In this document: piece by piece, positions 1 through 64,000 of the stretch
Position numbering within the stretch: position 1 is the stretch's first letter
Layout: every line of letters begins with the position of its first letter
Origin: Chloroherpetonaceae bacterium
GTDB lineage: Bacteria > Bacteroidota > Chlorobiia > Chlorobiales > Thermochlorobacteraceae
NCBI GenBank assembly: GCA_025056565.1
Contig: JANWWA010000009.1
Location: forward strand, 1-64,000
DNA length: 64,000 nucleotides
Direction: 5' to 3'
Made by a program: the position numbers and the translations under genes
Notes under the pieces: model-generated
Database searches by the model: none
Told to the model about the DNA's origin: nothing
What the model saw: the letters and a program-made list of their open reading frames with translations, nothing else

Positions 1-461
1 CCTATTTTGAGCGCTCTGTTAATAGCAGAGCAAGGTAACTTATCCCTATCTCACTCTATTTATTTCTTTTGCTTTCTTCGAAAGTTGGATACCTAAAAAA
101 TGAAGAGCAAGAAGCAATGCATTTCCTAAGAAATCTTGAGGGGAAAAATGTGATGTGCGCAGGAAGTAGTCAATACATTATTCAGATTGCGCAAAAACGC
201 ACTCTAATTGGCGGCGTAGCGGGCGTATTAAATCTTGATGAGCGTAAAGACGACATTCTTTCTTTTTTCAATGCGACTAGTGACGAAGTGAGGAGAAAAA
301 TTCTGAAAAAGTATAAAATTGACTATGTGTACATTGGAGAAGCAGAGAAGCAGCTTATTCGATTGGACAGAAATTTCTTAGTAGAGTATCCACTCGTGTA
401 TGGGAACAGTGTAGCGGAAATTCATGTCGCTCGCCAAGAAAAAACAGAGATACAAGAGTAA
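1..461 (+). CDS. C-terminal end of a membrane protein (partial)
   Basis: The frame is open from the left edge through to the TAA at 459-461, so this is the 3' end of a gene starting outside the window; the TTG at 69 is internal and need not be a start. About 150 residues are visible: a short hydrophobic stretch (about residues 14-24, encoded near 39-75) followed by a soluble tail. The tail has the pattern seen at the C-terminus of large polytopic glycosyltransferase-like membrane proteins: a segment like NEEQEAMHFL, a strand with G-S-S-Q-Y, then KIDYVYIGEAEK near the end. That family assignment is inference from the tail alone; the function cannot be told. Confidence 0.6.
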
Positions 462-588
462 CAGCAGCGCCTGTAGCGCATCTTCTCGTCGCACGCAGTT
501 TCTCATTGCAGTTCCACGCAAAGTATGAGGTCTATTCCCTGCACGCCTGTTGATATCCGTGACGGATAGATTAAAAAAGTGTTAAATC

Positions 589-617
589 TTGACATGTGTA
601 GGGAAAAAAGCTATCTT
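589..617 (+). promoter_or_regulatory. Candidate promoter for the TRL-like gene
   Basis: TTGACA (589-594) is followed after 17 bases by TATCTT (612-617), which continues as TATCTTTAC and so also resembles the Bacteroidota -7 element TAnnTTTG. It lies 64 bases upstream of the ATG at 681, in a gap with no other gene. Seen directly; activity is inferred. Confidence 0.55.
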
Positions 618-680
618 TACTTAATCTAAACTCACTTCTAAGGAACCCAAACTCAGCAAACTGCAAAAACCCAAAAAGCT

Positions 681-950
681 ATGAAAAAAGTTACAGCATT
701 TTTATCGGCACTGCTGTTGGCGTTTTCGCTCAATGCCTGCACAGTAACATTCCCCGTTGCTGTGTCTGGGAACCAAATCGGTCAAAAAGTGGGCAAAGCA
801 TCAAGCTCAATTATCCTTGGTCTGTTTGCATTTGGCGATTCAAGCATTCAAGCGGCAGCAAAGAATGGTGGGATTACCAAAATCTCGACTGTGGATGTGC
901 AATTTACAAGCATCCTTTTAGGGTCTATACGGGCATTACGGTCGTCGTAA
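681..950 (+). CDS. TRL-like family lipoprotein, apparent frameshift near the C-terminus
   Basis: An 89-residue product with a lipoprotein signal (hydrophobic h-region, then L-N-A-C with Cys20 as the lipidation site). The body matches the TRL-like family (small lipoproteins of unknown function): G-Q-K-V-G-K-A, then SIILGLFAFGDSSIQAAAKN and GGITKISTVD. The reading frame then ends in LGSIRALRSS, which is unlike the family. The normal family ending (VYTGITVVVTGE then TAA at 959-961) is present one frame over. One extra G in the GGG run at 921-923 would give a continuous SILLGVYTGITVVVTGE. So the gene is either truly frameshifted or carries a homopolymer error; the intended end is 961. Family call fairly sure. 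Confidence 0.75.
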   Translation: MKKVTAFLSALLLAFSLNACTVTFPVAVSGNQIGQKVGKASSSIILGLFAFGDSSIQAAAKNGGITKISTVDVQFTSILLGSIRALRSS

Positions 951-971
951 CAGGCGAATAATAGCAGCGGC

Positions 972-998
972 GTGGAAACTACCTCTGGGTAGTTCCAC
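972..998 (+). terminator. Stem-loop after the TRL-like gene, possible terminator
   Basis: The arm at 972-983 pairs with 988-998 (GGTAGTTCCAC) with a single bulged A at about 978 and a four-base loop. It sits 11 bases after the restored TRL stop codon. There is no T-run behind it, so it may be a weak terminator, a 3'-end stabiliser, or something else. Confidence 0.4.
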
Positions 999-1172
999 AC
1001 ACACTGCAGCTCGCTGCGGAATAAGCCCCAGAACCTCTTTTCAGAACGCACCCACCAAAAGTATAGGTTGAACATTAAGCTGCATAACATCACTGCCCTA
1101 CATTTGACGAAGCAACTCCCCAAATGCTGCAGAAGTGACTGGAAAGTTCGCTAAATTCCTGTCAAAATCACT

Positions 1173-2333
1173 ATGGTTACGCAGTGCCTAAAAATTGGCA
1201 TAACCTGCTATCCGACTTACGGCGGCAGCGGAGTGGTTGCAACAGAGCTGGGTAAAGCACTCGCCGAGCGTGGACACATTGTGCACTTCATCAGCTACAG
1301 CTTGCCTTTCCGCTTGCGCCGTTTCTCTGAAAACATTTTCTACCACGAAGTTGAAATCAGCAACTATCCGCTCTTCGAGTTTCCGCCTTACTCGATTTCA
1401 CTCGCCTCAAAAATGGCAGAGGTGATGTGCTACGAAGAATTGGATTTGCTTCATGTGCATTATGCGATTCCGCACGCAATCAGCGCCTTTCTGGCACGCG
1501 AAATTCAACGCGACCGACTTAGCCTTGCCCAAGTGTGCAAAGAAACCAAAGTGATCACGACCTTGCACGGCACAGACATTACACTGGTGGGCACAGACCC
1601 CGGCCTAAGTGGTGCAGTGCGACTTGGAATTAACCGCTCCGATGGCGTAACCGCCGTGTCTGAATTTCTGAGACGCAAAACAATTGAAGACTTCTCACCC
1701 ACAAAGCCCATAGAAGTTATCAAGAATTTTGTAGATACGAAGGAATTTTTCCGTCGCCCTGAGGCAGAGCGGCTGCGCGCCGCCTTCGCCACAAAAGAAG
1801 AAAAGATTGTAGTGCATCTGTCGAACTTCCGTCCAGCTAAGCGGGTGAAAGATGTGGTGCGGGTCTTTGAAAAGGTAAGCCGAGAGATACCCGCACGCCT
1901 GCTGCTGATTGGGGATGGCCCTGAACGCTCCGAAGCCGAACACCTTGCACGTGAGCTGAAAATCTCAGAAGCAGTGCGCTTTCTTGGCAAGCAAGAAGCA
2001 GTAGTCGAGCTGCTGTCCATAGCTGATGTGATGCTGATGCCCAGTGAGTCAGAATCGTTCGGACTGGCTGCACTGGAAGCCATGGCTTGTGGCGTGCCAG
2101 TGGTCTGCACAAACATCGGAGGATTACCCGAACTGGTAAAGCACAACTACAATGGTTTCCTTGCCAGCGTCGGCGCAATTGACGAAATGGCTGCCCACAT
2201 TAGTCAACTTCTTTCGGATAATGCGCGCTGGGAGAGCTTTTCTCATAATGCGCGCAAGACCGCGCTCTGCTTCGATACCGACTGCATCGTGCCAATCTAT
2301 GAGCGATACTACGCCAAAGTTTTAAATGAATGA
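1173..2333 (+). CDS. bshA: N-acetyl-alpha-D-glucosaminyl L-malate synthase BshA
   Basis: A GT4 retaining glycosyltransferase of 386 residues, the usual BshA length. BshA joins GlcNAc from UDP-GlcNAc to L-malate in the cytoplasm, the first step of bacillithiol synthesis. The N-terminus has the family signature KIGITCYPTYGGSGVVATEL, followed by HFISYSLPFRL. The middle has LHVHYAIPHA and TTLHGTDITLVG, and the C-terminal GT-B half has RPAKRVKDV and the E-x7-E region (SESESFGLAALEAMACG). The ATG at 1173 gives a seven-residue lead before the conserved start, normal for the family. It stands alone; bshB and bshC are not in the window. In Chlorobiota the thiol made this way is known to be N-methyl-bacillithiol. 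Confidence 0.95.
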   Translation: MVTQCLKIGITCYPTYGGSGVVATELGKALAERGHIVHFISYSLPFRLRRFSENIFYHEVEISNYPLFEFPPYSISLASKMAEVMCYEELDLLHVHYAIPHAISAFLAREIQRDRLSLAQVCKETKVITTLHGTDITLVGTDPGLSGAVRLGINRSDGVTAVSEFLRRKTIEDFSPTKPIEVIKNFVDTKEFFRRPEAERLRAAFATKEEKIVVHLSNFRPAKRVKDVVRVFEKVSREIPARLLLIGDGPERSEAEHLARELKISEAVRFLGKQEAVVELLSIADVMLMPSESESFGLAALEAMACGVPVVCTNIGGLPELVKHNYNGFLASVGAIDEMAAHISQLLSDNARWESFSHNARKTALCFDTDCIVPIYERYYAKVLNE

Positions 2334-2373
2334 CAAGAAGTGTTGCTTTCTGTAACCCTCAGAACGCACAAGT

Positions 2374-3699
2374 ATGGACAACACACTCAAGCAAGTGAAA
2401 GCTGATACGGAACAAGCCAGACTAAATGCCGAACAGCAGCCAGTAGAAAAACCATCACAACCTGAAAAAGAGAAAGGTCTCCTGAGCGGACTCTTCCAGC
2501 GCAGCTTTGAACTAGAAATGCTCGTCTCTGGCGTGGCGATCCTCACGCTGCTACGCGCGCCAGAACTGCTAGAGACATTGTTTGAGTGGGCAGCTCTGAA
2601 CACAAAAGAGGGAGTGGATTTCTTTGGCATAATAGCATTTGTGGCACGCGCCGCGAAAGCAATCACTTATCTGGTTGCATTCAACTTTATCCTCCATCTT
2701 TTCTTGCGATGCTTTTGGGTAGGCTTAGTGGGGCTAAGGTCAGTTTTTCAAAGCGAAGCGGATTTGGAAGCCATAGTAAAACACTCGCCGCCGCTGTATC
2801 GCAGGTTTTACGAGGAGCGCGGATATAGCTTGGAGTCGCTCGCAGAGCGCGTGGATAGGCTTTGCAGAATGCTGTTTGCGTTCACGTTCGTCGTGGTCGC
2901 AACAGTGCTGTATGTTGTGATAGGCTTTCTCTTTGGTGCATTGATTGCGAGGGAGAAGTGGCTACTGGTCGTAGCAGGCACATTTTTCATCGCTTTGCTG
3001 TTGCTGTCTGCACTAGACTATGCGGCAAAAAGACTAAGACCATTTTCGCGCTGGGCGAATGTGCCATGGCTGGTCAGATTTGCAAAAGGCATATATGGTA
3101 TTGGCGATTGGATAATCTTGGGTGTGATATATAGACCGCTATCTATTGCCTTCAAAGCAAACAAATCTTCTGCAATGCTGTATGGAGGAGTGTTCGTGTA
3201 TGTCATCGCCTTCATCGTCATAGCTCTCATAGCTCTCGGCATAAAGGTGGATAACTTTGACTTTTTCCCTGACCGTTGGAGAGGAGCATACATGATACGA
3301 GGCAGTTATTACGAAAACCTGCGCTCAGAGGGCAAGCTGTCCCTGGCGCCTTACATCCAGTCGGACATTGTCAGGGAGCCTTTTGTTAGACTCGTGATTC
3401 CCTACTATGTGAATCTCAACGATAGCGTTCTGGCTCGAGCCCCTGCACTGGCAGAGATGAACCGATACGAACCCACAGCGGAGCAGGTCAAGCTGGCAAT
3501 TGAGACAATGCGCAGCTTTTACCGCATTACGCTAAATGACTCAACCCTGTCGGAGTTAGAATTTGCATTCTATAAAAATCCTAAGAACGAGCAACCATCA
3601 ATGGTTGCCTATATTCCCGCAGAACATTTGCCGAAAGGGAAGAATACGCTGGTGATAAAAGCGAGCAAAGACGAGTGGGTGATTCCGTTCTATCGGTGA
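2374..3699 (+). CDS. Multi-spanning membrane protein of unknown function
   Basis: A 441-residue protein I do not recognise. The first 40 residues are charged and Gln/Glu-rich (predicted cytoplasmic). About six hydrophobic stretches follow: near residues 47-70, 88-122, 165-190, 195-212, 248-265 and 270-293. From about residue 295 to the end comes a soluble domain with no cysteine pair or obvious catalytic motif; it contains PFVRLVIPYYVNLND and ends in a pattern resembling a small beta domain (NTLVIKASKDEWVIPF). The ATG at 2374 is 40 bases after bshA, so the two may be co-transcribed. The layout (membrane bundle plus C-terminal extracytoplasmic domain) is inference from hydrophobicity only. Confidence 0.8.
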   Translation: MDNTLKQVKADTEQARLNAEQQPVEKPSQPEKEKGLLSGLFQRSFELEMLVSGVAILTLLRAPELLETLFEWAALNTKEGVDFFGIIAFVARAAKAITYLVAFNFILHLFLRCFWVGLVGLRSVFQSEADLEAIVKHSPPLYRRFYEERGYSLESLAERVDRLCRMLFAFTFVVVATVLYVVIGFLFGALIAREKWLLVVAGTFFIALLLLSALDYAAKRLRPFSRWANVPWLVRFAKGIYGIGDWIILGVIYRPLSIAFKANKSSAMLYGGVFVYVIAFIVIALIALGIKVDNFDFFPDRWRGAYMIRGSYYENLRSEGKLSLAPYIQSDIVREPFVRLVIPYYVNLNDSVLARAPALAEMNRYEPTAEQVKLAIETMRSFYRITLNDSTLSELEFAFYKNPKNEQPSMVAYIPAEHLPKGKNTLVIKASKDEWVIPFYR

Positions 3700-3726
3700 G
3701 GCGAGCGAAAGGGTGAGCGCCTGTAT

Positions 3727-3754
3727 GCGCAAGACTGGCAAAGCGTTCTTGCGC
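3727..3754 (+). other. Stem-loop in the gap after the membrane-protein gene
   Basis: GCGCAAGA (3727-3734) and TCTTGCGC (3747-3754) form a perfect eight-pair stem with a 12-base loop, 28 bases after the stop at 3699. No T-run follows. It could mark the 3' end of the transcript. I see no gene between 3700 and the promoter at 3880. Confidence 0.35.
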
Positions 3755-3879
3755 GCCAAAGTAGAATTCCGCCGCACCGAGCAAGTCTATGAGCGTAGAA
3801 CAAGTGCCTCGCACAGACGCGTTGCAGCTGTTCTCTCAAGTGAGCGATGTAGGGATGTGAAAGTTCTATGGAAAAGTGT

Positions 3880-3887
3880 TATCTTTG
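3880..3887 (+). promoter_or_regulatory. Bacteroidota-type -7 promoter element
   Basis: TATCTTTG matches the Bacteroidota housekeeping consensus TAnnTTTG exactly. It lies 53 bases upstream of the small ORF at 3941, which has a perfect ribosome-binding site. No clear -33 TTTG box is visible upstream. Confidence 0.6.
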
Positions 3888-3940
3888 TATGACCCTCTGC
3901 TGCCCAAAACCCTAACAGAAGTTAACGAGGAGGTGTCGAA

Positions 3941-4042
3941 ATGCAGAAGGTCTCACGAAAGTCTCCCGCCGTATCCCAAAAGGACATTGTAGAATGTTTG
4001 ATACTGGTTGCACTAGTTGTGATGTGGTGGCTGTTCAGCTAA
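3941..4042 (+). CDS. 33-residue single-pass membrane peptide
   Basis: A short ORF with an ATG at 3941 and a TAA at 4040-4042. The Shine-Dalgarno AGGAGGT (3928-3934) is perfect and six bases from the ATG, and the TATCTTTG promoter element lies upstream, so translation is likely. The peptide has a basic, polar N-terminus (KVSRKSPAVSQKD) followed by one hydrophobic helix of about 15 residues ending in VVMWWLFS. This fits a small inner-membrane protein with a cytoplasmic N-terminus. No family is recognised. The rest of the gap to the next gene (4043-4251) holds no other feature I can support. Confidence 0.6.
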   Translation: MQKVSRKSPAVSQKDIVECLILVALVVMWWLFS

Positions 4043-4251
4043 GCGAAACGCAACGCTGAAAGCACCACAAAACCGCTTGTTCATTTGTGAACCCCCTATG
4101 AGCTTGTAAAGACTACCCTGACACTTCGCCAGAAACCTGCCTCGGTGCTGCGTCCAAACCGTCCTTGAAAAGCTGTCTTGCGCTCAAAAAGTAGGAGAGT
4201 TATATTCCAGCAATTGCAAAAGAACCTTTCACCGCTTTCCAGTTTCCAACT

Positions 4252-5370
4252 ATGGCAACCGTAGTCTTAAACAAAGTAGAGAAAATCTACGAGGGCGGCG
4301 TCAAAGCTGTCGAGAACTTCAGTCTCGAGATTACCGATAAGGAGTTTATTGTGCTGGTCGGTCCCTCTGGGTGTGGCAAATCTACGACGCTCCGAATGAT
4401 TGCAGGCTTAGAGAGTATCTCACGTGGCGACCTTTACATTGATGGAAAGCGGATGAACGACGTGCCCCCTAAAGACCGTGATATTGCAATGGTGTTTCAG
4501 AACTATGCACTCTATCCCCACATGACGGTCTTTGAAAATATGGCGTTTGGCTTGGAGCTACGGCGCGTGCCTAAGGAGGAAATCAAGCGTCGAGTAACCG
4601 AAGTAGCGAAAGCAATTGGACTGGCTGAATACCTCGACCGCAAGCCGAAAGCCCTGTCGGGTGGGCAGCGCCAACGCGTGGCGCTGGGACGCGCAATTGT
4701 ACGTAACCCGAAAGTATTTCTCTTCGATGAGCCACTCTCGAATTTAGATGCCAAGCTGCGCGTGCAAACCCGCACCGAAATTTCTCGCTTGCATCGAAAG
4801 CTGGGTGCAACGATGATTTATGTTACGCACGACCAAGTTGAAGCAATGACAATGGCCGACCGCATTGTGGTGATGAACAAAGGGGTGATTCAACAAGTCG
4901 ATACGCCGCTAAACCTTTACAACAATCCCGCTAATAAGTTCGTAGCTGGCTTCATCGGTAGCCCTGCAATGAATTTCATTCAAGGCTCACTTTATCAAAA
5001 TGGCGTGCTCTGTTTCAGAGATAAGTCAGGCATCTTAGATGTGCCACTGCCACAAAAGGTAGCGGATAAGCTCAAAACATACATTGGCAAAGATGTCACA
5101 ATGGGCATTCGCCCAGAAGACATTCACACCATCTATGAAGCCGAGCGACTGAAAAATGCGTCAAGAGCAAAACTGCATCTCGATGTGGTAGAGCCAATGG
5201 GCAATGAGATTTTTCTTTACTTCCAGCTACCTGCGGCGCAGGAATCCCCGCACCTTGTTGCACGCATCGACGCACGCCAGCCACTTGAACTCCGTGAAGA
5301 TTTTGAGTGTGCGATTGATACCGAAAAAGCACACTTCTTTGATAACGTAACGGAACAAACACTGGTCTAA
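4252..5370 (+). CDS. ugpC: Sugar-type ABC transporter ATP-binding protein (UgpC/MalK/MsmK family)
   Basis: A 372-residue ATPase of the CUT1 carbohydrate importer group. Walker [10 protein letters not shown] lies at about residues 38-46, the Q-loop in [12 protein letters not shown], the ABC signature [14 protein letters not shown] near 135, Walker [16 protein letters not shown] near 158 and the H-loop YVTHDQVEA near 190. The last 130 residues form a TOBE-type regulatory domain (GIRPEDI near residue 285). No permease or binding protein lies next to it, so it is an orphan ATPase. In other bacteria such ATPases serve several permeases encoded elsewhere; its substrate cannot be told. The upstream gap contains TATATTCC at 4201, a poor promoter match. 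Confidence 0.9.
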
Positions 5371-5566
5371 TGTGCCTTGTCTGCGCCTTCCCCAGTATGC
5401 AAGTTTCATAAACACGCTTGTGTCTCTCACAGACTGGCTTTGTTTCAGGCACTGTGCGGCGTATTGCTACTGTAGGTGTGCAAAGGCGCTCACCAGCTGA
5501 GTTCAATATTCCAAGAACGCTTCGGACAAAAGATGAAAAGTTTGCCGAATATCAAGCCAGTAAAGT

Positions 5567-8365
5567 ATGCCAGAGACTGCACCACACAAGCGCCCGACGC
5601 TCTTTCTGCTCGATGGAATGGCGCTCATTTACCGCGCCTACTATGCGCTAATGCCAGCTAAAATGCAAACGAAGAGCGGCTTTCCAACCGGCGCAGCATT
5701 CGGGTTCATCAACACACTGACGAAAGTGCTCGAGAACTACTCTCCTGATTACATTGCTGTTGCCTTCGATAGCAAGGAAAAAACATTTCGGCACGAGCGC
5801 TACCCAGACTACAAAGCCAACCGCCCTTTGCCACCTGACGACCTGCTGATGCAGCTTGAAAAAATCTATGCCATAGTCGATGCCTACGGTATCCGAAACC
5901 TCAAAATGCCGGGCTATGAAGCGGACGACATTATGGGCACGCTTGCCAAAAAGTTTGAAAAAGAGTGCGATGTCTTTCTGGTTACACCTGATAAGGACTT
6001 TGCGCAACTGGTCAATAGCCACATTCAGATTTTGAAGCCCAGCAAAGACGATGACAAATTCGAGCGCTATGGTCGGAATGAAGTGAAAGAAAAGTATGGC
6101 GTCTATCCTGAACAGTTTATTGATATGCTCACCTTAATGGGGGATTCATCGGATAACATTCCGGGCGTAGACGGCATTGGCCCAAAAACGGCGGCAGCAC
6201 TCATTAGCGAATACGGTTCGTTGGAGTCACTCTACAAGCAAGTGCATCTGATTAAGAAGCCCAAGCTGCGGGAAAATCTACTTAAAGCTCAAGACCAGCT
6301 GGAACTGACACGTTTTCTGGTAACCATCAAAACCGATGTCGAAATCAATGAACCGATAGAGAGCTTCAAACAAAAGCCAATTGATGCAGACTCACTTTTT
6401 CCGCTGCTCGAGGAGCTGGAGTTCAAGCAATTTCTATCGCGCTTGAAGCGCAGTGCTAAAGTTGAAGCCGATGCCACATCAAGCGGAATGCTCTTCGAGG
6501 AAAGCGACACGGACTTCAATTTTGGTGCCAACATTGATGCAAATTACAGGTTTGATTTGCCAACGCCACAATCCGTTGGTCACTATACCTTAGTGGATAC
6601 GCCCGAGCGTTTTACCAAGCTGCTTGAAAAGCTGGCGCAGGCAAAAGAATTTGCGCTTGATACCGAGACGACCAGCCTTGATGCATTGGAGGCAGAGCTG
6701 GTGATGCTATCCTTTTCGCTGCAAGCCAGAGAAGCCTTTGCGATTGATTTTCGCGCAGGATTGTCGCGTGAAGAAGTGCTGAGAACCTTGAAGCCGATTC
6801 TGGAAAATCCAGCAGTGCGCAAAGTTGGGCAAAATATAAAGTATGATTGGTTAGTGCTTCGGCGTTATGGCATTGAACTGTCGCCACCCTACTTTGACAC
6901 CATGCTAGCAAGCTATGTGCTGAACCCTGATGCACCGCATAACTTGGACGAGCTGAGTGAAACCTACCTCAAATTTCGCACCGTGCGATACGATGAGTTG
7001 GTAGGGACAGGCAAAGGTCAGAAGTCAATCTACGAAGTGCCCGTAGAAGACTTAAAAAACTATGCTTGCCAAGATGCCGATATGGCGCTGCAGCTAAAAG
7101 CAACTTTGGAAGAAAAACTCCTACTTGAGCCTGCGTTGATGCGCATTTGTGAAGAGATTGAGTTTCCACTTTTACGCGTGCTGGCAGAAATGGAGTGGAG
7201 TGGGATCAAAATTGATAGCAGCGTATTGGGAGAGATTTCTGCGGCGCTGGACACTGCAATTCAAGAAGCGGCAGAGGCAATCTACAAAGAAGCGGGGGAG
7301 CCGTTCAACATTGATTCACCTAAGCAAATTGGTGAAGTGCTCTTTGAGAAAATGAAACTCCCAGCAAAGAAACGCACCAAAACGGGCTACTCTACAGATG
7401 TGCGGGTTTTGGAAGAGCTGGCAGAAGAATATCCGATTGCAGAGAAGATTTTGGAATACCGAAGCCTGCAAAAGCTCAAAAACACATATGTCGACACACT
7501 ACCGACGCTGGTGCGTGCCAGAACAGGAAAAGTGCACACCTCTTTCAACCAAAGCGTAACCGCAACGGGAAGGCTATCTTCCTCCAATCCGAACTTGCAG
7601 AATATCCCAATTCGCACAGAGATAGGGCGGCAAATTCGGCGCGCCTTCGTGGCAAGCAGTCCAGACTATGCACTACTCTCGGCAGATTACTCGCAAATTG
7701 AACTGCGCATTGCCGCCGAGTTCTCAGGCGACGAAACAATGCAGCGTGCCTTCAAAAATGGTGAGGATATTCACAGCGCAACGGCAAAAATTATCTTTGA
7801 AACTGAAGCAATTACCAAAGAGATGCGCCGTAAGGCAAAGGAGGTCAACTTCGGTGTGCTATACGGGATTCAGCCGTTTGGCTTAGCACAGCGGCTCGAT
7901 ATCTCGCAAGCGGAAGCCAAGACGATGATTGAAAACTACAAGGCAAAGTATCCGAAAATCTTTGCCTTTATGGAGCGTGTCTTGGAGCAGGCGCGCACGA
8001 AGGGTTATGTCGAAACGGCGCTAGGAAGACGGCGCTATTTCCCAAACATCAAGCATAAGAGTGCAGCTATTCGCAATGCCGAAGAACGCGCAGCTATCAA
8101 CGCTCCCATTCAGGGCACAGCTGCCGATATGATTAAATTAGCGATGATTGAAATTGACGAAAAGCTGCGCACAAAAAAGCTCGGTGCCAAAATGGTACTG
8201 CAAGTGCACGATGAATTGCTATTTGATGCACCAAAAGTGGAGCTGGAGACACTGGGAAGTCTAGTGCAAGCAGAGATGGTTCGCGCAGCAAAAGAGGCAG
8301 GTCTGAAGACCGTGCCAGTTGTGGTGGAAATTGGAACTGGAGAAAACTGGTTAGCGGCTCACTGA
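5567..8365 (+). CDS. polA: DNA polymerase I
   Basis: A full-length family A polymerase of 932 residues for repair and Okazaki fragment processing. The N-terminal 290 residues are the 5'-3' exonuclease (FLLDGMALIYRAYYA, the YEADDIMG acidic motif, DSSDNIPGVDGIGPKTAA). The 3'-5' proofreading domain (about 335-520) keeps all three motifs: LDTETTS, N-x3-D in GQNIKYDW, and Y-x3-D in YACQDAD. Polymerase motifs follow: DYSQIELRIAAE (A), RRKAKEVNFGVLYG (B, with the Phe that disfavours dideoxynucleotides) and VHDELLFD (C). An in-frame TAA two codons before the ATG fixes the start at 5567. rsgA follows after one base, so the two are probably co-transcribed. Confidence 0.97.
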   Translation: MPETAPHKRPTLFLLDGMALIYRAYYALMPAKMQTKSGFPTGAAFGFINTLTKVLENYSPDYIAVAFDSKEKTFRHERYPDYKANRPLPPDDLLMQLEKIYAIVDAYGIRNLKMPGYEADDIMGTLAKKFEKECDVFLVTPDKDFAQLVNSHIQILKPSKDDDKFERYGRNEVKEKYGVYPEQFIDMLTLMGDSSDNIPGVDGIGPKTAAALISEYGSLESLYKQVHLIKKPKLRENLLKAQDQLELTRFLVTIKTDVEINEPIESFKQKPIDADSLFPLLEELEFKQFLSRLKRSAKVEADATSSGMLFEESDTDFNFGANIDANYRFDLPTPQSVGHYTLVDTPERFTKLLEKLAQAKEFALDTETTSLDALEAELVMLSFSLQAREAFAIDFRAGLSREEVLRTLKPILENPAVRKVGQNIKYDWLVLRRYGIELSPPYFDTMLASYVLNPDAPHNLDELSETYLKFRTVRYDELVGTGKGQKSIYEVPVEDLKNYACQDADMALQLKATLEEKLLLEPALMRICEEIEFPLLRVLAEMEWSGIKIDSSVLGEISAALDTAIQEAAEAIYKEAGEPFNIDSPKQIGEVLFEKMKLPAKKRTKTGYSTDVRVLEELAEEYPIAEKILEYRSLQKLKNTYVDTLPTLVRARTGKVHTSFNQSVTATGRLSSSNPNLQNIPIRTEIGRQIRRAFVASSPDYALLSADYSQIELRIAAEFSGDETMQRAFKNGEDIHSATAKIIFETEAITKEMRRKAKEVNFGVLYGIQPFGLAQRLDISQAEAKTMIENYKAKYPKIFAFMERVLEQARTKGYVETALGRRRYFPNIKHKSAAIRNAEERAAINAPIQGTAADMIKLAMIEIDEKLRTKKLGAKMVLQVHDELLFDAPKVELETLGSLVQAEMVRAAKEAGLKTVPVVVEIGTGENWLAAH

Positions 8366-8366
8366 A

Positions 8367-9371
8367 ATGCAAAAGAAAAGTGCACCACCGCTTCGGCGAA
8401 AAAACTTTGCGACTGTTTCAGAGAGCGATTTATATGGCACAATTTGTGAAGTGCGTGGTGCCTACTACATCGTGCGCACGCCAGAAGGAGACACCTACAC
8501 CTGCAAGACCCTGCGCACCACGCTCACCGAAAATCCGAATTCTACCTTAGCTGTGGTGGGCGACCGAGTGCGCTTCCGTCCAGATGAAGAGCGCAACGAC
8601 GTAGCGCTGCATAACGGCGTAATTACCTTCATTGAAAAGCGGCGCAGCGTCTTAGCCAGAAGCCGAGACCGACGGCGAAACCGCAGCGGTGAGCTTGAGC
8701 ACGTGATTGCCAGCAACATTGACCAACTGGTGATTGTCTCCTCGTTTGATAAGCCACCCTTCCGCCCAAAGCTCATTGACCGATATATCGCCTTTGCCGA
8801 GTTTGAAGGCTTAGTGCCACTGCTGGTGCTAAACAAAGTTGATTTGGATACCGCAGGAGAAGCGCAAACATTGGTGCAACCATACTGCCAACTTGGCTAC
8901 GAAGTGCTCCTGCTCTCAGCACGCTGCGAGAAAGGCTTAGAAGCACTGCGAGAAAAGCTCACAGGAAAAACGTCGGTGTTCAGCGGGCACTCAGGCGTAG
9001 GCAAAACAACGCTGGTCAACAAGCTCACGGGCAGCAACTTAGCAACAGGTGAGCTAAGCGGAAAGTCAGGCAAGGGCGCACATACCACCAGCAATGCGAT
9101 TATGCTCCCAGTCCTCTCGCCAGAGGGAAAGGCAGTCGGATACATCATTGACACGCCCGGCATTCGTGAGTTTGGCTTGGAAGGCATTGCGCGTGAAGAG
9201 CTACGGCATCTTTTCGTTGAGTTCCGAAAATTTGCGCCCGAGTGTGCCTTTGCCTCCTGCACCCACACAAACGAGCCGAATTGTGCCGTTGTGGCAGCCG
9301 TCGAACGCGGCGAAATTTGGCCCTCACGATACGAAAGCTACCTTACTCTCTTTGCTGAAGCATCTGCGTAA
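8367..9371 (+). CDS. rsgA: Ribosome small-subunit biogenesis GTPase RsgA
   Basis: A circularly permuted GTPase of 334 residues that acts in late 30S subunit maturation. An N-terminal OB-fold region (about 20-100) is followed by G4 (NKVDL near 152), then G1 (GHSGVGKTT near 208), and G3 ([10 protein letters not shown] near 260). The C-terminal zinc domain keeps C-x-F-x2-C-x-H-x5-C ([14 protein letters not shown], 293-306). The order G4-G1-G3 is diagnostic. The ATG is one base after the polA stop, a tight pair. The first 20 residues are basic, as is common in the family. Confidence 0.96.
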
Positions 9372-9489
9372 TCTGAAAATGCTGTTAGATACTGGGCCCC
9401 ACCGTGAAGTGGCAAACCGCAGTCGCCCAAGTTTTCTTATATTCTCTGGCAAAAGATTCTTCAAACTTTGTTCAAACTGTGCGAAAACC

Positions 9490-10923
9490 GTGGAATACGA
9501 ATTGATTGTCGGACTGGAAGTCCACTGTCAGCTCAACACCAAGACCAAAGCCTTTTGTGGGTGCTCGACTGCATTTGGTGCACCTGCTAATACAAATGTG
9601 TGCCCTGTGTGTCTAGCAATGCCTGGCAGTTTGCCTGTGCTAAATCGAAAGGTGCTGGAATATGCAGTGCGATTGGGGCTAATTACGCAGTGCCAAATTC
9701 GCCGCCGTTCCATTTTTGCACGAAAGAACTATTTCTACCCTGACCTACCGAAAGGGTATCAAATCTCTCAGTATGATGAACCTATCTGCTACGATGGGCG
9801 AGTGGAGTATGAGTTAGACGGCGTAAAAAAGAGCGTGCGCCTCATTCGCATTCACATTGAAGAAGATGCAGGGAAATCCATTCACGATATTGGTGATGAC
9901 ACATATCTTGACTTCAATCGATGCGGCGTACCGCTCTTGGAGATTGTCTCCTATCCCGACATTCGCTCCGTGAAAGAAGCTTCTGCGTATCTGCAGAAAC
10001 TGCGCCAGATTGTGCGTTGGATTGGTATCTCCGATGGCAATATGGAAGAAGGTTCACTGCGCTGCGATGCAAATGTCTCCATCCGACCGAAAGGCTCAGA
10101 GAAGTTCGGCACACGCACCGAAATCAAAAACCTAAACTCGTTCAAAAATGTCGAGAAGGCAATCGAGTATGAAGCCTTGCGACAGCGGCAAATCTTAGAA
10201 GCAGGGGGCACGATTGTGCAAGAGACGCGCCTGTGGGACAGCGAGCGACAAGAGACACGCCCAATGCGTTCCAAAGAAGAAGCACACGACTACCGCTACT
10301 TCCCCGAGCCTGACCTTGTACCAATTGAAGTAACGGAAGAAATGCTAGCTCAAATTCGAGCAGAATTGCCTGAAATGCCCGAAGCACGTGCCGCACGGTT
10401 TGTCTCACAGTATCAAATCCCTGAATACGATGCGAAAGTCATTACAACCGATAGAGCGCTAGCGGACTACTACGAAGAAACCGCAAGGGTATGCGGTGAT
10501 GCAAAGGCTGCCTCGAACTGGGTGATGGGCGAGGTGCTGCGCACACTCAAAGAGAAGGCAATTGACATCTCGGAATTTCCTATTGAAGCCAAACGATTGG
10601 GTGAGCTAATTTCTCTGGTCAAAAAAGGTGTCATCAACGGCAACACAGCCAAAGAGGTAGTCTTCATCAAAATGCTCGAGGAAAAAACAGCGCCAGAGGA
10701 AATTGTGCAGCGTGATGGCTTGGCACAAGTAAGCGACACCGCTGCAATTGAACGAGAAGTGGCGGCAGTGTTAGCTGCAAACCCGACGCAGCTGGCTGAT
10801 TATCGCTCTGGCAAAACTAAGCTCTTTGGCTACTTTGTCGGCGAGACGATGAAACGAATGAAAGGTAAAGCGAATCCACAAATCATTAACGAGATTCTAA
10901 GGCAAAAATTGGAGCAAGTGTGA
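9490..10923 (+). CDS. gatB: Aspartyl/glutamyl-tRNA(Asn/Gln) amidotransferase subunit B
   Basis: GatB binds misacylated tRNA and transfers ammonia from GatA to make Gln-tRNA or Asn-tRNA. From the GTG at 9490 the product has 477 residues, normal for the family, and starts [15 protein letters not shown] as homologues do. The zinc site is present (C-G-C then C-P-V-C within residues 18-40), as are [16 protein letters not shown] and the C-terminal YqeY-like tail ending [13 protein letters not shown]. The open frame runs back to 9094, but that part overlaps rsgA out of frame and has no family match. GTG 9490 has no clear Shine-Dalgarno. The other possible start (ATG 9379) would add 37 atypical residues. 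gatA and gatC are not here. Confidence 0.95.
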
Positions 10924-11552
10924 AAATGGAAGGGGTAGCCAGTAAGGCAAGCATTCAAGCGTTGAGAGAAGACGATGTAGCGGTTCAGCTTGAGAGGCGT
11001 CGTTTTACGGTCAGTGAATATCTCAGGATGGCGGAGATAGGCATTTTTGCGCCAGATGAAAAGCTGGAACTCATTGACGGTGAAATTGTCAAAAAAATGA
11101 GCCCTATCGGCACACCTCACCTGTGGTGTGTAGCACGCATCGCAAAGCTGCTTGAGCGCAGACTGGGCGACCAGCACTTTATCTTGGTGCAAAGCCCTTT
11201 GCAACTCGATGAGCACAATGAGCCAGAGCCGGACATTGTGCTGTTGCCGTTGAGGGAGGGGGTAGAGCGTCCGACGGCCAGAGAGGCGTTGTTGGTGGTG
11301 GAAGTATCGGATACGACCATCAAGCTTGACCGCAAGGTGAAAGTGCCGCTGTATGCGGCGTTTGGCATTGTAGAGGTTTGGCTGGTGGATTTAGTGGCAA
11401 ATCGCATTGAAGCCTACCGAGAACCGAAGGACGGGACTTATCACCAAGTGTTGATGTTTGATGAGACAGAGCGTCTTTCGCCGCTCAAATTCCCCGATGT
11501 CAGCTTTTCAGTGGCAGAAATTCTGGGCACAAAGCCACTTCGCCTACCTTGA
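10920..11552 (+). CDS. Uma2 family PD-(D/E)XK nuclease, copy 1
   Basis: A DUF820/Uma2 family protein of 210 residues (208 from the ATG at 10926). Family members carry a restriction-endonuclease-like fold; their biological role is mostly unknown. The core is visible: [14 protein letters not shown], the metal-binding Asp in [10 protein letters not shown], Glu-x-Val in [10 protein letters not shown], then [22 protein letters not shown]. The GTG at 10920 overlaps the gatB stop by four bases; the ATG at 10926 is the alternative start. It is the first of three tandem copies. Its 5' and 3' parts are almost identical to copy 2 at the DNA level, but the middle (about residues 71-98) is quite different, which points to gene conversion between copies. 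Confidence 0.88.
10968..11536 (+). repeat. Tandem repeat unit A of the Uma2 genes (mosaic)
   Basis: Bases 10968-11129 and 11215-11536 match 11616-11777 and 11863-12184 almost base for base, at a constant offset of 648. The 86 bases between the two blocks are diverged but equal in length. Only a few mismatches were noticed by eye (for example CACACC/CACGCC near 11113 and CTGGG/CTAGG near 11523). Confidence 0.85.
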
Positions 11553-11573
11553 AATCTAAACAGGTATGATGAA

Positions 11574-12197
11574 ATGATGACGGCAGCAAATGAAGTGAAA
11601 AAGGAGAAACCCTGTGAAGACGATGTAGCGGTTCAGCTTGAGAGGCGTCGTTTTACGGTCAGTGAATATCTCAGGATGGCGGAGATAGGCATTTTTGCGC
11701 CAGATGAAAAGCTGGAACTCATTGACGGTGAAATTGTCAAAAAAATGAGCCCTATCGGCACGCCTCACCTGTGGTGCGTCATTCGCCTTAATCGGCTATT
11801 CAATGCAAAGTTGGCTACAAGGGCAATCGTGTCGCCACAGAATCCCTTAGTGCTCAACGATTACAATGAGCCAGAGCCGGACATTGTGCTGTTGCCGTTG
11901 AGGGAGGGGGTGGAGCGTCCGACGGCCAGAGAGGCGTTGTTGGTGGTGGAAGTATCGGATACGACCATCAAGCTTGACCGCAAGGTGAAAGTGCCGCTGT
12001 ATGCGGCGTTTGGCATTGTAGAGGTTTGGCTGGTGGATTTAGTGGCAAATCGCATTGAAGCCTACCGAGAACCGAAGGACGGGACTTATCACCAAGTGTT
12101 GATGTTTGATGAGACAGAGCGTCTTTCGCCGCTCAAATTCCCCGATGTCAGCTTTTCAGTGGCAGAAATTCTAGGCACAAAGCCGCTATCCTTCTAA
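11574..12197 (+). CDS. Uma2 family PD-(D/E)XK nuclease, copy 2
   Basis: A 207-residue paralogue of the upstream gene, separated from it by 21 bases. Residues from [12 protein letters not shown] to HLWCV, and from [10 protein letters not shown] to the end, are identical to copy 1 apart from the last few residues. Between them about 28 residues (IRLNRLFNAKLATRAIVSPQ onward) differ from copy 1. That segment helps form the face around the catalytic Asp in the family fold, so it may change specificity; this is inference. The first 15 residues also differ from copy 1. The start is the first of two ATGs (11574, with another at 11577). Confidence 0.87.
   Translation: MMTAANEVKKEKPCEDDVAVQLERRRFTVSEYLRMAEIGIFAPDEKLELIDGEIVKKMSPIGTPHLWCVIRLNRLFNAKLATRAIVSPQNPLVLNDYNEPEPDIVLLPLREGVERPTAREALLVVEVSDTTIKLDRKVKVPLYAAFGIVEVWLVDLVANRIEAYREPKDGTYHQVLMFDETERLSPLKFPDVSFSVAEILGTKPLSF
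11616..12184 (+). repeat. Tandem repeat unit B of the Uma2 genes (mosaic)
   Basis: The partner of unit A at 10968-11536, offset 648 bases, with the same two near-identical blocks around a diverged 86-base core. Its 3' end shares CTAGG with the short unit C, where unit A has CTGGG. Confidence 0.85.
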
Positions 12198-12212
12198 GAG
12201 AGGGGGTGCAAA

Positions 12213-12809
12213 ATGGCAAAAATAGAATCCGATGCCGTAAGGCCAGTGGCAGGGCATTTATTCACGGTTGAAGAGTTCATCAAACTGCTGCAGGCTGAGG
12301 TATTAAGTGCAGATAAGAAGTTTGAGCTGATTGAGGGAGAAATCTTTGAGATGACAGCCATGGAAGCGCCGCATTTTGCAGCGGTGATGCGGCTAAATCA
12401 TCTCTTCGTCGAAAAGTTAGGAAAGATGGGGCAAGTGAGCGTGCAATCTCCAATTCGTCTGTCTGCATACTCAATGCCAGAGCCTGACCTTGTGATACTG
12501 CATCCGAGAAGTGATTTCTATGCTGCGGAACTGCCGAAAGCAAGCGATGTGCTACTAATTGTGGAGGTGTCGGGCACAACGCTGAGCCGTGATAAAGCGG
12601 TTAAACGACCACTTTACGCAAACCACAATTTGGTTGAGCTTTGGATTGTAAACCTAAGTGAGCTGCAGCTCGAAGTCTATCGAGAACCAAAAGGTAAAAC
12701 CTACCGACAAACTCTAATCTTAGACCATGCAGACTACATTACGCCGCTCAAATTCCCCGATGTCAGCTTTTCAGTGGCAGAAATTCTAGGCACAAAGCCA
12801 CTCTCGTAG
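12213..12809 (+). CDS. Uma2 family PD-(D/E)XK nuclease, copy 3
   Basis: A 198-residue, more distant paralogue. It keeps the family core: FELIEGEIFEMTAME, SMPEPDLVIL (Asp), LLIVEVSGTT (Glu-x-Val), KRPLYANHNLVELWIVNL. Most of the DNA is diverged from copies 1 and 2, yet the last 20 or so codons ([20 protein letters not shown]) are essentially identical to both, a local conversion tract. A GAGGGGGTG Shine-Dalgarno precedes the ATG at 12213. The 3' end overlaps the convergent mltD gene by 24 bases. Confidence 0.87.
   Translation: MAKIESDAVRPVAGHLFTVEEFIKLLQAEVLSADKKFELIEGEIFEMTAMEAPHFAAVMRLNHLFVEKLGKMGQVSVQSPIRLSAYSMPEPDLVILHPRSDFYAAELPKASDVLLIVEVSGTTLSRDKAVKRPLYANHNLVELWIVNLSELQLEVYREPKGKTYRQTLILDHADYITPLKFPDVSFSVAEILGTKPLS
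12742..12800 (+). repeat. Short repeat unit C, conserved 3' end of the Uma2 genes
   Basis: About 59 bases nearly identical to 11479-11537 and to 12127-12185. The surrounding sequence of copy 3 is diverged, so this is an isolated identity tract. It contains the stop codon of the opposite-strand mltD gene (12786-12788). Confidence 0.8.
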
Positions 12810-14498
12810 TCCAGCTCTGCTGGAAGGCGATGTGAGAGCAAAAGGAAGTGGCACAGGCCGATGCTGCTGAGCCGTAGAGCGAGACTTGCGTTTCTTGTAT
12901 GCGTAGCGCCTGCGCCAGCGAGGGCGGTATCGTGCCTCACGGCTATCGTCAGAAAGGTCGCGCACGGAATATTGCACAGTCTGGAAAACTTCAGCCGTCG
13001 TGGGAATCATCACCACGCGCCCCTTAGGCACATGCCAAGTTTTTAGCTCGTTGAATTGTCGCAAAGCCTCAGGTGAAACACGGTGTTGCTTCGCCAAGGT
13101 AAGCAGCGATTCATCTCGCTTCGCCTTGTGAGCAAGGAAGTAAAGCCGCTCGCTTGCAGGAATTCGTTCTACAGCAGACGCAACATCTGCAGCCCGTCCC
13201 TTGGGCACTTTGAGTTTATAGCCTCTGTAAGCAGGGGGCGTAATGTTTTTGTGTAGCTCTGGATTTAGGAATCGCAAGCTATCGAGGGGAATGCCGCTGT
13301 AGTCGGCAATCGTTGAGAGCGAAATGCAATCGGGTATGCTGACTTCGTCATACTCAATAGGAGCGCCGTATTCAATAGGGGTAAAGCCAAAACGTGTTGG
13401 GTTCATTGCAATCAAAGTGGCGGCTAAATAGCGCGGCACATACTGGCGCGTTTCACGGCGGAAGTATTTGCAGAGCGACCAAAAATCACGCTTTTTAGGC
13501 GATTTTTTCAGGGCACGATTGACCCGCCCACCGCCCGCATTGTAAGCGGCCAGCGCTAAATACCAATCCCCATAGATTTGGTAGAGGTCTTTGAGATGCC
13601 GTGCAGCACTGCGCGTAGACTTAATCACATCACGCCGCTCATCAAACCATAGGTTTCCTTCTAAGCCATAAAGTCGCCCCGTGCCCTTGACAAATTGCCA
13701 CATGCCAATTGCATTAGCACGACTGCGTGCGTGTGGATTGACACCACTTTCCACAATAGAAAGATAAATCAATTCTGGTGGAACGCCTTCCTCTGCAAGC
13801 ACCTGCGCCATGGTAGGGAAATAAATCGCTGCACGGTCTAAATATCGCTGGAAAATGATGTGCATCTTTGCGTTCTTGGAAAAGTATGTGATGAATTTCT
13901 TGACCTCTGCATTCAGCTCAATTGGAATTTGCGTTTTAGGTAGAAGCATGCCGATAAAGAGGCTTTCATCAATCACCGTATTTTCTGCGTTGCCAAGTAG
14001 GCGCTCACGGATTGCTAAGGCAGGATTATCGGTATCGGCTTCGGAAAGGGGCATTACATACTCGTCGTAGAGCTGCAACATACGAAACGCCATCCAACAA
14101 AATGTGGCATCGCGCTCGAGAGATTCATCGTCAAGTAGCTCAGCAATAAGCTCGATACCCTCAGTCAGTGTGGATGGCAAGTTTTCACTACGCTCTTTCT
14201 TTTGCTTCTCGGCAAGTTCCGCAAGCAGTTTAATGCGTGCTAACTTCGTAGCCCTATCTTTCTTCTGCTGCCTCATTTCAGCTTGACGCACTGCTTCAAG
14301 CTGCTGCTGACGCGCCAGCGCCTCAGCGCGCCGAAGTGAGTCTAAGTATTTGATTTTGACCGTGTCGATGGGAGCAGGCTCTAAGGCAGTTTCTTCAGGT
14401 GGAGGAAGATAGACAGCAGTATTGGTGCTGGTGCAACTGCACCATGCAAGGCATAGCAAGTATGTGCATAGAGCAGCTAACAGAGTGTGTCGGTGCAT
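12786..14498 (-). CDS. mltD: Membrane-bound lytic murein transglycosylase D-like lipoprotein
   Basis: A 570-residue protein that cleaves peptidoglycan glycan strands. The N-terminus is a lipoprotein-type signal, with Cys at about 20 or 22 as the likely lipidation site. Residues about 55-110 form a Lys/Arg/Glu-rich coiled coil. The SLT catalytic domain starts near residue 225, with the catalytic Glu250 in SIVESGVNP, then AIGMWQFVKGTG and LALAAYNAGGGRVNRA. At least one LysM-type peptidoglycan-binding domain follows (about 465-510, DESLLTLAKQHRVSPEALRQ). The C-terminus is basic. The last 24 bases overlap the Uma2 gene on the other strand and lie partly inside its repeated tract. Confidence 0.93.
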   Translation of the reverse strand: MHRHTLLAALCTYLLCLAWCSCTSTNTAVYLPPPEETALEPAPIDTVKIKYLDSLRRAEALARQQQLEAVRQAEMRQQKKDRATKLARIKLLAELAEKQKKERSENLPSTLTEGIELIAELLDDESLERDATFCWMAFRMLQLYDEYVMPLSEADTDNPALAIRERLLGNAENTVIDESLFIGMLLPKTQIPIELNAEVKKFITYFSKNAKMHIIFQRYLDRAAIYFPTMAQVLAEEGVPPELIYLSIVESGVNPHARSRANAIGMWQFVKGTGRLYGLEGNLWFDERRDVIKSTRSAARHLKDLYQIYGDWYLALAAYNAGGGRVNRALKKSPKKRDFWSLCKYFRRETRQYVPRYLAATLIAMNPTRFGFTPIEYGAPIEYDEVSIPDCISLSTIADYSGIPLDSLRFLNPELHKNITPPAYRGYKLKVPKGRAADVASAVERIPASERLYFLAHKAKRDESLLTLAKQHRVSPEALRQFNELKTWHVPKGRVVMIPTTAEVFQTVQYSVRDLSDDSREARYRPRWRRRYAYKKRKSRSTAQQHRPVPLPFALTSPSSRAGLREWLCA

Positions 14499-14831
14499 CT
14501 AATCTGGTTTTTTTGGTAGTTAGACCACTTGCCCGAATATAAGTGCTGCATTTGAAAAATTTGCAAGAGGCATAAACGCTGAAGACTTGAGGGCTTTCAT
14601 CTTCACAGCGCAAACCAGCAAGGACATGGTGGGCAGAAATGTAGCTCCCTGTGCCGTTCAATGAGTGAAGTTTGTAGCAAATGGGTAATTCCGTATTTTC
14701 CCAAAAAATCCTAACCGAAAAGCTGGGAATCCTCAAGTCGCCGCCCGTAGGTTGCAGATGCGCAAAGAGGCAGCTGGCGCGGCATTGTAGAGAAGCGCAA
14801 ATGAAACGCAATCAACAAAGGAGTAAGCAAA
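14499..14831. other. Divergent intergenic region between mltD and the YbdK-type gene
   Basis: This 333-base gap separates two divergent genes and should hold both promoters. On the minus strand TATATTCG (14533-14540 reading toward mltD) is one mismatch from TAnnTTTG. On the plus side only the Shine-Dalgarno AAAGGAG at 14817-14823 is clear. I see no RNA gene or repeat in it. Confidence 0.4.
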
Positions 14832-15974
14832 ATGGAGAAGGAGAAGTTTACAATTGGCATTGAGGAAGAGTATCAAATCGTTGACCCCGTTACGCGTGAG
14901 CTAAAGAGCCACATTCAGCAGATTTTGGAAGACGGGCGACTGATTTTGAAAGAGCACATCAAGCCTGAAATGCATCAATCAGTGGTGGAAGTGGGAACTG
15001 GCATTTGTGCAGATATTGAAGAGGCGCGCAGAGATTTGGTGAGACTACGCACAGAGTTAGCAAAACTGGCTATTTCCAAAGGTCTGAGAATTGTGGCAGC
15101 CTCTACGCATCCTTTTTCTGACTGGAAGTATCAGGAAATCACGCAGCATGAACGCTATCACGGGCTAGTGAACGATTTGCAGGATATTGCACGCGCTAAT
15201 CTCATCTTTGGCTTACACGTGCATATCGGTATCAAAGACCGTGAAGCGCAAATTGAAGTGATGAATCAGATTCGCTATCTGTTGCCACACATCTTGGCGC
15301 TCACGACAAGCTCACCATTCTGGCTCGGACGACCAACAGGGCTATTTTCGTGGCGCACACAGGTCTTCAAAAGCTTTCCACGCACAGGCATTCCCGACAT
15401 TTTTAATTCCTACACAGAGTTCGATGACTATGTAAAGCTACTAATTCAGACAGGATGCATTGACAACGGCAAGAAAATTTGGTGGGATGTGCGACCACAC
15501 CCCTTCTTCGAAACCCTCGAAATTCGCATCTGCGACATTCCTACGCGTGTGGATGAATCCATCGCAGTCGCTGCGCTCATTCAAGCTACAGCCAAGACAC
15601 TTTACGACCTGTATCGGCGCAATATGCAGTTTCGCCACTACAGCCGCGCACTCATTGAAGAAAACAAATTCTTGGCGGCACGCTATGGACTGACAGGGCA
15701 ACTGATTGATTTCAGTAAGCGCAAGAAAATTCCAACGCCCGACCTCATTTTGGAATTTCTCCGCTTTGTTGATAATGCTGTTGAGGAACTTGGCTCACGC
15801 AAGGAAATCAACACGATTTACAAAATCTTAGAGCACGGCACCAGCGCAAGCAAACAGTTGCAGGTCTATGAAGCAACGGGTGGCGATATCAAAGCAGTAG
15901 TAGATTTCCTAATTAAGGAAACCCTGCATGGTCTGCCCGTAGAACTGCCTGCTACGCAAGGTGCGACGGTTTAG
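14832..15974 (+). CDS. Carboxylate-amine ligase, YbdK/GCS2 family (glutamate-cysteine-ligase-like)
   Basis: A 380-residue member of the GCS2 family, whose E. coli member YbdK has weak glutamate-cysteine ligase activity. It has the family start FTIGIEEEYQIVDP, then EVGTGIC, VAASTHPF, the nucleotide/metal region NLIFGLHVHIGIKD, the loop SSPFWLGRPTGLFSWRTQVF and IWWDVRPHPFFETLEIRICD. Length and order match the family throughout. A Shine-Dalgarno AAAGGAG sits eight bases before the ATG. The true substrate is not known; a role in low-molecular-weight thiol metabolism beside bacillithiol is possible but unproven. The 3' end overlaps the convergent GT9 gene by 23 bases. Confidence 0.88.
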   Translation: MEKEKFTIGIEEEYQIVDPVTRELKSHIQQILEDGRLILKEHIKPEMHQSVVEVGTGICADIEEARRDLVRLRTELAKLAISKGLRIVAASTHPFSDWKYQEITQHERYHGLVNDLQDIARANLIFGLHVHIGIKDREAQIEVMNQIRYLLPHILALTTSSPFWLGRPTGLFSWRTQVFKSFPRTGIPDIFNSYTEFDDYVKLLIQTGCIDNGKKIWWDVRPHPFFETLEIRICDIPTRVDESIAVAALIQATAKTLYDLYRRNMQFRHYSRALIEENKFLAARYGLTGQLIDFSKRKKIPTPDLILEFLRFVDNAVEELGSRKEINTIYKILEHGTSASKQLQVYEATGGDIKAVVDFLIKETLHGLPVELPATQGATV

Positions 15975-17103
15975 AGGGAAACTGGTGAGCAAAAGTTCGT
16001 TCAAGAAATGCCTCTGAAGCACTGCGCACCTGTGCAAGTGGAATAGACGCAACCAGTCCGTTGGGTGAATGCATCACATGGAAAGAGGTGAAAGATGGAT
16101 ACCACGCAGTTTCACCCTCAGGAAGGTAAGTCAAAATGAAGACAGGCACGCCAAAAATGTCAGCTAAGTGCGCTGCCGCTGAATCAGGGGTGATAAGTGC
16201 GTCAAGCATCGAAATGACCGCCGCAAAGTCTGAAAGCGTGGGTGTCTCTTCGCATAGTTCAGCACCGCTGGCGATGGCAATCTCCTCTGCCAGTGTCCGA
16301 TACGACTTTGCATAAAGTAACACAAAGGCTGCGCTTGGAAACCGCTGACGCAGATGGCGTAGTAGCGCAATGAAGTTCTCTTTACCCCAGAATTTGAATG
16401 TAGCACTGCTGGCGGAGATATTAACCCCAACAAGGTGCGTAAATTGCTGACGCAGCGGCAGAAGAATGCGCTCAGCAAATGAAGGCGATGAAGGTGAAAG
16501 GTAAAACGATGGTCGCAGGGGCTCTTGGTCAGGGTCAATCTGAAAAAGACGCAGAATCTCTGCAAGCTGGCGTAGCATACGCTTGCCAGCAGGAAGTTGC
16601 ACCTTCACATCGTAGACAAAATCATTCTCTCGCTCAAAGCCGCCAATCACGCTCGCGCCAGAAAACAGACAAAGCAAAGTCGAGGTCGATGAAGCAGAGT
16701 GAATAAGGTCAATCACCATATCGTATCGCTCTTGGCGAATTGCCTGAAGCACACCGATGAAATCAAAGCGGGCTTGCTTTATCACATAGCGTCGCCGAAT
16801 GTACGGATTGCCATCAAGCGCTGTAGCATTGCGTCGGTCTAAGACGACATCCAGCGTAATAGAGGGATAGTGGCGCTTCAGAGCTGCAAAAATCGGCGTA
16901 GAGATTAAAGCGTCACCGATTTGATTCTGGCGCAAAAAAAGCACCTTTGCCTGTGAAAAGTCAATATGCGAGAGAGAGCCTTTGCGACGAGGCAAAAGAA
17001 GCCTAAGAAGGTAGATAAAGCCACGCTGCAGCCCATATTCTGTCCACTTCACAGCTTCCTGCAAAAGATACTTGGGCGTGTATTTGAAGGGTGGCTTGCT
17101 CAT
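15952..17103 (-). CDS. Glycosyltransferase family 9 (ADP-heptose:LPS heptosyltransferase-like)
   Basis: A 383-residue GT9 protein that probably adds heptose to LPS core at the inner face of the cytoplasmic membrane. The first 45 residues are a basic, partly hydrophobic lead. The GT9 core then begins with KVLFLRQNQIGDALISTPI, followed by LDVVLDRRN, MVIDLIHSASSTST and VGVNISASSATFKFWG, and the donor-site motif LITPDSAAAHLADIFGVPVF. It starts four bases inside the end of the LpxL-type gene (ATGA overlap), so the two are translationally coupled. hldD, which makes the heptose donor, is also in this window, supporting the heptosyltransferase call. The acceptor is not known. Confidence 0.87.
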   Translation of the reverse strand: MSKPPFKYTPKYLLQEAVKWTEYGLQRGFIYLLRLLLPRRKGSLSHIDFSQAKVLFLRQNQIGDALISTPIFAALKRHYPSITLDVVLDRRNATALDGNPYIRRRYVIKQARFDFIGVLQAIRQERYDMVIDLIHSASSTSTLLCLFSGASVIGGFERENDFVYDVKVQLPAGKRMLRQLAEILRLFQIDPDQEPLRPSFYLSPSSPSFAERILLPLRQQFTHLVGVNISASSATFKFWGKENFIALLRHLRQRFPSAAFVLLYAKSYRTLAEEIAIASGAELCEETPTLSDFAAVISMLDALITPDSAAAHLADIFGVPVFILTYLPEGETAWYPSFTSFHVMHSPNGLVASIPLAQVRSASEAFLERTFAHQFPSKPSHLA

Positions 17104-18053
17104 AGTGCAGAATGGGAAAGGTCAGTATGGAGCGGCTGAGTGGCAGCAGGCGGTATATGTTTCCAACGGTTGTGCAGCCAAAACCACTGTGCTGGATATC
17201 GGCGAATGTAACGCTCAATCGCTTCCGTGTAACGCTGAGCAAGTTGGTGGATGCTCTCAGTGCTGTAAGAGAGATCAGATGTTGGAATCTCGCTAAACTC
17301 AATGCGATACTTGCCCAGTGCCGTGCGAATCGGCATAGCAAGCAGGAGCGGCAGTCCTGTGCGCAGCGCAAAGACGGCAGCACCTAAGAAAACTGAAGCA
17401 GGGCGACCCAAGAACGGCAAGTAAAAACCGTCTGAATGTCCCGATTGGTCGCTCAGCAATGCAAGGAGCTTGCCTTCACGAAGACGGCGCAAGCCTAAGC
17501 GAGCCGCATCTTGCATGGAAATCAGCTCATTGCCGCAAGCCGTGCGCCATTGGTTGAGCCGTGCATTAAGCCAGCGATTCGAAAGCGGCTTGTAGACAAT
17601 TGCAATCGGGCGCACGCACAGTGCCCAGCACACAGCCATCAATTCCCAATTGCCAAAATGAGCCGAGACCACAATGCCGCCACGCCCCTGCGAAAAACAG
17701 CGCGACTCAATTAGCGACGCATCAATCTCAAAAAGTGCTTCGGCATCTTGGCGTGTGCGCACCAGTGGCAAGCGCAAAATTTCCAGAAAGTAGATAGCTT
17801 GTTCCAAGTAGATTTGGCGCACAAGTTGCTGCAGCTCTGGCTCACTTTTCTCAGGAAAGGCATACCGCAAGTTTTCTTCAATGAGTGAGCGACGCAGTTT
17901 GATGCGTCTATCGAGCAGCTGTCCAATCCATGCGGCTAAGGCATAAAGCTGCTGCTGTGAAAGTCGCTGCACAATGCAAGCAAGGCTTGCAATCAGACCA
18001 TCTGTTACACGGTCAGCCAAACTTTTGAAAAAAGGTGGTATCGTGTAGCTCAT
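17100..18053 (-). CDS. Lysophospholipid/lipid A acyltransferase (LpxL/HtrB family)
   Basis: A 317-residue acyltransferase of the family that adds secondary acyl chains to lipid A, or related acyl chains to other lipids. The H-x4-E catalytic motif is HFGNWE at about residues 131-136. Further conserved blocks are IVYKPLSNRWLN, LLSDQSGHSDG, LPFLGRPAS and the C-terminal YPAQWFWLHNRWK. The N-terminal 50 residues are amphipathic or membrane-associated. It is the first gene of a two-gene operon with the GT9 gene. The acyl donor and exact acceptor cannot be read from the sequence. Confidence 0.88.
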   Translation of the reverse strand: MSYTIPPFFKSLADRVTDGLIASLACIVQRLSQQQLYALAAWIGQLLDRRIKLRRSLIEENLRYAFPEKSEPELQQLVRQIYLEQAIYFLEILRLPLVRTRQDAEALFEIDASLIESRCFSQGRGGIVVSAHFGNWELMAVCWALCVRPIAIVYKPLSNRWLNARLNQWRTACGNELISMQDAARLGLRRLREGKLLALLSDQSGHSDGFYLPFLGRPASVFLGAAVFALRTGLPLLLAMPIRTALGKYRIEFSEIPTSDLSYSTESIHQLAQRYTEAIERYIRRYPAQWFWLHNRWKHIPPAATQPLHTDLSHSAL

Positions 18054-18323
18054 TGGTTCTGTGCGAAACGCTTTTGCAGAAAACCGCGCGTCCTACGATG
18101 ATGCAAGTGAATGCATAAAGTCTACGGCTCGCTACCAAGAACGATGCATAACGAAACACAAAGTTAGGTTGAAGGCGGGAAATATCGGTGTTGCGACTGA
18201 TAAGCGTGCTAAACTAAGCAATGATGAAGTCTTCGTATTTTTCACCGCAGCTGGCTCAAAAAACCTCAGCGGCAAAAGCCTTCGAAAAGCAACTTTTGGC
18301 GTATTTTTTCTCTGCAGAAAACG

Positions 18324-20024
18324 ATGCAAAAGTTTTTGGACATAGAAGAGCGGCTGAGTGTCGTGCCAGAAAGTGCAGAAAAAGCAGACTTGCTCAATGA
18401 ATACGCTTGGGAAATCAAGGATATTAATCCGCAGCGTGGCATTGAGCTGAGCAATGCTGCGCATGCGCTGGCAAAGAAATTTGGCTATGAGCGCGGTGCT
18501 GTAGATAGCCTCTATCATCGAGCCGTTTGCAAGTATTTGCTCTCCGACTATGAAGAAGCGCTGACCGAACTGTTTTATGTGCTCTCTGCGTACCAGAATT
18601 TAGGCGATAAGCTGAAACAAGGGCGAGTGCTAAACTGGATTGGCAACATCTACTATCGGCTTGGCGACTACCCCGCAGCGATCAACTACTACCTCAAAAG
18701 CCTCAAACTCAAGGAAGAAACAGGCGACCGATTAGGTGAGGCGTATTCGCTAAACGACTTGGGCTGCGTCTATGAACGGCTTAATGATACTCCCAAAGCA
18801 TTCGCTTACTTCTCCAAAAGCCTTGCGCTCAAAGAAGAATTAGGAAATTTGCAAGGTCAAGCCTATACGCTCAATGAGCTAGGTGATGCATATCAACGCA
18901 TTGGCGACTATCGGCGAGCACTCTACTACTACCATAGGTCGTTAGAGATTCGCCAACAAATCGGTGACAAACGCGGGCAAGGCGTAACGCTAGCTAACAT
19001 TGGCTCACTGTATCAACACCAGAACGATTTTTCGCAAGCAGAACGCTATTACCTGCAGAGCCTCGAGATTTCAAGGCAAGTGGGGCATAAATACGGAGAG
19101 ACTTCCACACTGGTCAGATTGGGGTCGCTGTTTTGTGCAGAGCAAAAGCCTGAGCGCGCCTTGCTGTATCTATTACCAGCCTTGTCACTGGCTGAGGACA
19201 TCAAGTCCAAAGAGTGGATTTACAAAGCACATGAAGCTCTTGCTACTGCATATGAGCAAGCGGGTAACCTTGAAAAGGCACTGATGCACTTCAAGAAATT
19301 TCATTACTTGAAAGAAGAAGTCTTCAGCCGAGAGGCAGCTCAAAAGCTGCGTGGACTGTCGATTCAATACGACGCAGAAAAATCACAGCGGGAAGCAGAA
19401 ATTTATCGCTTGAAAAATGTCGAGCTAGCCAAAGTCAATGAAGAACTGCAAAAACTAACCGAATCACTAAGAGAAGCAAATGCGCAAAAGACACTGCTGC
19501 TTTTGCAAGTGCAAGAGCAAGCCAAAGCCTTGGAGCGACAAGCCCGTGAAGATGGGCTAACGAAGTTGCTCAACCGTCGTTACTTAGATATTGAGCTAGC
19601 GCAGGAATTTGACCGTGCACGTCGCTACGGTCGCCCACTGAGCGTAGCAATGGCGGATATTGATTTTTTCAAGCAAGTCAATGACCGCTTCTCGCATCAA
19701 ATTGGTGATGAGGTGCTAAGGGAACTGGCACAACTGCTACGCCGTGAGTCGCGTAGCAACGACCTAATCGGACGATACGGCGGAGAAGAATTCATTATCG
19801 TAATGCCTGAGACGCCGCTCCTGAAAGCAGTGGCAGCCTGCGAGAAGTTACGCTTGCTGGTGCAGAATCACAATTGGGCCCAAATTCACCCCGACCTATC
19901 CATCACCGTGAGCATTGGTGTCGTAGAAGCAAAAGACTACCCAAACGTCGACAAGCTGCTGAGCGCCGTAGATGCAAAACTCTACGAGGCCAAACGAACT
20001 GGACGCAATAAAGTCTGCTCATAG
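18324..20024 (+). CDS. TPR-repeat diguanylate cyclase (GGDEF)
   Basis: A 566-residue soluble protein that makes cyclic di-GMP. About seven tetratricopeptide repeats (residues about 40-330, with repeated patterns such as GEAYSLNDLGCVYERLND and LEIRQQIGDKRGQGVTLANI) are followed by a coiled coil (about 340-405) and a GGDEF domain (about 408-565). The active site reads GGEEF. The metal-binding D-x-D-x-F-K motif is ADIDFFKQVNDRF. The inhibitory I-site R-x-x-D (RSND) lies exactly five residues before GGEEF, so product inhibition is likely. No membrane helix or signal peptide is seen. TPR-GGDEF proteins are thought to be regulated by partner proteins binding the repeats. Confidence 0.93.
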   Translation: MQKFLDIEERLSVVPESAEKADLLNEYAWEIKDINPQRGIELSNAAHALAKKFGYERGAVDSLYHRAVCKYLLSDYEEALTELFYVLSAYQNLGDKLKQGRVLNWIGNIYYRLGDYPAAINYYLKSLKLKEETGDRLGEAYSLNDLGCVYERLNDTPKAFAYFSKSLALKEELGNLQGQAYTLNELGDAYQRIGDYRRALYYYHRSLEIRQQIGDKRGQGVTLANIGSLYQHQNDFSQAERYYLQSLEISRQVGHKYGETSTLVRLGSLFCAEQKPERALLYLLPALSLAEDIKSKEWIYKAHEALATAYEQAGNLEKALMHFKKFHYLKEEVFSREAAQKLRGLSIQYDAEKSQREAEIYRLKNVELAKVNEELQKLTESLREANAQKTLLLLQVQEQAKALERQAREDGLTKLLNRRYLDIELAQEFDRARRYGRPLSVAMADIDFFKQVNDRFSHQIGDEVLRELAQLLRRESRSNDLIGRYGGEEFIIVMPETPLLKAVAACEKLRLLVQNHNWAQIHPDLSITVSIGVVEAKDYPNVDKLLSAVDAKLYEAKRTGRNKVCS

Positions 20025-20094
20025 CACTAAAAAAATTCTTTGAGCGCACTGCATTCAGCCGACTTGGGCAAACTAACAGGTTCGGTTTGGAGCG

Positions 20095-21192
20095 CTACAG
20101 CTCAATAAGATGTTTCGGAGCACGAGGCAGCGGCAATGCACCTTCATCGGTCAAATAGACCATATCTTCAATGCGCACACCAAATTGATGCGGCACATAG
20201 ACGCCGGGTTCAATCGTAAAAACTGCCCCTTTAGGCAAGCGCATCTCTGACTTGCGACCAATCGTGGGCACTTCGTGCACCTGCATGCCAATGCTATGAC
20301 CAAGCGAGTGTGAAAATGCTTCTCCGTAGCCGCGCTCGGAAAGAAACTGGCGAACAATTGCGTCTAACTCTTTTGCCTGCATACCAACTCTGGCAGAGTG
20401 AATGCCTAACAGGTGTGCCTCGAGCACAGTGTGATAAGCTCTGCGTGCCTCAGCAGAAATTTTGCCAACTGCTACAGTGCGAGTTTGGTCAGAGCAGTAG
20501 CCGTCCACCACACAGCCCATATCAATCACAACCAATGAATGATTTTCAATGAAGTGATGACTGGCGCGGGCATGGGGTAAAGCAGCACGAGACCCAGAGG
20601 CGACAATCGGCTCGAAGGCGTCTCGTTCTGCCCCGAATTTTTTGTTCCAGTATGAAATCTCTGCCGCAATGTCGCGCTCTGTAACCTTTGGGGAAATAAT
20701 CTCTAAGAGTTTCTCAAAAACTTTGTCCGTAATCGCAACCGCTGCTTTTATCTTTTCCAGCTCATCACTGCTTTTGACAGCAAGCAGCTCATCGAACACG
20801 CCAGAATGCGGCACAAACGTCAGATGGGGTAGTTCCGTGCACAACTTTTCTACGGTTGCAAATGGGAGTTTATCAGCCTGAAATCCAACGCGGCCACTGA
20901 CAGGATACTTCCCTGACTTCAATTCTTCCAGCACGCCATCTGGCGTAATGACTGGCTCCGCATTTTTGACTTCAATTTTCACTTGCTCGGCATATCGTCC
21001 ATCAGTAAAAAGCCACGCTGATTCGTCTGTGAGCAGAACCGTTGCATTCGAGCCACGAAATCCAGTGAGCCAAGCAATGTTAGAGAGGTCAGTGAGTAGC
21101 CACGCATCTAAGTCAAATTGCCGAAGTTTTTGACGCAAGGCATCAAGCTTAGCAGTATAAGTCTGAACAGCCGTATCAAGAGTCTCAATCAT
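20095..21192 (-). CDS. pepP: Xaa-Pro aminopeptidase (M24B family)
   Basis: A 365-residue metallopeptidase that removes an N-terminal residue preceding proline. It has an N-terminal creatinase-like domain (LDAWLLTDLSNIAWLTGFRG) and a C-terminal pita-bread domain with all five dinuclear metal ligands: Asp in VIDMGCVVDG, Asp in YCSDQTRTV, His in SHSLGHSIGM, Glu in FTIEPGVY and Glu in RIEDMVYL. The ATG at 21192 fits family alignments; the frame is open to 21255. Its start overlaps the end of the upstream coiled-coil gene by eight bases, so the two are probably coupled. Confidence 0.93.
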   Translation of the reverse strand: MIETLDTAVQTYTAKLDALRQKLRQFDLDAWLLTDLSNIAWLTGFRGSNATVLLTDESAWLFTDGRYAEQVKIEVKNAEPVITPDGVLEELKSGKYPVSGRVGFQADKLPFATVEKLCTELPHLTFVPHSGVFDELLAVKSSDELEKIKAAVAITDKVFEKLLEIISPKVTERDIAAEISYWNKKFGAERDAFEPIVASGSRAALPHARASHHFIENHSLVVIDMGCVVDGYCSDQTRTVAVGKISAEARRAYHTVLEAHLLGIHSARVGMQAKELDAIVRQFLSERGYGEAFSHSLGHSIGMQVHEVPTIGRKSEMRLPKGAVFTIEPGVYVPHQFGVRIEDMVYLTDEGALPLPRAPKHLIEL

Positions 21193-21544
21193 TGTGGATA
21201 GGTTCAGTTGGTTCAGTTGGCGAAGATGTGGCAACAATAGGCACCACGCGCACAAACCCAGTCTGCGATTTTAAGGTTGCAATGCCAGATTGCTCTTCTT
21301 GCTTCTTTAGTGCTGAAAGCTGTTCCTTTAGCGCTTCCACAGCAGCCGAGTGAGTGTAAGTGCGTCGGTAGTGCAGCTCGAACTTGAAGCCATCGAGCAC
21401 AACTGGCTCACCATTTGTCCGTTTCTCCTCATCAACAATATCGAACACAGCAGGCTTCAGCTTCTCAAGCTCCTCCTCTAATTCTGAAAGCTGAGCACGG
21501 AGCGAAAGGTATCGTCGCAAAAGTACTTCGTCGTCTTTGGTCAT
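21185..21544 (-). CDS. Small coiled-coil protein of unknown function
   Basis: A 119-residue, acidic and Lys-rich protein. Residues about 5-33 and 65-85 are predicted coiled-coil helices joined by a short beta-rich middle (GEPVVLDGFKFELHYRRTYT). The shape resembles small prefoldin- or Gam-like coiled-coil proteins, but no family is certain. It is the first gene of a pair with pepP, with an eight-base overlap. An ATG at 21544 opens the frame, with no strong Shine-Dalgarno. Confidence 0.7.
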   Translation of the reverse strand: MTKDDEVLLRRYLSLRAQLSELEEELEKLKPAVFDIVDEEKRTNGEPVVLDGFKFELHYRRTYTHSAAVEALKEQLSALKKQEEQSGIATLKSQTGFVRVVPIVATSSPTEPTEPIHND

Positions 21545-21715
21545 TTGAAATGCTCTAAAAATCTGTCAAAAGCACTAACTTTCAAAGCGGCGTGATGCTC
21601 CTTGTAAACCGTCTGCTCTTTGGAGCAAAGATAGGATAAGGCAAATTTGCACTGCATAGCTTGTCCGAACAAGGAGCGCACAAGAGAAAACATTTCCTTA
21701 GAAAAAGGAGTAACG

Positions 21716-22471
21716 ATGTCAAGTACTTCCCAAGTTTCCCTAAGTGAGGCGCTTTTGCGACAGCGAGAGCTGGCTCAAAAAATCCGAGACTTTACGGGCA
21801 TTATGCGCGATTTTGTGGCGCTCAAATTCTGCCCAACCCTTGCCGATGTTCCCGAAGGCATTCAGCCTTACAGAGGCAAGGGTATCTACTGCGGAATGTG
21901 GAAAGAGGTCTCAAACTACGATGCACCCTTCTACACAGTGCCCAGCGACCACATCTGTGCAGGAGGCGTCAGTTACACAGGGATGGGGCAACAAGCCCTT
22001 TCGCCGAAGATGGAAGAGATTGGCTGGGCAATGCTGGTCGGTGAAGGCAAAATTTACTACTCACGTGAATCTGCCATAAAGTGCCAAGAAAGTGTGCCTC
22101 ATAGCTTCAAGAAAGCCAAATACTTTGAAGCCACTGTAATGGGACGCTTAGAGCAAGTGCCTGAACCAGATGTCGTGCTCTTTTTCTGCAATGCACGCCA
22201 GCTGGAGTGGCTCTGCCATGCCTACAGCTTCGAGTCGGGGGAATTGGTGCAAGGATTAGCGGGGCTGTCGCTGTGCGCATTAGTTGTGCCACACCCTTAT
22301 CTGGCAAAAAAGCCAATCTTTTCGCCCGGCGACCTCTCAGGACGAGAGCTGGCAAGAATGAGCGAGGGCGAAATGTGCATTGCGTTTCCCTTCGCAGATC
22401 TGCCAATGGTAGCAAATAACTTATACCGCATCAAGAAGTATGAAGATTTGCCGAAATCGCTTTTGCGATGA
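21716..22471 (+). CDS. DUF169 family protein
   Basis: A 251-residue protein of the DUF169 family, whose function is unknown. It matches the typical layout: FVALKFCPTLADVPEG, then YRGKGIYCGMWKEV, DHICAGGVSYTGMG, and a C-terminal half with VVLFFCNARQLEWLCHAY and MCIAFPFADLPMVANNLYR. Several conserved cysteines in the first third (LKFC, IYCG, HICAGG) suggest metal or cofactor binding; this is inference. The open frame begins at 21647, but the ATG at 21716 has AAAAGGAG six bases before it and fits the family start. It is a single-gene unit between oppositely oriented genes. Confidence 0.85.
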   Translation: MSSTSQVSLSEALLRQRELAQKIRDFTGIMRDFVALKFCPTLADVPEGIQPYRGKGIYCGMWKEVSNYDAPFYTVPSDHICAGGVSYTGMGQQALSPKMEEIGWAMLVGEGKIYYSRESAIKCQESVPHSFKKAKYFEATVMGRLEQVPEPDVVLFFCNARQLEWLCHAYSFESGELVQGLAGLSLCALVVPHPYLAKKPIFSPGDLSGRELARMSEGEMCIAFPFADLPMVANNLYRIKKYEDLPKSLLR

Positions 22472-22577
22472 AATAGACGTTACTCGTTCTGCTGAGGCTC
22501 AATCTCCATGAGGTGACTTGATAGATTCTCTAACAAGAGGGGCATGTCGGCAAGGCAAAGCTTTACCCTACAGCAAG

Positions 22578-23417
22578 CTAAAAGTTGGGGGCAAAGTCAT
22601 ATTCTTTGTAGAAGTCCAGAATAATCTGCAAGGCTTCTTCGGGCGTGTCAACCAGTTGCATAAACTTCAGGTCTTCAGCCGTGATGTAGTGATATTTTTT
22701 CAGCATCACGTTTTTTATCCAGTCTAAAAGTCCGCTCCAAAACTCTGAGCCAATTAGCACAACAGGGAAAGCTGCCGTTTTCTTGGTTTGCATGAGAGTA
22801 ATCGCTTCGGAGAGTTCGTCAAGCGTGCCATATCCACCAGGCATTACAATGAAAGCTTGCGAATACTTGACGAACATCATTTTGCGCACGAAGAAGTAGT
22901 TGAAGGTTAAGAGCTTATCTGGGTCAATGTAGTCGTTTGGCTTTTGTTCATGAGGCAGCTCAATGTTAAAGCCGATTGAGGCGCCGCCGGCTTTTTTAGC
23001 CCCTTTGTTGGCCGCTTCCATGATGCCAGGTCCGCCGCCTGAGATAACGCCTAAGCCATTTTGCGCTAAAAGCTCTGCCATTCGCTCTGCCATTTTGTAA
23101 TACTTATCGTTGGGCTTAACACGTGCAGAACCAAAAATGGTAACGGCAGGACCTAGTTCAGACATTTTCTCAAAACCTGCTACAAACTCCGACATAATGC
23201 GAAACACACGCCAGCCTTCATGGCTCAAAGCAATCCATGCACGGAGTTTTTCATCGCTAAGTGCTTGTGTGGCGCTCCATGTTACTTTACCAGCATGTTT
23301 CTCTAAACCGTTACGCGGCTTACCGTCTATGTTCAGGGTGAAGGAGGGTGTGTTTTGCTTGGTGCTTGTAGATTTTGAGGGCTTCTTTGCGGGCTTTTTC
23401 AGTGATTGCTTAGCCAT
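22578..23417 (-). CDS. LOG family (TIGR00730) Rossmann-fold nucleotide phosphoribohydrolase-like protein
   Basis: A 279-residue protein related to cytokinin-activating LOG enzymes and bacterial nucleosidases that release ribose 5-phosphate from nucleotides. The first 45 residues are Lys/Ser-rich and probably disordered. The core has VTIFGSARV, VISGGGPGIMEAANKGA and the signature PGGYGTLDELSEAIT, with the paired Arg in FVRKMMF. The ATG at 23417 is one base beyond the stop of the upstream ATPase gene, giving a tight two-gene operon. The frame continues upstream to 23474, but that part overlaps the ATPase gene. The natural substrate is unknown. Confidence 0.88.
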   Translation of the reverse strand: MAKQSLKKPAKKPSKSTSTKQNTPSFTLNIDGKPRNGLEKHAGKVTWSATQALSDEKLRAWIALSHEGWRVFRIMSEFVAGFEKMSELGPAVTIFGSARVKPNDKYYKMAERMAELLAQNGLGVISGGGPGIMEAANKGAKKAGGASIGFNIELPHEQKPNDYIDPDKLLTFNYFFVRKMMFVKYSQAFIVMPGGYGTLDELSEAITLMQTKKTAAFPVVLIGSEFWSGLLDWIKNVMLKKYHYITAEDLKFMQLVDTPEEALQIILDFYKEYDFAPNF

Positions 23418-23418
23418 T

Positions 23419-24075
23419 TTATATGCGATTAATGGTTTTAAGTTCAAGGGCACGAGGCAGGCGCGCAGCCACATCGCGCTCGTGGGTAACCAGTATCAAA
23501 ATGCGGTTTTCGCGGGACGAGAGGTCTAAAAGCAGGTTTAGCACCGCATTTGCATTTTGTTCGTCAAGGTTAGCAGTGGGTTCGTCGGCTAAAATGATGC
23601 GAGGTTCATTGGCAATTGCCCGTGCAATCGCCACACGCTGCTGCTCACCAACGGATAGCTCACGTGGCTTCTTATGATACTTGCCATCTAACCCAACCTG
23701 CTGCAGCAGCTCCTCTGCGCGCGCTTTGGGCTTTTCTACTTTGCTGGCAAAGCTCATCGCTAAAAGCACATTTTCCAGCGCTGAAAGGCTCTGAATCAAG
23801 TTGAAAGTCTGGAACACATAGCCAATGTTTTCAGCCCGAAAAAGGTCACGCTTGGCTTCAGAGAGTTTCGTAATATCAGTACCATTGATGTCAATCGTAC
23901 CAGCCGTCGGCGTCAGAATTCCTGCAATCAAATTGAGCAAGGTAGATTTGCCGCTCCCAGAACGGCCGACTAACGCCAAATGCTCGCCATCATTGATGAC
24001 AAAACTTGGCACACGCAATGTAGGCAAACTGCTTGATGGATACTGATGCACAACTTCTGAAAGCGTAATTGGCAT
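23419..24075 (-). CDS. ABC transporter ATP-binding protein, LolD/MacB type
   Basis: A 218-residue ATPase of the group that drives lipoprotein release (LolD) or MacB-type export. Walker A is GRSGSGKST, the Q-loop region FQTFNLIQSLSALENV is typical of the group, the signature is LSVGEQQRVAIARA (with Val in place of the usual Gly), Walker B is IILADEPTANLD, and the H-loop is ILVTHERD. The ATG at 24075 matches the family start MPITLSEVV; the frame runs upstream to a TTG at 24219 without similarity. No FtsX-type permease is adjacent; instead the LOG gene follows after one base. Confidence 0.88.
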   Translation of the reverse strand: MPITLSEVVHQYPSSSLPTLRVPSFVINDGEHLALVGRSGSGKSTLLNLIAGILTPTAGTIDINGTDITKLSEAKRDLFRAENIGYVFQTFNLIQSLSALENVLLAMSFASKVEKPKARAEELLQQVGLDGKYHKKPRELSVGEQQRVAIARAIANEPRIILADEPTANLDEQNANAVLNLLLDLSSRENRILILVTHERDVAARLPRALELKTINRI

Positions 24076-24265
24076 AGTTGAAGCTTTGTAACTATGGCAT
24101 TCTGACCTGTATTGCGATGAAGTCGTAGCCGCATTGAAGCCAGCTTTCACTGGCTCTCTTCCCAAAAGAAGCACAAAATTACGGTGTTGCCAAAAATCAG
24201 GGTTAAGGAAACTGTGCAATCAGCAAAGCGTCTAACGATGTGCGACGGGCGCAAAGCTGAGTGGC

Positions 24266-25294
24266 TCATTCAAAGTCGTGTTCAAAATACTCAACGGAGC
24301 GCTCTGCGCCATTCCGACGGGACCTGCTGCTTTGTGCAGCAATTTTTTCCGTGAGTCGCTGCTCGAACGCCTTTGCTGCGTCGTAGCCATAGTGCTTGAG
24401 TAGGTAGTTTAAAGCAATAACTTCAGCGATGACCGTGATGTTTTTACCCGGATAAATTGGCAATTGAACATGCTGCACATTGACGCCCAAGATGTTAACA
24501 TATTTTGGCTCTAAGCCTGTGCGGTCATATTCACGGTCGGCAGCCCACTCGAAGAGCTCGACAACCACCTCGAGCCGTTTCTGATAGCGAATAGCGCGCA
24601 CGCCAAACATAGCCTGCACATCAATAATGCCAAGCCCGCGAATTTCCATAAAATGACCGACCAGATTGGTGCTCGAGCCAATCAAAACCGATTCGCCTTT
24701 GCGAGTCAGCACGACGGCATCATCGGCCACAAGACGATGACCACGCTCTACCAAATCCAGCGCCACTTCTGATTTACCAATACCGCTGCGCCCGACCAGA
24801 AGCATACCAATGCCATAAACATCTACCATCGAACCGTGATAGGTCTGATGCGGGGCAAACTGGTCATCCAGAAAGTCCGTGACGAGGTAGATAAATTTCG
24901 TAGTTGGAATAGATGTCCGAAAAACAGGGATGCCAGCTTGTGTGGCAATGTCAAGCAAGGTTTTGTCTAGTTTATTGTTGTCGGTCAGGCAAATGCAAGG
25001 CATTTTGAACTTGGTGATGTTCTCAAATGCCTCACGGCGCTTTTCAGGTGAAAGATGATTGAGAAAGCGGGTTTCAGTATTGCCAAAAATCTGCACGCGC
25101 TTGTAGGTAAAGAGGTTGGTAAAGCCTGCCAAAGCCAACCCAGGACGATGAATGTCGCGCTCGACCACTTTACGCTTTGACATATCTACATCGTTCAAGC
25201 GCTCGAGCGCCACACCCATTTTCAAACTAATCTGCGTGTAAAACTCGGCGACCGTGATTGAGTTTTTCTTCAAAGGCTTCTTGTTGAACTCCAT
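24266..25294 (-). CDS. hprK: HPr kinase/phosphorylase
   Basis: A 342-residue HprK family protein, which in other bacteria phosphorylates and dephosphorylates HPr on Ser46. The N-terminal domain (1-135) is followed by the kinase domain: YHGSMVDVYGIGMLLVGRSG places the conserved His and the Walker A GRSGIGKS; then HRLVADDAVVL and the family signature MEIRGLGIIDVQAMFG. The ATG at 25294 gives the usual start MEFNKK. hpf lies just upstream, the usual neighbour order. No PTS genes are in the window. In phyla that lack sugar PTS permeases, HprK is thought to have other regulatory tasks. Confidence 0.94.
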   Translation of the reverse strand: MEFNKKPLKKNSITVAEFYTQISLKMGVALERLNDVDMSKRKVVERDIHRPGLALAGFTNLFTYKRVQIFGNTETRFLNHLSPEKRREAFENITKFKMPCICLTDNNKLDKTLLDIATQAGIPVFRTSIPTTKFIYLVTDFLDDQFAPHQTYHGSMVDVYGIGMLLVGRSGIGKSEVALDLVERGHRLVADDAVVLTRKGESVLIGSSTNLVGHFMEIRGLGIIDVQAMFGVRAIRYQKRLEVVVELFEWAADREYDRTGLEPKYVNILGVNVQHVQLPIYPGKNITVIAEVIALNYLLKHYGYDAAKAFEQRLTEKIAAQSSRSRRNGAERSVEYFEHDFE

Positions 25295-25319
25295 TGCCAA
25301 CAAACACACTTAAAAGGTT

Positions 25320-25344
25320 AAGGCGGGCAAAAATCGCCCGCCTT
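25320..25344 (-). terminator. Hairpin between hpf and hprK
   Basis: AAGGCGGGC (25320-25328) pairs perfectly with GCCCGCCTT (25336-25344) around a seven-base loop. On the minus strand it is followed by AACCTTTTAA, a weak T-tract. It lies between two genes in the same direction, so it may end some hpf transcripts and let others reach hprK. Role inferred. Confidence 0.55.
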
Positions 25345-25352
25345 GATAACTT

Positions 25353-25700
25353 TTATAGATGACGAACTTTTTCCTTGTGCTTCTGAAGCTGACGGCAGAT
25401 GTGATCTACGCAACTGTCAATAGCTTTCTGATAGCTCTCAGCTGCTTCTCTGGCAACAAAGGTATGATGATGCACATGAGCGGTAATTTCGGCCACCTTA
25501 TTATGGACATAGTCATTTTTCTGGTGGTCCAGAATAATGTGGCAATCTGTAACACCATTGAAATACTTCTGAAAATCTTGCACAGCAGCACGAGCATACT
25601 GCTCAACAGCTCGATTTCTTCTTGACGAGTGACGCAGCGTAAACTGCACACGCATCTCATTGCGAGACGGCGCTTTCCCATTCAGTTGAGCGGTCCTCAT
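25353..25700 (-). CDS. hpf: Ribosome hibernation promoting factor (HPF/YfiA family)
   Basis: A 115-residue short-form ribosome-associated protein that silences ribosomes in stationary phase. After a 15-residue lead it has the family fold: VQFTLRHSSRRNRAVEQYAR, a strand with DCHIILDHQKNDY, EITAHVHHHTFVAREAAESY, then the C-terminal helix CVDHICRQLQKHKEK. It has no long C-terminal dimerisation domain. A strong AAAGGAG precedes the ATG at 25700. hprK follows after a hairpin. Confidence 0.93.
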   Translation of the reverse strand: MRTAQLNGKAPSRNEMRVQFTLRHSSRRNRAVEQYARAAVQDFQKYFNGVTDCHIILDHQKNDYVHNKVAEITAHVHHHTFVAREAAESYQKAIDSCVDHICRQLQKHKEKVRHL

Positions 25701-25795
25701 ATTTTTTCTCCTTTTATCGTTGTTTAGAGAAGACTGTGCCAGAGTGAAGACCTCTGGGCTTTCACATTTTCGGACGCTGTGCGTGCCGAAAAACT

Positions 25796-26722
25796 CTATG
25801 CTTTTGGGTGAGACTGCTGGTAGACCTCCTTCAATCGTTCAAAGGTGATGTGTGTATAAATTTCCGTTGTGGCAAGGCTGCTATGCCCTAACATTTCGCT
25901 AACGCTGCGCAGGTCAGCGCCGTTATTGAGCAGGTGAGTAGCAAAAGTATGGCGCAACACGTGTGGGCTTTTCTGCTTCATTTCTGTAACCCTCCCCAGA
26001 TGTTTTTTCACGAGTCGTTGCACCAACATCGGGTAGATACGTTCGGCCTTTGCCGTCAGAAACACGGCTGGCGTGTGCCGTGCTTCTACAAAGACGTTAA
26101 GCAAGTTCTCTCGGACTTCAAAGTATTTTTTTAGCGCTGCTTTTGCTAAATTGCCAAACGGCACAATGCGATGCTTTCTACCCTTCCCAAGCACTTTCAA
26201 GAAGCCATTCTCCATATCTATATCTTCGATATTGAGCGCAATAAGTTCCGACAGGCGAAGTCCAGAGCCATAGAGCAGTTCCAAAATTGCTCGGTCGCGC
26301 CGAGTCTCAAAACTGTCAGGGTCAAGCTGAGCAAATTCGTCGTCAAGGAGTTGGCGCATCTGCTCAGGGGTAAGAAAGGCAGGCAAACGCTTTTCCGTCT
26401 TCGGTGTTTTCACAAGCGCAGCGGGCGACGCAAGGAGGTATTTTGCATCTACACAATACTTGAAAAAACTCTTCACCGCTGCCAACTTGCGTGCGATAGT
26501 GCGGGCTTGCATCTTCTGTGCCAGAAGTTCTCCCAACCAGAGCCGAATCGTCAGCGCATCGACATTGCGGAGATTGAGGCGGTCAGTTGAGGGTTGCTCC
26601 AGATGCTTGGTAAGAAAGTCAAAAAACTGTTCAAGATCAGTTTGGTAGGCGATAACCGTGTGGCGTGAGTAGCGCCGCTCCACATCAAGGAAACGCAGGT
26701 ATTGTTCAAGCCAAGCGTGCAT
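25796..26722 (-). CDS. Tyrosine recombinase XerC/XerD
   Basis: A 308-residue recombinase that resolves chromosome dimers at dif. The N-terminal SAM-like core-binding domain runs from about 3-90. All catalytic residues are present: Arg in LYGSGLRLSEL, Lys in LGKGRKHRIVP, His-x-x-Arg in HVLRHTFATHLL, His in EMLGHSSLATTEIY and the Tyr nucleophile in IYTHI. The tail reads LKEVYQQSHPKA as in Xer proteins. The ATG at 26722 gives the normal length; the frame extends to 26755 without homology. I cannot decide XerC from XerD. No dif-like site was recognised nearby. It is on its own and not part of a mobile element. Confidence 0.92.
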   Translation of the reverse strand: MHAWLEQYLRFLDVERRYSRHTVIAYQTDLEQFFDFLTKHLEQPSTDRLNLRNVDALTIRLWLGELLAQKMQARTIARKLAAVKSFFKYCVDAKYLLASPAALVKTPKTEKRLPAFLTPEQMRQLLDDEFAQLDPDSFETRRDRAILELLYGSGLRLSELIALNIEDIDMENGFLKVLGKGRKHRIVPFGNLAKAALKKYFEVRENLLNVFVEARHTPAVFLTAKAERIYPMLVQRLVKKHLGRVTEMKQKSPHVLRHTFATHLLNNGADLRSVSEMLGHSSLATTEIYTHITFERLKEVYQQSHPKA

Positions 26723-26961
26723 ACTGAGGCAATGCTCTGGTTGCAAGAGGCACACCCAGAAGTTTAAGCCAAGTGCAGCTTTTTTTCAAGAGCACATCAG
26801 AGAAGCAGCGTGAGGCACGCTGCAGGCAATTCAGGATACAGAGCGCCTTGAACAAGCACTTCTGCAGCACGAAGGCTGCACCGTCCAGCGAAAGTTTTTT
26901 CTCAAAAGCCTGTGAAGTATTTTTGGGCGGCAAACAACTCTCAAATGCACTGGCACAAATA

Positions 26962-27942
26962 ATGATTCTTATCACAGGAGGCGCCGGCTTCATTGGTAGC
27001 GCAATGGTCTGGAAACTCAACCAAGTGGGCTACACCGACATCATCATTGCTGATGAACTGGGCAACTCCGAAAAGTGGAAAAACTTGGTTGGGCTACGCT
27101 TTGCCGACTACCTACACAAAGACGATTGCTTGCAGAAAATCCTCTCGGAAAAATTTCCCCGCCTTGATGCAATCATTCACATGGGCGCAATTAGCAGCAC
27201 CACAGAGCGCAATATGGATTTGCTGATGCGCAACAACTATGAATACACCAAAGACCTTGCTGTGTTTGCGGCACAGCGCTCCATTCGGTTTATCTATGCT
27301 TCCAGCGCTGCAACCTATGGTGATGGCTCACAAGGCTACGATGATGATGAATCCAAACTCCACACATTGATGCCGCTCAATGGGTATGGATACTCTAAGC
27401 ATCTTTTTGACCTTTGGGCACAGCGCAAAAATCTGCTAAACAAAATTGTAGGGCTGAAATTTTTCAATGTCTTTGGCGCAAACGAATATCACAAGGAGGA
27501 GATGGCAAGCGTGGTGTTCAAAGCGTATCAGCAGATTTTGCAAACTGGTACGGTGCGGCTCTTTAAGTCGCATCACCCCAAGTTTGCCGATGGAGAGCAG
27601 ATGCGTGATTTTGTCTATGTCAAAGATTGCGTTGAGGTGATGTTCTGGCTACTTCAGAATCCGAATGTAAATGGCATTTTCAACTTGGGCACGGGCAAAG
27701 CCCGCACATTCAAAGATTTGGTGGCAGCAACCTTTGCGGCAATGGAGCGCCCTGTCAGCATTGAGTATATTCCGATGCCAGAAGCATTGCAAGGAAAATA
27801 TCAATACTTCACCGAGGCGCGTATGCAAAAGCTCTATGCTGCAGGTTGCCCCGTGCGCTTCAAGTCATTAGAAGAGAGTGTAACGGATTATGTGCGCCAG
27901 CATCTGATGAAACCAATTCCGTATCTGCGAGCAACAGACTGA
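26962..27942 (+). CDS. hldD: ADP-L-glycero-D-manno-heptose 6-epimerase
   Basis: A 326-residue short-chain dehydrogenase/reductase-type epimerase that makes the heptose donor for LPS core. The NADP-binding motif GGAGFIGSAMVWKLN opens the protein. HldD-specific features follow: IADELGNSEKWKNLVGL, the HMGAISSTTER loop, YGYSKHLFDLW with the catalytic Tyr-x3-Lys, GLKFFNVFGANEYHKE and MRDFVYVKDCV. The ATG at 26962 fits the family; the upstream open frame back to 26773 has no match. The next gene starts directly after the stop. It works in the same pathway as the GT9 enzyme at 15952-17103. Confidence 0.95.
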   Translation: MILITGGAGFIGSAMVWKLNQVGYTDIIIADELGNSEKWKNLVGLRFADYLHKDDCLQKILSEKFPRLDAIIHMGAISSTTERNMDLLMRNNYEYTKDLAVFAAQRSIRFIYASSAATYGDGSQGYDDDESKLHTLMPLNGYGYSKHLFDLWAQRKNLLNKIVGLKFFNVFGANEYHKEEMASVVFKAYQQILQTGTVRLFKSHHPKFADGEQMRDFVYVKDCVEVMFWLLQNPNVNGIFNLGTGKARTFKDLVAATFAAMERPVSIEYIPMPEALQGKYQYFTEARMQKLYAAGCPVRFKSLEESVTDYVRQHLMKPIPYLRATD

Positions 27943-28611
27943 ATGAAACCCACCGTGGTCATGCATCTTCGCGCCATAGACTTGAATGACGCGCTAACCT
28001 TTAATCGGCTGAAAGGGGATATCAAGAAAGCCATCTCAACGGCAAACTTGATTTTAGTGCACAGCAATAGCACCAACCACGCTAATACTACAAGTTCAAT
28101 TGGCGCACTGAGGACACTTAACAAAACTTTTGCAGCAAAACTCTCAGAGGAACTCGTGCCAGCACTGGCGCTGGCTGCTCATCACTTGGGACTAATTGTG
28201 CCACAAGCTGAAGCGAGTAACCTCTTGCACACAAATTGGCGGGTGAGAGGTGAGCGGTTGCAAGAGTTGTTGTCACAAGGCAGTGTGCCCGTATTTGCCC
28301 CGATTGTGAAAGAGAAAAGTCAGACTGAGGTTGTAGTGCAAAGTGAATGGCTTGCTGCCTATCTTGCGGCGGCAATCCAAGCCGATTTGCTTATTTTTCT
28401 GATTGAAACGAAGGGAATTATTGAGGCAGGCAAGACCGTTGAGCAACTGACTATGCACGAGGCAACTGGTTCTTCAAGACTGGAAGTGCAGTGCGCAGGT
28501 CGAAGTGTAGCGCTAGGGACAAAACGCGCTGTCGTAACCGACATAGGTGGAATGGAAAAGGTGGTGCTGCAACATCAGTTTGCACCAACGGAGATTTTAA
28601 GAAACCAATAA
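27943..28611 (+). CDS. Divergent amino-acid-kinase-fold protein (acetylglutamate-kinase-like, catalytic motifs lost)
   Basis: A 222-residue protein whose order of segments follows the amino acid kinase fold of ArgB: an opening strand VVMHLRA, LILVHSNS, an SVPVFAPI strand, then WLAAYLAAAIQADLLIFLIETKG and EQLTMHEA. The catalytic parts do not hold up. The opening strand lacks the K-x-G-G motif, the H-G-G-G loop reads H-S-N-S, the N-x-x-A-D motif reads VQSEW, and the late phosphate-binding Lys is not seen. It is also shorter than ArgB (about 290). So it is probably a non-catalytic relative. Its ATG directly follows the hldD stop with no spacer, so translation is coupled. The fold assignment is inferred by eye. 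Confidence 0.55.
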   Translation: MKPTVVMHLRAIDLNDALTFNRLKGDIKKAISTANLILVHSNSTNHANTTSSIGALRTLNKTFAAKLSEELVPALALAAHHLGLIVPQAEASNLLHTNWRVRGERLQELLSQGSVPVFAPIVKEKSQTEVVVQSEWLAAYLAAAIQADLLIFLIETKGIIEAGKTVEQLTMHEATGSSRLEVQCAGRSVALGTKRAVVTDIGGMEKVVLQHQFAPTEILRNQ

Positions 28612-28626
28612 AAAGGAGCAGGCACT

Positions 28627-29649
28627 ATCGAGAAGAAATTTTCCCTCAAAGGCATTGAGCCGATGTTAGTCCTTGGGGCGCAAGATGCCTACTTGCGCCG
28701 AATCGAGGAGCAATTCCCCGATGTGTTTATCATTGCGCGTGGCAACGACATTACCTTGCGTGGCAGCGACTTTGAGGTCAAGCTGGTTGAGAAAATTTTT
28801 GCAGAGCTGCTGTTTCTGGTCAATCGCAACGGAGAACTGCACGCCCGTGATGTTGAGGCCGTCATCAAGCTTATTGTGGCAGGAGAGACGGCACCAGCGA
28901 CTGCCGCACAAGAAGGAGTGGACGATGTGATTGTCGTAACACGCACCGACGCTGTTCGAGCCCGCACGCCCGGGCAGCGTCGAATGGTGGCAGAAGCCAA
29001 ACGCAACGATATTGTCTTTGCAATCGGCCCAGCTGGCACAGGCAAAACCTACACAGCGGTCGCCATTGCCGTTGCTGCGCTAAAGGCAAAGCAAGTGCAG
29101 CGCATTGTGCTAGCACGTCCTGCCGTAGAAGCAGGCGAAAGTCTGGGGTTTTTGCCCGGCGATTTGCAGCAAAAAATTGACCCCTATCTACGCCCACTCT
29201 ATGATGCGCTAAGCGATATGCTCACACCTGAAAAGCTCAAGGAGAATTTAGACAAAAAGGTCATTGAGATTGTGCCACTAGCGTATATGCGCGGTCGCAC
29301 ACTCAATAATGCCTTCATCATTCTGGATGAAGCGCAGAATGCAACCAGTCTGCAGATGAAAATGTGTCTAACACGCTTGGGCACAAACTCTAAAGCAATT
29401 ATCACAGGCGATATCTCGCAGATTGATTTGCCAAACAAGCGTGATTCGGGTTTAGCAGAAGCACCTAAGCTACTGAGCGGCATTGAGGGTATTTCGTTTG
29501 TCTACTTAGACAAAGGCGATGTGGTGCGTCATCGTTTAGTGCGTGATATCATTGACGCCTACGAACGTGGGCGCGCGCAGAAAGAGCAAAGAGACAGCAC
29601 TGCATCTGAGACACAAACAGCAAATCAACCTGAGGCAACATCGCCCTGA
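28627..29649 (+). CDS. phoH: PhoH family ATPase, likely ATC start
   Basis: A PhoH-like P-loop protein of about 340 residues, a family tied to RNA metabolism and stress. It has an N-terminal KH-like region (IIARGNDITLRG), Walker A GPAGTGKTYTA, VEAGESLGFLPGD, Walker B FIILDEAQNAT and the sensor GDISQIDLP. The tail is Gln/Thr/Glu-rich and probably disordered. The first normal start codon in frame is ATG 28663, but family members carry about 12 more residues, and here the frame continues upstream as IEKKFSLKGIEP. GGAG (28615-28618) sits eight bases before an ATC at 28627, and no ATG, GTG or TTG lies between. So either AUC is used or a base was misread. Confidence 0.85.
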   Translation: MEKKFSLKGIEPMLVLGAQDAYLRRIEEQFPDVFIIARGNDITLRGSDFEVKLVEKIFAELLFLVNRNGELHARDVEAVIKLIVAGETAPATAAQEGVDDVIVVTRTDAVRARTPGQRRMVAEAKRNDIVFAIGPAGTGKTYTAVAIAVAALKAKQVQRIVLARPAVEAGESLGFLPGDLQQKIDPYLRPLYDALSDMLTPEKLKENLDKKVIEIVPLAYMRGRTLNNAFIILDEAQNATSLQMKMCLTRLGTNSKAIITGDISQIDLPNKRDSGLAEAPKLLSGIEGISFVYLDKGDVVRHRLVRDIIDAYERGRAQKEQRDSTASETQTANQPEATSP

Positions 29650-29668
29650 AGCGAAGCGCAGAGACGGT

Positions 29669-30484
29669 TCAGCGGCGACGGTAGTATTTCAGAGCTTCAG
29701 GCAGCGCCGCTTGAATCTCACGAATGCGAGTTTCGTCAGAGGGGTGTGTGCTGAGAAATTCGGGAAGCTTCACCCCACCCTGCGAAGCCATTCGTTTCCA
29801 AAACTCGAGCGCTGCCCGTGGGTCGTAGCCCGCCATTGCCATGAAAATCAGACCTAAGCGGTCAGCTTCACTTTCCTGCATACGGCTAAAAGGCAATAGC
29901 ACACCAATCTGCGCACCTACGCCAAAGGCAACGAGAAAAAGCTGGCGGGTTTCCTTTGGTTTATCTCTCAGAGCAATATCCAATGCCACGCCCCCCAGCT
30001 GTGTCAAAAGCCCCTGACTCATTCGCTCGTTGCCATGTTCAGCTATAGCGTGAGCAATCTCATGGCCCATCACAACGGCTAAGCCCTCTTCATCTTTGGT
30101 AATGGGCAAAATACCCGTGTAAAAGACCACTTTTCCGCCCGGCAAACACCAAGCATTCACTTCGCTGCTTTCAACCAAGTTGAACTCCCACTCATAGCCT
30201 TGCAGCTCTTCAGAAAGTCCCTGTTCAGCAAAGTATTGTTCAACGGCGTTTTGAATGCGTTTGCCGACACGTCGAACCAGCTCCACTTGTTCCTGATTCG
30301 TGCTCAGACGCGCTTGCGACAGAAATTCTCCGTACTGCTGATAGCTTAAAGACAGTATAGTTTGGCGAGGAACGAGATTGAGTTGCTGACGCCCTGTAAT
30401 AGCAACGGTTCGGCAAGCGTGCAAGAGTGTGGCAAAGATGAAAAGTCCAACAGGGAGCCAATTTCGATGTCTTTGAGATTGCAT
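29669..30484 (-). CDS. M48 family metallopeptidase, lipoprotein
   Basis: A 271-residue Zn-dependent peptidase of the LoiP/YcaL type, probably anchored in the outer membrane facing the periplasm. The signal ends in the lipobox LLHAC (Cys at about 24). The zinc site is HEIAHAIAEHG (HExxH) with the third ligand Glu in ESEADRLGLIFMA. Other conserved parts are the N-terminal AITGRQQLNLVP, seen in this subfamily, and STHPSDETRI near the end. An alternative start three codons upstream (30493) is possible. ruvB lies 70 bases upstream in the same direction. A quality-control role for outer-membrane assembly is known for relatives; here it is inference. Confidence 0.9.
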   Translation of the reverse strand: MQSQRHRNWLPVGLFIFATLLHACRTVAITGRQQLNLVPRQTILSLSYQQYGEFLSQARLSTNQEQVELVRRVGKRIQNAVEQYFAEQGLSEELQGYEWEFNLVESSEVNAWCLPGGKVVFYTGILPITKDEEGLAVVMGHEIAHAIAEHGNERMSQGLLTQLGGVALDIALRDKPKETRQLFLVAFGVGAQIGVLLPFSRMQESEADRLGLIFMAMAGYDPRAALEFWKRMASQGGVKLPEFLSTHPSDETRIREIQAALPEALKYYRRR

Positions 30485-30554
30485 ACTTGGCATTGCAGTG
30501 TAGTTGTGGAAAGCACTGGAGAAGATTGCACTGCAGGGTGAAGCGAAAGCCACG

Positions 30555-31580
30555 TTACAATGAGTCAAACAGCCCTGCAGAAGGTTTAGGTTTCTCGAGC
30601 TTAAAGCGCTGGTAAGCTAAGTCGGTGGCAATGCGGCCGCGTGGCGTGCGCATCAAGTAGCCTTCCTGAATAAGGTAAGGCTCATAGACTTCCTCCACCG
30701 TATCCTGTTCTTCGCCAACGGCGATGGCTAACGTGGAAAGACCCACAGGACCACCAGCATACTTTTCAATGATAGCTAGCAGAATGCGCTTATCCATTTC
30801 ATCTAAGCCGTATTCGTCAATGTCAAGAGCATCAAGAGTTTGGCGGGCAATGTCAAGTGTGATGGTATCTGAGCCGCTGACCTGCGCAAAGTCGCGTGCA
30901 CGGCGCAAAAGTCGATTGGCGATGCGTGGCGTGCCACGTGAGCGGCGTGCAATTTCGAAGGCGGCGGCTTGTTCAATTTGCACGCCGAGAATCTTTGCGG
31001 AGCGATGAACGATTTTCTCAAGTAAATCGGCAGTGTAGTAGTCCAACCGCGCACTAATGCCAAACCGCGCACGAAGAGGAGCGGTCAGCAAACCAGCACG
31101 CGTGGTAGCACCGACTAGCGTGAATTGGGGAATCGCAATTTGCACGCTGCGCGCTGAGGGACCCGAGTCAATCATAATGTCCAACTTGAAGTCTTCCATT
31201 GCTGAGTAGAGATACTCTTCCACGACCGGGTTCAAGCGATGAATTTCATCAATGAACAGAATATCGCCTGGGTTAAGGTTAGTGAGCAAGCCAGCAAGGT
31301 CTCCGGGCTTATCAAGCACAGGACCTGATGTTGTCTTAATGCTTGCGCCCATTTCATTTGCAATGACATAGGCCAGTGTGGTTTTGCCTAAACCGGGCGG
31401 TCCAGAGAGCAAAACGTGGTCTAAGGCTTCTCTGCGAGCACGCGCAGCCGTAATAAACACGCGCAGATTCTCGACGATTTTCTGCTGACCAGTGAAATCT
31501 TCAAATCGAATAGGTCTGAGCCGCTCTTCCAGTTGTGCATCAGCTGCAACTTTGTGTGCGTCTAAGTTTTGATTGCGCAT
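30555..31580 (-). CDS. ruvB: Holliday junction branch migration DNA helicase RuvB
   Basis: A 341-residue AAA+ motor that drives branch migration with RuvA. It has [19 protein letters not shown], Walker [10 protein letters not shown], Walker [11 protein letters not shown], sensor 1 [10 protein letters not shown], the arginine-finger region [14 protein letters not shown], and the C-terminal winged helix with [13 protein letters not shown]. The ATG at 31580 is preferred; a TTG two codons upstream (31586) also opens the frame. ruvA and ruvC are not in the window. Confidence 0.97.
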
Positions 31581-31809
31581 AGCCAAGTGTATTGCGTTAT
31601 GCAGTAAGTTAGCAAATCTCCGTTGCGCGGTGGTGCAGTAAGCCGCGCATCAGCCACACCGTTGAATGCGGCGCAACTTACCAAATTCGTTCATTTCGCC
31701 TGCATAGATGTGCGCAGCGTTTTTTCCAAAACCGCTTTTTTACGCTTAAATTTCGCCTATTCAGAGCAGTAATACCTGCCATGTTCAATCAACCTAAGGG
31801 AGTATCACA

Positions 31810-34089
31810 ATGGCTTTCGATATTGAGATGATTCGCGACAAGTATCGCGAGATTCCTGAGCGTGTGGCAGCCGCTCGCCGTGTTCTGAAACGCCCACTGA
31901 CCTTGATTGAAAAAATTCTGTACAGCCACTTAGCGCAAGGCAATGCAACCGTAGAATATGAACGAGGCAAGTCATATGTGGAGTTTATGCCAGACCGCGT
32001 GGCTATGCAAGATGCGACCGCCCAGATGGCGATGCTGCAATTTGCCCAAGCTGGAATTCCCAGAGTAGCAGTGCCCACAACCATTCATTGCGACCACTTG
32101 ATTGTCGCCAAGTCTGGCTCAGCGAAAGATTTAGCCGAAGCGTTGCAAGCCAACAAGGAAGTCTATGACTTTCTGGCATCGGCAGCGCAGAAATATGGCA
32201 TTGGCTTCTGGAAGCCGGGTGCTGGCATTATTCATCAAGTCATTCTGGAAAATTATGCGTTTCCGGGTGGAATGATGATTGGTGCGGACTCGCACACCGT
32301 CAATGCAGGAGGCTTGGGAATGATTGCAATTGGCGTTGGAGGAGCAGATTGTGTCGACGTGATGGCAGGAATGCCATGGGAGTTGCGCTTTCCGAAGTTT
32401 ATCGGCGTTAAACTCACAGGCAGACTAAGCGGCTGGACATCGGCGAAGGATGTGATTTTGAAGGTGGCAGGCATTCTCACGGTAAAAGGCGGGACAGGCT
32501 ACATGCTGGAGTACTTCGGTGAAGGCGCCAAGTCAATTTCCTGCACAGGCAAAGCCACAATTTGCAATATGGGGGCAGAAATCGGTGCGACAACATCGCT
32601 ATTCGGCTACGATGCAGCGATGAAGCGCTACCTTGAAGCGACAGGGCGCGCCGATGTCGCCGAAGCGGCTGACCAGATTGCCGAGCATCTGACAGGCGAC
32701 CCTGAAGTGTATGCCGAGCCTGAAAAGTATTTTGACCAAGTTATTGAAATTAATCTCTCGGAGCTGGAGCCGCACATCAATGGTCCATTTACGCCTGACC
32801 GAGCCACGCCGCTTTCAAAATTTGCTGAAGAAGTGCGCAAAAACGGTTGGCCCGAAACCCTCTCCGTAGGGCTAATTGGCTCGTGCACCAATTCTTCCTA
32901 CGAGGACATTACGCGTGCAGCATCGCTGGCGCGTCAAGCGGTAGAAAAGAAGCTCAAAGTAAAGTCAGAATTTACGGTTACGCCCGGCTCTGAGCAGATT
33001 CGCTACACAATGGAGCGTGATGGCTTACTAGCTGACTTTGAGAAAATTGGGGGCGTGGTGCTTGCTAATGCCTGTGGGCCATGTATTGGTCAGTGGGCGC
33101 GCCATGGTGCAGAAAAGCAGGAAAAGAACTCTATCATCACCTCCTTCAATCGCAATTTCTCAGCGCGAAACGACGGCAACCCCAACACGCATGCTTTTGT
33201 CGCCTCACCTGAGATTGTAACGGCGCTGGCGATTGCAGGGAGATTGACGTTCAATCCTATCACCGATACGCTCATCAATGAAGAGGGAGAGCCAGTCAAG
33301 CTCGAAGAGCCAAAGGGCTTAGAGCTACCGCCCAGAGGCTTTGCAGTGGAGGACTTGGGCTATGTGCCCCCTGCAGCGGACGGCTCAATAGTGCAAGTAA
33401 TCGTGGACCCGAAATCCGACCGCTTGCAGCTCTTAGAGCCATTTCCTGCTTGGGAAGGCACAGACCTGAAAGGCTTAAAACTGCTCATTAAAGTCAAAGG
33501 CAAATGCACAACCGACCACATTTCAATGGCAGGTCCGTGGCTAAAATATCGCGGACACTTGGATAACATCTCCAACAACTTGCTAATCGGTGCAGTCAAT
33601 TACTTTAACGACAAAACAGACTGCGTGAAAAATCAGCTGACGGGCGAGTATGAGTCCGTGCCTAAGGTGCAGCGCCAATATAAAGCCAAAGGCATTGGCA
33701 CTGTAGTTGTAGGCGATGAGAACTACGGCGAAGGGTCGTCACGTGAGCATGCGGCAATGGAGCCGCGCTATTTGGGAGTGCGTGCCATCATCGCTCGCTC
33801 TTTTGCGCGGATTCACGAAACCAATCTCAAAAAGCAAGGCATGCTGGCGCTCACCTTCGCTAACAAAGCAGACTACGACAAAATCCAAGAAGATGACACC
33901 ATCGACATCTTAGGGCTGACCGAATTTGCGCCCAATAAGCCCCTCACGATTGTCTTGCATCACCGTGATGGCACCACCGAGACCATTCTGGCAAACCACA
34001 GCTACAACGAAACGCAAATTGAGTGGTTCAAAGCAGGCTCTGCACTAAACTTAATGAAGCAGCGCTTACAGCAGCAGCAAGAAGCCTGA
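31810..34089 (+). CDS. acnA: Aconitate hydratase (mitochondrial-type)
   Basis: A 759-residue [4Fe-4S] aconitase that interconverts citrate and isocitrate in the TCA cycle. The length and the start [13 protein letters not shown] fit the mitochondrial-type group, not AcnA or AcnB of E. coli. The three cluster cysteines lie in [11 protein letters not shown] (near residue 358) and [10 protein letters not shown] (near 421 and 424). [24 protein letters not shown] and the C-terminal swivel-domain loop [10 protein letters not shown] are present. AAGGGAG precedes the ATG. A strong terminator follows directly. In Chlorobiota the enzyme serves the reductive or oxidative TCA cycle; direction is not shown here. 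Confidence 0.96.
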
Positions 34090-34093
34090 AGCG

Positions 34094-34123
34094 AAAGAGC
34101 CGCTGCACCAAAGCGGCTCTTTT
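34094..34123 (+). terminator. Intrinsic terminator after aconitase
   Basis: AAAGAGCCGCT (34094-34104) pairs perfectly with AGCGGCTCTTT (34112-34122), with a seven-base loop, and ends in TTTT. It starts five bases after the aconitase stop. This is the clearest rho-independent terminator in the window. The gap from here to 34265 holds nothing else I can support. Confidence 0.9.
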
Positions 34124-34265
34124 CATAGTTGCTTCAAGGCAGTGGCACAATCTCCTGATTCTACTGCATTGTGTGCGTTGTGTTTGGCGATGAGTGGACT
34201 GTTGCTTTCACCGTTCAGCAGCCTTAACTTCAAGCGTGCAATACTCGTAACTTCTGACCCCATTT

Positions 34266-35759
34266 GTGATGAAGTGGCTCCAAAAGTTTGAACGTGCTGC
34301 AGTAATCCTTTTTGCCTGCTCGCTGGTGGCGTTGGTGCTTGTGCAAGTGTTGTCGTTTCAGAATAGCCAGCAGATTGAGGACTTTTTCCAGCAACAAGTT
34401 CGAAGCCGAAACCTGATTTTGAGCTTGGAGCAGTGTCTTTCACTCGTGAAAGATGCAGAGACAGGTCAGCGTGGATACCTGCTAACGGGTAATGAAGCCT
34501 ACTTGGAGCCATACTACGAATCGCTGCGACTGCTCGATGAAAAAATCTCCTACATTCGGAGTCAGTTGCAAGATGATGCAGAAGCTCGCCCCAAGTTAGA
34601 TGAGCTGCAAATTTACCTCAGTGAAAAGTTGCAGGAACTGCGAGAGACAATTCAACTGCGGCGCGATAGCAGCTTTGAAGCCGCTGTACGGCTGGTGCTG
34701 TCAGATAAAGGCAAGCTGACAATGGACAACTTGCGTCGAGCATTTGCGAAGCTGATTGCGAAGGAGCAAGATGAAATGCAGCGTTATACAGCCGAGACGC
34801 AGCGATACAATCAAGTGTCTAAGGCGCTGACACTCCTGAGTGGCGCAGTAGCGATAACCACACTTTGCGTTGCATTCGGTCTCTTCTATGTCAAAAATCG
34901 CCAGCTAAATGATGCACAAGCGCAACTCCAGCACCAGAATACACTCTTAGAGCAGCAAAATGCAGCACTGCAAAGGTCAAAACTGCTCGAGGCAGAAATA
35001 TTTAGCTTTGCAGCGCATGATGTCAAGAACATCATTCAAGTCATTTTGCTCTCTGCACAGGCACTCAAAGCGAAGTTGTCGAGTAACGAGATAGTGCTCC
35101 GCCACAGCTCAACAATTGAGCGAGAAGCGCAGCGGGTTGTTGACCTCATCAACGAACTTTTACTAAGCGTGCGGACGGAGGAGCAAACCTCTCTCTCGCT
35201 GGAAAAGACGGAGGTAGATGTGGGCAATCTGGTCAAAACAGTCTGCAACACGCTATCCATCAAAGCAGAGAAGAAAAAACAAAGCATCTGTGTAGAAGTA
35301 GAGGGCATCAACAAAACGATGGCAGACAAGAGTAGCCTCAAGGTTATCGTTGAAAACCTTGTCAGCAATGCCATCAAATACAGCCCTGAGGGAAAGTCTA
35401 TCTGGGTGAGTGTGTGGCACGATGTGAAAAATGTCTACCTCAAAGTGCGTGACGAAGGACTGGGCTTTGCACCAGAAGAAAAAGACAAGCTCTTCAAGCG
35501 ATTTCAGAAACTGTCTGCACGACCGACAGGCGGCGAAATCTCAACAGGGTTGGGACTCTCCATTGCAAAAAAACTGGTGGAGCTACATAATGGTCGCATC
35601 TGGGCAGAAAGTCAAGGCAAAGGATTGGGTAGCACATTCGTTGTCGAGCTGCCGCTGCTGCAAGCAAATGACACGAGAGCAACTAAAGCAGTAGTACTCA
35701 TAAGCGATGAAAAGCCGCAAGAGAGTGAAGCGGAATCAGGTTCTACTTCCGCTAATTGA
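34266..35759 (+). CDS. CHASE3-domain sensor histidine kinase
   Basis: A 497-residue membrane kinase. TM1 is at about 12-32, a CHASE3 extracytoplasmic sensor at about 35-175 (signature DAETGQRGYLLTG), TM2 at about 185-207, a coiled coil at 215-240, HisKA with the phospho-His in FAAHDVKN, and an HATPase domain with the N-box VENLVSNAIKYSPEG, G1 RDEGLGF, the F-box FKRFQKL and G2 TGLGLSIAKKL. All kinase motifs are intact. The sequence around His (HDVKN) matches the HDLKN subtype. No response regulator is adjacent, so it is an orphan kinase. The last 24 bases overlap the convergent rhomboid gene. Confidence 0.93.
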   Translation: MMKWLQKFERAAVILFACSLVALVLVQVLSFQNSQQIEDFFQQQVRSRNLILSLEQCLSLVKDAETGQRGYLLTGNEAYLEPYYESLRLLDEKISYIRSQLQDDAEARPKLDELQIYLSEKLQELRETIQLRRDSSFEAAVRLVLSDKGKLTMDNLRRAFAKLIAKEQDEMQRYTAETQRYNQVSKALTLLSGAVAITTLCVAFGLFYVKNRQLNDAQAQLQHQNTLLEQQNAALQRSKLLEAEIFSFAAHDVKNIIQVILLSAQALKAKLSSNEIVLRHSSTIEREAQRVVDLINELLLSVRTEEQTSLSLEKTEVDVGNLVKTVCNTLSIKAEKKKQSICVEVEGINKTMADKSSLKVIVENLVSNAIKYSPEGKSIWVSVWHDVKNVYLKVRDEGLGFAPEEKDKLFKRFQKLSARPTGGEISTGLGLSIAKKLVELHNGRIWAESQGKGLGSTFVVELPLLQANDTRATKAVVLISDEKPQESEAESGSTSAN

Positions 35760-36314
35760 TTGGGTGATAAACTTGCCACTAAAGCCAAACACCGCGCCAG
35801 CAATCCCACCCAAAATGTGAGCAAACTGCGAGACATGGTCAGGCTTGAAACTATTGAGAATCTCCTGCCCCAGATAGAGCGCTGCGACGATAAGGAAAGT
35901 GAGGGGAATCTCTCCCTCACGAATGTTCGCAAAAGACGCCAAAAGAATGAGCATAAAAACCACCCCACTGGCACCTAAAAGACCTGTCGAGAAAAAGAGC
36001 GTGTTGAGCAATCCTGTTACAAAGGCGGTAATAAGAATCTTGACCAGAATCGCCATAGAGCCATATTTCTCTTCCAGCAAAGGGCCGATAAGCAGAATGT
36101 AGGAGAAGTTACCGATGAGGTGTGTCCAGTCAATATGACCAATGATGTGAGAAAACAAGCGAAAGTAGGTCAGTGGATTAAGGAACGACATTGCGGGCAA
36201 GGCAGTAAAGAAGGCTTGTGTAATGAAGCCCTTTGTGAGGTTACTGGCTAACATCACAGCGGCAGAGATAAGAGTGTATGTAAGAATCACAGGTGCGTTG
36301 TAGCGAATCGCCAT
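35736..36314 (-). CDS. Rhomboid family intramembrane serine protease
   Basis: A 192-residue protein with about six membrane helices. The catalytic dyad is visible: Ser116 in GLLGASGVVF (GxSG) and His166 in QFAHILGG. The fold marker HLIGNFSYILLIGPLLEEKYG corresponds to the H-x2-x-N loop of the family. The ATG at 36314 is chosen because it starts just before TM1 and lies four bases after the DUF309 stop; the open frame extends to 36419. It is the last gene of the glycerate kinase-DUF309-rhomboid operon. Substrate unknown. Confidence 0.9.
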   Translation of the reverse strand: MAIRYNAPVILTYTLISAAVMLASNLTKGFITQAFFTALPAMSFLNPLTYFRLFSHIIGHIDWTHLIGNFSYILLIGPLLEEKYGSMAILVKILITAFVTGLLNTLFFSTGLLGASGVVFMLILLASFANIREGEIPLTFLIVAALYLGQEILNSFKPDHVSQFAHILGGIAGAVFGFSGKFITQSISGSRT

Positions 36315-36318
36315 AGTT

Positions 36319-36741
36319 TCACTGGGTTTGAGTTGAGACAAACTCAATGCGGCAAACTGGCGAAGGATAAGGCGCATGCTGAGCCGCTTCAATGAATGTT
36401 CGTAAAGCCTTGATATCAATGCCTAAAAACACATCAGGCGCCAGAGAGAGTTTAGGATAGGCTTTCTGGAAGTTTCGGGCTGCACAGTCTAAGCGGTTGG
36501 TCTGAAGGCAATGCAGAGCAGCAGCCAATTGCACAAGACCACGAAGCACAATTTCGGCATCTTCGGTCATCTCTTGCCAGACATGTTCCCACGATTCATG
36601 GGCATCCCAATACGCTTGGCGATTAAACTTGTCAATGCCGTCAAGAAAATGCTGCCGCTGCACATCTGAAAACTGCGGCTCGCGCAGCACCTGAATTTCC
36701 TCTGGCAAGCGCTTGCGTGGCGCGGAACGTCTGGTCTTCAT
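36319..36741 (-). CDS. DUF309 family protein
   Basis: A 140-residue helical protein. The DUF309 signature is clear: FNRQAYWDAHESWEHVWQEM followed by LRGLVQLAAALHCLQ. The first 20 residues are basic. DUF309 proteins have no assigned function; the conserved His-Glu and Trp residues suggest a ligand or metal site. Its ATG overlaps the glycerate kinase stop by four bases (ATGA), so the genes are coupled. Confidence 0.88.
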   Translation of the reverse strand: MKTRRSAPRKRLPEEIQVLREPQFSDVQRQHFLDGIDKFNRQAYWDAHESWEHVWQEMTEDAEIVLRGLVQLAAALHCLQTNRLDCAARNFQKAYPKLSLAPDVFLGIDIKALRTFIEAAQHAPYPSPVCRIEFVSTQTQ

Positions 36742-37853
36742 TGTGGAAACTGAGCAAGTAATGTTTTTAGCCGTTCAGGCGTCTGGGCTTTGGCAACGCT
36801 TAACGCAGGCGGTGCAGCGTCAAAAATGGCAAAGACTTTTTCAATGCCCAAATGCTCTAACTCTGACTGGCTAAGTTCACACTGACCTGCCACGACATAA
36901 CACGGCTTTTGAAATTTCCGACACAGCGCCACAACACTGCCCACGACTTTGCCTGCAAATGAGGTCTGGTCGAGCTTCCCTTCACCCGTCAGCACGCAAT
37001 CACTGTCCTGAATTTTGGCTTCCAGTTCAGTCAAAGTGCAAATGATATCGAAGCCCGACTGCAAAGAAACCGTGCGCAGAAAAGGACTAAGAAGCATCAT
37101 TCCGAAGCCAAGACCGCCCGCAGCGCCAGTGCCAGCAAGATGGCGAAAACGCCGCTGGAGAGCTTGCTCCGTAACAGTTGCAAAGTGCTCAAGGCGCGCC
37201 TCGAAAGTGTCCATATCCGCATCAAGCACACCTTTTTGTTTGCCGAATGTGCGAATTGCACCGTGCTCGCCTAAAAGGGGATTGCGCACATCACTTGCGA
37301 GCGTAAGAGAAAGCGTAGGCGGCAGTCGAAGTGTAGAAAAATTGACCGATGCAAGCTGTGCAAGGCCCAAATTGCCTAATGGAATCGGGCGCTCGGCAGC
37401 ATCCAGCAACTCAACGCCTAAGGCTTGCAGTGCACCTGCACCGCCATCACAAGTGGCACTACCGCCCAAGCCTAAAAAAATGTCCGTAGCCTCCGCAGCT
37501 GCAGCAAGTATCAGTTCGCCAACCCCAAAGGTCGTAGCAAGGTCGGGTCGCAATGCCCCTTTCACCAGCGGCAAACCAGCTGCAGCGCTCATCTCAAGTG
37601 CGGCACGATGTCCTATCAAGACATACTCAGCAGTTATGCGCTCGCCCATAGGGCTGGTTACTGCCGCTTTGCGTGTTACCGCATTCGGAAGCGCTTTGAA
37701 CACTTCAACGAAACCCTCTCCGCCATCCGCCAGAGGCTGAATGATGCAGCGAGAACGTGCCCACAGGGGCAAAGCCTCCTGAACCCAGTGCGCAATTTCA
37801 GCTGACGAAAATGTGCCCTTAAAGCTGTCGAATGCAAGCAGAATGTGCTGCAT
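36738..37853 (-). CDS. Glycerate kinase (GlxK/GarK family)
   Basis: A 371-residue glycerate kinase that phosphorylates glycerate for entry into glycolysis. Family motifs: the opening LLAFDSFKGTFSSAEIA, the PLADGGEGFVEV loop, TSPMGERITAEY, ALEMSAAAGLPL, TTFGVGELI, and FLGLGGSATCDGGAGALQAL, with SDVRNPLLGEHGA and VLTGEGKLDQTSFAGKV near the C-terminus. Length is normal. It is the first gene of a three-gene operon; the divergent TPR gene starts 160 bases away. Confidence 0.93.
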   Translation of the reverse strand: MQHILLAFDSFKGTFSSAEIAHWVQEALPLWARSRCIIQPLADGGEGFVEVFKALPNAVTRKAAVTSPMGERITAEYVLIGHRAALEMSAAAGLPLVKGALRPDLATTFGVGELILAAAAEATDIFLGLGGSATCDGGAGALQALGVELLDAAERPIPLGNLGLAQLASVNFSTLRLPPTLSLTLASDVRNPLLGEHGAIRTFGKQKGVLDADMDTFEARLEHFATVTEQALQRRFRHLAGTGAAGGLGFGMMLLSPFLRTVSLQSGFDIICTLTELEAKIQDSDCVLTGEGKLDQTSFAGKVVGSVVALCRKFQKPCYVVAGQCELSQSELEHLGIEKVFAIFDAAPPALSVAKAQTPERLKTLLAQFPQ

Positions 37854-38013
37854 AGCTCAGTATTCTAATTCTATGCTCTATGCTGTGCAGGTGGTGTGAT
37901 TCCAATTTTTCACAGCGACGAACTTTTGCGTTGCTGACTTGAAAATTTTTAGGCACAAAAAGCGTTCTCTTAGCGTTACGGCTTACTTTTTCAACGACAT
38001 AAGATAGTGCCGA

Positions 38014-39846
38014 ATGCGGAGTACGATATTTCTGGTGCTATGGCTCTTACTCCCAGTGTCGCTGCTTTCTCAGCAGAGCGATGTGCAGCTTGCAGAAGCG
38101 CTCTATCAAGCAGGCAACTACGAAAAGGCGGCTGAACTCTATGAAAAGCTCTATCAGCGCGACCCAAGCTCACTGTTCTATGTAGAGCGACTGCGAGAAT
38201 GTTGGAGTGAGCTGCGCAACTATGACAAACTCATTCCACTTCTGCAAAGGGAGATTCTGCGCTCACAAGTTGTGTCATACACACTGTCTCTGAAAGTTCA
38301 TCTGGCGCAGTGCTACTACGAGCGCCGAGAAGTGGATAAAGCAGCCAAAGTGTTGCAGTCTTTAGGTGAGGGGTTGCAGTCGCAGAGCGATTATGCGATG
38401 GCAATTCAAGAATTGCGACGCGCACGCTTCTTTGAGCCAATGCTGATGTGGATTCAGCGTGCCAGAGAGCGATTTAGAAACCAGATGCTCTTTGCTGAGG
38501 AAGCAGGTGATGCACAGCTTTTTCTGAGCAACTATCGTGCAGCGACGGAAGAGTATATCAAAATTTTGGAAGACGACTTCCCAAACTTTGGCAAAGTGCA
38601 GTCGCAAATTCTAAGCTATGCCAATCGTTCCAGTCCTGCTGTCTTGCGTGAGGTGCTGTCAACGCTGGAAGGGATGCGAAGTAAGTTCCCAGAGTCATCG
38701 CTGCCACGGCAACTGCTCTCACAATTGCTCATGCAGCTGTACATTGAGGCGGATAACTACGACGGTGCCTTTGCAGAGGCGCTGTATCGTGACCGTATCA
38801 CTGCGGCACGGGGCGGGCAACTTCTGAGCTTTGCCAATCAAATGCTGCAAAAGCGCCAGCTTGCAGCAGCGCGCAAAGGCTTTCAAGCGATTCTATCCAC
38901 CAATGCAGATGCGCCCTTCGTGCAGCGCGCCAAAATCGGTTTGGCAACCGTCCTCGAAAAAGAAGCAGAAACGCTGACAGGCACAGAACGCCAAGCTAAG
39001 CTCGAGCAAGCCGTGGCGCTCTATCAAGAGTATGAGCAAACCTACCGAATGTCACAAAACCTACCTGAGGTCTATCTTGCGCAAGCGAACTTAGAGTTTA
39101 GGCTGCTGGAAAATCCAGCGGCAGCTGAGCGCACAGCCAAAAAACTCTTGGAGCGCTTCTATGAATCACAACCTGCACGTGCCGCTGAACTGCTCTTGGC
39201 GAAAATTCGCTTGGCACAGGATAAGTTCGAAGGGCTTCAAGAGATGCTAAAAAAACTCGCAAGTAGCCCACATGCTAATGCTGAAGTGCAAGCCGAAGCC
39301 AGTTACTACCTTGCGCTGGTGCAATTTCTTGAGAGCGATTTTGATGCAGCCCTGCAAACACTCAGCCACATTGACATTGCGCGCGATGCGGCAAATGAAG
39401 CCATTGAGCTGCGCCTGATGCTAATCGAAGCACTGAGCGATACTGCCAAGAATCCGCAGGCAATACAGGCTCTAAAAGAATACAGCATAGCGAAACGAGC
39501 AGCCGTTGCACGAAAGTATGATGAAGCATCATCGCGCTTTGCGGAGTGGCTAAGTAAGTATCCAACTTCGTCGCTCGCCGATAATGCTCTCTATGAACGC
39601 ACTGTGCTGCTGGAGCGCACCTCATTGGCTGCAGCAGCGGAAAGCTATGAGCAATTTTTGCAAGTGTATCCAAAAAGTTTTTATGCCGATAAGGTGCTTT
39701 TCCGACTGGGTGAACTCTATGAAGAGCCACTCAAATCACCTGCAAAAGCGCTGGTATGCTATGAGCGACTGCTGCGCGAATATCCAAGAAGTTTTTACTT
39801 GCGGCAAGCACGAGAGCGTCTTCGCAAACTAAAATCCAGTAGTTAA
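38014..39846 (+). CDS. Exported TPR-repeat protein
   Basis: A 610-residue protein with a cleavable signal (hydrophobic IFLVLWLLLPVSLL then SQQ). The mature part is almost entirely helical tetratricopeptide-like repeats, for example AEALYQAGNYEKAAELYEKL near the start and VLFRLGELYEEPLKSPAKAL at the end; the final repeats resemble YbgF/BamD-type outer-membrane assembly TPRs. No enzyme motif is seen. The carotenoid gene begins three bases after its stop, so the two are likely co-transcribed. A periplasmic scaffolding role is inference. Confidence 0.82.
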   Translation: MRSTIFLVLWLLLPVSLLSQQSDVQLAEALYQAGNYEKAAELYEKLYQRDPSSLFYVERLRECWSELRNYDKLIPLLQREILRSQVVSYTLSLKVHLAQCYYERREVDKAAKVLQSLGEGLQSQSDYAMAIQELRRARFFEPMLMWIQRARERFRNQMLFAEEAGDAQLFLSNYRAATEEYIKILEDDFPNFGKVQSQILSYANRSSPAVLREVLSTLEGMRSKFPESSLPRQLLSQLLMQLYIEADNYDGAFAEALYRDRITAARGGQLLSFANQMLQKRQLAAARKGFQAILSTNADAPFVQRAKIGLATVLEKEAETLTGTERQAKLEQAVALYQEYEQTYRMSQNLPEVYLAQANLEFRLLENPAAAERTAKKLLERFYESQPARAAELLLAKIRLAQDKFEGLQEMLKKLASSPHANAEVQAEASYYLALVQFLESDFDAALQTLSHIDIARDAANEAIELRLMLIEALSDTAKNPQAIQALKEYSIAKRAAVARKYDEASSRFAEWLSKYPTSSLADNALYERTVLLERTSLAAAAESYEQFLQVYPKSFYADKVLFRLGELYEEPLKSPAKALVCYERLLREYPRSFYLRQARERLRKLKSSS

Positions 39847-39849
39847 GCA

Positions 39850-41430
39850 ATGGTGCGAGAAGTGATTGTAATTGGTGCAGGTTTTGGAGGATTGAGTGCG
39901 GCATGTCTTCTGGCAAAGCACGGCTTGCGCCCGCTGCTGGTGGAAGCAGCAGCAGTGCCCGGTGGTTGTGCGTCCTCTTACCTCATCAAACGAGGTGGAA
40001 AGAAATTCCTCTTCGAAGCAGGCGCTACAACAATCGTCGGATTAGACCCGCACCAGCCTCTTAGGCACTTAGCCGATGCGCTGGAGGTCCAGTTTCCAGT
40101 TGTGGAAATTAACCCGGCCATGATGGTGCACATAGGCAGTAAAAAAGTGGTGCGCTACAAAGATAGACGCCGCTGGGTCGAGGAGTGCTACCAGAAATTT
40201 TTCGCAGGCACATCATGCACATTTGAGCAAGTGAGAGCGTTCTGGACACTTATCTTTGAGCTAAGTGATTTTGTATGGTTGGTCGCAGAACGAAATCGTG
40301 CCTTTCCGCCAAGAACCTTGCAAGATGTGTGGGAACTCTACCAGCAAAATCCACTGAGCGACTTTCCAAAACTGCGCTACCTGTTTCAGACAACACTGAG
40401 CACCATTCAACACTACGGCTTAGACAAAAGCCCTAACTTTGTGCGTTTCTGCAACGAGCAGCTAATGATTACAGCCCAAGCGACCGCAGACAAAGTGGCA
40501 CTACTCTATGCAGCGCCGTGCTTGGCTTATACCAATAGCTCCAACTACTACGCATATGGCGGAATGCTCGCAATGGCAGAAACCCTCGTGGAAAAATACA
40601 AGCAAATGGGAGGCGAAATTCTCTATCGAACACGCATCACACGGCTCGAGCAAGATAAGCACCGAAACTATGTGCTCTGGACAGACAAAGGAGAGCGATT
40701 CATGGCAAAAACGATTGTGAGCAATGCAACAATTTGGGATATGGCAGACCTTGCACAAGGGCGATTAAAACCCTTCTTTGAGCGGCTGACACGAAAGTTT
40801 GCGTTTGGTTGGGGTGCAGTGACAATGAGCATTGCTGTGGAGAACACTTTACCCGATGATCTAGCGCTGCATCACCAGATTATTTTAGATGAATCTATTC
40901 CACATTGCAAATCCAATTCTTTCTTTGTCTCGCTGTCCATGCCAGATGATGTCAAGCGACAGCCAGAAGGCACGCGACTGCTGGCAATTTCGACGCACAC
41001 CCAGCCTGAGATATGGCTATCACCAGAGTGCTACGCAGAAAAGAAAGCGGATGTGGAGACCTTTCTTTTGGAAAAGTTAGAGCAACATTTGCCGGGCTTT
41101 CAGCGAGAGAAAATCCTCTTTAAAACTGTCTCAACACCGAAGTCGTGGCAAGAATGGGTCTATCGCAAGCAAGGGCGAGTAGGTGGGATTCCAAACACAC
41201 TCGAGAAAAGCATCTTTGAGCTACAAGGTGCCGAGACGGATTTTGAAGGGCTATACCTTGTGGGCGATACGGTGTATCCTGGGCAAGGAATTGCAGGGGT
41301 AACGCTATCGGGACAAAATGCGGTGCATCGGATTTTGCAGCGCATGCCGGCGCCAGTTAGGCAGACCTCATACCTTGGCGCCTTAAAAGAAGGAGCCTTG
41401 TCTAGCGAAAGCTTACCAGTTGCGCGTTAA
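39850..41430 (+). CDS. CrtI/CrtISO-type FAD-dependent carotenoid desaturase or isomerase
   Basis: A 526-residue flavoprotein of the phytoene desaturase/carotenoid isomerase/retinol saturase family. The FAD-binding Rossmann motif is IVIGAGFGGLSAACLLAKHG, followed by LVEAAAVPGGCASSY. The second FAD-contact region is TIVSNATIWDM. The C-terminal family signature is LYLVGDTVYPGQGIAGVTLSGQNAV. It looks closer to the CrtISO/CrtH (prolycopene isomerase) branch than to bacterial CrtI, but this is a by-eye judgement, and some other member of the wider family is possible. The upstream TPR gene ends three bases before the ATG. Confidence 0.82.
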   Translation: MVREVIVIGAGFGGLSAACLLAKHGLRPLLVEAAAVPGGCASSYLIKRGGKKFLFEAGATTIVGLDPHQPLRHLADALEVQFPVVEINPAMMVHIGSKKVVRYKDRRRWVEECYQKFFAGTSCTFEQVRAFWTLIFELSDFVWLVAERNRAFPPRTLQDVWELYQQNPLSDFPKLRYLFQTTLSTIQHYGLDKSPNFVRFCNEQLMITAQATADKVALLYAAPCLAYTNSSNYYAYGGMLAMAETLVEKYKQMGGEILYRTRITRLEQDKHRNYVLWTDKGERFMAKTIVSNATIWDMADLAQGRLKPFFERLTRKFAFGWGAVTMSIAVENTLPDDLALHHQIILDESIPHCKSNSFFVSLSMPDDVKRQPEGTRLLAISTHTQPEIWLSPECYAEKKADVETFLLEKLEQHLPGFQREKILFKTVSTPKSWQEWVYRKQGRVGGIPNTLEKSIFELQGAETDFEGLYLVGDTVYPGQGIAGVTLSGQNAVHRILQRMPAPVRQTSYLGALKEGALSSESLPVAR

Positions 41431-41484
41431 TAGCGGCAGTGCAAGGGTAGGGAAGGGTGTGCAACGCAAGTGGGAAGCAGTTCG

Positions 41485-41492
41485 TATATTTG
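41485..41492 (+). promoter_or_regulatory. Bacteroidota-type -7 promoter element of rnpB
   Basis: TATATTTG matches TAnnTTTG exactly and ends four bases before the predicted 5' end of RNase P RNA, the distance expected for a transcription start. No clear -33 box is visible. Confidence 0.7.
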
Positions 41493-41496
41493 CGCC

Positions 41497-41915
41497 GAAG
41501 TCGCGCTGTGGTCGTCGCGGCATTGTGCCAGTGGCACAGTGCTGAGGAAAGTCCGAACATCACATGGCAGGATGCCGAACAAGGCTCTCCTTGCGAGGGC
41601 ACAAGTTCGGGCGAGCGGGAGCAATCCCGTCTCGACAGAGAGTGCAACAGAAAGCATACCGCCTCAGCCACTTGGCTGCGGTAAGGGTGAAAAGGTGGTG
41701 TAAGAGACCACCAGTTACTCCAGCAATGGGGTAAGCTATGCAAACCTCTCCGATGCAAGACTATGTAGGGAAGCTTTTTCAGCCCTGCGGCTGAAAAGAG
41801 GGTAGCCAGCTCAATCTGCCTTCTGGGCAGGAGCTTCCGGGTGAGTCGCTGAGAGAAATGACGACCTTCCTGACTGCTGTCGGGAAAACAGAATTCGGCT
41901 TACGGGCGCGACTTC
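41497..41915 (+). ncRNA. rnpB: RNase P RNA component, bacterial class A
   Basis: The catalytic RNA that trims tRNA 5' leaders. The conserved 5' core GAGGAAAGTCCGAAC is at about 41543, and the matching 3' core ACAGAATTCGGCTTAC at about 41888. The ends GAAGTCGCGC (41497-41506) and GCGCGACTTC (41906-41915) form a perfect ten-pair P1 helix, which fixes both ends. A hairpin with CTTTTTCAGCC and GGCTGAAAAG lies near 41776. A T-run at 41917-41925 follows P1, so P1 plus the T-run may act as terminator. The convergent regulator gene ends at 41914. Confidence 0.95.
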
Positions 41916-43206
41916 ATTTTTTTTTGTGCGCCTCTCCATTCTGCAAAAGTCGCGCAATGCGTGGCGGTTCTGGCACGCCCAGCTCTTCCAAGTAAGTGGC
42001 TCGGCACATTTCCAAAAGTCGAGCAGCCTTCGCTGCATAGCCCTGACTCAAATAAGCCTGAATTTGAATTTCATAACCTGCTTCATGCAGCGTATCAGCC
42101 TTCACGATTTTCTGACCATAGTGCAATGCTTCTTCCCAGCGATGCGCACGGAGTGCATCTCGCCCTAATGTGATGAGTGCAGAGAGATACATCTCATGCA
42201 ACCGCTCACGTTCATCTTGCACAACAGAGAGCACCACATCATCTTTGAGAAAGTCGTCGGTGTAAAGCTCAACTGCAGCTCGGAGAGGCTCGAGGGAGTT
42301 TGCACGACGGCTTTCCGCCACAAGTGTCTCAAAGCGTTCTACATCGTAGGCGTAATCAGTGTCTGACTCGCCTAAGCAAAGTTCATAGCCGCCGCTATGA
42401 CAAAGCACAAAGCGGGATTGCTTGGCTGAGGTCAATTCAGGCTCGAACATTCTTCTAATGTGAGAAATAGCCGTATAGAGTCCAATCTCTGCGCTCTCAC
42501 GACGCGTCTCTGACCATAGCCATTCGTAGAACTCTTCAGTTCGAACCAGCTTGCGGTGATGGATAAGCAAAATCTTGAACACATCGCGGGCTTTGTGCGA
42601 CGGCCAATCGCGCTGCAAAATCACCTGTGAGCGCAAGCGTAGCCACAAGTTCCCAAAGGCTTTCACTTCTATGGCTTTGTGGCTACTGGCTACTTTAATG
42701 CTCTGAGCAAGTGGCCACTGCTGTTTCTTTTTGCGGCGTGCCTCTGCTTGCGCAATTGATGAAAGGAGCTGCTCAACCTGCAAAGGTTTCGGCAGGAAAT
42801 CTGACACGCCCGCCCGCATGGCATCAATAACAAGGTTCATATCGCCATGCCCCGTGATAAAAAGCACCTCAGCAGTGCTATCCAGCATCTGCAGGCGGCG
42901 CAAAACCTCGAAGCCATCTATGTCTGGCAGGCGCACATCGAGAAGAACAATATCAGGCTTTTCCTGCTCAAAGATGAGCACGCCCTGTGCGCCATCTTTT
43001 GCCGTGAAAACAGTGTAGCCAGCAAGTGTGAGAGCACGTGTCAGACTTTCGCGAATGCGGCGGTCATCATCAACTACCAAAATCTTTACAACCCCCTGCT
43101 TGTCAGATGCCGTTTTTACATAAGATAGCTTTTGCGTCGGCTCTGCGTGAGTGGTATGTGCAGCAGTTTGGCGCAGTGCAGGTTTCTTCTTCGCAACTCG
43201 CCTCAT
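41914..43206 (-). CDS. Response regulator with BTAD/SARP-type output domain
   Basis: A 430-residue transcriptional regulator. A basic 38-residue lead is followed by a receiver domain with acidic pocket VVDDDRR, phospho-acceptor Asp90 in LLDVRLPD and the conserved Lys in DFLPKPL. Then come an OmpR-like winged helix (about 190-285, with SHKARDVFKILLIHH) and a bacterial transcriptional activation domain of TPR type (about 290-420). This REC-wHTH-BTAD order is uncommon compared with plain OmpR regulators. The upstream kinase gene is 24 bases away and probably its partner. The last bases overlap the 3' end of rnpB on the other strand. Confidence 0.88.
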   Translation of the reverse strand: MRRVAKKKPALRQTAAHTTHAEPTQKLSYVKTASDKQGVVKILVVDDDRRIRESLTRALTLAGYTVFTAKDGAQGVLIFEQEKPDIVLLDVRLPDIDGFEVLRRLQMLDSTAEVLFITGHGDMNLVIDAMRAGVSDFLPKPLQVEQLLSSIAQAEARRKKKQQWPLAQSIKVASSHKAIEVKAFGNLWLRLRSQVILQRDWPSHKARDVFKILLIHHRKLVRTEEFYEWLWSETRRESAEIGLYTAISHIRRMFEPELTSAKQSRFVLCHSGGYELCLGESDTDYAYDVERFETLVAESRRANSLEPLRAAVELYTDDFLKDDVVLSVVQDERERLHEMYLSALITLGRDALRAHRWEEALHYGQKIVKADTLHEAGYEIQIQAYLSQGYAAKAARLLEMCRATYLEELGVPEPPRIARLLQNGEAHKKK

Positions 43207-43230
43207 ATCTCATACTTTAAGCTGTACAGC

Positions 43231-44028
43231 TCAACGCACGTGTGGAAAAATCAGTTCTATAGCATTCCCCATACCGTCAGCATTGAGGTATTGATAAACC
43301 CGTCGCTCCCCACCAATTTTCTCGAGGAGACTATCAACCAAAAAGAAACTGTACAGGATACTCTCAGTGGCAACCTGCACTGTGGCGAAGGGGAAGCCAA
43401 CCTGTTGCCGATGCGTCCAAGAAAAGTTGTAGCCTGTGTCTTTTACAGTAAGCAAGAGATGCGCTGGCTCTGCAGTCGCAGTGATAGAAATTTGCTTCTG
43501 AAAGAGCTTATCAGGAAAGAGCCGCTGGCGCGCATCAATCGCTTTGCGGGCGTTGAGCAAAAGGTTCAGGAAAATGTATTCAAGCTCTATGGCATCAATT
43601 GGAACAGCAGGCAATGTGGGTGGGATATTGACCATAAGCTCAATAGAGCGTGCACGCAATTGCTCGCCTATCAGTCCTAAGACGCTAACAAAGCTCTTTT
43701 GCAAGTGTGCCGTAAGGGTCTTTTCGCGCTCGTAGGCAAAAGCACGTAGGTGCTCCGTGATTTTCTGAAATCGCTGCACATCGCTCTCAATATCTTCACC
43801 AATCTGAGCGAGCATTTCAGCCGGTATTTCAGCGTGTTTTTCGGAGAGCATCTTTAGGTAGCCCGCATCAATGCTCATTGAGGTTAAGGGTTGATTAAGC
43901 TCGTGCAAGACACTTCCTGTCATCTCGCCCAGTAGCACACGTTTTGCAACTTCGACCAATTGCCAATCGCTTTGATGGAGGAACGCAACCATGGGTGTAA
44001 CTTTTTTAAGGGTTTGGGTAAAACTCAC
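43231..44028 (-). CDS. Soluble histidine kinase with degenerate ATP-binding domain
   Basis: A 265-residue protein with no membrane helix. The HisKA motif VLHELNQPLTSMSIDAG places the phospho-His at residue 42. The catalytic domain has an N-box (YIFLNLLLNARKAID) and a partial G1 box (VKDTGYNFSW, in which the second Gly is missing). No G2 box (G-x-G-L-G) is found; the matching stretch reads LVDSLLEKIGGERR. It may bind ATP poorly or act mainly as a phosphatase or partner for another kinase; this is inference. It lies between queA (34 bases upstream) and the regulator gene (24 bases downstream). Confidence 0.82.
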   Translation of the reverse strand: MSFTQTLKKVTPMVAFLHQSDWQLVEVAKRVLLGEMTGSVLHELNQPLTSMSIDAGYLKMLSEKHAEIPAEMLAQIGEDIESDVQRFQKITEHLRAFAYEREKTLTAHLQKSFVSVLGLIGEQLRARSIELMVNIPPTLPAVPIDAIELEYIFLNLLLNARKAIDARQRLFPDKLFQKQISITATAEPAHLLLTVKDTGYNFSWTHRQQVGFPFATVQVATESILYSFFLVDSLLEKIGGERRVYQYLNADGMGNAIELIFPHVR

Positions 44029-44062
44029 AAAACTGTCTTCCTTTCTGTTTCAGGAGCACCTT

Positions 44063-45331
44063 CTATATGCGCCAAAGCAGCGATGAATCGCCGTAACTTA
44101 GGAAACGATAGCCGTTTTGCAAAGCCGCCTCATAGACTTTTCGCCAGAGAGGGTCGCCTAAGAAGGCAGCAACCAGCAAGAGAAGTGTGCTGCGTGGTTG
44201 ATGGAAGTTGGTAATAAGTCCGTCACAGATTTTGTAGGAGTAGCTCGGCACAATCATCAGCTCAGTGGTGCCAGTAGCGACCTCTAATTTGTGTTTTTCC
44301 ATCCAGTCTAAGATAGCAGAAAGGGCGGCTGCTGAGCTTGGCAAAGGCTCACTACTGGGGTGGTATGGCTCCCACTGCGCAACCGATATGGATTCGGAGC
44401 AAAGCGTAGGAATGTCATGCTGCAGTAGCCTGAAGCCAAACCAGTAAAGTGATTCCAGCGTGCGGAGCGAGGTTGTGCCAATAGCAACAACACGCTTGTT
44501 TTGCAGAAGACCGTCGTGCAAAGCCACAAGTGTTTGCCGTGAGATACTAATGTGCTCAGAATGCATATCGTGCTGGCGCACATCGCTTTCTTTGACAGGC
44601 TTGAACGTGCCGATACCCACATGAAGTGTAACGTCGTGCACAGCAATACCCTTTTGGTGAAGGCGGTCGAAAAGGGCAGGCGTAAAGTGCAGTCCAGCTG
44701 TAGGCGCAGCTACAGAGCCTTCATACTTGGCGTAGACCGTCTGATAGCGCGTTCGATCCAATTCGTTAGGCTCTCGCTTTAAGTATGGGGGGAGTGGCGA
44801 TTTACCGATGGCTTCCAGAACTTCCAGAAAGCATAGCTCAGCAGGTTGCCACTCGAATTCAACGATGGTTTCTATGCCTTTTTCAAGCACCAGTGCTTTC
44901 AGCAAAAGTGGCTTTTCGTGATACACGGTACCTGTGCTAAGTGAAGTGCCAACTCGCACATTGCGACCATCAATCAAGCACTTCCACTGGGATTTTTCGC
45001 GCGCCAGCAGTGCAACCTGCAGGTCAGGGCTGGGTGAGACCGGCTCTACGCACAGCAGCTCAACTTTGCCGCCACTTTGTTTCTGCAGGTGCAGCCGTGC
45101 GGCAATCACTTTTGAATTGTTACGAATCAGCAAAGTGTTCTCAGGTAGAAGCTCGGGGAGTTGCCAAAAATGGTGATGTGAAATCTGTCCTGTCGGGGCA
45201 TGCGCAACAAGTAGCTTGCTCTGGTCACGTTCTGGCAAGGGCGCCTGAGCAATGCGCGATTCGGGTAGAGTATAGGTGTAGTCTTCAATGGAAATTTCTG
45301 GAACTGCTGGACGAGCTAAATGTTTCTTCAT
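44063..45331 (-). CDS. queA: S-adenosylmethionine:tRNA ribosyltransferase-isomerase
   Basis: Makes epoxyqueuosine in tRNA by transferring the ribosyl part of SAM to the preQ1 base. It has about 422 residues. The signature start is present: YTLPESRIAQAPLPERDQSK, then LLIRNNSKVIAARL, EGSVAAPTAGLHFTPALFD, VTLHVGIGTFKPV and the C-terminal TNFHQPRSTLLLLVAAF. It is longer than E. coli QueA (356) because of extended loops, as seen in the Bacteroidota branch. A second ATG at 45346 would add five residues. The two-component genes follow in the same direction. Confidence 0.94.
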   Translation of the reverse strand: MKKHLARPAVPEISIEDYTYTLPESRIAQAPLPERDQSKLLVAHAPTGQISHHHFWQLPELLPENTLLIRNNSKVIAARLHLQKQSGGKVELLCVEPVSPSPDLQVALLAREKSQWKCLIDGRNVRVGTSLSTGTVYHEKPLLLKALVLEKGIETIVEFEWQPAELCFLEVLEAIGKSPLPPYLKREPNELDRTRYQTVYAKYEGSVAAPTAGLHFTPALFDRLHQKGIAVHDVTLHVGIGTFKPVKESDVRQHDMHSEHISISRQTLVALHDGLLQNKRVVAIGTTSLRTLESLYWFGFRLLQHDIPTLCSESISVAQWEPYHPSSEPLPSSAAALSAILDWMEKHKLEVATGTTELMIVPSYSYKICDGLITNFHQPRSTLLLLVAAFLGDPLWRKVYEAALQNGYRFLSYGDSSLLWRI

Positions 45332-45456
45332 GTCCGCCGAAGGCATTTTAGAGTGCTGGTTTTGGGAAAAGTTACTCTGCTGGCTTATCTGAAACGAATG
45401 TTTTGCGCAGCAAGAAGCCTGCCTTTACTTACCCCGATGAACTCTCTCAAAAGCCG

Positions 45457-45464
45457 TATATTTG
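45457..45464 (+). promoter_or_regulatory. Bacteroidota-type -7 promoter element of lpdA
   Basis: TATATTTG matches TAnnTTTG exactly, 88 bases upstream of the lpdA ATG. It lies in the divergent region between queA and lpdA, where a promoter is expected. Confidence 0.65.
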
Positions 45465-45552
45465 CACAAATCAACGCAAAGTAACTTGAAGCAAAATAAG
45501 TTCCGCTCCACGGTTGTTCAACTTCTCTTAAACAAAAACTAATAGATTCAAA

Positions 45553-46983
45553 ATGTCGAAGCAAGCCATCAACAAGCCCCCGCATAACTACGATTTTGAT
45601 GTAACCATCATTGGCTCAGGTCCAGGAGGCTATGAAACGGCAATTCGTGCCTCGCAACTGGGCTATAAGACTTGCATTATTGAAAAAGAGCCAACGCTGG
45701 GGGGCGTTTGTCTCAATTGGGGCTGCATTCCCACTAAGTCGCTCCTAAAAAATGCGGAGCTGATTCAAACATTGAAGCACGCTAACACTTTCGGCATTCG
45801 GCTCGAGGGGATGACGATTGACTTTGCACAAATCATCAAGCGCAGCCGTGATGTGGCGGCTCAGATGGCAAAAGGTGTCGATTACCTAATGAAAAAAAAT
45901 AAAATCACGGTCAAAAAGGGCTTCGGCAAGCTGCTTTCGGCACACGAGATTGAAATCAAGGCTGATGATGGAGCGGTGGAAAAGGTAAGCTCCCTGTATA
46001 TCATCATTGCGACCGGAGCTAAGCCGCGTTCACTGCCCAGCGTGCCTATTGACCGTCAGCGCATTATTACCAGCTACGAAGCAATGGTCTTACCTGAACG
46101 CCCTAATAAGCTCACCATCATCGGAGCAGGGGCAATTGGCGTTGAATTTGCCTATTTCTATAACGCAGTTGGCACAGAAGTGACGCTCATTGAGGCAATG
46201 CCGCAAATTCTGCCCAACGAAGATGAAGAAATCTCAACGCTGCTGGCACGTGAGTTCAAAAAACAAGGCATCACGATAATGACAAATGCGAAAGTAGAAT
46301 CAGCGTCCGTGGAAGGTGATAAGGTTAAGACAATTGTGGTAGACGCAAACAGCAATCGCAAAGAACTCATCTCAGATTACTGCCTCGTGGCAATTGGACT
46401 GACTGGCAACATTGAGAATATTGGTCTGGAGACAGTGGGCGTGCAGACCGAGCGCGGCTTTATCAAGGTCGATGAGTTTGGGCGCACTAACGTTGAAAGC
46501 ATCTATGCAATCGGTGACGTAGCAGGCGGTATGCTGCTGGCACACAAAGCCTCCGCTGAAGGGATTCGCTGCATTGAGAAAATTGCAGGACTGGATGTCC
46601 AACCACTTGACCCAATGGAAATCCCAGCTTGCACATACTGCCAGCCGTCCGTTGCGCACATCGGCTTAACCGAAAAGCAGGCCAAAGAAAAAGGCTACGA
46701 GGTCAAAATCGGGCGCTTTCCATTCAAGGCCTCTGGCAAAGCCACCGCAGCAGGACACACTGAAGGAATGGTCAAGCTCATCTTCGACGCCAAGTATGGC
46801 GACCTACTGGGAGCACATATCATTGGCTACGAAGCAACAGAAATGATTGCAACGCTGGGCATAGCGCGCAAGCTGGAAGCTACAGCAGACTGGATTCATC
46901 ATACAGTTCATGCACACCCGACTTTCTCGGAAGCGATTAAAGAAGCAGCAGCAGATGCAGAGGGCGAAGCAATTAACATTTAG
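45553..46983 (+). CDS. lpdA: Dihydrolipoyl dehydrogenase (E3)
   Basis: A 476-residue flavoprotein that reoxidises lipoyl groups in 2-oxoacid dehydrogenase complexes and the glycine cleavage system. FAD motif GSGPGGYETAIRA, redox-active pair C-x4-C in GGVCLNWGCIPTKS, NAD-binding GAGAIGVEFAYFY, second FAD motif SIYAIGDVAGG, and the C-terminal catalytic His-Glu pair in HAHPTFSEAIKEA. Full length and intact. No complex subunits are adjacent. It has its own TAnnTTTG promoter and probably a 5' leader of about 80 bases. Confidence 0.95.
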   Translation: MSKQAINKPPHNYDFDVTIIGSGPGGYETAIRASQLGYKTCIIEKEPTLGGVCLNWGCIPTKSLLKNAELIQTLKHANTFGIRLEGMTIDFAQIIKRSRDVAAQMAKGVDYLMKKNKITVKKGFGKLLSAHEIEIKADDGAVEKVSSLYIIIATGAKPRSLPSVPIDRQRIITSYEAMVLPERPNKLTIIGAGAIGVEFAYFYNAVGTEVTLIEAMPQILPNEDEEISTLLAREFKKQGITIMTNAKVESASVEGDKVKTIVVDANSNRKELISDYCLVAIGLTGNIENIGLETVGVQTERGFIKVDEFGRTNVESIYAIGDVAGGMLLAHKASAEGIRCIEKIAGLDVQPLDPMEIPACTYCQPSVAHIGLTEKQAKEKGYEVKIGRFPFKASGKATAAGHTEGMVKLIFDAKYGDLLGAHIIGYEATEMIATLGIARKLEATADWIHHTVHAHPTFSEAIKEAAADAEGEAINI

Positions 46984-47027
46984 TTCAAACAAGTTTCTTA
47001 TTTTCGCTGCAAACAAAGGAGGTGCTT

Positions 47028-47600
47028 ATGGGCATTGCCTCACTAGTACTTGGCATCATTGCGTTTCTCATCTCTTGGATACCGTGCGTCAATTGGTTTG
47101 CGCTTCTCCCTGCTGCGGTAGGTCTCATCTTGGGCATTGTGGAAGCGGTGCAGCAAAATAATGCGAAAGCAAAAGGCGACGCAAATGCCTCACCAACATT
47201 AGGCTATATCGGCACAGGTCTTAATGCAGTGTCTATTATACTCATCATTGTCATCACGGTGCTCTTAGGTAGAGGCTTAGAGCAGGCTGCAAAAGAAGCA
47301 GGATATAGCGGAGCAAAGGAAATGTTCGAAGAAATCAAAAAAGGTATTGACACAGTTCGGACAGCCCTCGAGCCTGAAAAAGTAACGAAGGCGAACTACG
47401 ACCGTATTCAGCCAGGTATGACTGTGTCCGAAGTAGAGACAATTCTGGGCAAAACCACCCTCTCCGAAGATTTGGCTAAATCTGGCGCTCAAGACAAAAT
47501 ACCGGTGATCTTGACGTGGAAACTTGATGGTTTTCGGTTTGCAACCGTGACCTTCGAAAACGGTAAGGTAAAAGAAAAAAGCCAGATTGGGCTAGAGTAG
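47028..47600 (+). CDS. Small membrane protein with DUF4190-like helices and a SmpA/OmlA-like tail
   Basis: A 190-residue protein. Two hydrophobic helices (about 3-40 and 60-82) with a Gly-rich, DUF4190-like pattern (LGIIAFLISWIPCVNW) are followed by a helical linker and a C-terminal domain whose start, YDRIQPGMTVSEVETILG, is the hallmark of SmpA/OmlA or DUF3862-like folds. The ATG at 47028 has a near-perfect AAAGGAGGT five bases before it; the frame also opens at a GTG (47022) inside that Shine-Dalgarno. Function unknown. It follows lpdA by 44 bases. Confidence 0.8.
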   Translation: MGIASLVLGIIAFLISWIPCVNWFALLPAAVGLILGIVEAVQQNNAKAKGDANASPTLGYIGTGLNAVSIILIIVITVLLGRGLEQAAKEAGYSGAKEMFEEIKKGIDTVRTALEPEKVTKANYDRIQPGMTVSEVETILGKTTLSEDLAKSGAQDKIPVILTWKLDGFRFATVTFENGKVKEKSQIGLE

Positions 47601-47607
47601 GTTTGGT

Positions 47608-48471
47608 CTATTTCAGCTCAAACTTAACGGGAATGACCAGCGCGCTGGGCACAGGTTTGCCATGCATCATTGCGGGCTTGTAGGAGACCTCCTCTGTGAG
47701 TGTGCGAAAAACCTCTTCATTGAAGGCTTCAAATGCCGTTTTGAGTAACTGAATCTTGACAACATTTCCTTCTTTGTCAAGGTAAACCTTTGCGACGACT
47801 TGTCCCTGAATGCGCTGGCGACGCGCAATTTCAGGGTATTTCAAGTTTTTGTAGACTGCGGCAATGCCGCCAACCACTTCTGCAGGCGACATAGAAGCCT
47901 CCAGTGCAGCGATGTCTGCATCAGAGAGCAACTGTGAAGCAGAAGCAACTGCTTGCTCGATAGCTTTTTCATCTTCCGACTTAGCAGCAGGTTCAGCGGG
48001 TTTGGCTGCCTCAGGCTTTGCTATTGGCTTTAGCTCAGCACGCTTCGGCTCGCTGGCTCGAGCTTCAGCAAACTTTGGTTCAACTGGCTTAGCTTCTGCA
48101 ACTCTGCTTTCAGCTGGCTTAGTGGTTTCTTTCTTCGGAACGGCGGCAGCAACGGCTTTTTCGTCAGCACCGATGCGAATGTCTAAGCGATTGGTCGTGC
48201 CGGCGACAATGCTAACTTGCCCCTTCCAATTCGGTAAGCCTTTTTTACTGGTCTTAACGCTGTATTCGCCAGGTGGAATGTTAAGAAAAACATAGTAGCC
48301 CTGCGCATTTGAGAATGCAGCTTCTGTGGCAGCAGCACCTGAGACAGCAACCAGCACGGCTGGTAAGGGTGTACCATCTTCAGTGGTTACGCGGCCGATA
48401 AGCTTACTTTGCGAAAACGACATGGAAGCAAAAAGAAGTATAGACCACAGAGTCAGCTGAGTCCGCTTCAT
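47608..48471 (-). CDS. Exported protein with carboxypeptidase-regulatory-like and TonB C-terminal domains
   Basis: A 287-residue protein with a cleavable signal (LWSILLFASMSFSQS). Next come a carboxypeptidase-D regulatory-like beta sandwich (about 22-95: KLIGRVTTEDGTPLPAVLV, GYYVFLNIPPGEYSVK), a low-complexity Ala/Pro/Glu/Lys linker (about 110-165, with repeats of the type AEAKPVEPKFAEARASEPKR) and a TonB C-terminal domain (about 200-287, YPEIARRQRIQGQVVAKVYL). Ordinary TonB keeps an N-terminal anchor; here the domain seems to be released to the periplasm. Whether it works with a TonB-dependent receptor is unknown. The gene ends seven bases from the convergent gene at 47600. Confidence 0.85.
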   Translation of the reverse strand: MKRTQLTLWSILLFASMSFSQSKLIGRVTTEDGTPLPAVLVAVSGAAATEAAFSNAQGYYVFLNIPPGEYSVKTSKKGLPNWKGQVSIVAGTTNRLDIRIGADEKAVAAAVPKKETTKPAESRVAEAKPVEPKFAEARASEPKRAELKPIAKPEAAKPAEPAAKSEDEKAIEQAVASASQLLSDADIAALEASMSPAEVVGGIAAVYKNLKYPEIARRQRIQGQVVAKVYLDKEGNVVKIQLLKTAFEAFNEEVFRTLTEEVSYKPAMMHGKPVPSALVIPVKFELK

Positions 48472-48543
48472 TGTGCCAATCAAGATTTTAAGTTGGGCTA
48501 CAAACCTGAGGCCCGAAGCTAACAAACTGCTGTTAAATTTTCG

Positions 48544-49914
48544 TTAAAGCTCCTCCACAATCACTTTCGGGGAGACCTGCTCTTTGCGAATGAGAGATGG
48601 AAAATACGCTACAACTTCTGATGGCTTAGGGCGACCGCCCGCAAAGCCCGTTACGCTGGGCGGCCCAGTCAGAATAAGGGGAGCAATTTCGTAGCCGAAG
48701 CGCTCCACTGCTTTTTTATCGTGGCTACGCACGCCGATGCGCATTTGCACTTCATTGACGTGCTCGAGCGACTCCAAGTGTTGATGACACGCATTGGCGC
48801 CGATGAATTCCGTATGAATGTCATCAAACGAAAGACCTAAATTCCGAAGCCGTGCCCGCAAAATCTCATCAGCGCGCTGAGCCTTCTTGAGCGCATCTGG
48901 GAAAGAGTAAGTGAGACTGCCAAATGCAACCCAGCCATCTGAATATGAAATCGAAACTTTATAAAATGGTGTCGCAGGCTTGCCTTTAACACCAAAGACT
49001 TTCACGCGGTCTTTGCCCGCATCTTCAAGCTGAATGGTGGTAAAGTCGGCAATGCAGTCAGGGGTGATGTATTCGGCAGGGTTACCAATTTCGTAGCAGA
49101 GCTGTTCCTTGATAACAGCTTGATTGATAAGCCCACCTGTGCCCTCGTGCTTCATAATGATGCAAGTGCCATCGGCATGCATTTCGGCAATAGGGAAGCC
49201 GATGTTTTCAAGGTTAGGCACGCTTTCCCAGTCGCCTAAAAAATTGCCGCCGCTGGCTTGTCCGCCGCATTCCAAAATATGCCCCGCAACGGTGCCTGCG
49301 GCGAGCAAATCCCAGTCATCAGGTTTCCAGCCAAATTCATAAATCATTGGCGCAAGCGTAAGCCCTGTATCCGTGCAGCGACCTGTTACGACAATCTGCG
49401 CACCGTCGCACAGGGCTTGAGCAATCGGGCGGGCACCAAAATACACATTAGCACTAAGCACACGGTCTCGCACCGCTGAAAGGGGTTCACCTGTCTCCAT
49501 ATTTCTCAGCTCTTCGCCAGAGGCAATCAGTGCATCCAGTCGCTCCAAGATATCATCACCAACCACCACACCTACCTTCAAGCCCTTGATGCCTAATTTC
49601 TTGGCTACTTCGAAAATTCTATCGCGGCACGCTAAGGGATTCACGCCGCCAGCATTGGAAATGACCTTGATGTTTTTTTCTAACAAGTCAGGCAAAATGT
49701 GCGCTAAGACTTCTGGAAAATCGCGTGCATAACCCAATGAAGGGTCTTTCTGACGCTGCTTCTGCAAAATGCTCATTGTAACCTCTGCAAGGTAGTCGAG
49801 CATGAGGTAGTCAATAGCAGTGTCGCCTTTGGAGAGTTTGACTTGATTAATTGGCGCTTGTTGCCAGTCGCCCCAGAAGCCTTGCCCTGATGCGATGCGA
49901 ATGTAGGTTTTCAC
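48544..49914 (-). CDS. AtuA (DUF1446) family protein
   Basis: A 456-residue protein of the acyclic terpene utilisation AtuA family. The GTG at 49914 gives the family start ([16 protein letters not shown]); no ATG fits. Conserved blocks include [64 protein letters not shown] and [20 protein letters not shown]. Family members act in degradation of citronellol-type terpenes in Pseudomonas, but many genomes carry an AtuA homologue with no such pathway. The amidohydrolase gene lies 34 bases upstream in the same direction, suggesting an operon. Reaction here unknown. Confidence 0.88.
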
Positions 49915-49948
49915 GGCGTATTGCGTTTTGTAAAGTGTAGTTGAAAAG

Positions 49949-51484
49949 TTACAAAATTGAGTGCACAATCTCACCGCCTAAGATGGTGGCTAAGACTTGA
50001 ACACTGGGCAAACGCTCAGCGGGAATGCGAAAGATGTTTTCGGAAAGCACAATAAGGTCGGCTTGATAGCCTTGCTCAATGAGACCGCGCCGAGCATCAA
50101 TAATGCGACGTGACGAGAGCGTATAGGCTTCAAGAGCCTGAGGCAACGAAAGACGCTCTTCGGCATACCAAGTGCGTCCAGTGGCATCTTGCCGTGCTAC
50201 AGCATAGAACAAGCCTTCAAGCACGTTTGGCGATTCAACAGGGGCATCGCTGCCAAAAAGCAAAGTGGTGCCTGCTGAAAGGAGAGAGCGAAAACGATAG
50301 AGCCGCTCAGCACGTGCGCCTAACAAGCGCATTGCAGGCTCAATGTCGCTGCGAATGTGGATTGGCTGCATTGAAGCTATAACGCCTAATCTGGCAAAGC
50401 GTGGAAGGTCGCTAGTATGCACCGTTTGCGCATGCTCAATTCGGTGTGCAAGTTGGAAAGATAGACTGCTTGAGTTGGCTAAACGCTCAAAGGCATTCAG
50501 CGCACGGCGCACGGCTTTGTCGCCAATTGCATGCACCGAGATAGCAAGATGTTCACGCTCAATGAGCCTGAAAAGGGCAACAAGGTCAGCATCAGCATAA
50601 AAATCCATTCCTGTTGAGCGACTGTTCTCAAATGGCTCAAGCATAGAGCAAGTCTCCGAGCCTAATGAGCCATCAAGGAAGAGCTTAACGGCTTCCAGCT
50701 CCGTGTTATGGTGTGGTGTAGTGGCGTAAAATTTCTTTGCGGCATCCAGCGACTCGAGATAAATACCAATGCGCACGCGCAGTTTGAGCTGGCTGCCCAG
50801 TGCTTGGTAGTCAGATAGAGCGTCTGCATTTTCCATTGAAAGAGTTTCTGTAATGCCGAGCTTGAAAAAAGCTGCTTGTGCGCGCAAGATGGCAGCTTGT
50901 CTTTCGGCTGGCAAGGTTTTTACCAGTGCCATTGCAGCTTTCGCAGCGCGCTCAAAAGCGACACTAGTGAAAGTGCCATCTTCTGCACGTGGCAATTCTT
51001 CAGCAGAAAAATCTGTGGCATTTAGTTGAGCCAGAACAGGGGTATTGCACCAAGCCGAATGCCAGTCAGCACTGCGTAGCGCAATGAAGTGCTCAGTAGA
51101 AATGTCGTCTAATTCTTTGGGAGTTGGAAATGTGCCGAAGGCTTGTTTTGTCCAACCGCCCCCAACAATCCAGCTGCCTTTGGGCATCTCGGCCACGTGT
51201 TGGCGAATGCAGCAAAGAGCATCAGAATGCGAAAGCCCTGAGAGGTCAAGCTGCAAAAGTCGCAAGCCGTATTCAGAAAAGTGCGTATGGCTATCGCAAA
51301 ACGATGGGAGCAAAAGGTGTCCTCTGGCATCAAGGCGCTGCTCTACCTTTCTCACCTTTGGCTCGCCATCAGTAAATAGCTGCGCAATCAGCCCATCACG
51401 AATAAGCAAGGCGCGGTAGGGCAAAGCGTAGCCAGAGCAGTTAGCTATCACTGCATTTGTGATAAGTAAGGACGGACTTGGCAT
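49949..51484 (-). CDS. Amidohydrolase family protein (YtcJ-like)
   Basis: A 511-residue metal-dependent hydrolase of the YtcJ/amidohydrolase-3 group. Metal ligands are visible: His-x-His in [12 protein letters not shown], Lys in [13 protein letters not shown] (probably a carboxylated bridging residue), His in [25 protein letters not shown], and Asp in [11 protein letters not shown]. The first 60 residues form the small beta-sandwich part. The ATG at 51484 ([13 protein letters not shown]) is preferred; the frame runs back to 51520. It precedes the AtuA-family gene and may share an operon with it. Substrate not predictable. Confidence 0.88.
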
Positions 51485-51635
51485 CTTTCGAAAGAGTTTA
51501 CAACGGATAGGTTGCTTCAAAGTGAGCTACTGGACCTGCCCGGACACCCTTGAGGCAGTCAGAGCAACATGCAATTTAGGCGAGAAGTTGAAGCAAAAGT
51601 GCTACTCGGAGCAGAGAGCAATACGCCACCAGAGG

Positions 51636-51920
51636 CTAGTTAAGCTCATAGCGCCGAATCACGAAATTGTGGCGCTGAAAAATAATTTGGTTACTCAAAG
51701 ATTCGTGTGAAGTGTCAAAGCAGGCGTTTGCGTTGCTCTCACTTGCGAAGCAAGAAGAGCTACTGAGTCGCGTGCTAAGATAGAAAAATCCGACGGTAAC
51801 AAGTGGAAAAATGCTAACCAGAAAAAGCGGAATCGTCAGCGCCAGCAAGATGCCAGCAGGGATAGCAAATAACAAAATTAGCAAAATCGCAGCAATAAGA
51901 ATGAACAGGCGCTTCAACAT
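51636..51920 (-). CDS. Small membrane protein, uncertain
   Basis: A possible 94-residue product from the ATG at 51920: two closely spaced hydrophobic helices (about 4-25 and 28-47) followed by a Ser/Asn/Cys-rich polar tail. No family match and no strong Shine-Dalgarno. The frame also opens at 51995. It could be real or a chance ORF; the hydrophobic pattern is the only support. Confidence 0.4.
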   Translation of the reverse strand: MLKRLFILIAAILLILLFAIPAGILLALTIPLFLVSIFPLVTVGFFYLSTRLSSSSCFASESNANACFDTSHESLSNQIIFQRHNFVIRRYELN

Positions 51921-52042
51921 TCGTTCTGAGCAAAAGTTTATCGGTCTCTGAAAATGTGAGCTGGGAACTTCGACTACTGCCAGAACTGCTAACAAAGAAA
52001 ACCGATGCGAATTGCAAAAAGTTCAAAGCGGTTGAAAATACG

Positions 52043-52843
52043 TTACTTTTTTTCGGTGCTATCTTGACGCTTGGGCATCTCAATGAAGATATACTCAATG
52101 AGCGATTGGGCAAGAGGGCTTTTTAAGCGCTCGAGTTTTTCGTGCTGCTTAAATGCAGCGGCACGCTGGCGAGATAGCACAAATGTAACCCCAATAGCAT
52201 AGATAGCCGATTCATTGTTGGGGTCTTTCTCCAAGATGCGTTCATATGTGCGCACTGCTTCATCGTAGCGCTTGGCTTTGCGATAGGCGTCGCCCAGAAA
52301 TTGGTAATTCTCCAGCTGCTCAGGAAGCAGCAAGGTAAGGCGCTCAAACGCAAAGATAGCATCTGCAGTCGTGCTATCGGATTTCATCGCAATGTTGCCA
52401 AGTGTTTGGTAGTAACGGACAGAGTCTTTGACAGGGTGCAGCCCTTTCAGCACGCCAACTGCTTCAGTATGTGCACCAGTTTGGCTTAGCAAAACTGCAA
52501 GATTGAAGCCCAGCTCCGGCAATGAAGGCTGAAGGCGCATTGCGGTTCGCAGCGCTTGCACGGCTTCCGAATACCTTTCCATTTCGCTATAGGTCAGCCC
52601 TAAGCTGTAATGAGCCTCTGCAAAGTTGGGATTGAGGCGAATAGCATGTTGAAAGGCATCAACCGCTTCACCATACGCTTCAGCATTGGCTAAGGCTACG
52701 CCCAAGTTGTAATGAGCAATAGGGTTCTTTGGGTTTTTGCGAACAGCTTTGCGAGCTGCATCAAGGTCGGACTGTGCCCACGCTGATGAAGCCAGTGCAA
52801 CAGCGACGCACAGAGATACAATACACCGATAAAAAGTGCTCAT
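52043..52843 (-). CDS. Exported TPR-repeat protein
   Basis: A 266-residue protein with a signal peptide (CIVSLCVAVALASSAWAQS, cleavage after A-W-A-Q or nearby). About six tetratricopeptide repeats follow: PIAHYNLGVALANAEAYGEA, FAEAHYSLGLTYSEMERYSE, LPELGFNLAVLLSQTGAHTE, and near the C-terminus YDEAVRTYERILEKDPNNES. The C-terminus is basic. Probably periplasmic and a protein-interaction scaffold. The ATG at 52843 is chosen because the signal peptide follows at once; the frame extends to 52870. Confidence 0.85.
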   Translation of the reverse strand: MSTFYRCIVSLCVAVALASSAWAQSDLDAARKAVRKNPKNPIAHYNLGVALANAEAYGEAVDAFQHAIRLNPNFAEAHYSLGLTYSEMERYSEAVQALRTAMRLQPSLPELGFNLAVLLSQTGAHTEAVGVLKGLHPVKDSVRYYQTLGNIAMKSDSTTADAIFAFERLTLLLPEQLENYQFLGDAYRKAKRYDEAVRTYERILEKDPNNESAIYAIGVTFVLSRQRAAAFKQHEKLERLKSPLAQSLIEYIFIEMPKRQDSTEKK

Positions 52844-52959
52844 GTGCCGACTTTGAAATGTGTTAAACAAAGGCTAACATCTTGACGAAGTTTAAGGCAG
52901 CATGGTTTCAATGCTGCACAGGTAGAAAATCTGGTTTTCAACTGACGCCGAACAAAGTT

Positions 52960-54303
52960 ATGCCTTCACGCCGAAAGTTTCTTCACGATACCTTGTTAGC
53001 TGGCACAGGACTGGCACTGCTTCAGCAGGAGGCGCTTGCAAAACTTGCCAAAGCAGTTGCAGCACTTCCTACGAACCGCTCACCAGAGCAAGTCGCCACC
53101 GATGAAGATTTTTGGACGACCGTTCAGCAAGCCTTTGCGGTGGATAGAAGCCTGATTAACCTGAACAATGGGGGAGTCTCGCCAGCACCACGAGTTGTAA
53201 TGGACGCACTCAAACAGTATTTGGATTACTCAAATCTGGCGCCAGCCTACACAATGTGGCGACACTTAGAGCCTCGCATTGAGACTGTGCGTGAGGGTTT
53301 AGCGGAAATGTTTGGCTGCTCACCCGAAGAGGTTGCAATTACGCGTAACGCCAGTGAATCGCTGCAGACCTTGCAATTCGGGTTGGAGCTTCGCCGCGGC
53401 GATGAGGTGATTACGACTGTGCAAGACTACCCACGAATGATTACTACATGGCAGCAGCGTGTGCGCCGCGATGGCATTGTATTAAAGAAAGTGCGCTACC
53501 CTGTGCCACTAATAAATCCAAAGGATTTTGTGCGAGCGATTGAGGAGGCGATTACGCCCAAGACGCGCGTGATTCATGTCTCGCACATCGTGGTCTATAC
53601 AGGGCAGATTTTACCAGTGGCGGAAATCTGTCAAATTGGCAAAGCACGTGGCATTGAAGTCATCGTCGACGGAGCACATTCCTTTGCGCACTTGCCCTTC
53701 AAGCACGCAGATTTAGGGTGTGACTATTTCGGTGCAAGCCTGCATAAGTGGCTATATGCGCCGATTGGCACAGGATTGCTCTACGTGCGCAAGGAAAAAA
53801 TCAAGAATGTCTGGTCGCTGTTTGCAGCACCAGAATCCATGCAAAACGATATTCGCAAATTCGAAGAAATTGGCACTCACCCAGCAGCCAATCACAATGC
53901 GATTGCGGAAGCACTTGGCTTCAACGAAAACTTGGGGATTGCCCGCAAGGCAGCGCGTCTGAGATACTTGCAGCGACTTTGGATTGAACGCTTGCGAAAA
54001 TTTGAGAATGTTAGGTTTCGTATCAATATCGATGACGAAAGTCAGTGGTGCGGTCTGGTTAATGTCCACATTGAAGGCACAGACCCGAGCAAGGTGCAAA
54101 GCTATCTTTTTGAAAAGCATCGCATCTACACTGTTGCGATTTTGCCTCTGCCCGATAGCCCGCCGATTAAAACACCTTTCTCCGACGACTTTACAGGCAT
54201 TCGCATCACGCCAAATGTCTATACACGCCCATCGGAGATAGAGCGGTTTGCTGATGCGATGGAGAAAATCGCCAAAGGTGTTGTCAAGGAGGTCAAGGCA
54301 TAA
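52960..54303 (+). CDS. Class V aminotransferase with Tat signal (isopenicillin-N-epimerase-like)
   Basis: A 447-residue PLP enzyme. The N-terminus reads MPSRRKFLHDTLLAGTGLAL, a twin-arginine signal, so it is probably exported folded with its cofactor. The fold is that of cysteine desulfurase-like class V enzymes: NLNNGGVSPAP, VAITRNASESLQTLQFGLEL, the PLP-binding Asp in VIVDGAHSFAH, and the Schiff-base Lys at about residue 262 in FGASLHKWLYAPIGTG. No desulfurase Cys loop is seen. The start is ATG 52960; the upstream open frame (to 52882) would bury the Tat motif. The gene ends two bases before the convergent gene. Confidence 0.88.
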   Translation: MPSRRKFLHDTLLAGTGLALLQQEALAKLAKAVAALPTNRSPEQVATDEDFWTTVQQAFAVDRSLINLNNGGVSPAPRVVMDALKQYLDYSNLAPAYTMWRHLEPRIETVREGLAEMFGCSPEEVAITRNASESLQTLQFGLELRRGDEVITTVQDYPRMITTWQQRVRRDGIVLKKVRYPVPLINPKDFVRAIEEAITPKTRVIHVSHIVVYTGQILPVAEICQIGKARGIEVIVDGAHSFAHLPFKHADLGCDYFGASLHKWLYAPIGTGLLYVRKEKIKNVWSLFAAPESMQNDIRKFEEIGTHPAANHNAIAEALGFNENLGIARKAARLRYLQRLWIERLRKFENVRFRINIDDESQWCGLVNVHIEGTDPSKVQSYLFEKHRIYTVAILPLPDSPPIKTPFSDDFTGIRITPNVYTRPSEIERFADAMEKIAKGVVKEVKA

Positions 54304-54305
54304 GG

Positions 54306-55541
54306 TCAGGCGCGCAGCTCACTGGATTCCTTTGCTGCGAGCAATTTTGCCAGTCCAAGATACATCCACGCATTTGACCAGCGCATATAAGGGATACGGT
54401 TGGTGAAGTATCGGTGTTTTTGATAGGCAAATGTGCCATCGGAGCGCTGCAAGTGCCTGCAAGTCCAGTTGGCGACGCCAAGTGCTTTTTCCCACTTGCC
54501 GAAGCGGATAAGCGTCAAAATAGACTGTGCAGCGGCAGTTGCATCAATCGGGTAGAGCTGCTGGTCGTAATACTTTGGTATGATGCCATCAGGTGCTTCT
54601 ACAAAAAAATGTGACTCGTAGAACTGGAGCCCTTTTTGCAAAGCAGGCAAGAAAGCTTGCTCACCTGTGTGGCGAATCACCTCATCGAGGCAGTCGAGCA
54701 CGTAGCCTGTGTGAAAGTTATCTGCCCAGATGCGCGCATCACCTTGCGAATAAGCCCAGCGACCGCTGGGAGCTTGGCATAAGAGCACAAATGCAGTGGT
54801 TTTCTTTGCAGCTTGAAGAAGGGTAAGCTCTTTGGTAACAGAATAGACTTGCGCCAGCAGGCGCGCCCCTTTCATCGTAGCGTTTAGAACAACTTGTCGG
54901 TCAAAGGGCGAGTATGAAAAGCAAAAGGTATCGCCGAACTCCGTACGCTGCAGGTCGTTTAGCACAAACAAGGTGGCACTGCGGCAAAGCTCAAATGCAG
55001 CTCGGTTGCCCGTGGCTTGGTAGTATTCAAAGAGTGCATTAGTAATGAAGCCTGTGGCTACAACAGTCGGCGTATAGGCAGGAATGCGACCGTAACGTGC
55101 TTCCCAGTCAAAGTCGTAACCCCAGCAGGCGCCGCTGTAGCCTTTTGACTGCAGACGCACCAACTCTTGGAGGCAAAATTCAGCTCGAGATGCATAAAAT
55201 CCCCGTTGCTCAGGGAGTGCGGTAAGCAAGGTGGTATAGGCTTGCAAGCAAAGACCCAGCGTAACAGGATTATAACCCTTCGGAATGAAAAGAAGCGGGC
55301 GCAGATTGATGGGCAAACGCTTCAAGGTTTGCTGAGCAGCCCAGCGAATCCATTTTTGTCGCCTTAGGAAAGGCAGCTTGAAAAAGGGGGAGGTCAAGGC
55401 ATCGTAGGGGTCGTAGCCACGATACGCTGCCTGATGAATGTGCTGCTCCAGCCGCCGCAGAGACTCTGACAAGCGGCTAAGCATTGCTGCCGTAGAGTTC
55501 TTTGCCGTAGGCTGCTGTGCCAGCTGACTTGGAGTGCTCAT
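54306..55541 (-). CDS. Six-hairpin (alpha/alpha-toroid) glycosidase-like protein
   Basis: A 411-residue protein built from repeated helical hairpins, with pattern features such as CLQELVRLQSKGYSGACWGY, YTPTVVATGFITNALFEYYQ, NATMKGARLLAQVYSV, DNFHTGYVLDCLDEVIRH and DGTFAYQKHRYFTNRIPYMR. Proteins of this type occur in polysaccharide and glycan gene clusters; some databases misname them. Several aromatic and acidic residues line the repeats, but I cannot point to a catalytic pair. The ATG at 55541 has a Shine-Dalgarno-like AAAGG; the frame extends to 55673. Substrate unknown. Confidence 0.7.
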   Translation of the reverse strand: MSTPSQLAQQPTAKNSTAAMLSRLSESLRRLEQHIHQAAYRGYDPYDALTSPFFKLPFLRRQKWIRWAAQQTLKRLPINLRPLLFIPKGYNPVTLGLCLQAYTTLLTALPEQRGFYASRAEFCLQELVRLQSKGYSGACWGYDFDWEARYGRIPAYTPTVVATGFITNALFEYYQATGNRAAFELCRSATLFVLNDLQRTEFGDTFCFSYSPFDRQVVLNATMKGARLLAQVYSVTKELTLLQAAKKTTAFVLLCQAPSGRWAYSQGDARIWADNFHTGYVLDCLDEVIRHTGEQAFLPALQKGLQFYESHFFVEAPDGIIPKYYDQQLYPIDATAAAQSILTLIRFGKWEKALGVANWTCRHLQRSDGTFAYQKHRYFTNRIPYMRWSNAWMYLGLAKLLAAKESSELRA

Positions 55542-55720
55542 TAACTGACCTTTTGAAAGTAAAAACCGTTTGCTATATTCGCACAGTTTTTTGAAAATCG
55601 GTTGGGGGCTACTTTCTACTTCGTGCTGCGAAAGACAGTTGACACATCGGGTGCACGCGTTGCGATGACACAATCATAACATTTTCGCGCTTGTCTAAAA
55701 AACCAACCTGCAGAGAAGCG

Positions 55721-56647
55721 ATGCCAAAGAACAAGTACTTCTACTACTCGGAAGAAGAGTGCCGCTTTGTAGAGGTCAAACGAAGTTATGCGGCGCTGCT
55801 AGGGCAGGCGCTGGTGGTGCTGAGCCTTGCCGTGTTGCTGACCGTCGGTTTTATGCACTTTTACGGGCATCAAATTGTGCGAGACACGCAGTATCGGCAG
55901 TTGGAAGCAGAAGTGGTGCAGCTCACGGCAAAACTGAATCGTGCAATGGCAACGCTTGAAAAACTGGCAGAAAGCGACAACTCTCTGCGCCGAGTAGTAA
56001 ACCTACCGCTCATCAGCGTAGAAGAAAAGGCGCTGGGCGTGGGAGGCACGCGTGCTAAAATTGATGAGAATAACACAGCGGCAACCTTGATTGCTGTGTC
56101 AAGTCAGATGATTGACCGTTTGGCGCGCCAAGTGGAGTTGCAAAGTGAAAGCTATGCAGAAATTTTGCAGAAGTATGAGGAAAACAAGCGATTCTTTGCC
56201 TGCTTACCTGCCATCAAGCCAATTGATGGCACCCGCACTAGTCCTTTTGGGATGCGTTTTCACCCCATTTACCGCATTATGAAGTTCCATTCTGGTCAAG
56301 ACTTCCATGCACCAATTGGCACGCCTGTCTATGCCACAGGCGATGGCGTGGTAGAAAGTGCGCAGTATAACGATGGCTATGGCAACTGCATTATTATTGA
56401 CCACGGTTTTGGCTTGAAGACGCTTTATGCGCATCTTTCAAAATGCTTAGTAAAGCCCGGTCAAGCGGTTCGACGTGGGGAGAACATTGGGCTTTCAGGC
56501 AACACAGGGGTTTCAGACAGCCCACATCTGCACTACGAAGTCATTAAAGACGGGGTCAAAGTCAATCCACTTGCGTATATGCTTGATGAGATTTCACCGA
56601 GTGAATTTCTGGCTGCTGCAGATTCGAGCGCTGCAGCAAACCATTGA
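55721..56647 (+). CDS. M23 family metallopeptidase (LytM-type)
   Basis: A 308-residue membrane-anchored peptidoglycan endopeptidase. One TM helix lies at about 25-48 (VVLSLAVLLTVGFMHFYG), then a coiled coil (55-120), then the LytM domain (about 170-295). Zinc ligands: His in FHSGQDFHAP (H-x3-D) and the pair in PHLHYEV (HxH). GDGVVESAQYNDGYGNCIII is the typical core. This layout is the usual M23 type of Bacteroidota. The ATG at 55721 is chosen over an upstream TTG (55691). TATATTCG near 55574 is a one-mismatch promoter candidate. Confidence 0.92.
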   Translation: MPKNKYFYYSEEECRFVEVKRSYAALLGQALVVLSLAVLLTVGFMHFYGHQIVRDTQYRQLEAEVVQLTAKLNRAMATLEKLAESDNSLRRVVNLPLISVEEKALGVGGTRAKIDENNTAATLIAVSSQMIDRLARQVELQSESYAEILQKYEENKRFFACLPAIKPIDGTRTSPFGMRFHPIYRIMKFHSGQDFHAPIGTPVYATGDGVVESAQYNDGYGNCIIIDHGFGLKTLYAHLSKCLVKPGQAVRRGENIGLSGNTGVSDSPHLHYEVIKDGVKVNPLAYMLDEISPSEFLAAADSSAAANH

Positions 56648-56736
56648 ACGATTTAGCCCTGAGTTGTATTTTATTCTCCGAGTTTCAGCCCAAAGTATAG
56701 TTCTCAGCTAAACCCTTAAAATCTTTGTAGTGAATT

Positions 56737-56964
56737 ATGTATTGGAATCTTGAACTTGCACGATACTTAGTTGATGCACCGTGGCCAGCAACCAAAGAGG
56801 AGCTGATTGACTACGCTAATCGCATCGGTGCTCCGCAAGAGGTGATTGATAACCTCAATGAGCTCGATGGCGAAGAACCCTATGAAAGCATTGAGGAAAT
56901 CTGGCCCGATTTCCCGACCAATGAAGACTTCTACTACAACGATGACGACTCAGACAACTACTAA
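56737..56964 (+). CDS. DUF2795 family small acidic protein
   Basis: A 75-residue protein. The DUF2795 pattern is clear: LARYLVDAPWPATKEELIDY, then GAPQEVIDNLNELDGEEPYE. The tail is very acidic (DDDSDNY). Function of the family is unknown; short proteins of this type are widespread in Chlorobiota and Actinobacteria. AATCTTTG at 56720-56727 is one mismatch from TAnnTTTG, but so close to the ATG that the leader would be only a few bases long. Confidence 0.85.
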   Translation: MYWNLELARYLVDAPWPATKEELIDYANRIGAPQEVIDNLNELDGEEPYESIEEIWPDFPTNEDFYYNDDDSDNY

Positions 56965-57031
56965 TCCATAACTAAGAACGTTGCTGGCGTTTGTAGCTTT
57001 TCTACGAAAGCGTGGAAAAGGAGCACTGGCG

Positions 57032-59239
57032 ATGGAGCTTGTGCTCCTTTTTTTGTTCGTGTGGTGGCATCGTCCGCAGGTGCTCTGGGCACAAGCAGCA
57101 GCGTCACCGCCACTGCGTCCCTACATTGACCGCGTGATTATTACAGGCAACACAGCCCTGAAGGAAAAGGAATTGATTGCCGAAATGCGGACGCGGGAGA
57201 ATACCATCTATTTCTCCTTTTTTCGCCCTTGGGTAGGGCTGTATCAGTTCGGGAAAATTTTCCCGGATTCCTCGAGCCTGCGCAATTTTTTTCAACTCAC
57301 GCTAGGCGAAGCGCCAGCTGAATTCGATTCACTGGTTTTTCAAGATGATTTGGCACGCCTAAAAGAACTCTATGCAGCAAACGGCTACCTCTCTGCGTTG
57401 GTTGAACCCAAGCTTACTTATCTGGACAATGGCGCCTCTGTTCGCATTGAGCTTCAGATTACCGAAGGAGAGCCAACGCGGATTCAATCTCTCAAGTATG
57501 TGGGGTTGGATGAGTTGGACGTCGCAACACAGCAAGAACTTAAGCAGGAATCCGTGCTGCAACTGGGAGCGGTCTATAACATTCGCGATATGTTGCGTGA
57601 GCGGTTGCGCATTGTGGCATTTCTGCAAGACCGTGGCTACGCCTTCATTTCTACCGACAGCATTCGCGCCGAAGTGCGACTGTCATCTGGCAATCGCCAT
57701 GCAGATATCACTTTTTTCGTTCGCCTGCCTGAGAGGCTCTACTTTGGAGAAATCACGGCAGTAGTGCACAATCCTGTAAAGCCCGATACAGCCAGCGACC
57801 TTAGGCGCACGGTGTCAGACGGTATTCAAGTTGATGTCTACAGCGAGCAATACATTGAGCCGTATCTAATTCGCCGCTCCGTCGCATACCGACCGATGCA
57901 GCTATCCAGTCTTTCAGCCAAGCGTGAGACCATTCGGCAGCTGGGTTTGCTTGGCATCTTCGAGAGCGTCAGCATTCGTGATGACTCCGTGCGAGAGGGA
58001 CGGCTTTACACCACCATTGATCTCCAGCTTTTGCCACGGCACCAGATTAAGCCCGAGTTACGCATTGATAACCGCAACAATGCACCGAACTTTTCGCCAG
58101 CGCTTAGCTACTTGAACCGAAATTTGTTTGGTGGTGCTGAATCTTTCACATTAGCGGTCTCAGGAGGCTTGCAGCCAAACTTGGGCGCGCGCACTCAGAT
58201 TTTTGCAGGTGAGGAAATTGCCTTAGACCCTATCGTCTATAACTTCGACACGCGCATCGAGTACAGCGTGCCATATTTTTTTAGCCCACGCAACCGCTTA
58301 GTGGCCCTGCTGCAATATAGCAACCTGCAAGATGCACCGCGCCGCCAGCAATCGGTATTGTTTCGCTTCCGCAGCCAAATTTTCCCAAACGATTTCCAGC
58401 AAATTACCTTAGACTTTCTGGAAATAGAGTTCGTCGATATTCGACTGCCTAATTTAACCGAAGCGCAGCTCGAGGACTTGTTCAATCGTGGGGTGCCACG
58501 CACCTTTCCAAGAAATATCTCCAACCGAATTGATTTTTTCTTTTCCAACCTGCCTGAAGTGCGCCGCACCATAGATGCCAGATTCAACACGACCTTTGAA
58601 ATCTCAGGGGCACTGCCGTATCTCTTTGGCGCAGGATTCGGTGAAGGCGAAGCCCAGATTTTGGGCTTGCGATACAATCAGTTTATGCGAATAAGCGTGC
58701 TGAGTAGCATTGGAATCCCTATCACTGGCAACAGCCAACTGGCATTCAAGGTGTTTGCGGGTTATCTGTTTCCATATGCCAAAAGCACTAGCACACCACT
58801 TGAACGCCGCTTTTATGCAGGCGGCCCAAACAGTCTACGTGGCTGGGGATTCAACTTGCTCGGGCCGGGCAATAACCCTGCAGACTCGGCGCTCGCTGTC
58901 TCTCGATTAGGCTCGGACATCAAACTCGAGTTTAGCCTCGAGCAGCGCTGGTCACTTTTCAGAACATTTGGCTATTCGTCAGGTATTGTGATATTCCTCG
59001 ATGCAGGCAATATCTGGGCACGTCAGGGTGAAAATGCGTTGTCACTCTCCACTTTTCTCGAACAGGTAGCTCTTAACACAGGACTGGGATTGCGCTTTGG
59101 CACGCCAATTGGGCCACTCCGACTGGACTTTGCATATCGCATCTATGACCCATCACTGCCCCCTGCTGCACGCTGGCAAATTCAAAAGTGGCAATTAGGT
59201 AGTTTTCAGTTCAACTTTGGCATCGGTGAGGCGTTTTAG
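57032..59239 (+). CDS. Outer-membrane Omp85 family protein (BamA/TamA-like)
   Basis: A 735-residue protein: signal peptide (MELVLLFLFVWW to WAQAAA), a POTRA region (about 30-350, for example IDRVIITGNTALKEKELIAE and GYLSALVEPKLTY), then the 16-stranded barrel domain (about 360-735). The lid-loop motif is SLRGWGFNLLG near residue 600, and the last strand ends in Phe (FNFGIGEAF), the signal for barrel assembly. With about four POTRA-type units it may be TamA-like or an extra BamA paralogue. ATG 57032 has AAAGGAG seven bases before it; the frame opens earlier at a TTG (56981). Confidence 0.9.
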   Translation: MELVLLFLFVWWHRPQVLWAQAAASPPLRPYIDRVIITGNTALKEKELIAEMRTRENTIYFSFFRPWVGLYQFGKIFPDSSSLRNFFQLTLGEAPAEFDSLVFQDDLARLKELYAANGYLSALVEPKLTYLDNGASVRIELQITEGEPTRIQSLKYVGLDELDVATQQELKQESVLQLGAVYNIRDMLRERLRIVAFLQDRGYAFISTDSIRAEVRLSSGNRHADITFFVRLPERLYFGEITAVVHNPVKPDTASDLRRTVSDGIQVDVYSEQYIEPYLIRRSVAYRPMQLSSLSAKRETIRQLGLLGIFESVSIRDDSVREGRLYTTIDLQLLPRHQIKPELRIDNRNNAPNFSPALSYLNRNLFGGAESFTLAVSGGLQPNLGARTQIFAGEEIALDPIVYNFDTRIEYSVPYFFSPRNRLVALLQYSNLQDAPRRQQSVLFRFRSQIFPNDFQQITLDFLEIEFVDIRLPNLTEAQLEDLFNRGVPRTFPRNISNRIDFFFSNLPEVRRTIDARFNTTFEISGALPYLFGAGFGEGEAQILGLRYNQFMRISVLSSIGIPITGNSQLAFKVFAGYLFPYAKSTSTPLERRFYAGGPNSLRGWGFNLLGPGNNPADSALAVSRLGSDIKLEFSLEQRWSLFRTFGYSSGIVIFLDAGNIWARQGENALSLSTFLEQVALNTGLGLRFGTPIGPLRLDFAYRIYDPSLPPAARWQIQKWQLGSFQFNFGIGEAF

Positions 59240-59244
59240 CCTAT

Positions 59245-59274
59245 TTGCTGACGCAGAGTTTGCTGACGCAGAGT
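59245..59274 (+). repeat. Two tandem copies of a 15-base unit
   Basis: TTGCTGACGCAGAGT occurs twice with no spacer (59245-59259 and 59260-59274), six bases after the Omp85 stop codon and before the sigma factor gene. A short tandem duplication; a regulatory role is unproven. The rest of the gap to 59400 shows no clear promoter. Confidence 0.8.
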
Positions 59275-59400
59275 AAATGTTTCAGCTTGGTTGTAACTCT
59301 CCTCGAAACTTCATAGCTTACAGTTGCGAAAAAGTATTTCTATCCCCAGCTAAATCTGTCGCAATGAGTATGCTTGTGGCGTAACGAGGAAAGACAAAAT

Positions 59401-60291
59401 ATGCTTATTCTGGCACTCAAATCGGACGGCAAAAACATGCCGAAGTCTAAGTCATCAAAAAGCAAGACAGCCACAAAACGGACGAAAGGTCAGTCGGCAT
59501 CGTCTGTGACCACAGCCCAGGCAGAGAAAAAAACAGGGACGCTGCCTGCTGAAGAAACAGGGCGGCAAGAGCAGTTTTCAGCAACGGCTTTGCTGACCCA
59601 AGAAGAACTTGCAGAGTTTGAGCGCATAGAAGCCTTCGCAGATGAGGAGCTAACGCTACCTAACACGGACGCACCGAAAGAACCAGTTAAGCTCACAAAG
59701 GCTGAAATTGAAAAGCAGCGCGACTTTCAGAGAGAAGCAATGGTGCATATTGACTCGCTCTACAACTTTGCGCTGAGAATGACAGGCGATCCTGAAGACG
59801 CTAATGACCTTGTGCAAGAGACTTATATGAAAGCGTATCGCTTTTTTGATTCGTTTGAGAAAGGAACGAACTGCAAAGCATGGCTGTTTCGTATTCTTAA
59901 GAACAGCTACATCAATAAGTATCGCAAAGAGTCCAAAGAGCCTGACAAGGTGGATTATGACGAGATTAAAGAGTTTTACCACACGGTCAAAGATAGCTCT
60001 TTGGATTCAAATGATATGCAAGAGAAGCTGTTTGGTAAGCTGCTCGATGATGAAGTGGCTCGTGCTCTGGATAGCCTGCCAGAAGATTTCAAAGAAGTGG
60101 TGCAGCTATGCGACATTGAGGGCTTCACTTACGAAGAGATTGCCAATATGGTCGATTGCCCAATCGGTACAGTCCGCTCAAGACTGCATCGAGGACGAAA
60201 GATTCTCCGAGAAAAATTATTGGAATACGCTAGGCAACATGGCTACAAGGTTAGCCCCGACGACCGCTCTGACGACTGGCCTGATGATTGA
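59401..60291 (+). CDS. RNA polymerase sigma factor, ECF-type (sigma-70 family)
   Basis: A 296-residue sigma factor with a long, low-complexity Lys/Thr/Ser- and Glu-rich N-terminus (1-100) that ordinary ECF factors lack. Region 2 (about 112-185) includes [20 protein letters not shown], and region 4 (about 225-280) includes [20 protein letters not shown] as its helix-turn-helix. A zinc-finger anti-sigma gene lies 84 bases downstream, so it is probably held by that protein and released under envelope stress. The ATG at 59401 has AGGA upstream; ATG 59437 (MPKSKSS) is an alternative, closer to relatives. Confidence 0.9.
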
Positions 60292-60375
60292 CGGGTGCAA
60301 GACCTTCCAGCATAGTGGGTTGATGTGTGTGATGACACAAGGCGCTTTTTACAACCGCAAACCGCAGTAGTATCA

Positions 60376-61320
60376 ATGGATTGCAAAGAAGCTTTGAGCT
60401 TGATGAGCGCCGTAGTCGATGGCGAACTGTCTGAGCCGAAGTTGTCCGAGTTTTACGAGCACATTCGTGAATGTCCTGCCTGTCGCGCAGAGTTTGAAGC
60501 AGAGAAAGCGACAAAAGCTTTTTTGAGAGCACGTCTGAAACGCGTAAAAGCTCCAAAAAGCTTGGTTGAGGCAATTAAGCGCCAGACGATTGGCAATCTG
60601 TCTCTGGGTCAAGCCTCACAGTTTTCTGCCATTTCACCCACAGATTATTCTCAACATTCAGCAATGTTCCCTGAATCACGATGGCAAAGGCTTCTATCAA
60701 GGCTGCCAAGCTGGCTATTTATTAACCCTGAGGTGAATCGTCGAGCAAATTCACTGTTTGCACTTGGCTTAGCGTTAAGTGTGCTGGCGATGCTCGTTTT
60801 TGCAGGCTTTGCACGCACAAATCCTGAGACGGGCTTATTTGACAGCGGCAAAGCAATAGTTGCCAGCGCTGCACCGAACCTGTGTGAAATGGTAAGCGTC
60901 TCGTTCAATCCAAAGCAAGATTTTGCAGACATTTACACCACTGAAGCGCAAGTGGCTGCTAATTATTTTGCAAGGGTAGCTGGAATTCACGCCGTGATTC
61001 CTGTGGTCAAGGGTTTCTCGCTCTCATCAGCACGCCTGACAGCATTTGGTGCCATCAATGCTTGCGAAGTATTCTTTCGTCGTGCAAAATCTACCGTAGC
61101 GATTTACTTTCTGAGTGAAAAAGATGTGCGTGGGCAGCTTTCTTTGCCTGAGAACATTTTGCACTACATCTCGGCTGATGGACGTAACTTTTACACCGTA
61201 CGCAGCCCGCAAGGTCACCACATTGTGTTGTGGAAATGGGGTGAGGTGATTTACGCCGCAACCTCTGACGACACGCAGCTCAATCTCTCGCAACTGATTA
61301 CCAATCCGAACTGGAATTGA
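60376..61320 (+). CDS. Anti-sigma factor with zinc-finger (zf-HC2) domain
   Basis: A 314-residue membrane protein. The cytoplasmic anti-sigma domain has the zinc motif H-x3-C-x2-C in [14 protein letters not shown] (about 32-40). One TM helix lies at about 128-150 ([19 protein letters not shown]), and the C-terminal half faces the periplasm (about 155-314). The ATG at 60376 fits the short N-terminal lead of the family; the frame begins at 60325. It follows the sigma gene and overlaps dut (TTG at 61317) by four bases. Confidence 0.88.
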
Positions 61321-61769
61321 GTGTTACGGTCAAGTTTCTTCGACTCAACCCGCGTGCAATTTTGCCGCATTATGCAACGGCACAGGCAGCGGGCTTAGAT
61401 GTGTGTGCATGCCTTGAGACGTCTATCACGGTTGAGCCGCAAGCGACTGCACTAATCCCCACTGGTTTTGCAATTGAATTGCCAGAAGGTTATGAAGCTC
61501 AGTTGCGTCCGCGCAGCGGATTGGCGTTGCGATATGCGATCTCGCTAGCCAACTCACCAGCGACAATTGATGCAGATTATCGTGGCGAAGTAAAAGTTAT
61601 TCTCATCAATCATGGCAAAGTGCCCTTTCAGGTGCAGCATGGCGACCGTATTGCACAGATGGTAATTGCCAAAGTAGAGCGCGCAAACTGCGTGGAAGTA
61701 AGTGCACTCTCTGAAACCGCACGAGGCACGGGAGGATTCGGTCATACGGGTCTCTCGACACATTCTTAG
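61317..61769 (+). CDS. dut: Deoxyuridine 5'-triphosphate nucleotidohydrolase
   Basis: A 150-residue trimeric dUTPase that hydrolyses dUTP to dUMP and pyrophosphate. The conserved motifs are seen in order: A-G-L-D (motif 1), [11 protein letters not shown] (2), [18 protein letters not shown] (3), GDRIAQMVI (4) and the C-terminal arm [11 protein letters not shown] (5). The start is a TTG overlapping the anti-sigma stop (TTGA); no ATG or GTG is in frame before the conserved start SVTVKFLRL, so TTG is likely. This coupling links it to the sigma operon. Confidence 0.95.
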
Positions 61770-61869
61770 GTGCATCAGCAAAAAACGATGGGAAAAAGAA
61801 AGTAAGGCAATTCACTTTGTGCGCTCGACTGGCCCTAACGCATTATGTCTAACGCAACCAAATAACACA

Positions 61870-62331
61870 ATGGCAGTGCTGCGCATACCGCTTCCCTTTC
61901 AGAAACGCATTGCGCTGGTAGCACACGATAACAAGAAGCAGGAACTACTGGATTGGGCTGATTTCAACCGTGAAGTATTGGCTCAGCATATTCTGTTCGC
62001 AACGGGCACAACAGGGCAGTTGCTCGAGACACACATCGGTCTAAGGGTGCAAAAACTGAAAAGCGGCCCTTTGGGCGGCGACCAGCAAATCGGGGCAAAA
62101 ATTTCGGAAAATGAGATTGATATGCTGCTTTTCTTTTGGGACCCGCTGGAGCCACAACCACATGACCCAGATGTGAAAGCGCTGCTGAGAATTGCGGTGG
62201 TGTGGAACATTCCTATTGCTTGCAATCGCGCTACAGCGGATTTTTTGATTGCTTCGCCGCTGATGACGTCTTCGTATGAGAGACTGGTGCCTGACTTTGA
62301 AGATTATCTCAGCCGTCTTCACAAATCATAG
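61870..62331 (+). CDS. mgsA: Methylglyoxal synthase
   Basis: A 153-residue enzyme converting dihydroxyacetone phosphate to methylglyoxal. It has the family opening [17 protein letters not shown], then [12 protein letters not shown], the catalytic loop [14 protein letters not shown] (with the active-site Asp), and [20 protein letters not shown]; all residues needed for activity seem present. The ATG at 61870 matches the family; the frame extends back into dut, to 61702. It follows dut by 100 bases and may share its transcript. Confidence 0.95.
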
Positions 62332-62428
62332 CATAAGAAGTAAGTTGAGAACAGCAAACACTAAAAGTTTGTTACGACTGAAAATTGCGCTATCTTGTTA
62401 TCAGTAATCTCAAAAAACTTCAACTTTT

Positions 62429-63565
62429 ATGCACGCCACACAATCAAAGCCACAATACAATTGGATGAACATTACATTCATTGTTGGCACAACGGCTGCA
62501 GCTTTGTTCGGAACAGCCTACTGGCTATGGAGCGGACGCTTTAATTGGGCGACTGTTGGACTAACCGCATTTTACTTTCTTGCTACAGGACTTGCGATTA
62601 CAGCGGGGTATCACCGTCTTTTCTCACATCGAAGTTATGAAGCAGCTGCACCCGTCAAGTGGTTTTTTGTCTTCTTCGGCGCAGCTGCGTTTCAAGGCAC
62701 CGTGATTGACTGGAGCTATGACCATCGCATTCATCACCGCTACGAGGATACAGAGCGCGACCCTTATGGTATTCAGAAGGGATTTTGGTTTGCTCATGTA
62801 GGCTGGCTGTTTACAAAGACATGGAACGCTGATGAAAGCAAGGTCAAAGACCTCTGGGCAGAGCCACTGCTGCGTTTTCAGCATCATTATTACATTCCTA
62901 TTGCAACGCTGATGTGCTTTGTGTTGCCGATGGGATTGGGAGCACTATGGGGTGATGCATTCGGCGGCCTGTTCGTTGCAGGGGCATTCCGTCTGGTCGT
63001 CAATCATCACTTTACTTGGTTGATCAATTCACTGTGCCACTACGCAGGCTCGCGTCCTTACTCAGATAGCATTACGGCAAGAGACAACTGGTTCACTGCG
63101 CTTTTTACATACGGAGAGGGATACCACAACTTCCATCACACTTTTCCAAGCGACTACCGCAACGGTGTGCGCTGGTTTGACTACGACCCAACAAAGTGGC
63201 TGATTGGTCTCTTATCTCAGGTTGGACTGGCTTGGAACCTGCGTCGCGTAAGTCCAGAGAGGATTTTAGAGCGACGCGTGGCGCTGCAAGAGAAATACCT
63301 CATAGAACGACTAAGCCGCCGCGCACCAGCGGCAACTTCATGGGCTACACAGATGATTGCGACCGCTAAAGCACACCTTAATACGGCAGCAGGACAGCTG
63401 TCGCACCTACGAGAGCACTACCAAAGCCTGAAGGCACAGAAAGGCGAAGAGTTTGCTCATCAGCTCGAGGAAGCCAAGCGGAAACTCAAGCAGGCACAAC
63501 TGGAGTTTAGGCGCAGCGTGGCAATGTGGCAAACCATGGCGCGAGGCTTAGCTAAACTGGCCTAG
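62429..63565 (+). CDS. Fatty acid desaturase (acyl-CoA delta-9 type) with C-terminal extension
   Basis: A 378-residue membrane enzyme that inserts a double bond with O2 at a di-iron site. The three His boxes are HRLFSH (about 69-74), HRIHH (about 106-110) and HNFHH (about 236-240). Four membrane helices are visible. Residues about 285-378 form an extra amphipathic, coiled-coil-rich tail (AKRKLKQAQLEFRRSVAMW) not present in short bacterial relatives. The ATG at 62429 gives a normal start. The enzyme needs oxygen, so the host must meet air at least at times. Confidence 0.92.
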   Translation: MHATQSKPQYNWMNITFIVGTTAAALFGTAYWLWSGRFNWATVGLTAFYFLATGLAITAGYHRLFSHRSYEAAAPVKWFFVFFGAAAFQGTVIDWSYDHRIHHRYEDTERDPYGIQKGFWFAHVGWLFTKTWNADESKVKDLWAEPLLRFQHHYYIPIATLMCFVLPMGLGALWGDAFGGLFVAGAFRLVVNHHFTWLINSLCHYAGSRPYSDSITARDNWFTALFTYGEGYHNFHHTFPSDYRNGVRWFDYDPTKWLIGLLSQVGLAWNLRRVSPERILERRVALQEKYLIERLSRRAPAATSWATQMIATAKAHLNTAAGQLSHLREHYQSLKAQKGEEFAHQLEEAKRKLKQAQLEFRRSVAMWQTMARGLAKLA

Positions 63566-63590
63566 TTATTCCACTACAAAACGTGGTGAA

Positions 63591-63626
63591 GCGAGGCAAC
63601 ATCGCGTTGCTTTGCGCTGCGCTTTT
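63591..63626 (+). terminator. Candidate terminator after the desaturase gene
   Basis: GCGAGGCAAC and GTTGCTTTGCGC form an imperfect stem (GCAAC/GTTGC core at about 63596-63610) with a run of five T (63622-63626) just beyond. The region 63627-63771 shows no other feature I can support. Confidence 0.45.
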
Positions 63627-63771
63627 TATTTCTCTCTGCGAACGGAAGTTACTGAATGCCTTATGAAGGTTACAGGAGACGAAAGTGTATAGCCTAGTTT
63701 TTGACCGCAAGTGAGGCTCTAAGAGAGGGAGCAGAGCTTGCACAAGCAAATTATAAATCACAACTGCAGCC

Positions 63772-64000
63772 ATGCTCGAGGATCTTCAGCTCATCTCTGA
63801 GGCAATTGGACATACTGCTATCGGCGCCAGTGTTGATGGGTGGGGAGTGCCGCAGTTAGGGCGCGTGGTGATTTTGGATATCCTACCAGAGCGTCAAGAG
63901 GTTCTCTTCTATGATGCTGACCAGACAGGTCTGCTGGAGAATACGCTCCACAACCCCAAGATGAGCTTATCTATCACAAATGTGAGAACGTTCAATGGCA
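63772..64000 (+). CDS. Hypothetical protein, cut by the window end (partial)
   Basis: An open frame from the ATG at 63772 to the right edge, 76 residues, beginning MLEDLQLISEAIGHTAIG and containing EVLFYDADQTGLLENTLHNP. No stop occurs before the edge. No family is recognised. The frame contains no obvious membrane or signal segment. The true length cannot be known. Confidence 0.55.
   Translation, partial: MLEDLQLISEAIGHTAIGASVDGWGVPQLGRVVILDILPERQEVLFYDADQTGLLENTLHNPKMSLSITNVRTFNG

Follow-up and report, generated by a model that had tools for sequence, protein, structure and literature searches.

What does the gene between hldD and phoH encode in the window, the 64,000-nucleotide stretch of DNA analyzed here, and what could its product do? 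An initial annotation had read this gene, here called X, by eye as a former amino-acid kinase with an ArgB-like fold, now used as a binding or regulatory subunit, maybe in heptose/LPS synthesis. Its placement of the gene was exact: the hldD stop codon (TGA) occupies positions 27940-27942, the ATG of X begins on the next base (27943), and the product is 222 aa long (Table 1). The upstream neighbor scored above the cut-off of its equivalog model, TIGR02197 (417.3 bits vs. 274.6).

X belongs to the amino acid kinase superfamily, the window copy scoring 44.7 bits (E 1.8e-11) with Pfam AA_kinase (PF00696), whose cut-off is 24.9. All nine known copies of X matched this model with E values of 10 or less, the best being 2e-14, and a search of the genomes placed eight of the nine X positions above the cut-off, with that of G005 absent from the listing. 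The best NCBIfam model for window X was the ArgB equivalog TIGR00761, at 38.7 bits and well under its cut-off of 151.3. PRK05279, the NCBIfam model for amino-acid N-acetyltransferase, also matched all nine copies within the same E limit of 10 and reached 5.9e-7 in the best case, with 22.3 bits on window X against a cut-off of 344, and Pfam found no GNAT domain within the X reading frame of the nine members.

Table 1 Position of X, its neighbors and its most conserved regions in the window.
Feature	Coordinates	Strand	Remarks
hldD, ADP-glyceromanno-heptose 6-epimerase	26962..27942	+	upstream neighbor of X; profile match
X, ArgB-fold protein without kinase catalytic and substrate residues	27943..28611	+	222 aa
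X helix A region (residues 13-33)	27979..28041	+	second most conserved; invariant L14, D16, L18, F20, R22, L23, K29
X helix C with the strand/loop after it (residues 56-84)	28108..28194	+	most conserved stretch; invariant K61, F63, K66, L67, S68, E69, L71, P73, A74, A79, H81, L82, G83
phoH	28627..29649	+	downstream neighbor of X; conserved N-terminus apparently from ATC at 28627, not ATG 28663

Distribution of X and the hldD-X-phoH locus

X was found in all nine genomes of one family (coded f1), the Thermochlorobacter group of hot-spring green bacteria; these genomes span four genera, and the reading frame is open in eight. When an X profile was searched against 296 genomes of the phylum, 235 matched at E ≤ 0.001, comprising the 7 f1 genomes in that draw and 228 outside the family, with G264 (7.4e-15) and G065 (6.8e-14) as the best outside matches. 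Every one of the 29 outside ArgB proteins inspected, from 22 profile-search loci and 7 f4 loci, bears the motifs K.[GS]G, HG[GA]G and N.NAD, and nine outside ArgB loci, read by eye without a model, have arg genes as neighbors. A contig scan with one peptide pattern, which could miss divergent relatives of X, confirmed 6 of 25 stretches, all of them Chlorobi MAGs with contigs as long as those of f1 genomes. X was not matched in plasmids, and none was confirmed among viral contigs. Within the searches made, X is confined to one family, so the adjacency of hldD and X that was to be sought across Chlorobiota was not found. Among the open-licence PMC papers listed for hldD with phoH, or for pseudoenzymes with an amino-acid-kinase fold, none dealt with the X gene, and the terms "amino acid kinase family" and "pseudokinase" did not occur together in any open-licence PMC paper.

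The gene order hldD-X-phoH is the same in 9/9 f1 genomes. The junction without any gap between the hldD stop and the ATG of X occurs only in the window genome; across the nine genomes compared, the distance from hldD to the listed X reading frame is about 2-61 nt elsewhere. An order-level draw contained hldD in 71/71 genomes, and the best-scoring 30 of the 71 hldD loci were compared, 9 of them from f1, with X in between, and 21 from outside. At one outside locus, in the f3 genome G010, hldD lies at a contig end and phoH was not found, which makes it uninformative. In the remaining 20/20 informative loci hldD and phoH are direct neighbors, phoH following about 25-236 nt after hldD, and inspection by eye revealed no remnant of X in the widest of these gaps (L083, 236 nt). 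Since the direct pair was present in all 20, X entered an older pair; it was most probably inserted between the two genes within a single family, before the f1 members diverged. Its association with phoH is as constant as that with hldD, X adjoining each in nine of nine genomes. The special link to hldD and to heptose/LPS that had been proposed for X thus loses its argument.

A promoter and terminator scan detected no terminator-like site on the + strand from hldD to the start of phoH. Promoter-like sites numbered 6, compared with 2.6 (sd 1.5) in shuffled sequences, and none lay on the + strand upstream of X.

Two further features of these loci were observed. First, phoH apparently starts at ATC in the window (28609-28665) and in loci L028, L029 and L030. 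The stretch from the preceding in-frame stop to the conserved EKKFSLKGIEP contains no ATG, GTG or TTG in G002, in G003 or in the window genome; in the window, AAGGAG stands 8 nt ahead of the ATC. In G001, a GTG precedes the ATC by two codons, and an upstream TTG is available in G005, G007 and 7 of the 8 f2/f4 loci shown, the eighth having GTG. Second, in the non-f1 loci L079, L083-L086, L096 and L098-L101, hldD is preceded by the gene of a conserved protein that measures about 134-141 aa and, by eye, resembles a sigma factor.

Fold and active site of X

We utilized AlphaFold2 to predict the structure of X, and the models rest on 8-9 sequences. Window X, modeled from nine family rows, yielded a pLDDT of 81.2 and a pTM of 0.84, and a model led by the G005 copy, built from eight of the nine members with G002 omitted, yielded 84.5 and 0.86. 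G005 X is the member least similar to the window copy, the two being about 30% identical. In Foldseek, the top PDB matches of the window model were N-acetylglutamate synthase (NAGS) and acetylglutamate kinase (ArgB, NAGK) structures, NAGS 2r8v coming first (E 2.7e-14); for the G005 model, NAGKs stood on top and NAGS 2r8v ranked only 25th. VIA-align placed 217 residues of the window model on NAGK 2buf_J (Z 23.6, rmsd 3.0, 17% identity), and 234 residues of the G005 model were aligned with NAGK 2rd5_B (Z 26.6, rmsd 2.6); other NAGKs tie with the named entry in both cases. An alignment by hhalign of nine X sequences against 37 ArgBs, which used no models and for which the ArgB rows had been trimmed at both ends, gave a probability of 99.8% (E 1.9e-29) over 227 columns. 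X is therefore co-linear with ArgB over its full length, and the structure prediction and fold search returned a fold of NAGK/NAGS type. Together with the AA_kinase score, these structural matches confirm the ArgB-like fold that had been read by eye.

The models also locate where X departs from this fold. Neither of the two contains a helix ahead of strand 1, which begins at residue 4 in the window model and at residue 5 in the G005 model. Helix B is missing from the window model, and the G005 model has a helix at that place. The lid region is reduced in the window copy.

We then compared the active-site positions of X with those of ArgB in a merged alignment. The account in PMC2851564 assigns ArgB catalysis to K8, D162 and K217 and the contacts to N-acetylglutamate to R66 and N158. 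Each of these five residues, and N160 as well, is present in 37/37 ArgB controls. In X, K8 is kept in none of the eight readable rows, which carry H, Y or S (G002 has no residue there), and N158 is kept in none of nine, being replaced by V, I, D, F or L. Around R66 and K217 the alignment is gappy, and the counts there are best read as a region lost or remodeled: R66 corresponds to a gap in three members and to T, A or S in six (kept in 0/6 residues present), and K217 to a gap in six and to E or D in three (kept in 0/3). Other positions are partly retained. The catalytic D162 is D in 5/9 copies, E in two and K in two; N160 is N in 1/9; an acid at position 181 is found in all nine; the His of HGGG is kept in eight of nine, and six of eight still have the second Gly of KxGG. 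This partial retention of D162, the acid at 181, the His and one Gly makes some contact with a nucleotide, metal or substrate possible.

A motif scan led to the same picture. K.[GS]G, HG[GA]G, N..AD and [GQD]GM..K were each found in 0/9 X sequences, G002 being represented by a 186-aa piece without the N-terminus, whereas 37, 37, 37 and 31 of the 37 ArgBs carry them. The absence of K-x-G-G, H-G-G-G, N-x-x-A-D and the late Lys, first noticed in the window copy, thus extends to the whole family. G.R.T was likewise seen in none of nine X sequences vs. 37/37 ArgBs. The arginine motif E[LI][FM][TS]xxGxGT occurs in no X in either a strict or a relaxed form; 15 of the 37 ArgBs have the strict form and 21 the relaxed one. 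With the lysines that anchor ATP, the residues that contact N-acetylglutamate and the majority of the glycines gone, and with the lid reduced in the window copy, X most likely no longer transfers phosphate.

Conservation and possible roles of X

Identity to the window copy is 26-46% for X and 66-88% for hldD and phoH. To estimate selection, dN/dS was calculated for six chosen pairs among eight genomes, with G002 omitted; G000-G003 gave no value, and the other five pairs gave 0.201, 0.145, 0.145, 0.097 and 0.222 for X, values that are not independent because the pairs share genomes and that include two pairs with X dS > 2 (G004-G007 and G000-G001). The first three values belong to the closest pairs, in which hldD and phoH gave 0.056-0.094. 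The ratio for X was 1.7 to 4.1 times that of hldD in the five pairs and exceeded that of phoH in four; in G004-G007, phoH (0.105) was slightly over X. Judging from these ratios, X is under purifying selection, looser than that on hldD.

Conservation is concentrated in two helices. Counting the start Met, 29 columns of X are invariant, and mean identity among eight members is highest in helix C with the following loop (0.69) and in helix A (0.63), and lowest in the lid (0.25), a C-lobe loop (0.27) and residues 85-112 (0.29). Eleven invariant positions are charged or polar: D16, R22, K29, K61, K66, S68, E69 and H81, on helices A and C, and D148, R195 and E205. In NAGK, as described in PMC3182869, both helix B and helix C take part, together with a hairpin, in the contacts between subunits, and the B-C hairpin serves as the substrate lid. 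A helix C that is conserved most, next to a drifting lid and ATP lobe, is what would be expected of a protein in which an interface was kept and the chemistry dropped.

X is probably a lineage-specific pseudoenzyme that has the amino-acid-kinase fold of its ArgB relatives, stands alone and acts by binding. For an ex-kinase that lacks its catalytic residues and is held by purifying selection, a binding or regulatory role is likeliest, and descent from a kinase of the ArgB group with such a role is the likeliest reading of X. This much of the initial annotation is supported, the former kinase and the binding or regulatory subunit; its assignment to heptose/LPS is not. X would keep the fold and may dimerize through helix C as NAGK does, an idea weakened by the missing helix B in the window model. 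The eight invariant residues on helices A and C could then make up a surface on which a partner protein or a small ligand docks, and HldD, PhoH and canonical ArgB are candidate partners.

Amino-acid-kinase domains with a regulatory role are known as fusions to another domain, as in NAGS. As a protein that stands alone, is selected and has lost its anchoring lysines, X would offer a clean example of how a metabolic kinase becomes a binding protein. As far as searched, this reading concerns one bacterial family, and the active paralogue in the same genome allows a comparison. X resembles ArgB/NAGK (TIGR00761, PF00696) in fold, strand-helix order and full-length co-linearity; it differs in falling under the TIGR00761 cut-off, in lacking K8, R66, N158, K217 and HG[GA]G, and in having no N-terminal arginine helix in its models. 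A similar mode of action, an inactive relative that binds and tunes its partner, is described for pseudokinase regulators of the Fam20A type in PMC10211241, although these have a different fold and occur in different organisms, and for X the mode is only proposed.

The classical NAGS amino-acid-kinase domain is not known to have kinase activity. This domain of N-acetylglutamate synthase (ArgA/NAGS) is the closest precedent for X, sharing the ArgB-like fold and ranking first when the window model was searched with Foldseek. The bifunctional NAGS/K enzymes differ from our reading of X in that their amino-acid-kinase domain is an active kinase. According to PMC4490483, the domain in NAGS mediates oligomer formation and arginine control, with the main activity residing in the NAT domain. 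By analogy, X might form mixed oligomers through which it regulates either the canonical ArgB or a distinct acetylglutamate synthase, which we consider unlikely. The coexistence of canonical ArgB with X fits this proposal, as do the NAGS match (rank 25 for G005) and the PRK05279 matches of all nine members. X differs from the NAGS protein in having no GNAT domain in its reading frame. Against the proposal, the arginine motif is found in 0/9 X sequences, the helix before strand 1 is missing from both models, and X is not near the arg genes argJ and argB, which sit together on contig C4, on one strand and with argJ upstream. Since argJ is present, this genome has no strict need of an acetylglutamate synthase.

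Slightly less likely is an enzyme with relocated catalytic residues and another substrate. Its appeal lies in the 11 invariant charged or polar positions, in the catalytic Asp kept by five of nine members and in the pseudoenzymes that, as reported in PMC10211241, proved active through migrated residues. Yet both halves of the active site decay together, with the glycine-rich turns, the lid and the K217 region lost or variable, and 8 of the 11 invariant polar residues sit on helices A and C or their adjoining loops rather than in the C-lobe, which holds ATP in NAGK.

A more specific form of the binding role, which we regard as quite unlikely, is that X is an adaptor, either coupling HldD, and with it the supply of sugar nucleotides, physically to PhoH, an ATPase that handles RNA, or tuning one of these proteins. 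If true, X would be a stand-alone pseudo-amino-acid-kinase acting outside amino-acid metabolism in hot-spring Chlorobi. A heptose/LPS factor that binds HldD specifically, as originally suggested, is improbable: X directly follows hldD in nine of nine genomes, at 0-61 nt, and gmhA and an hldE-type gene are present in the genome above their cut-offs, but these two lie on other contigs, hldD occurs without an adjoining X in the 20 outside loci, and the greater age of the hldD-phoH pair means that position alone cannot single out hldD. That X is a decaying gene without function is very improbable, since the fast divergence from the window copy and a frameshift in G002 X near an A/T run (L029 6590-6740), for which a real lesion and an assembly error are both possible, are set against its retention in all nine genomes of four genera, open in eight, the 29 invariant columns and dN/dS well below 1 in 5/5 measurable pairs.

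Origin of X and its paralogues

Canonical ArgB with all motifs was read in eight of the nine f1 genomes, so genomes with X retain a paralogue of the active type; for G001, the evidence for ArgB consists solely of a Pfam match in a frame about as long as ArgB (C73, 309 aa frame). The phylogeny called for in the initial annotation was run on nine X sequences and 37 ArgBs, and all nine X formed one clade (100/100) on a long stem. This long branch limits how closely the source can be placed within the ArgB group. Grouping X with the family's own ArgB, a test planned beforehand, was disfavored (p-AU 0.020). Grouping X with Chlorobi-type ArgB, chosen after the tree had been seen, was not disfavored (p-AU 0.44), and the placement of X beside G264/G091 in the best tree, likewise chosen afterwards, was weak (82/45). 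A simple duplication of the resident argB thus appears disfavored as the source of X.

The window genome encodes five AA_kinase proteins, X and ArgB included; the others are two long proteins and one that we take, from its length, to be of PyrH size. Judging from how many AA_kinase matches there are and how long they run, ProB (glutamate 5-kinase) may be absent from most f1 genomes. One further ProB candidate was noted in G005, at C4:421961-422668.
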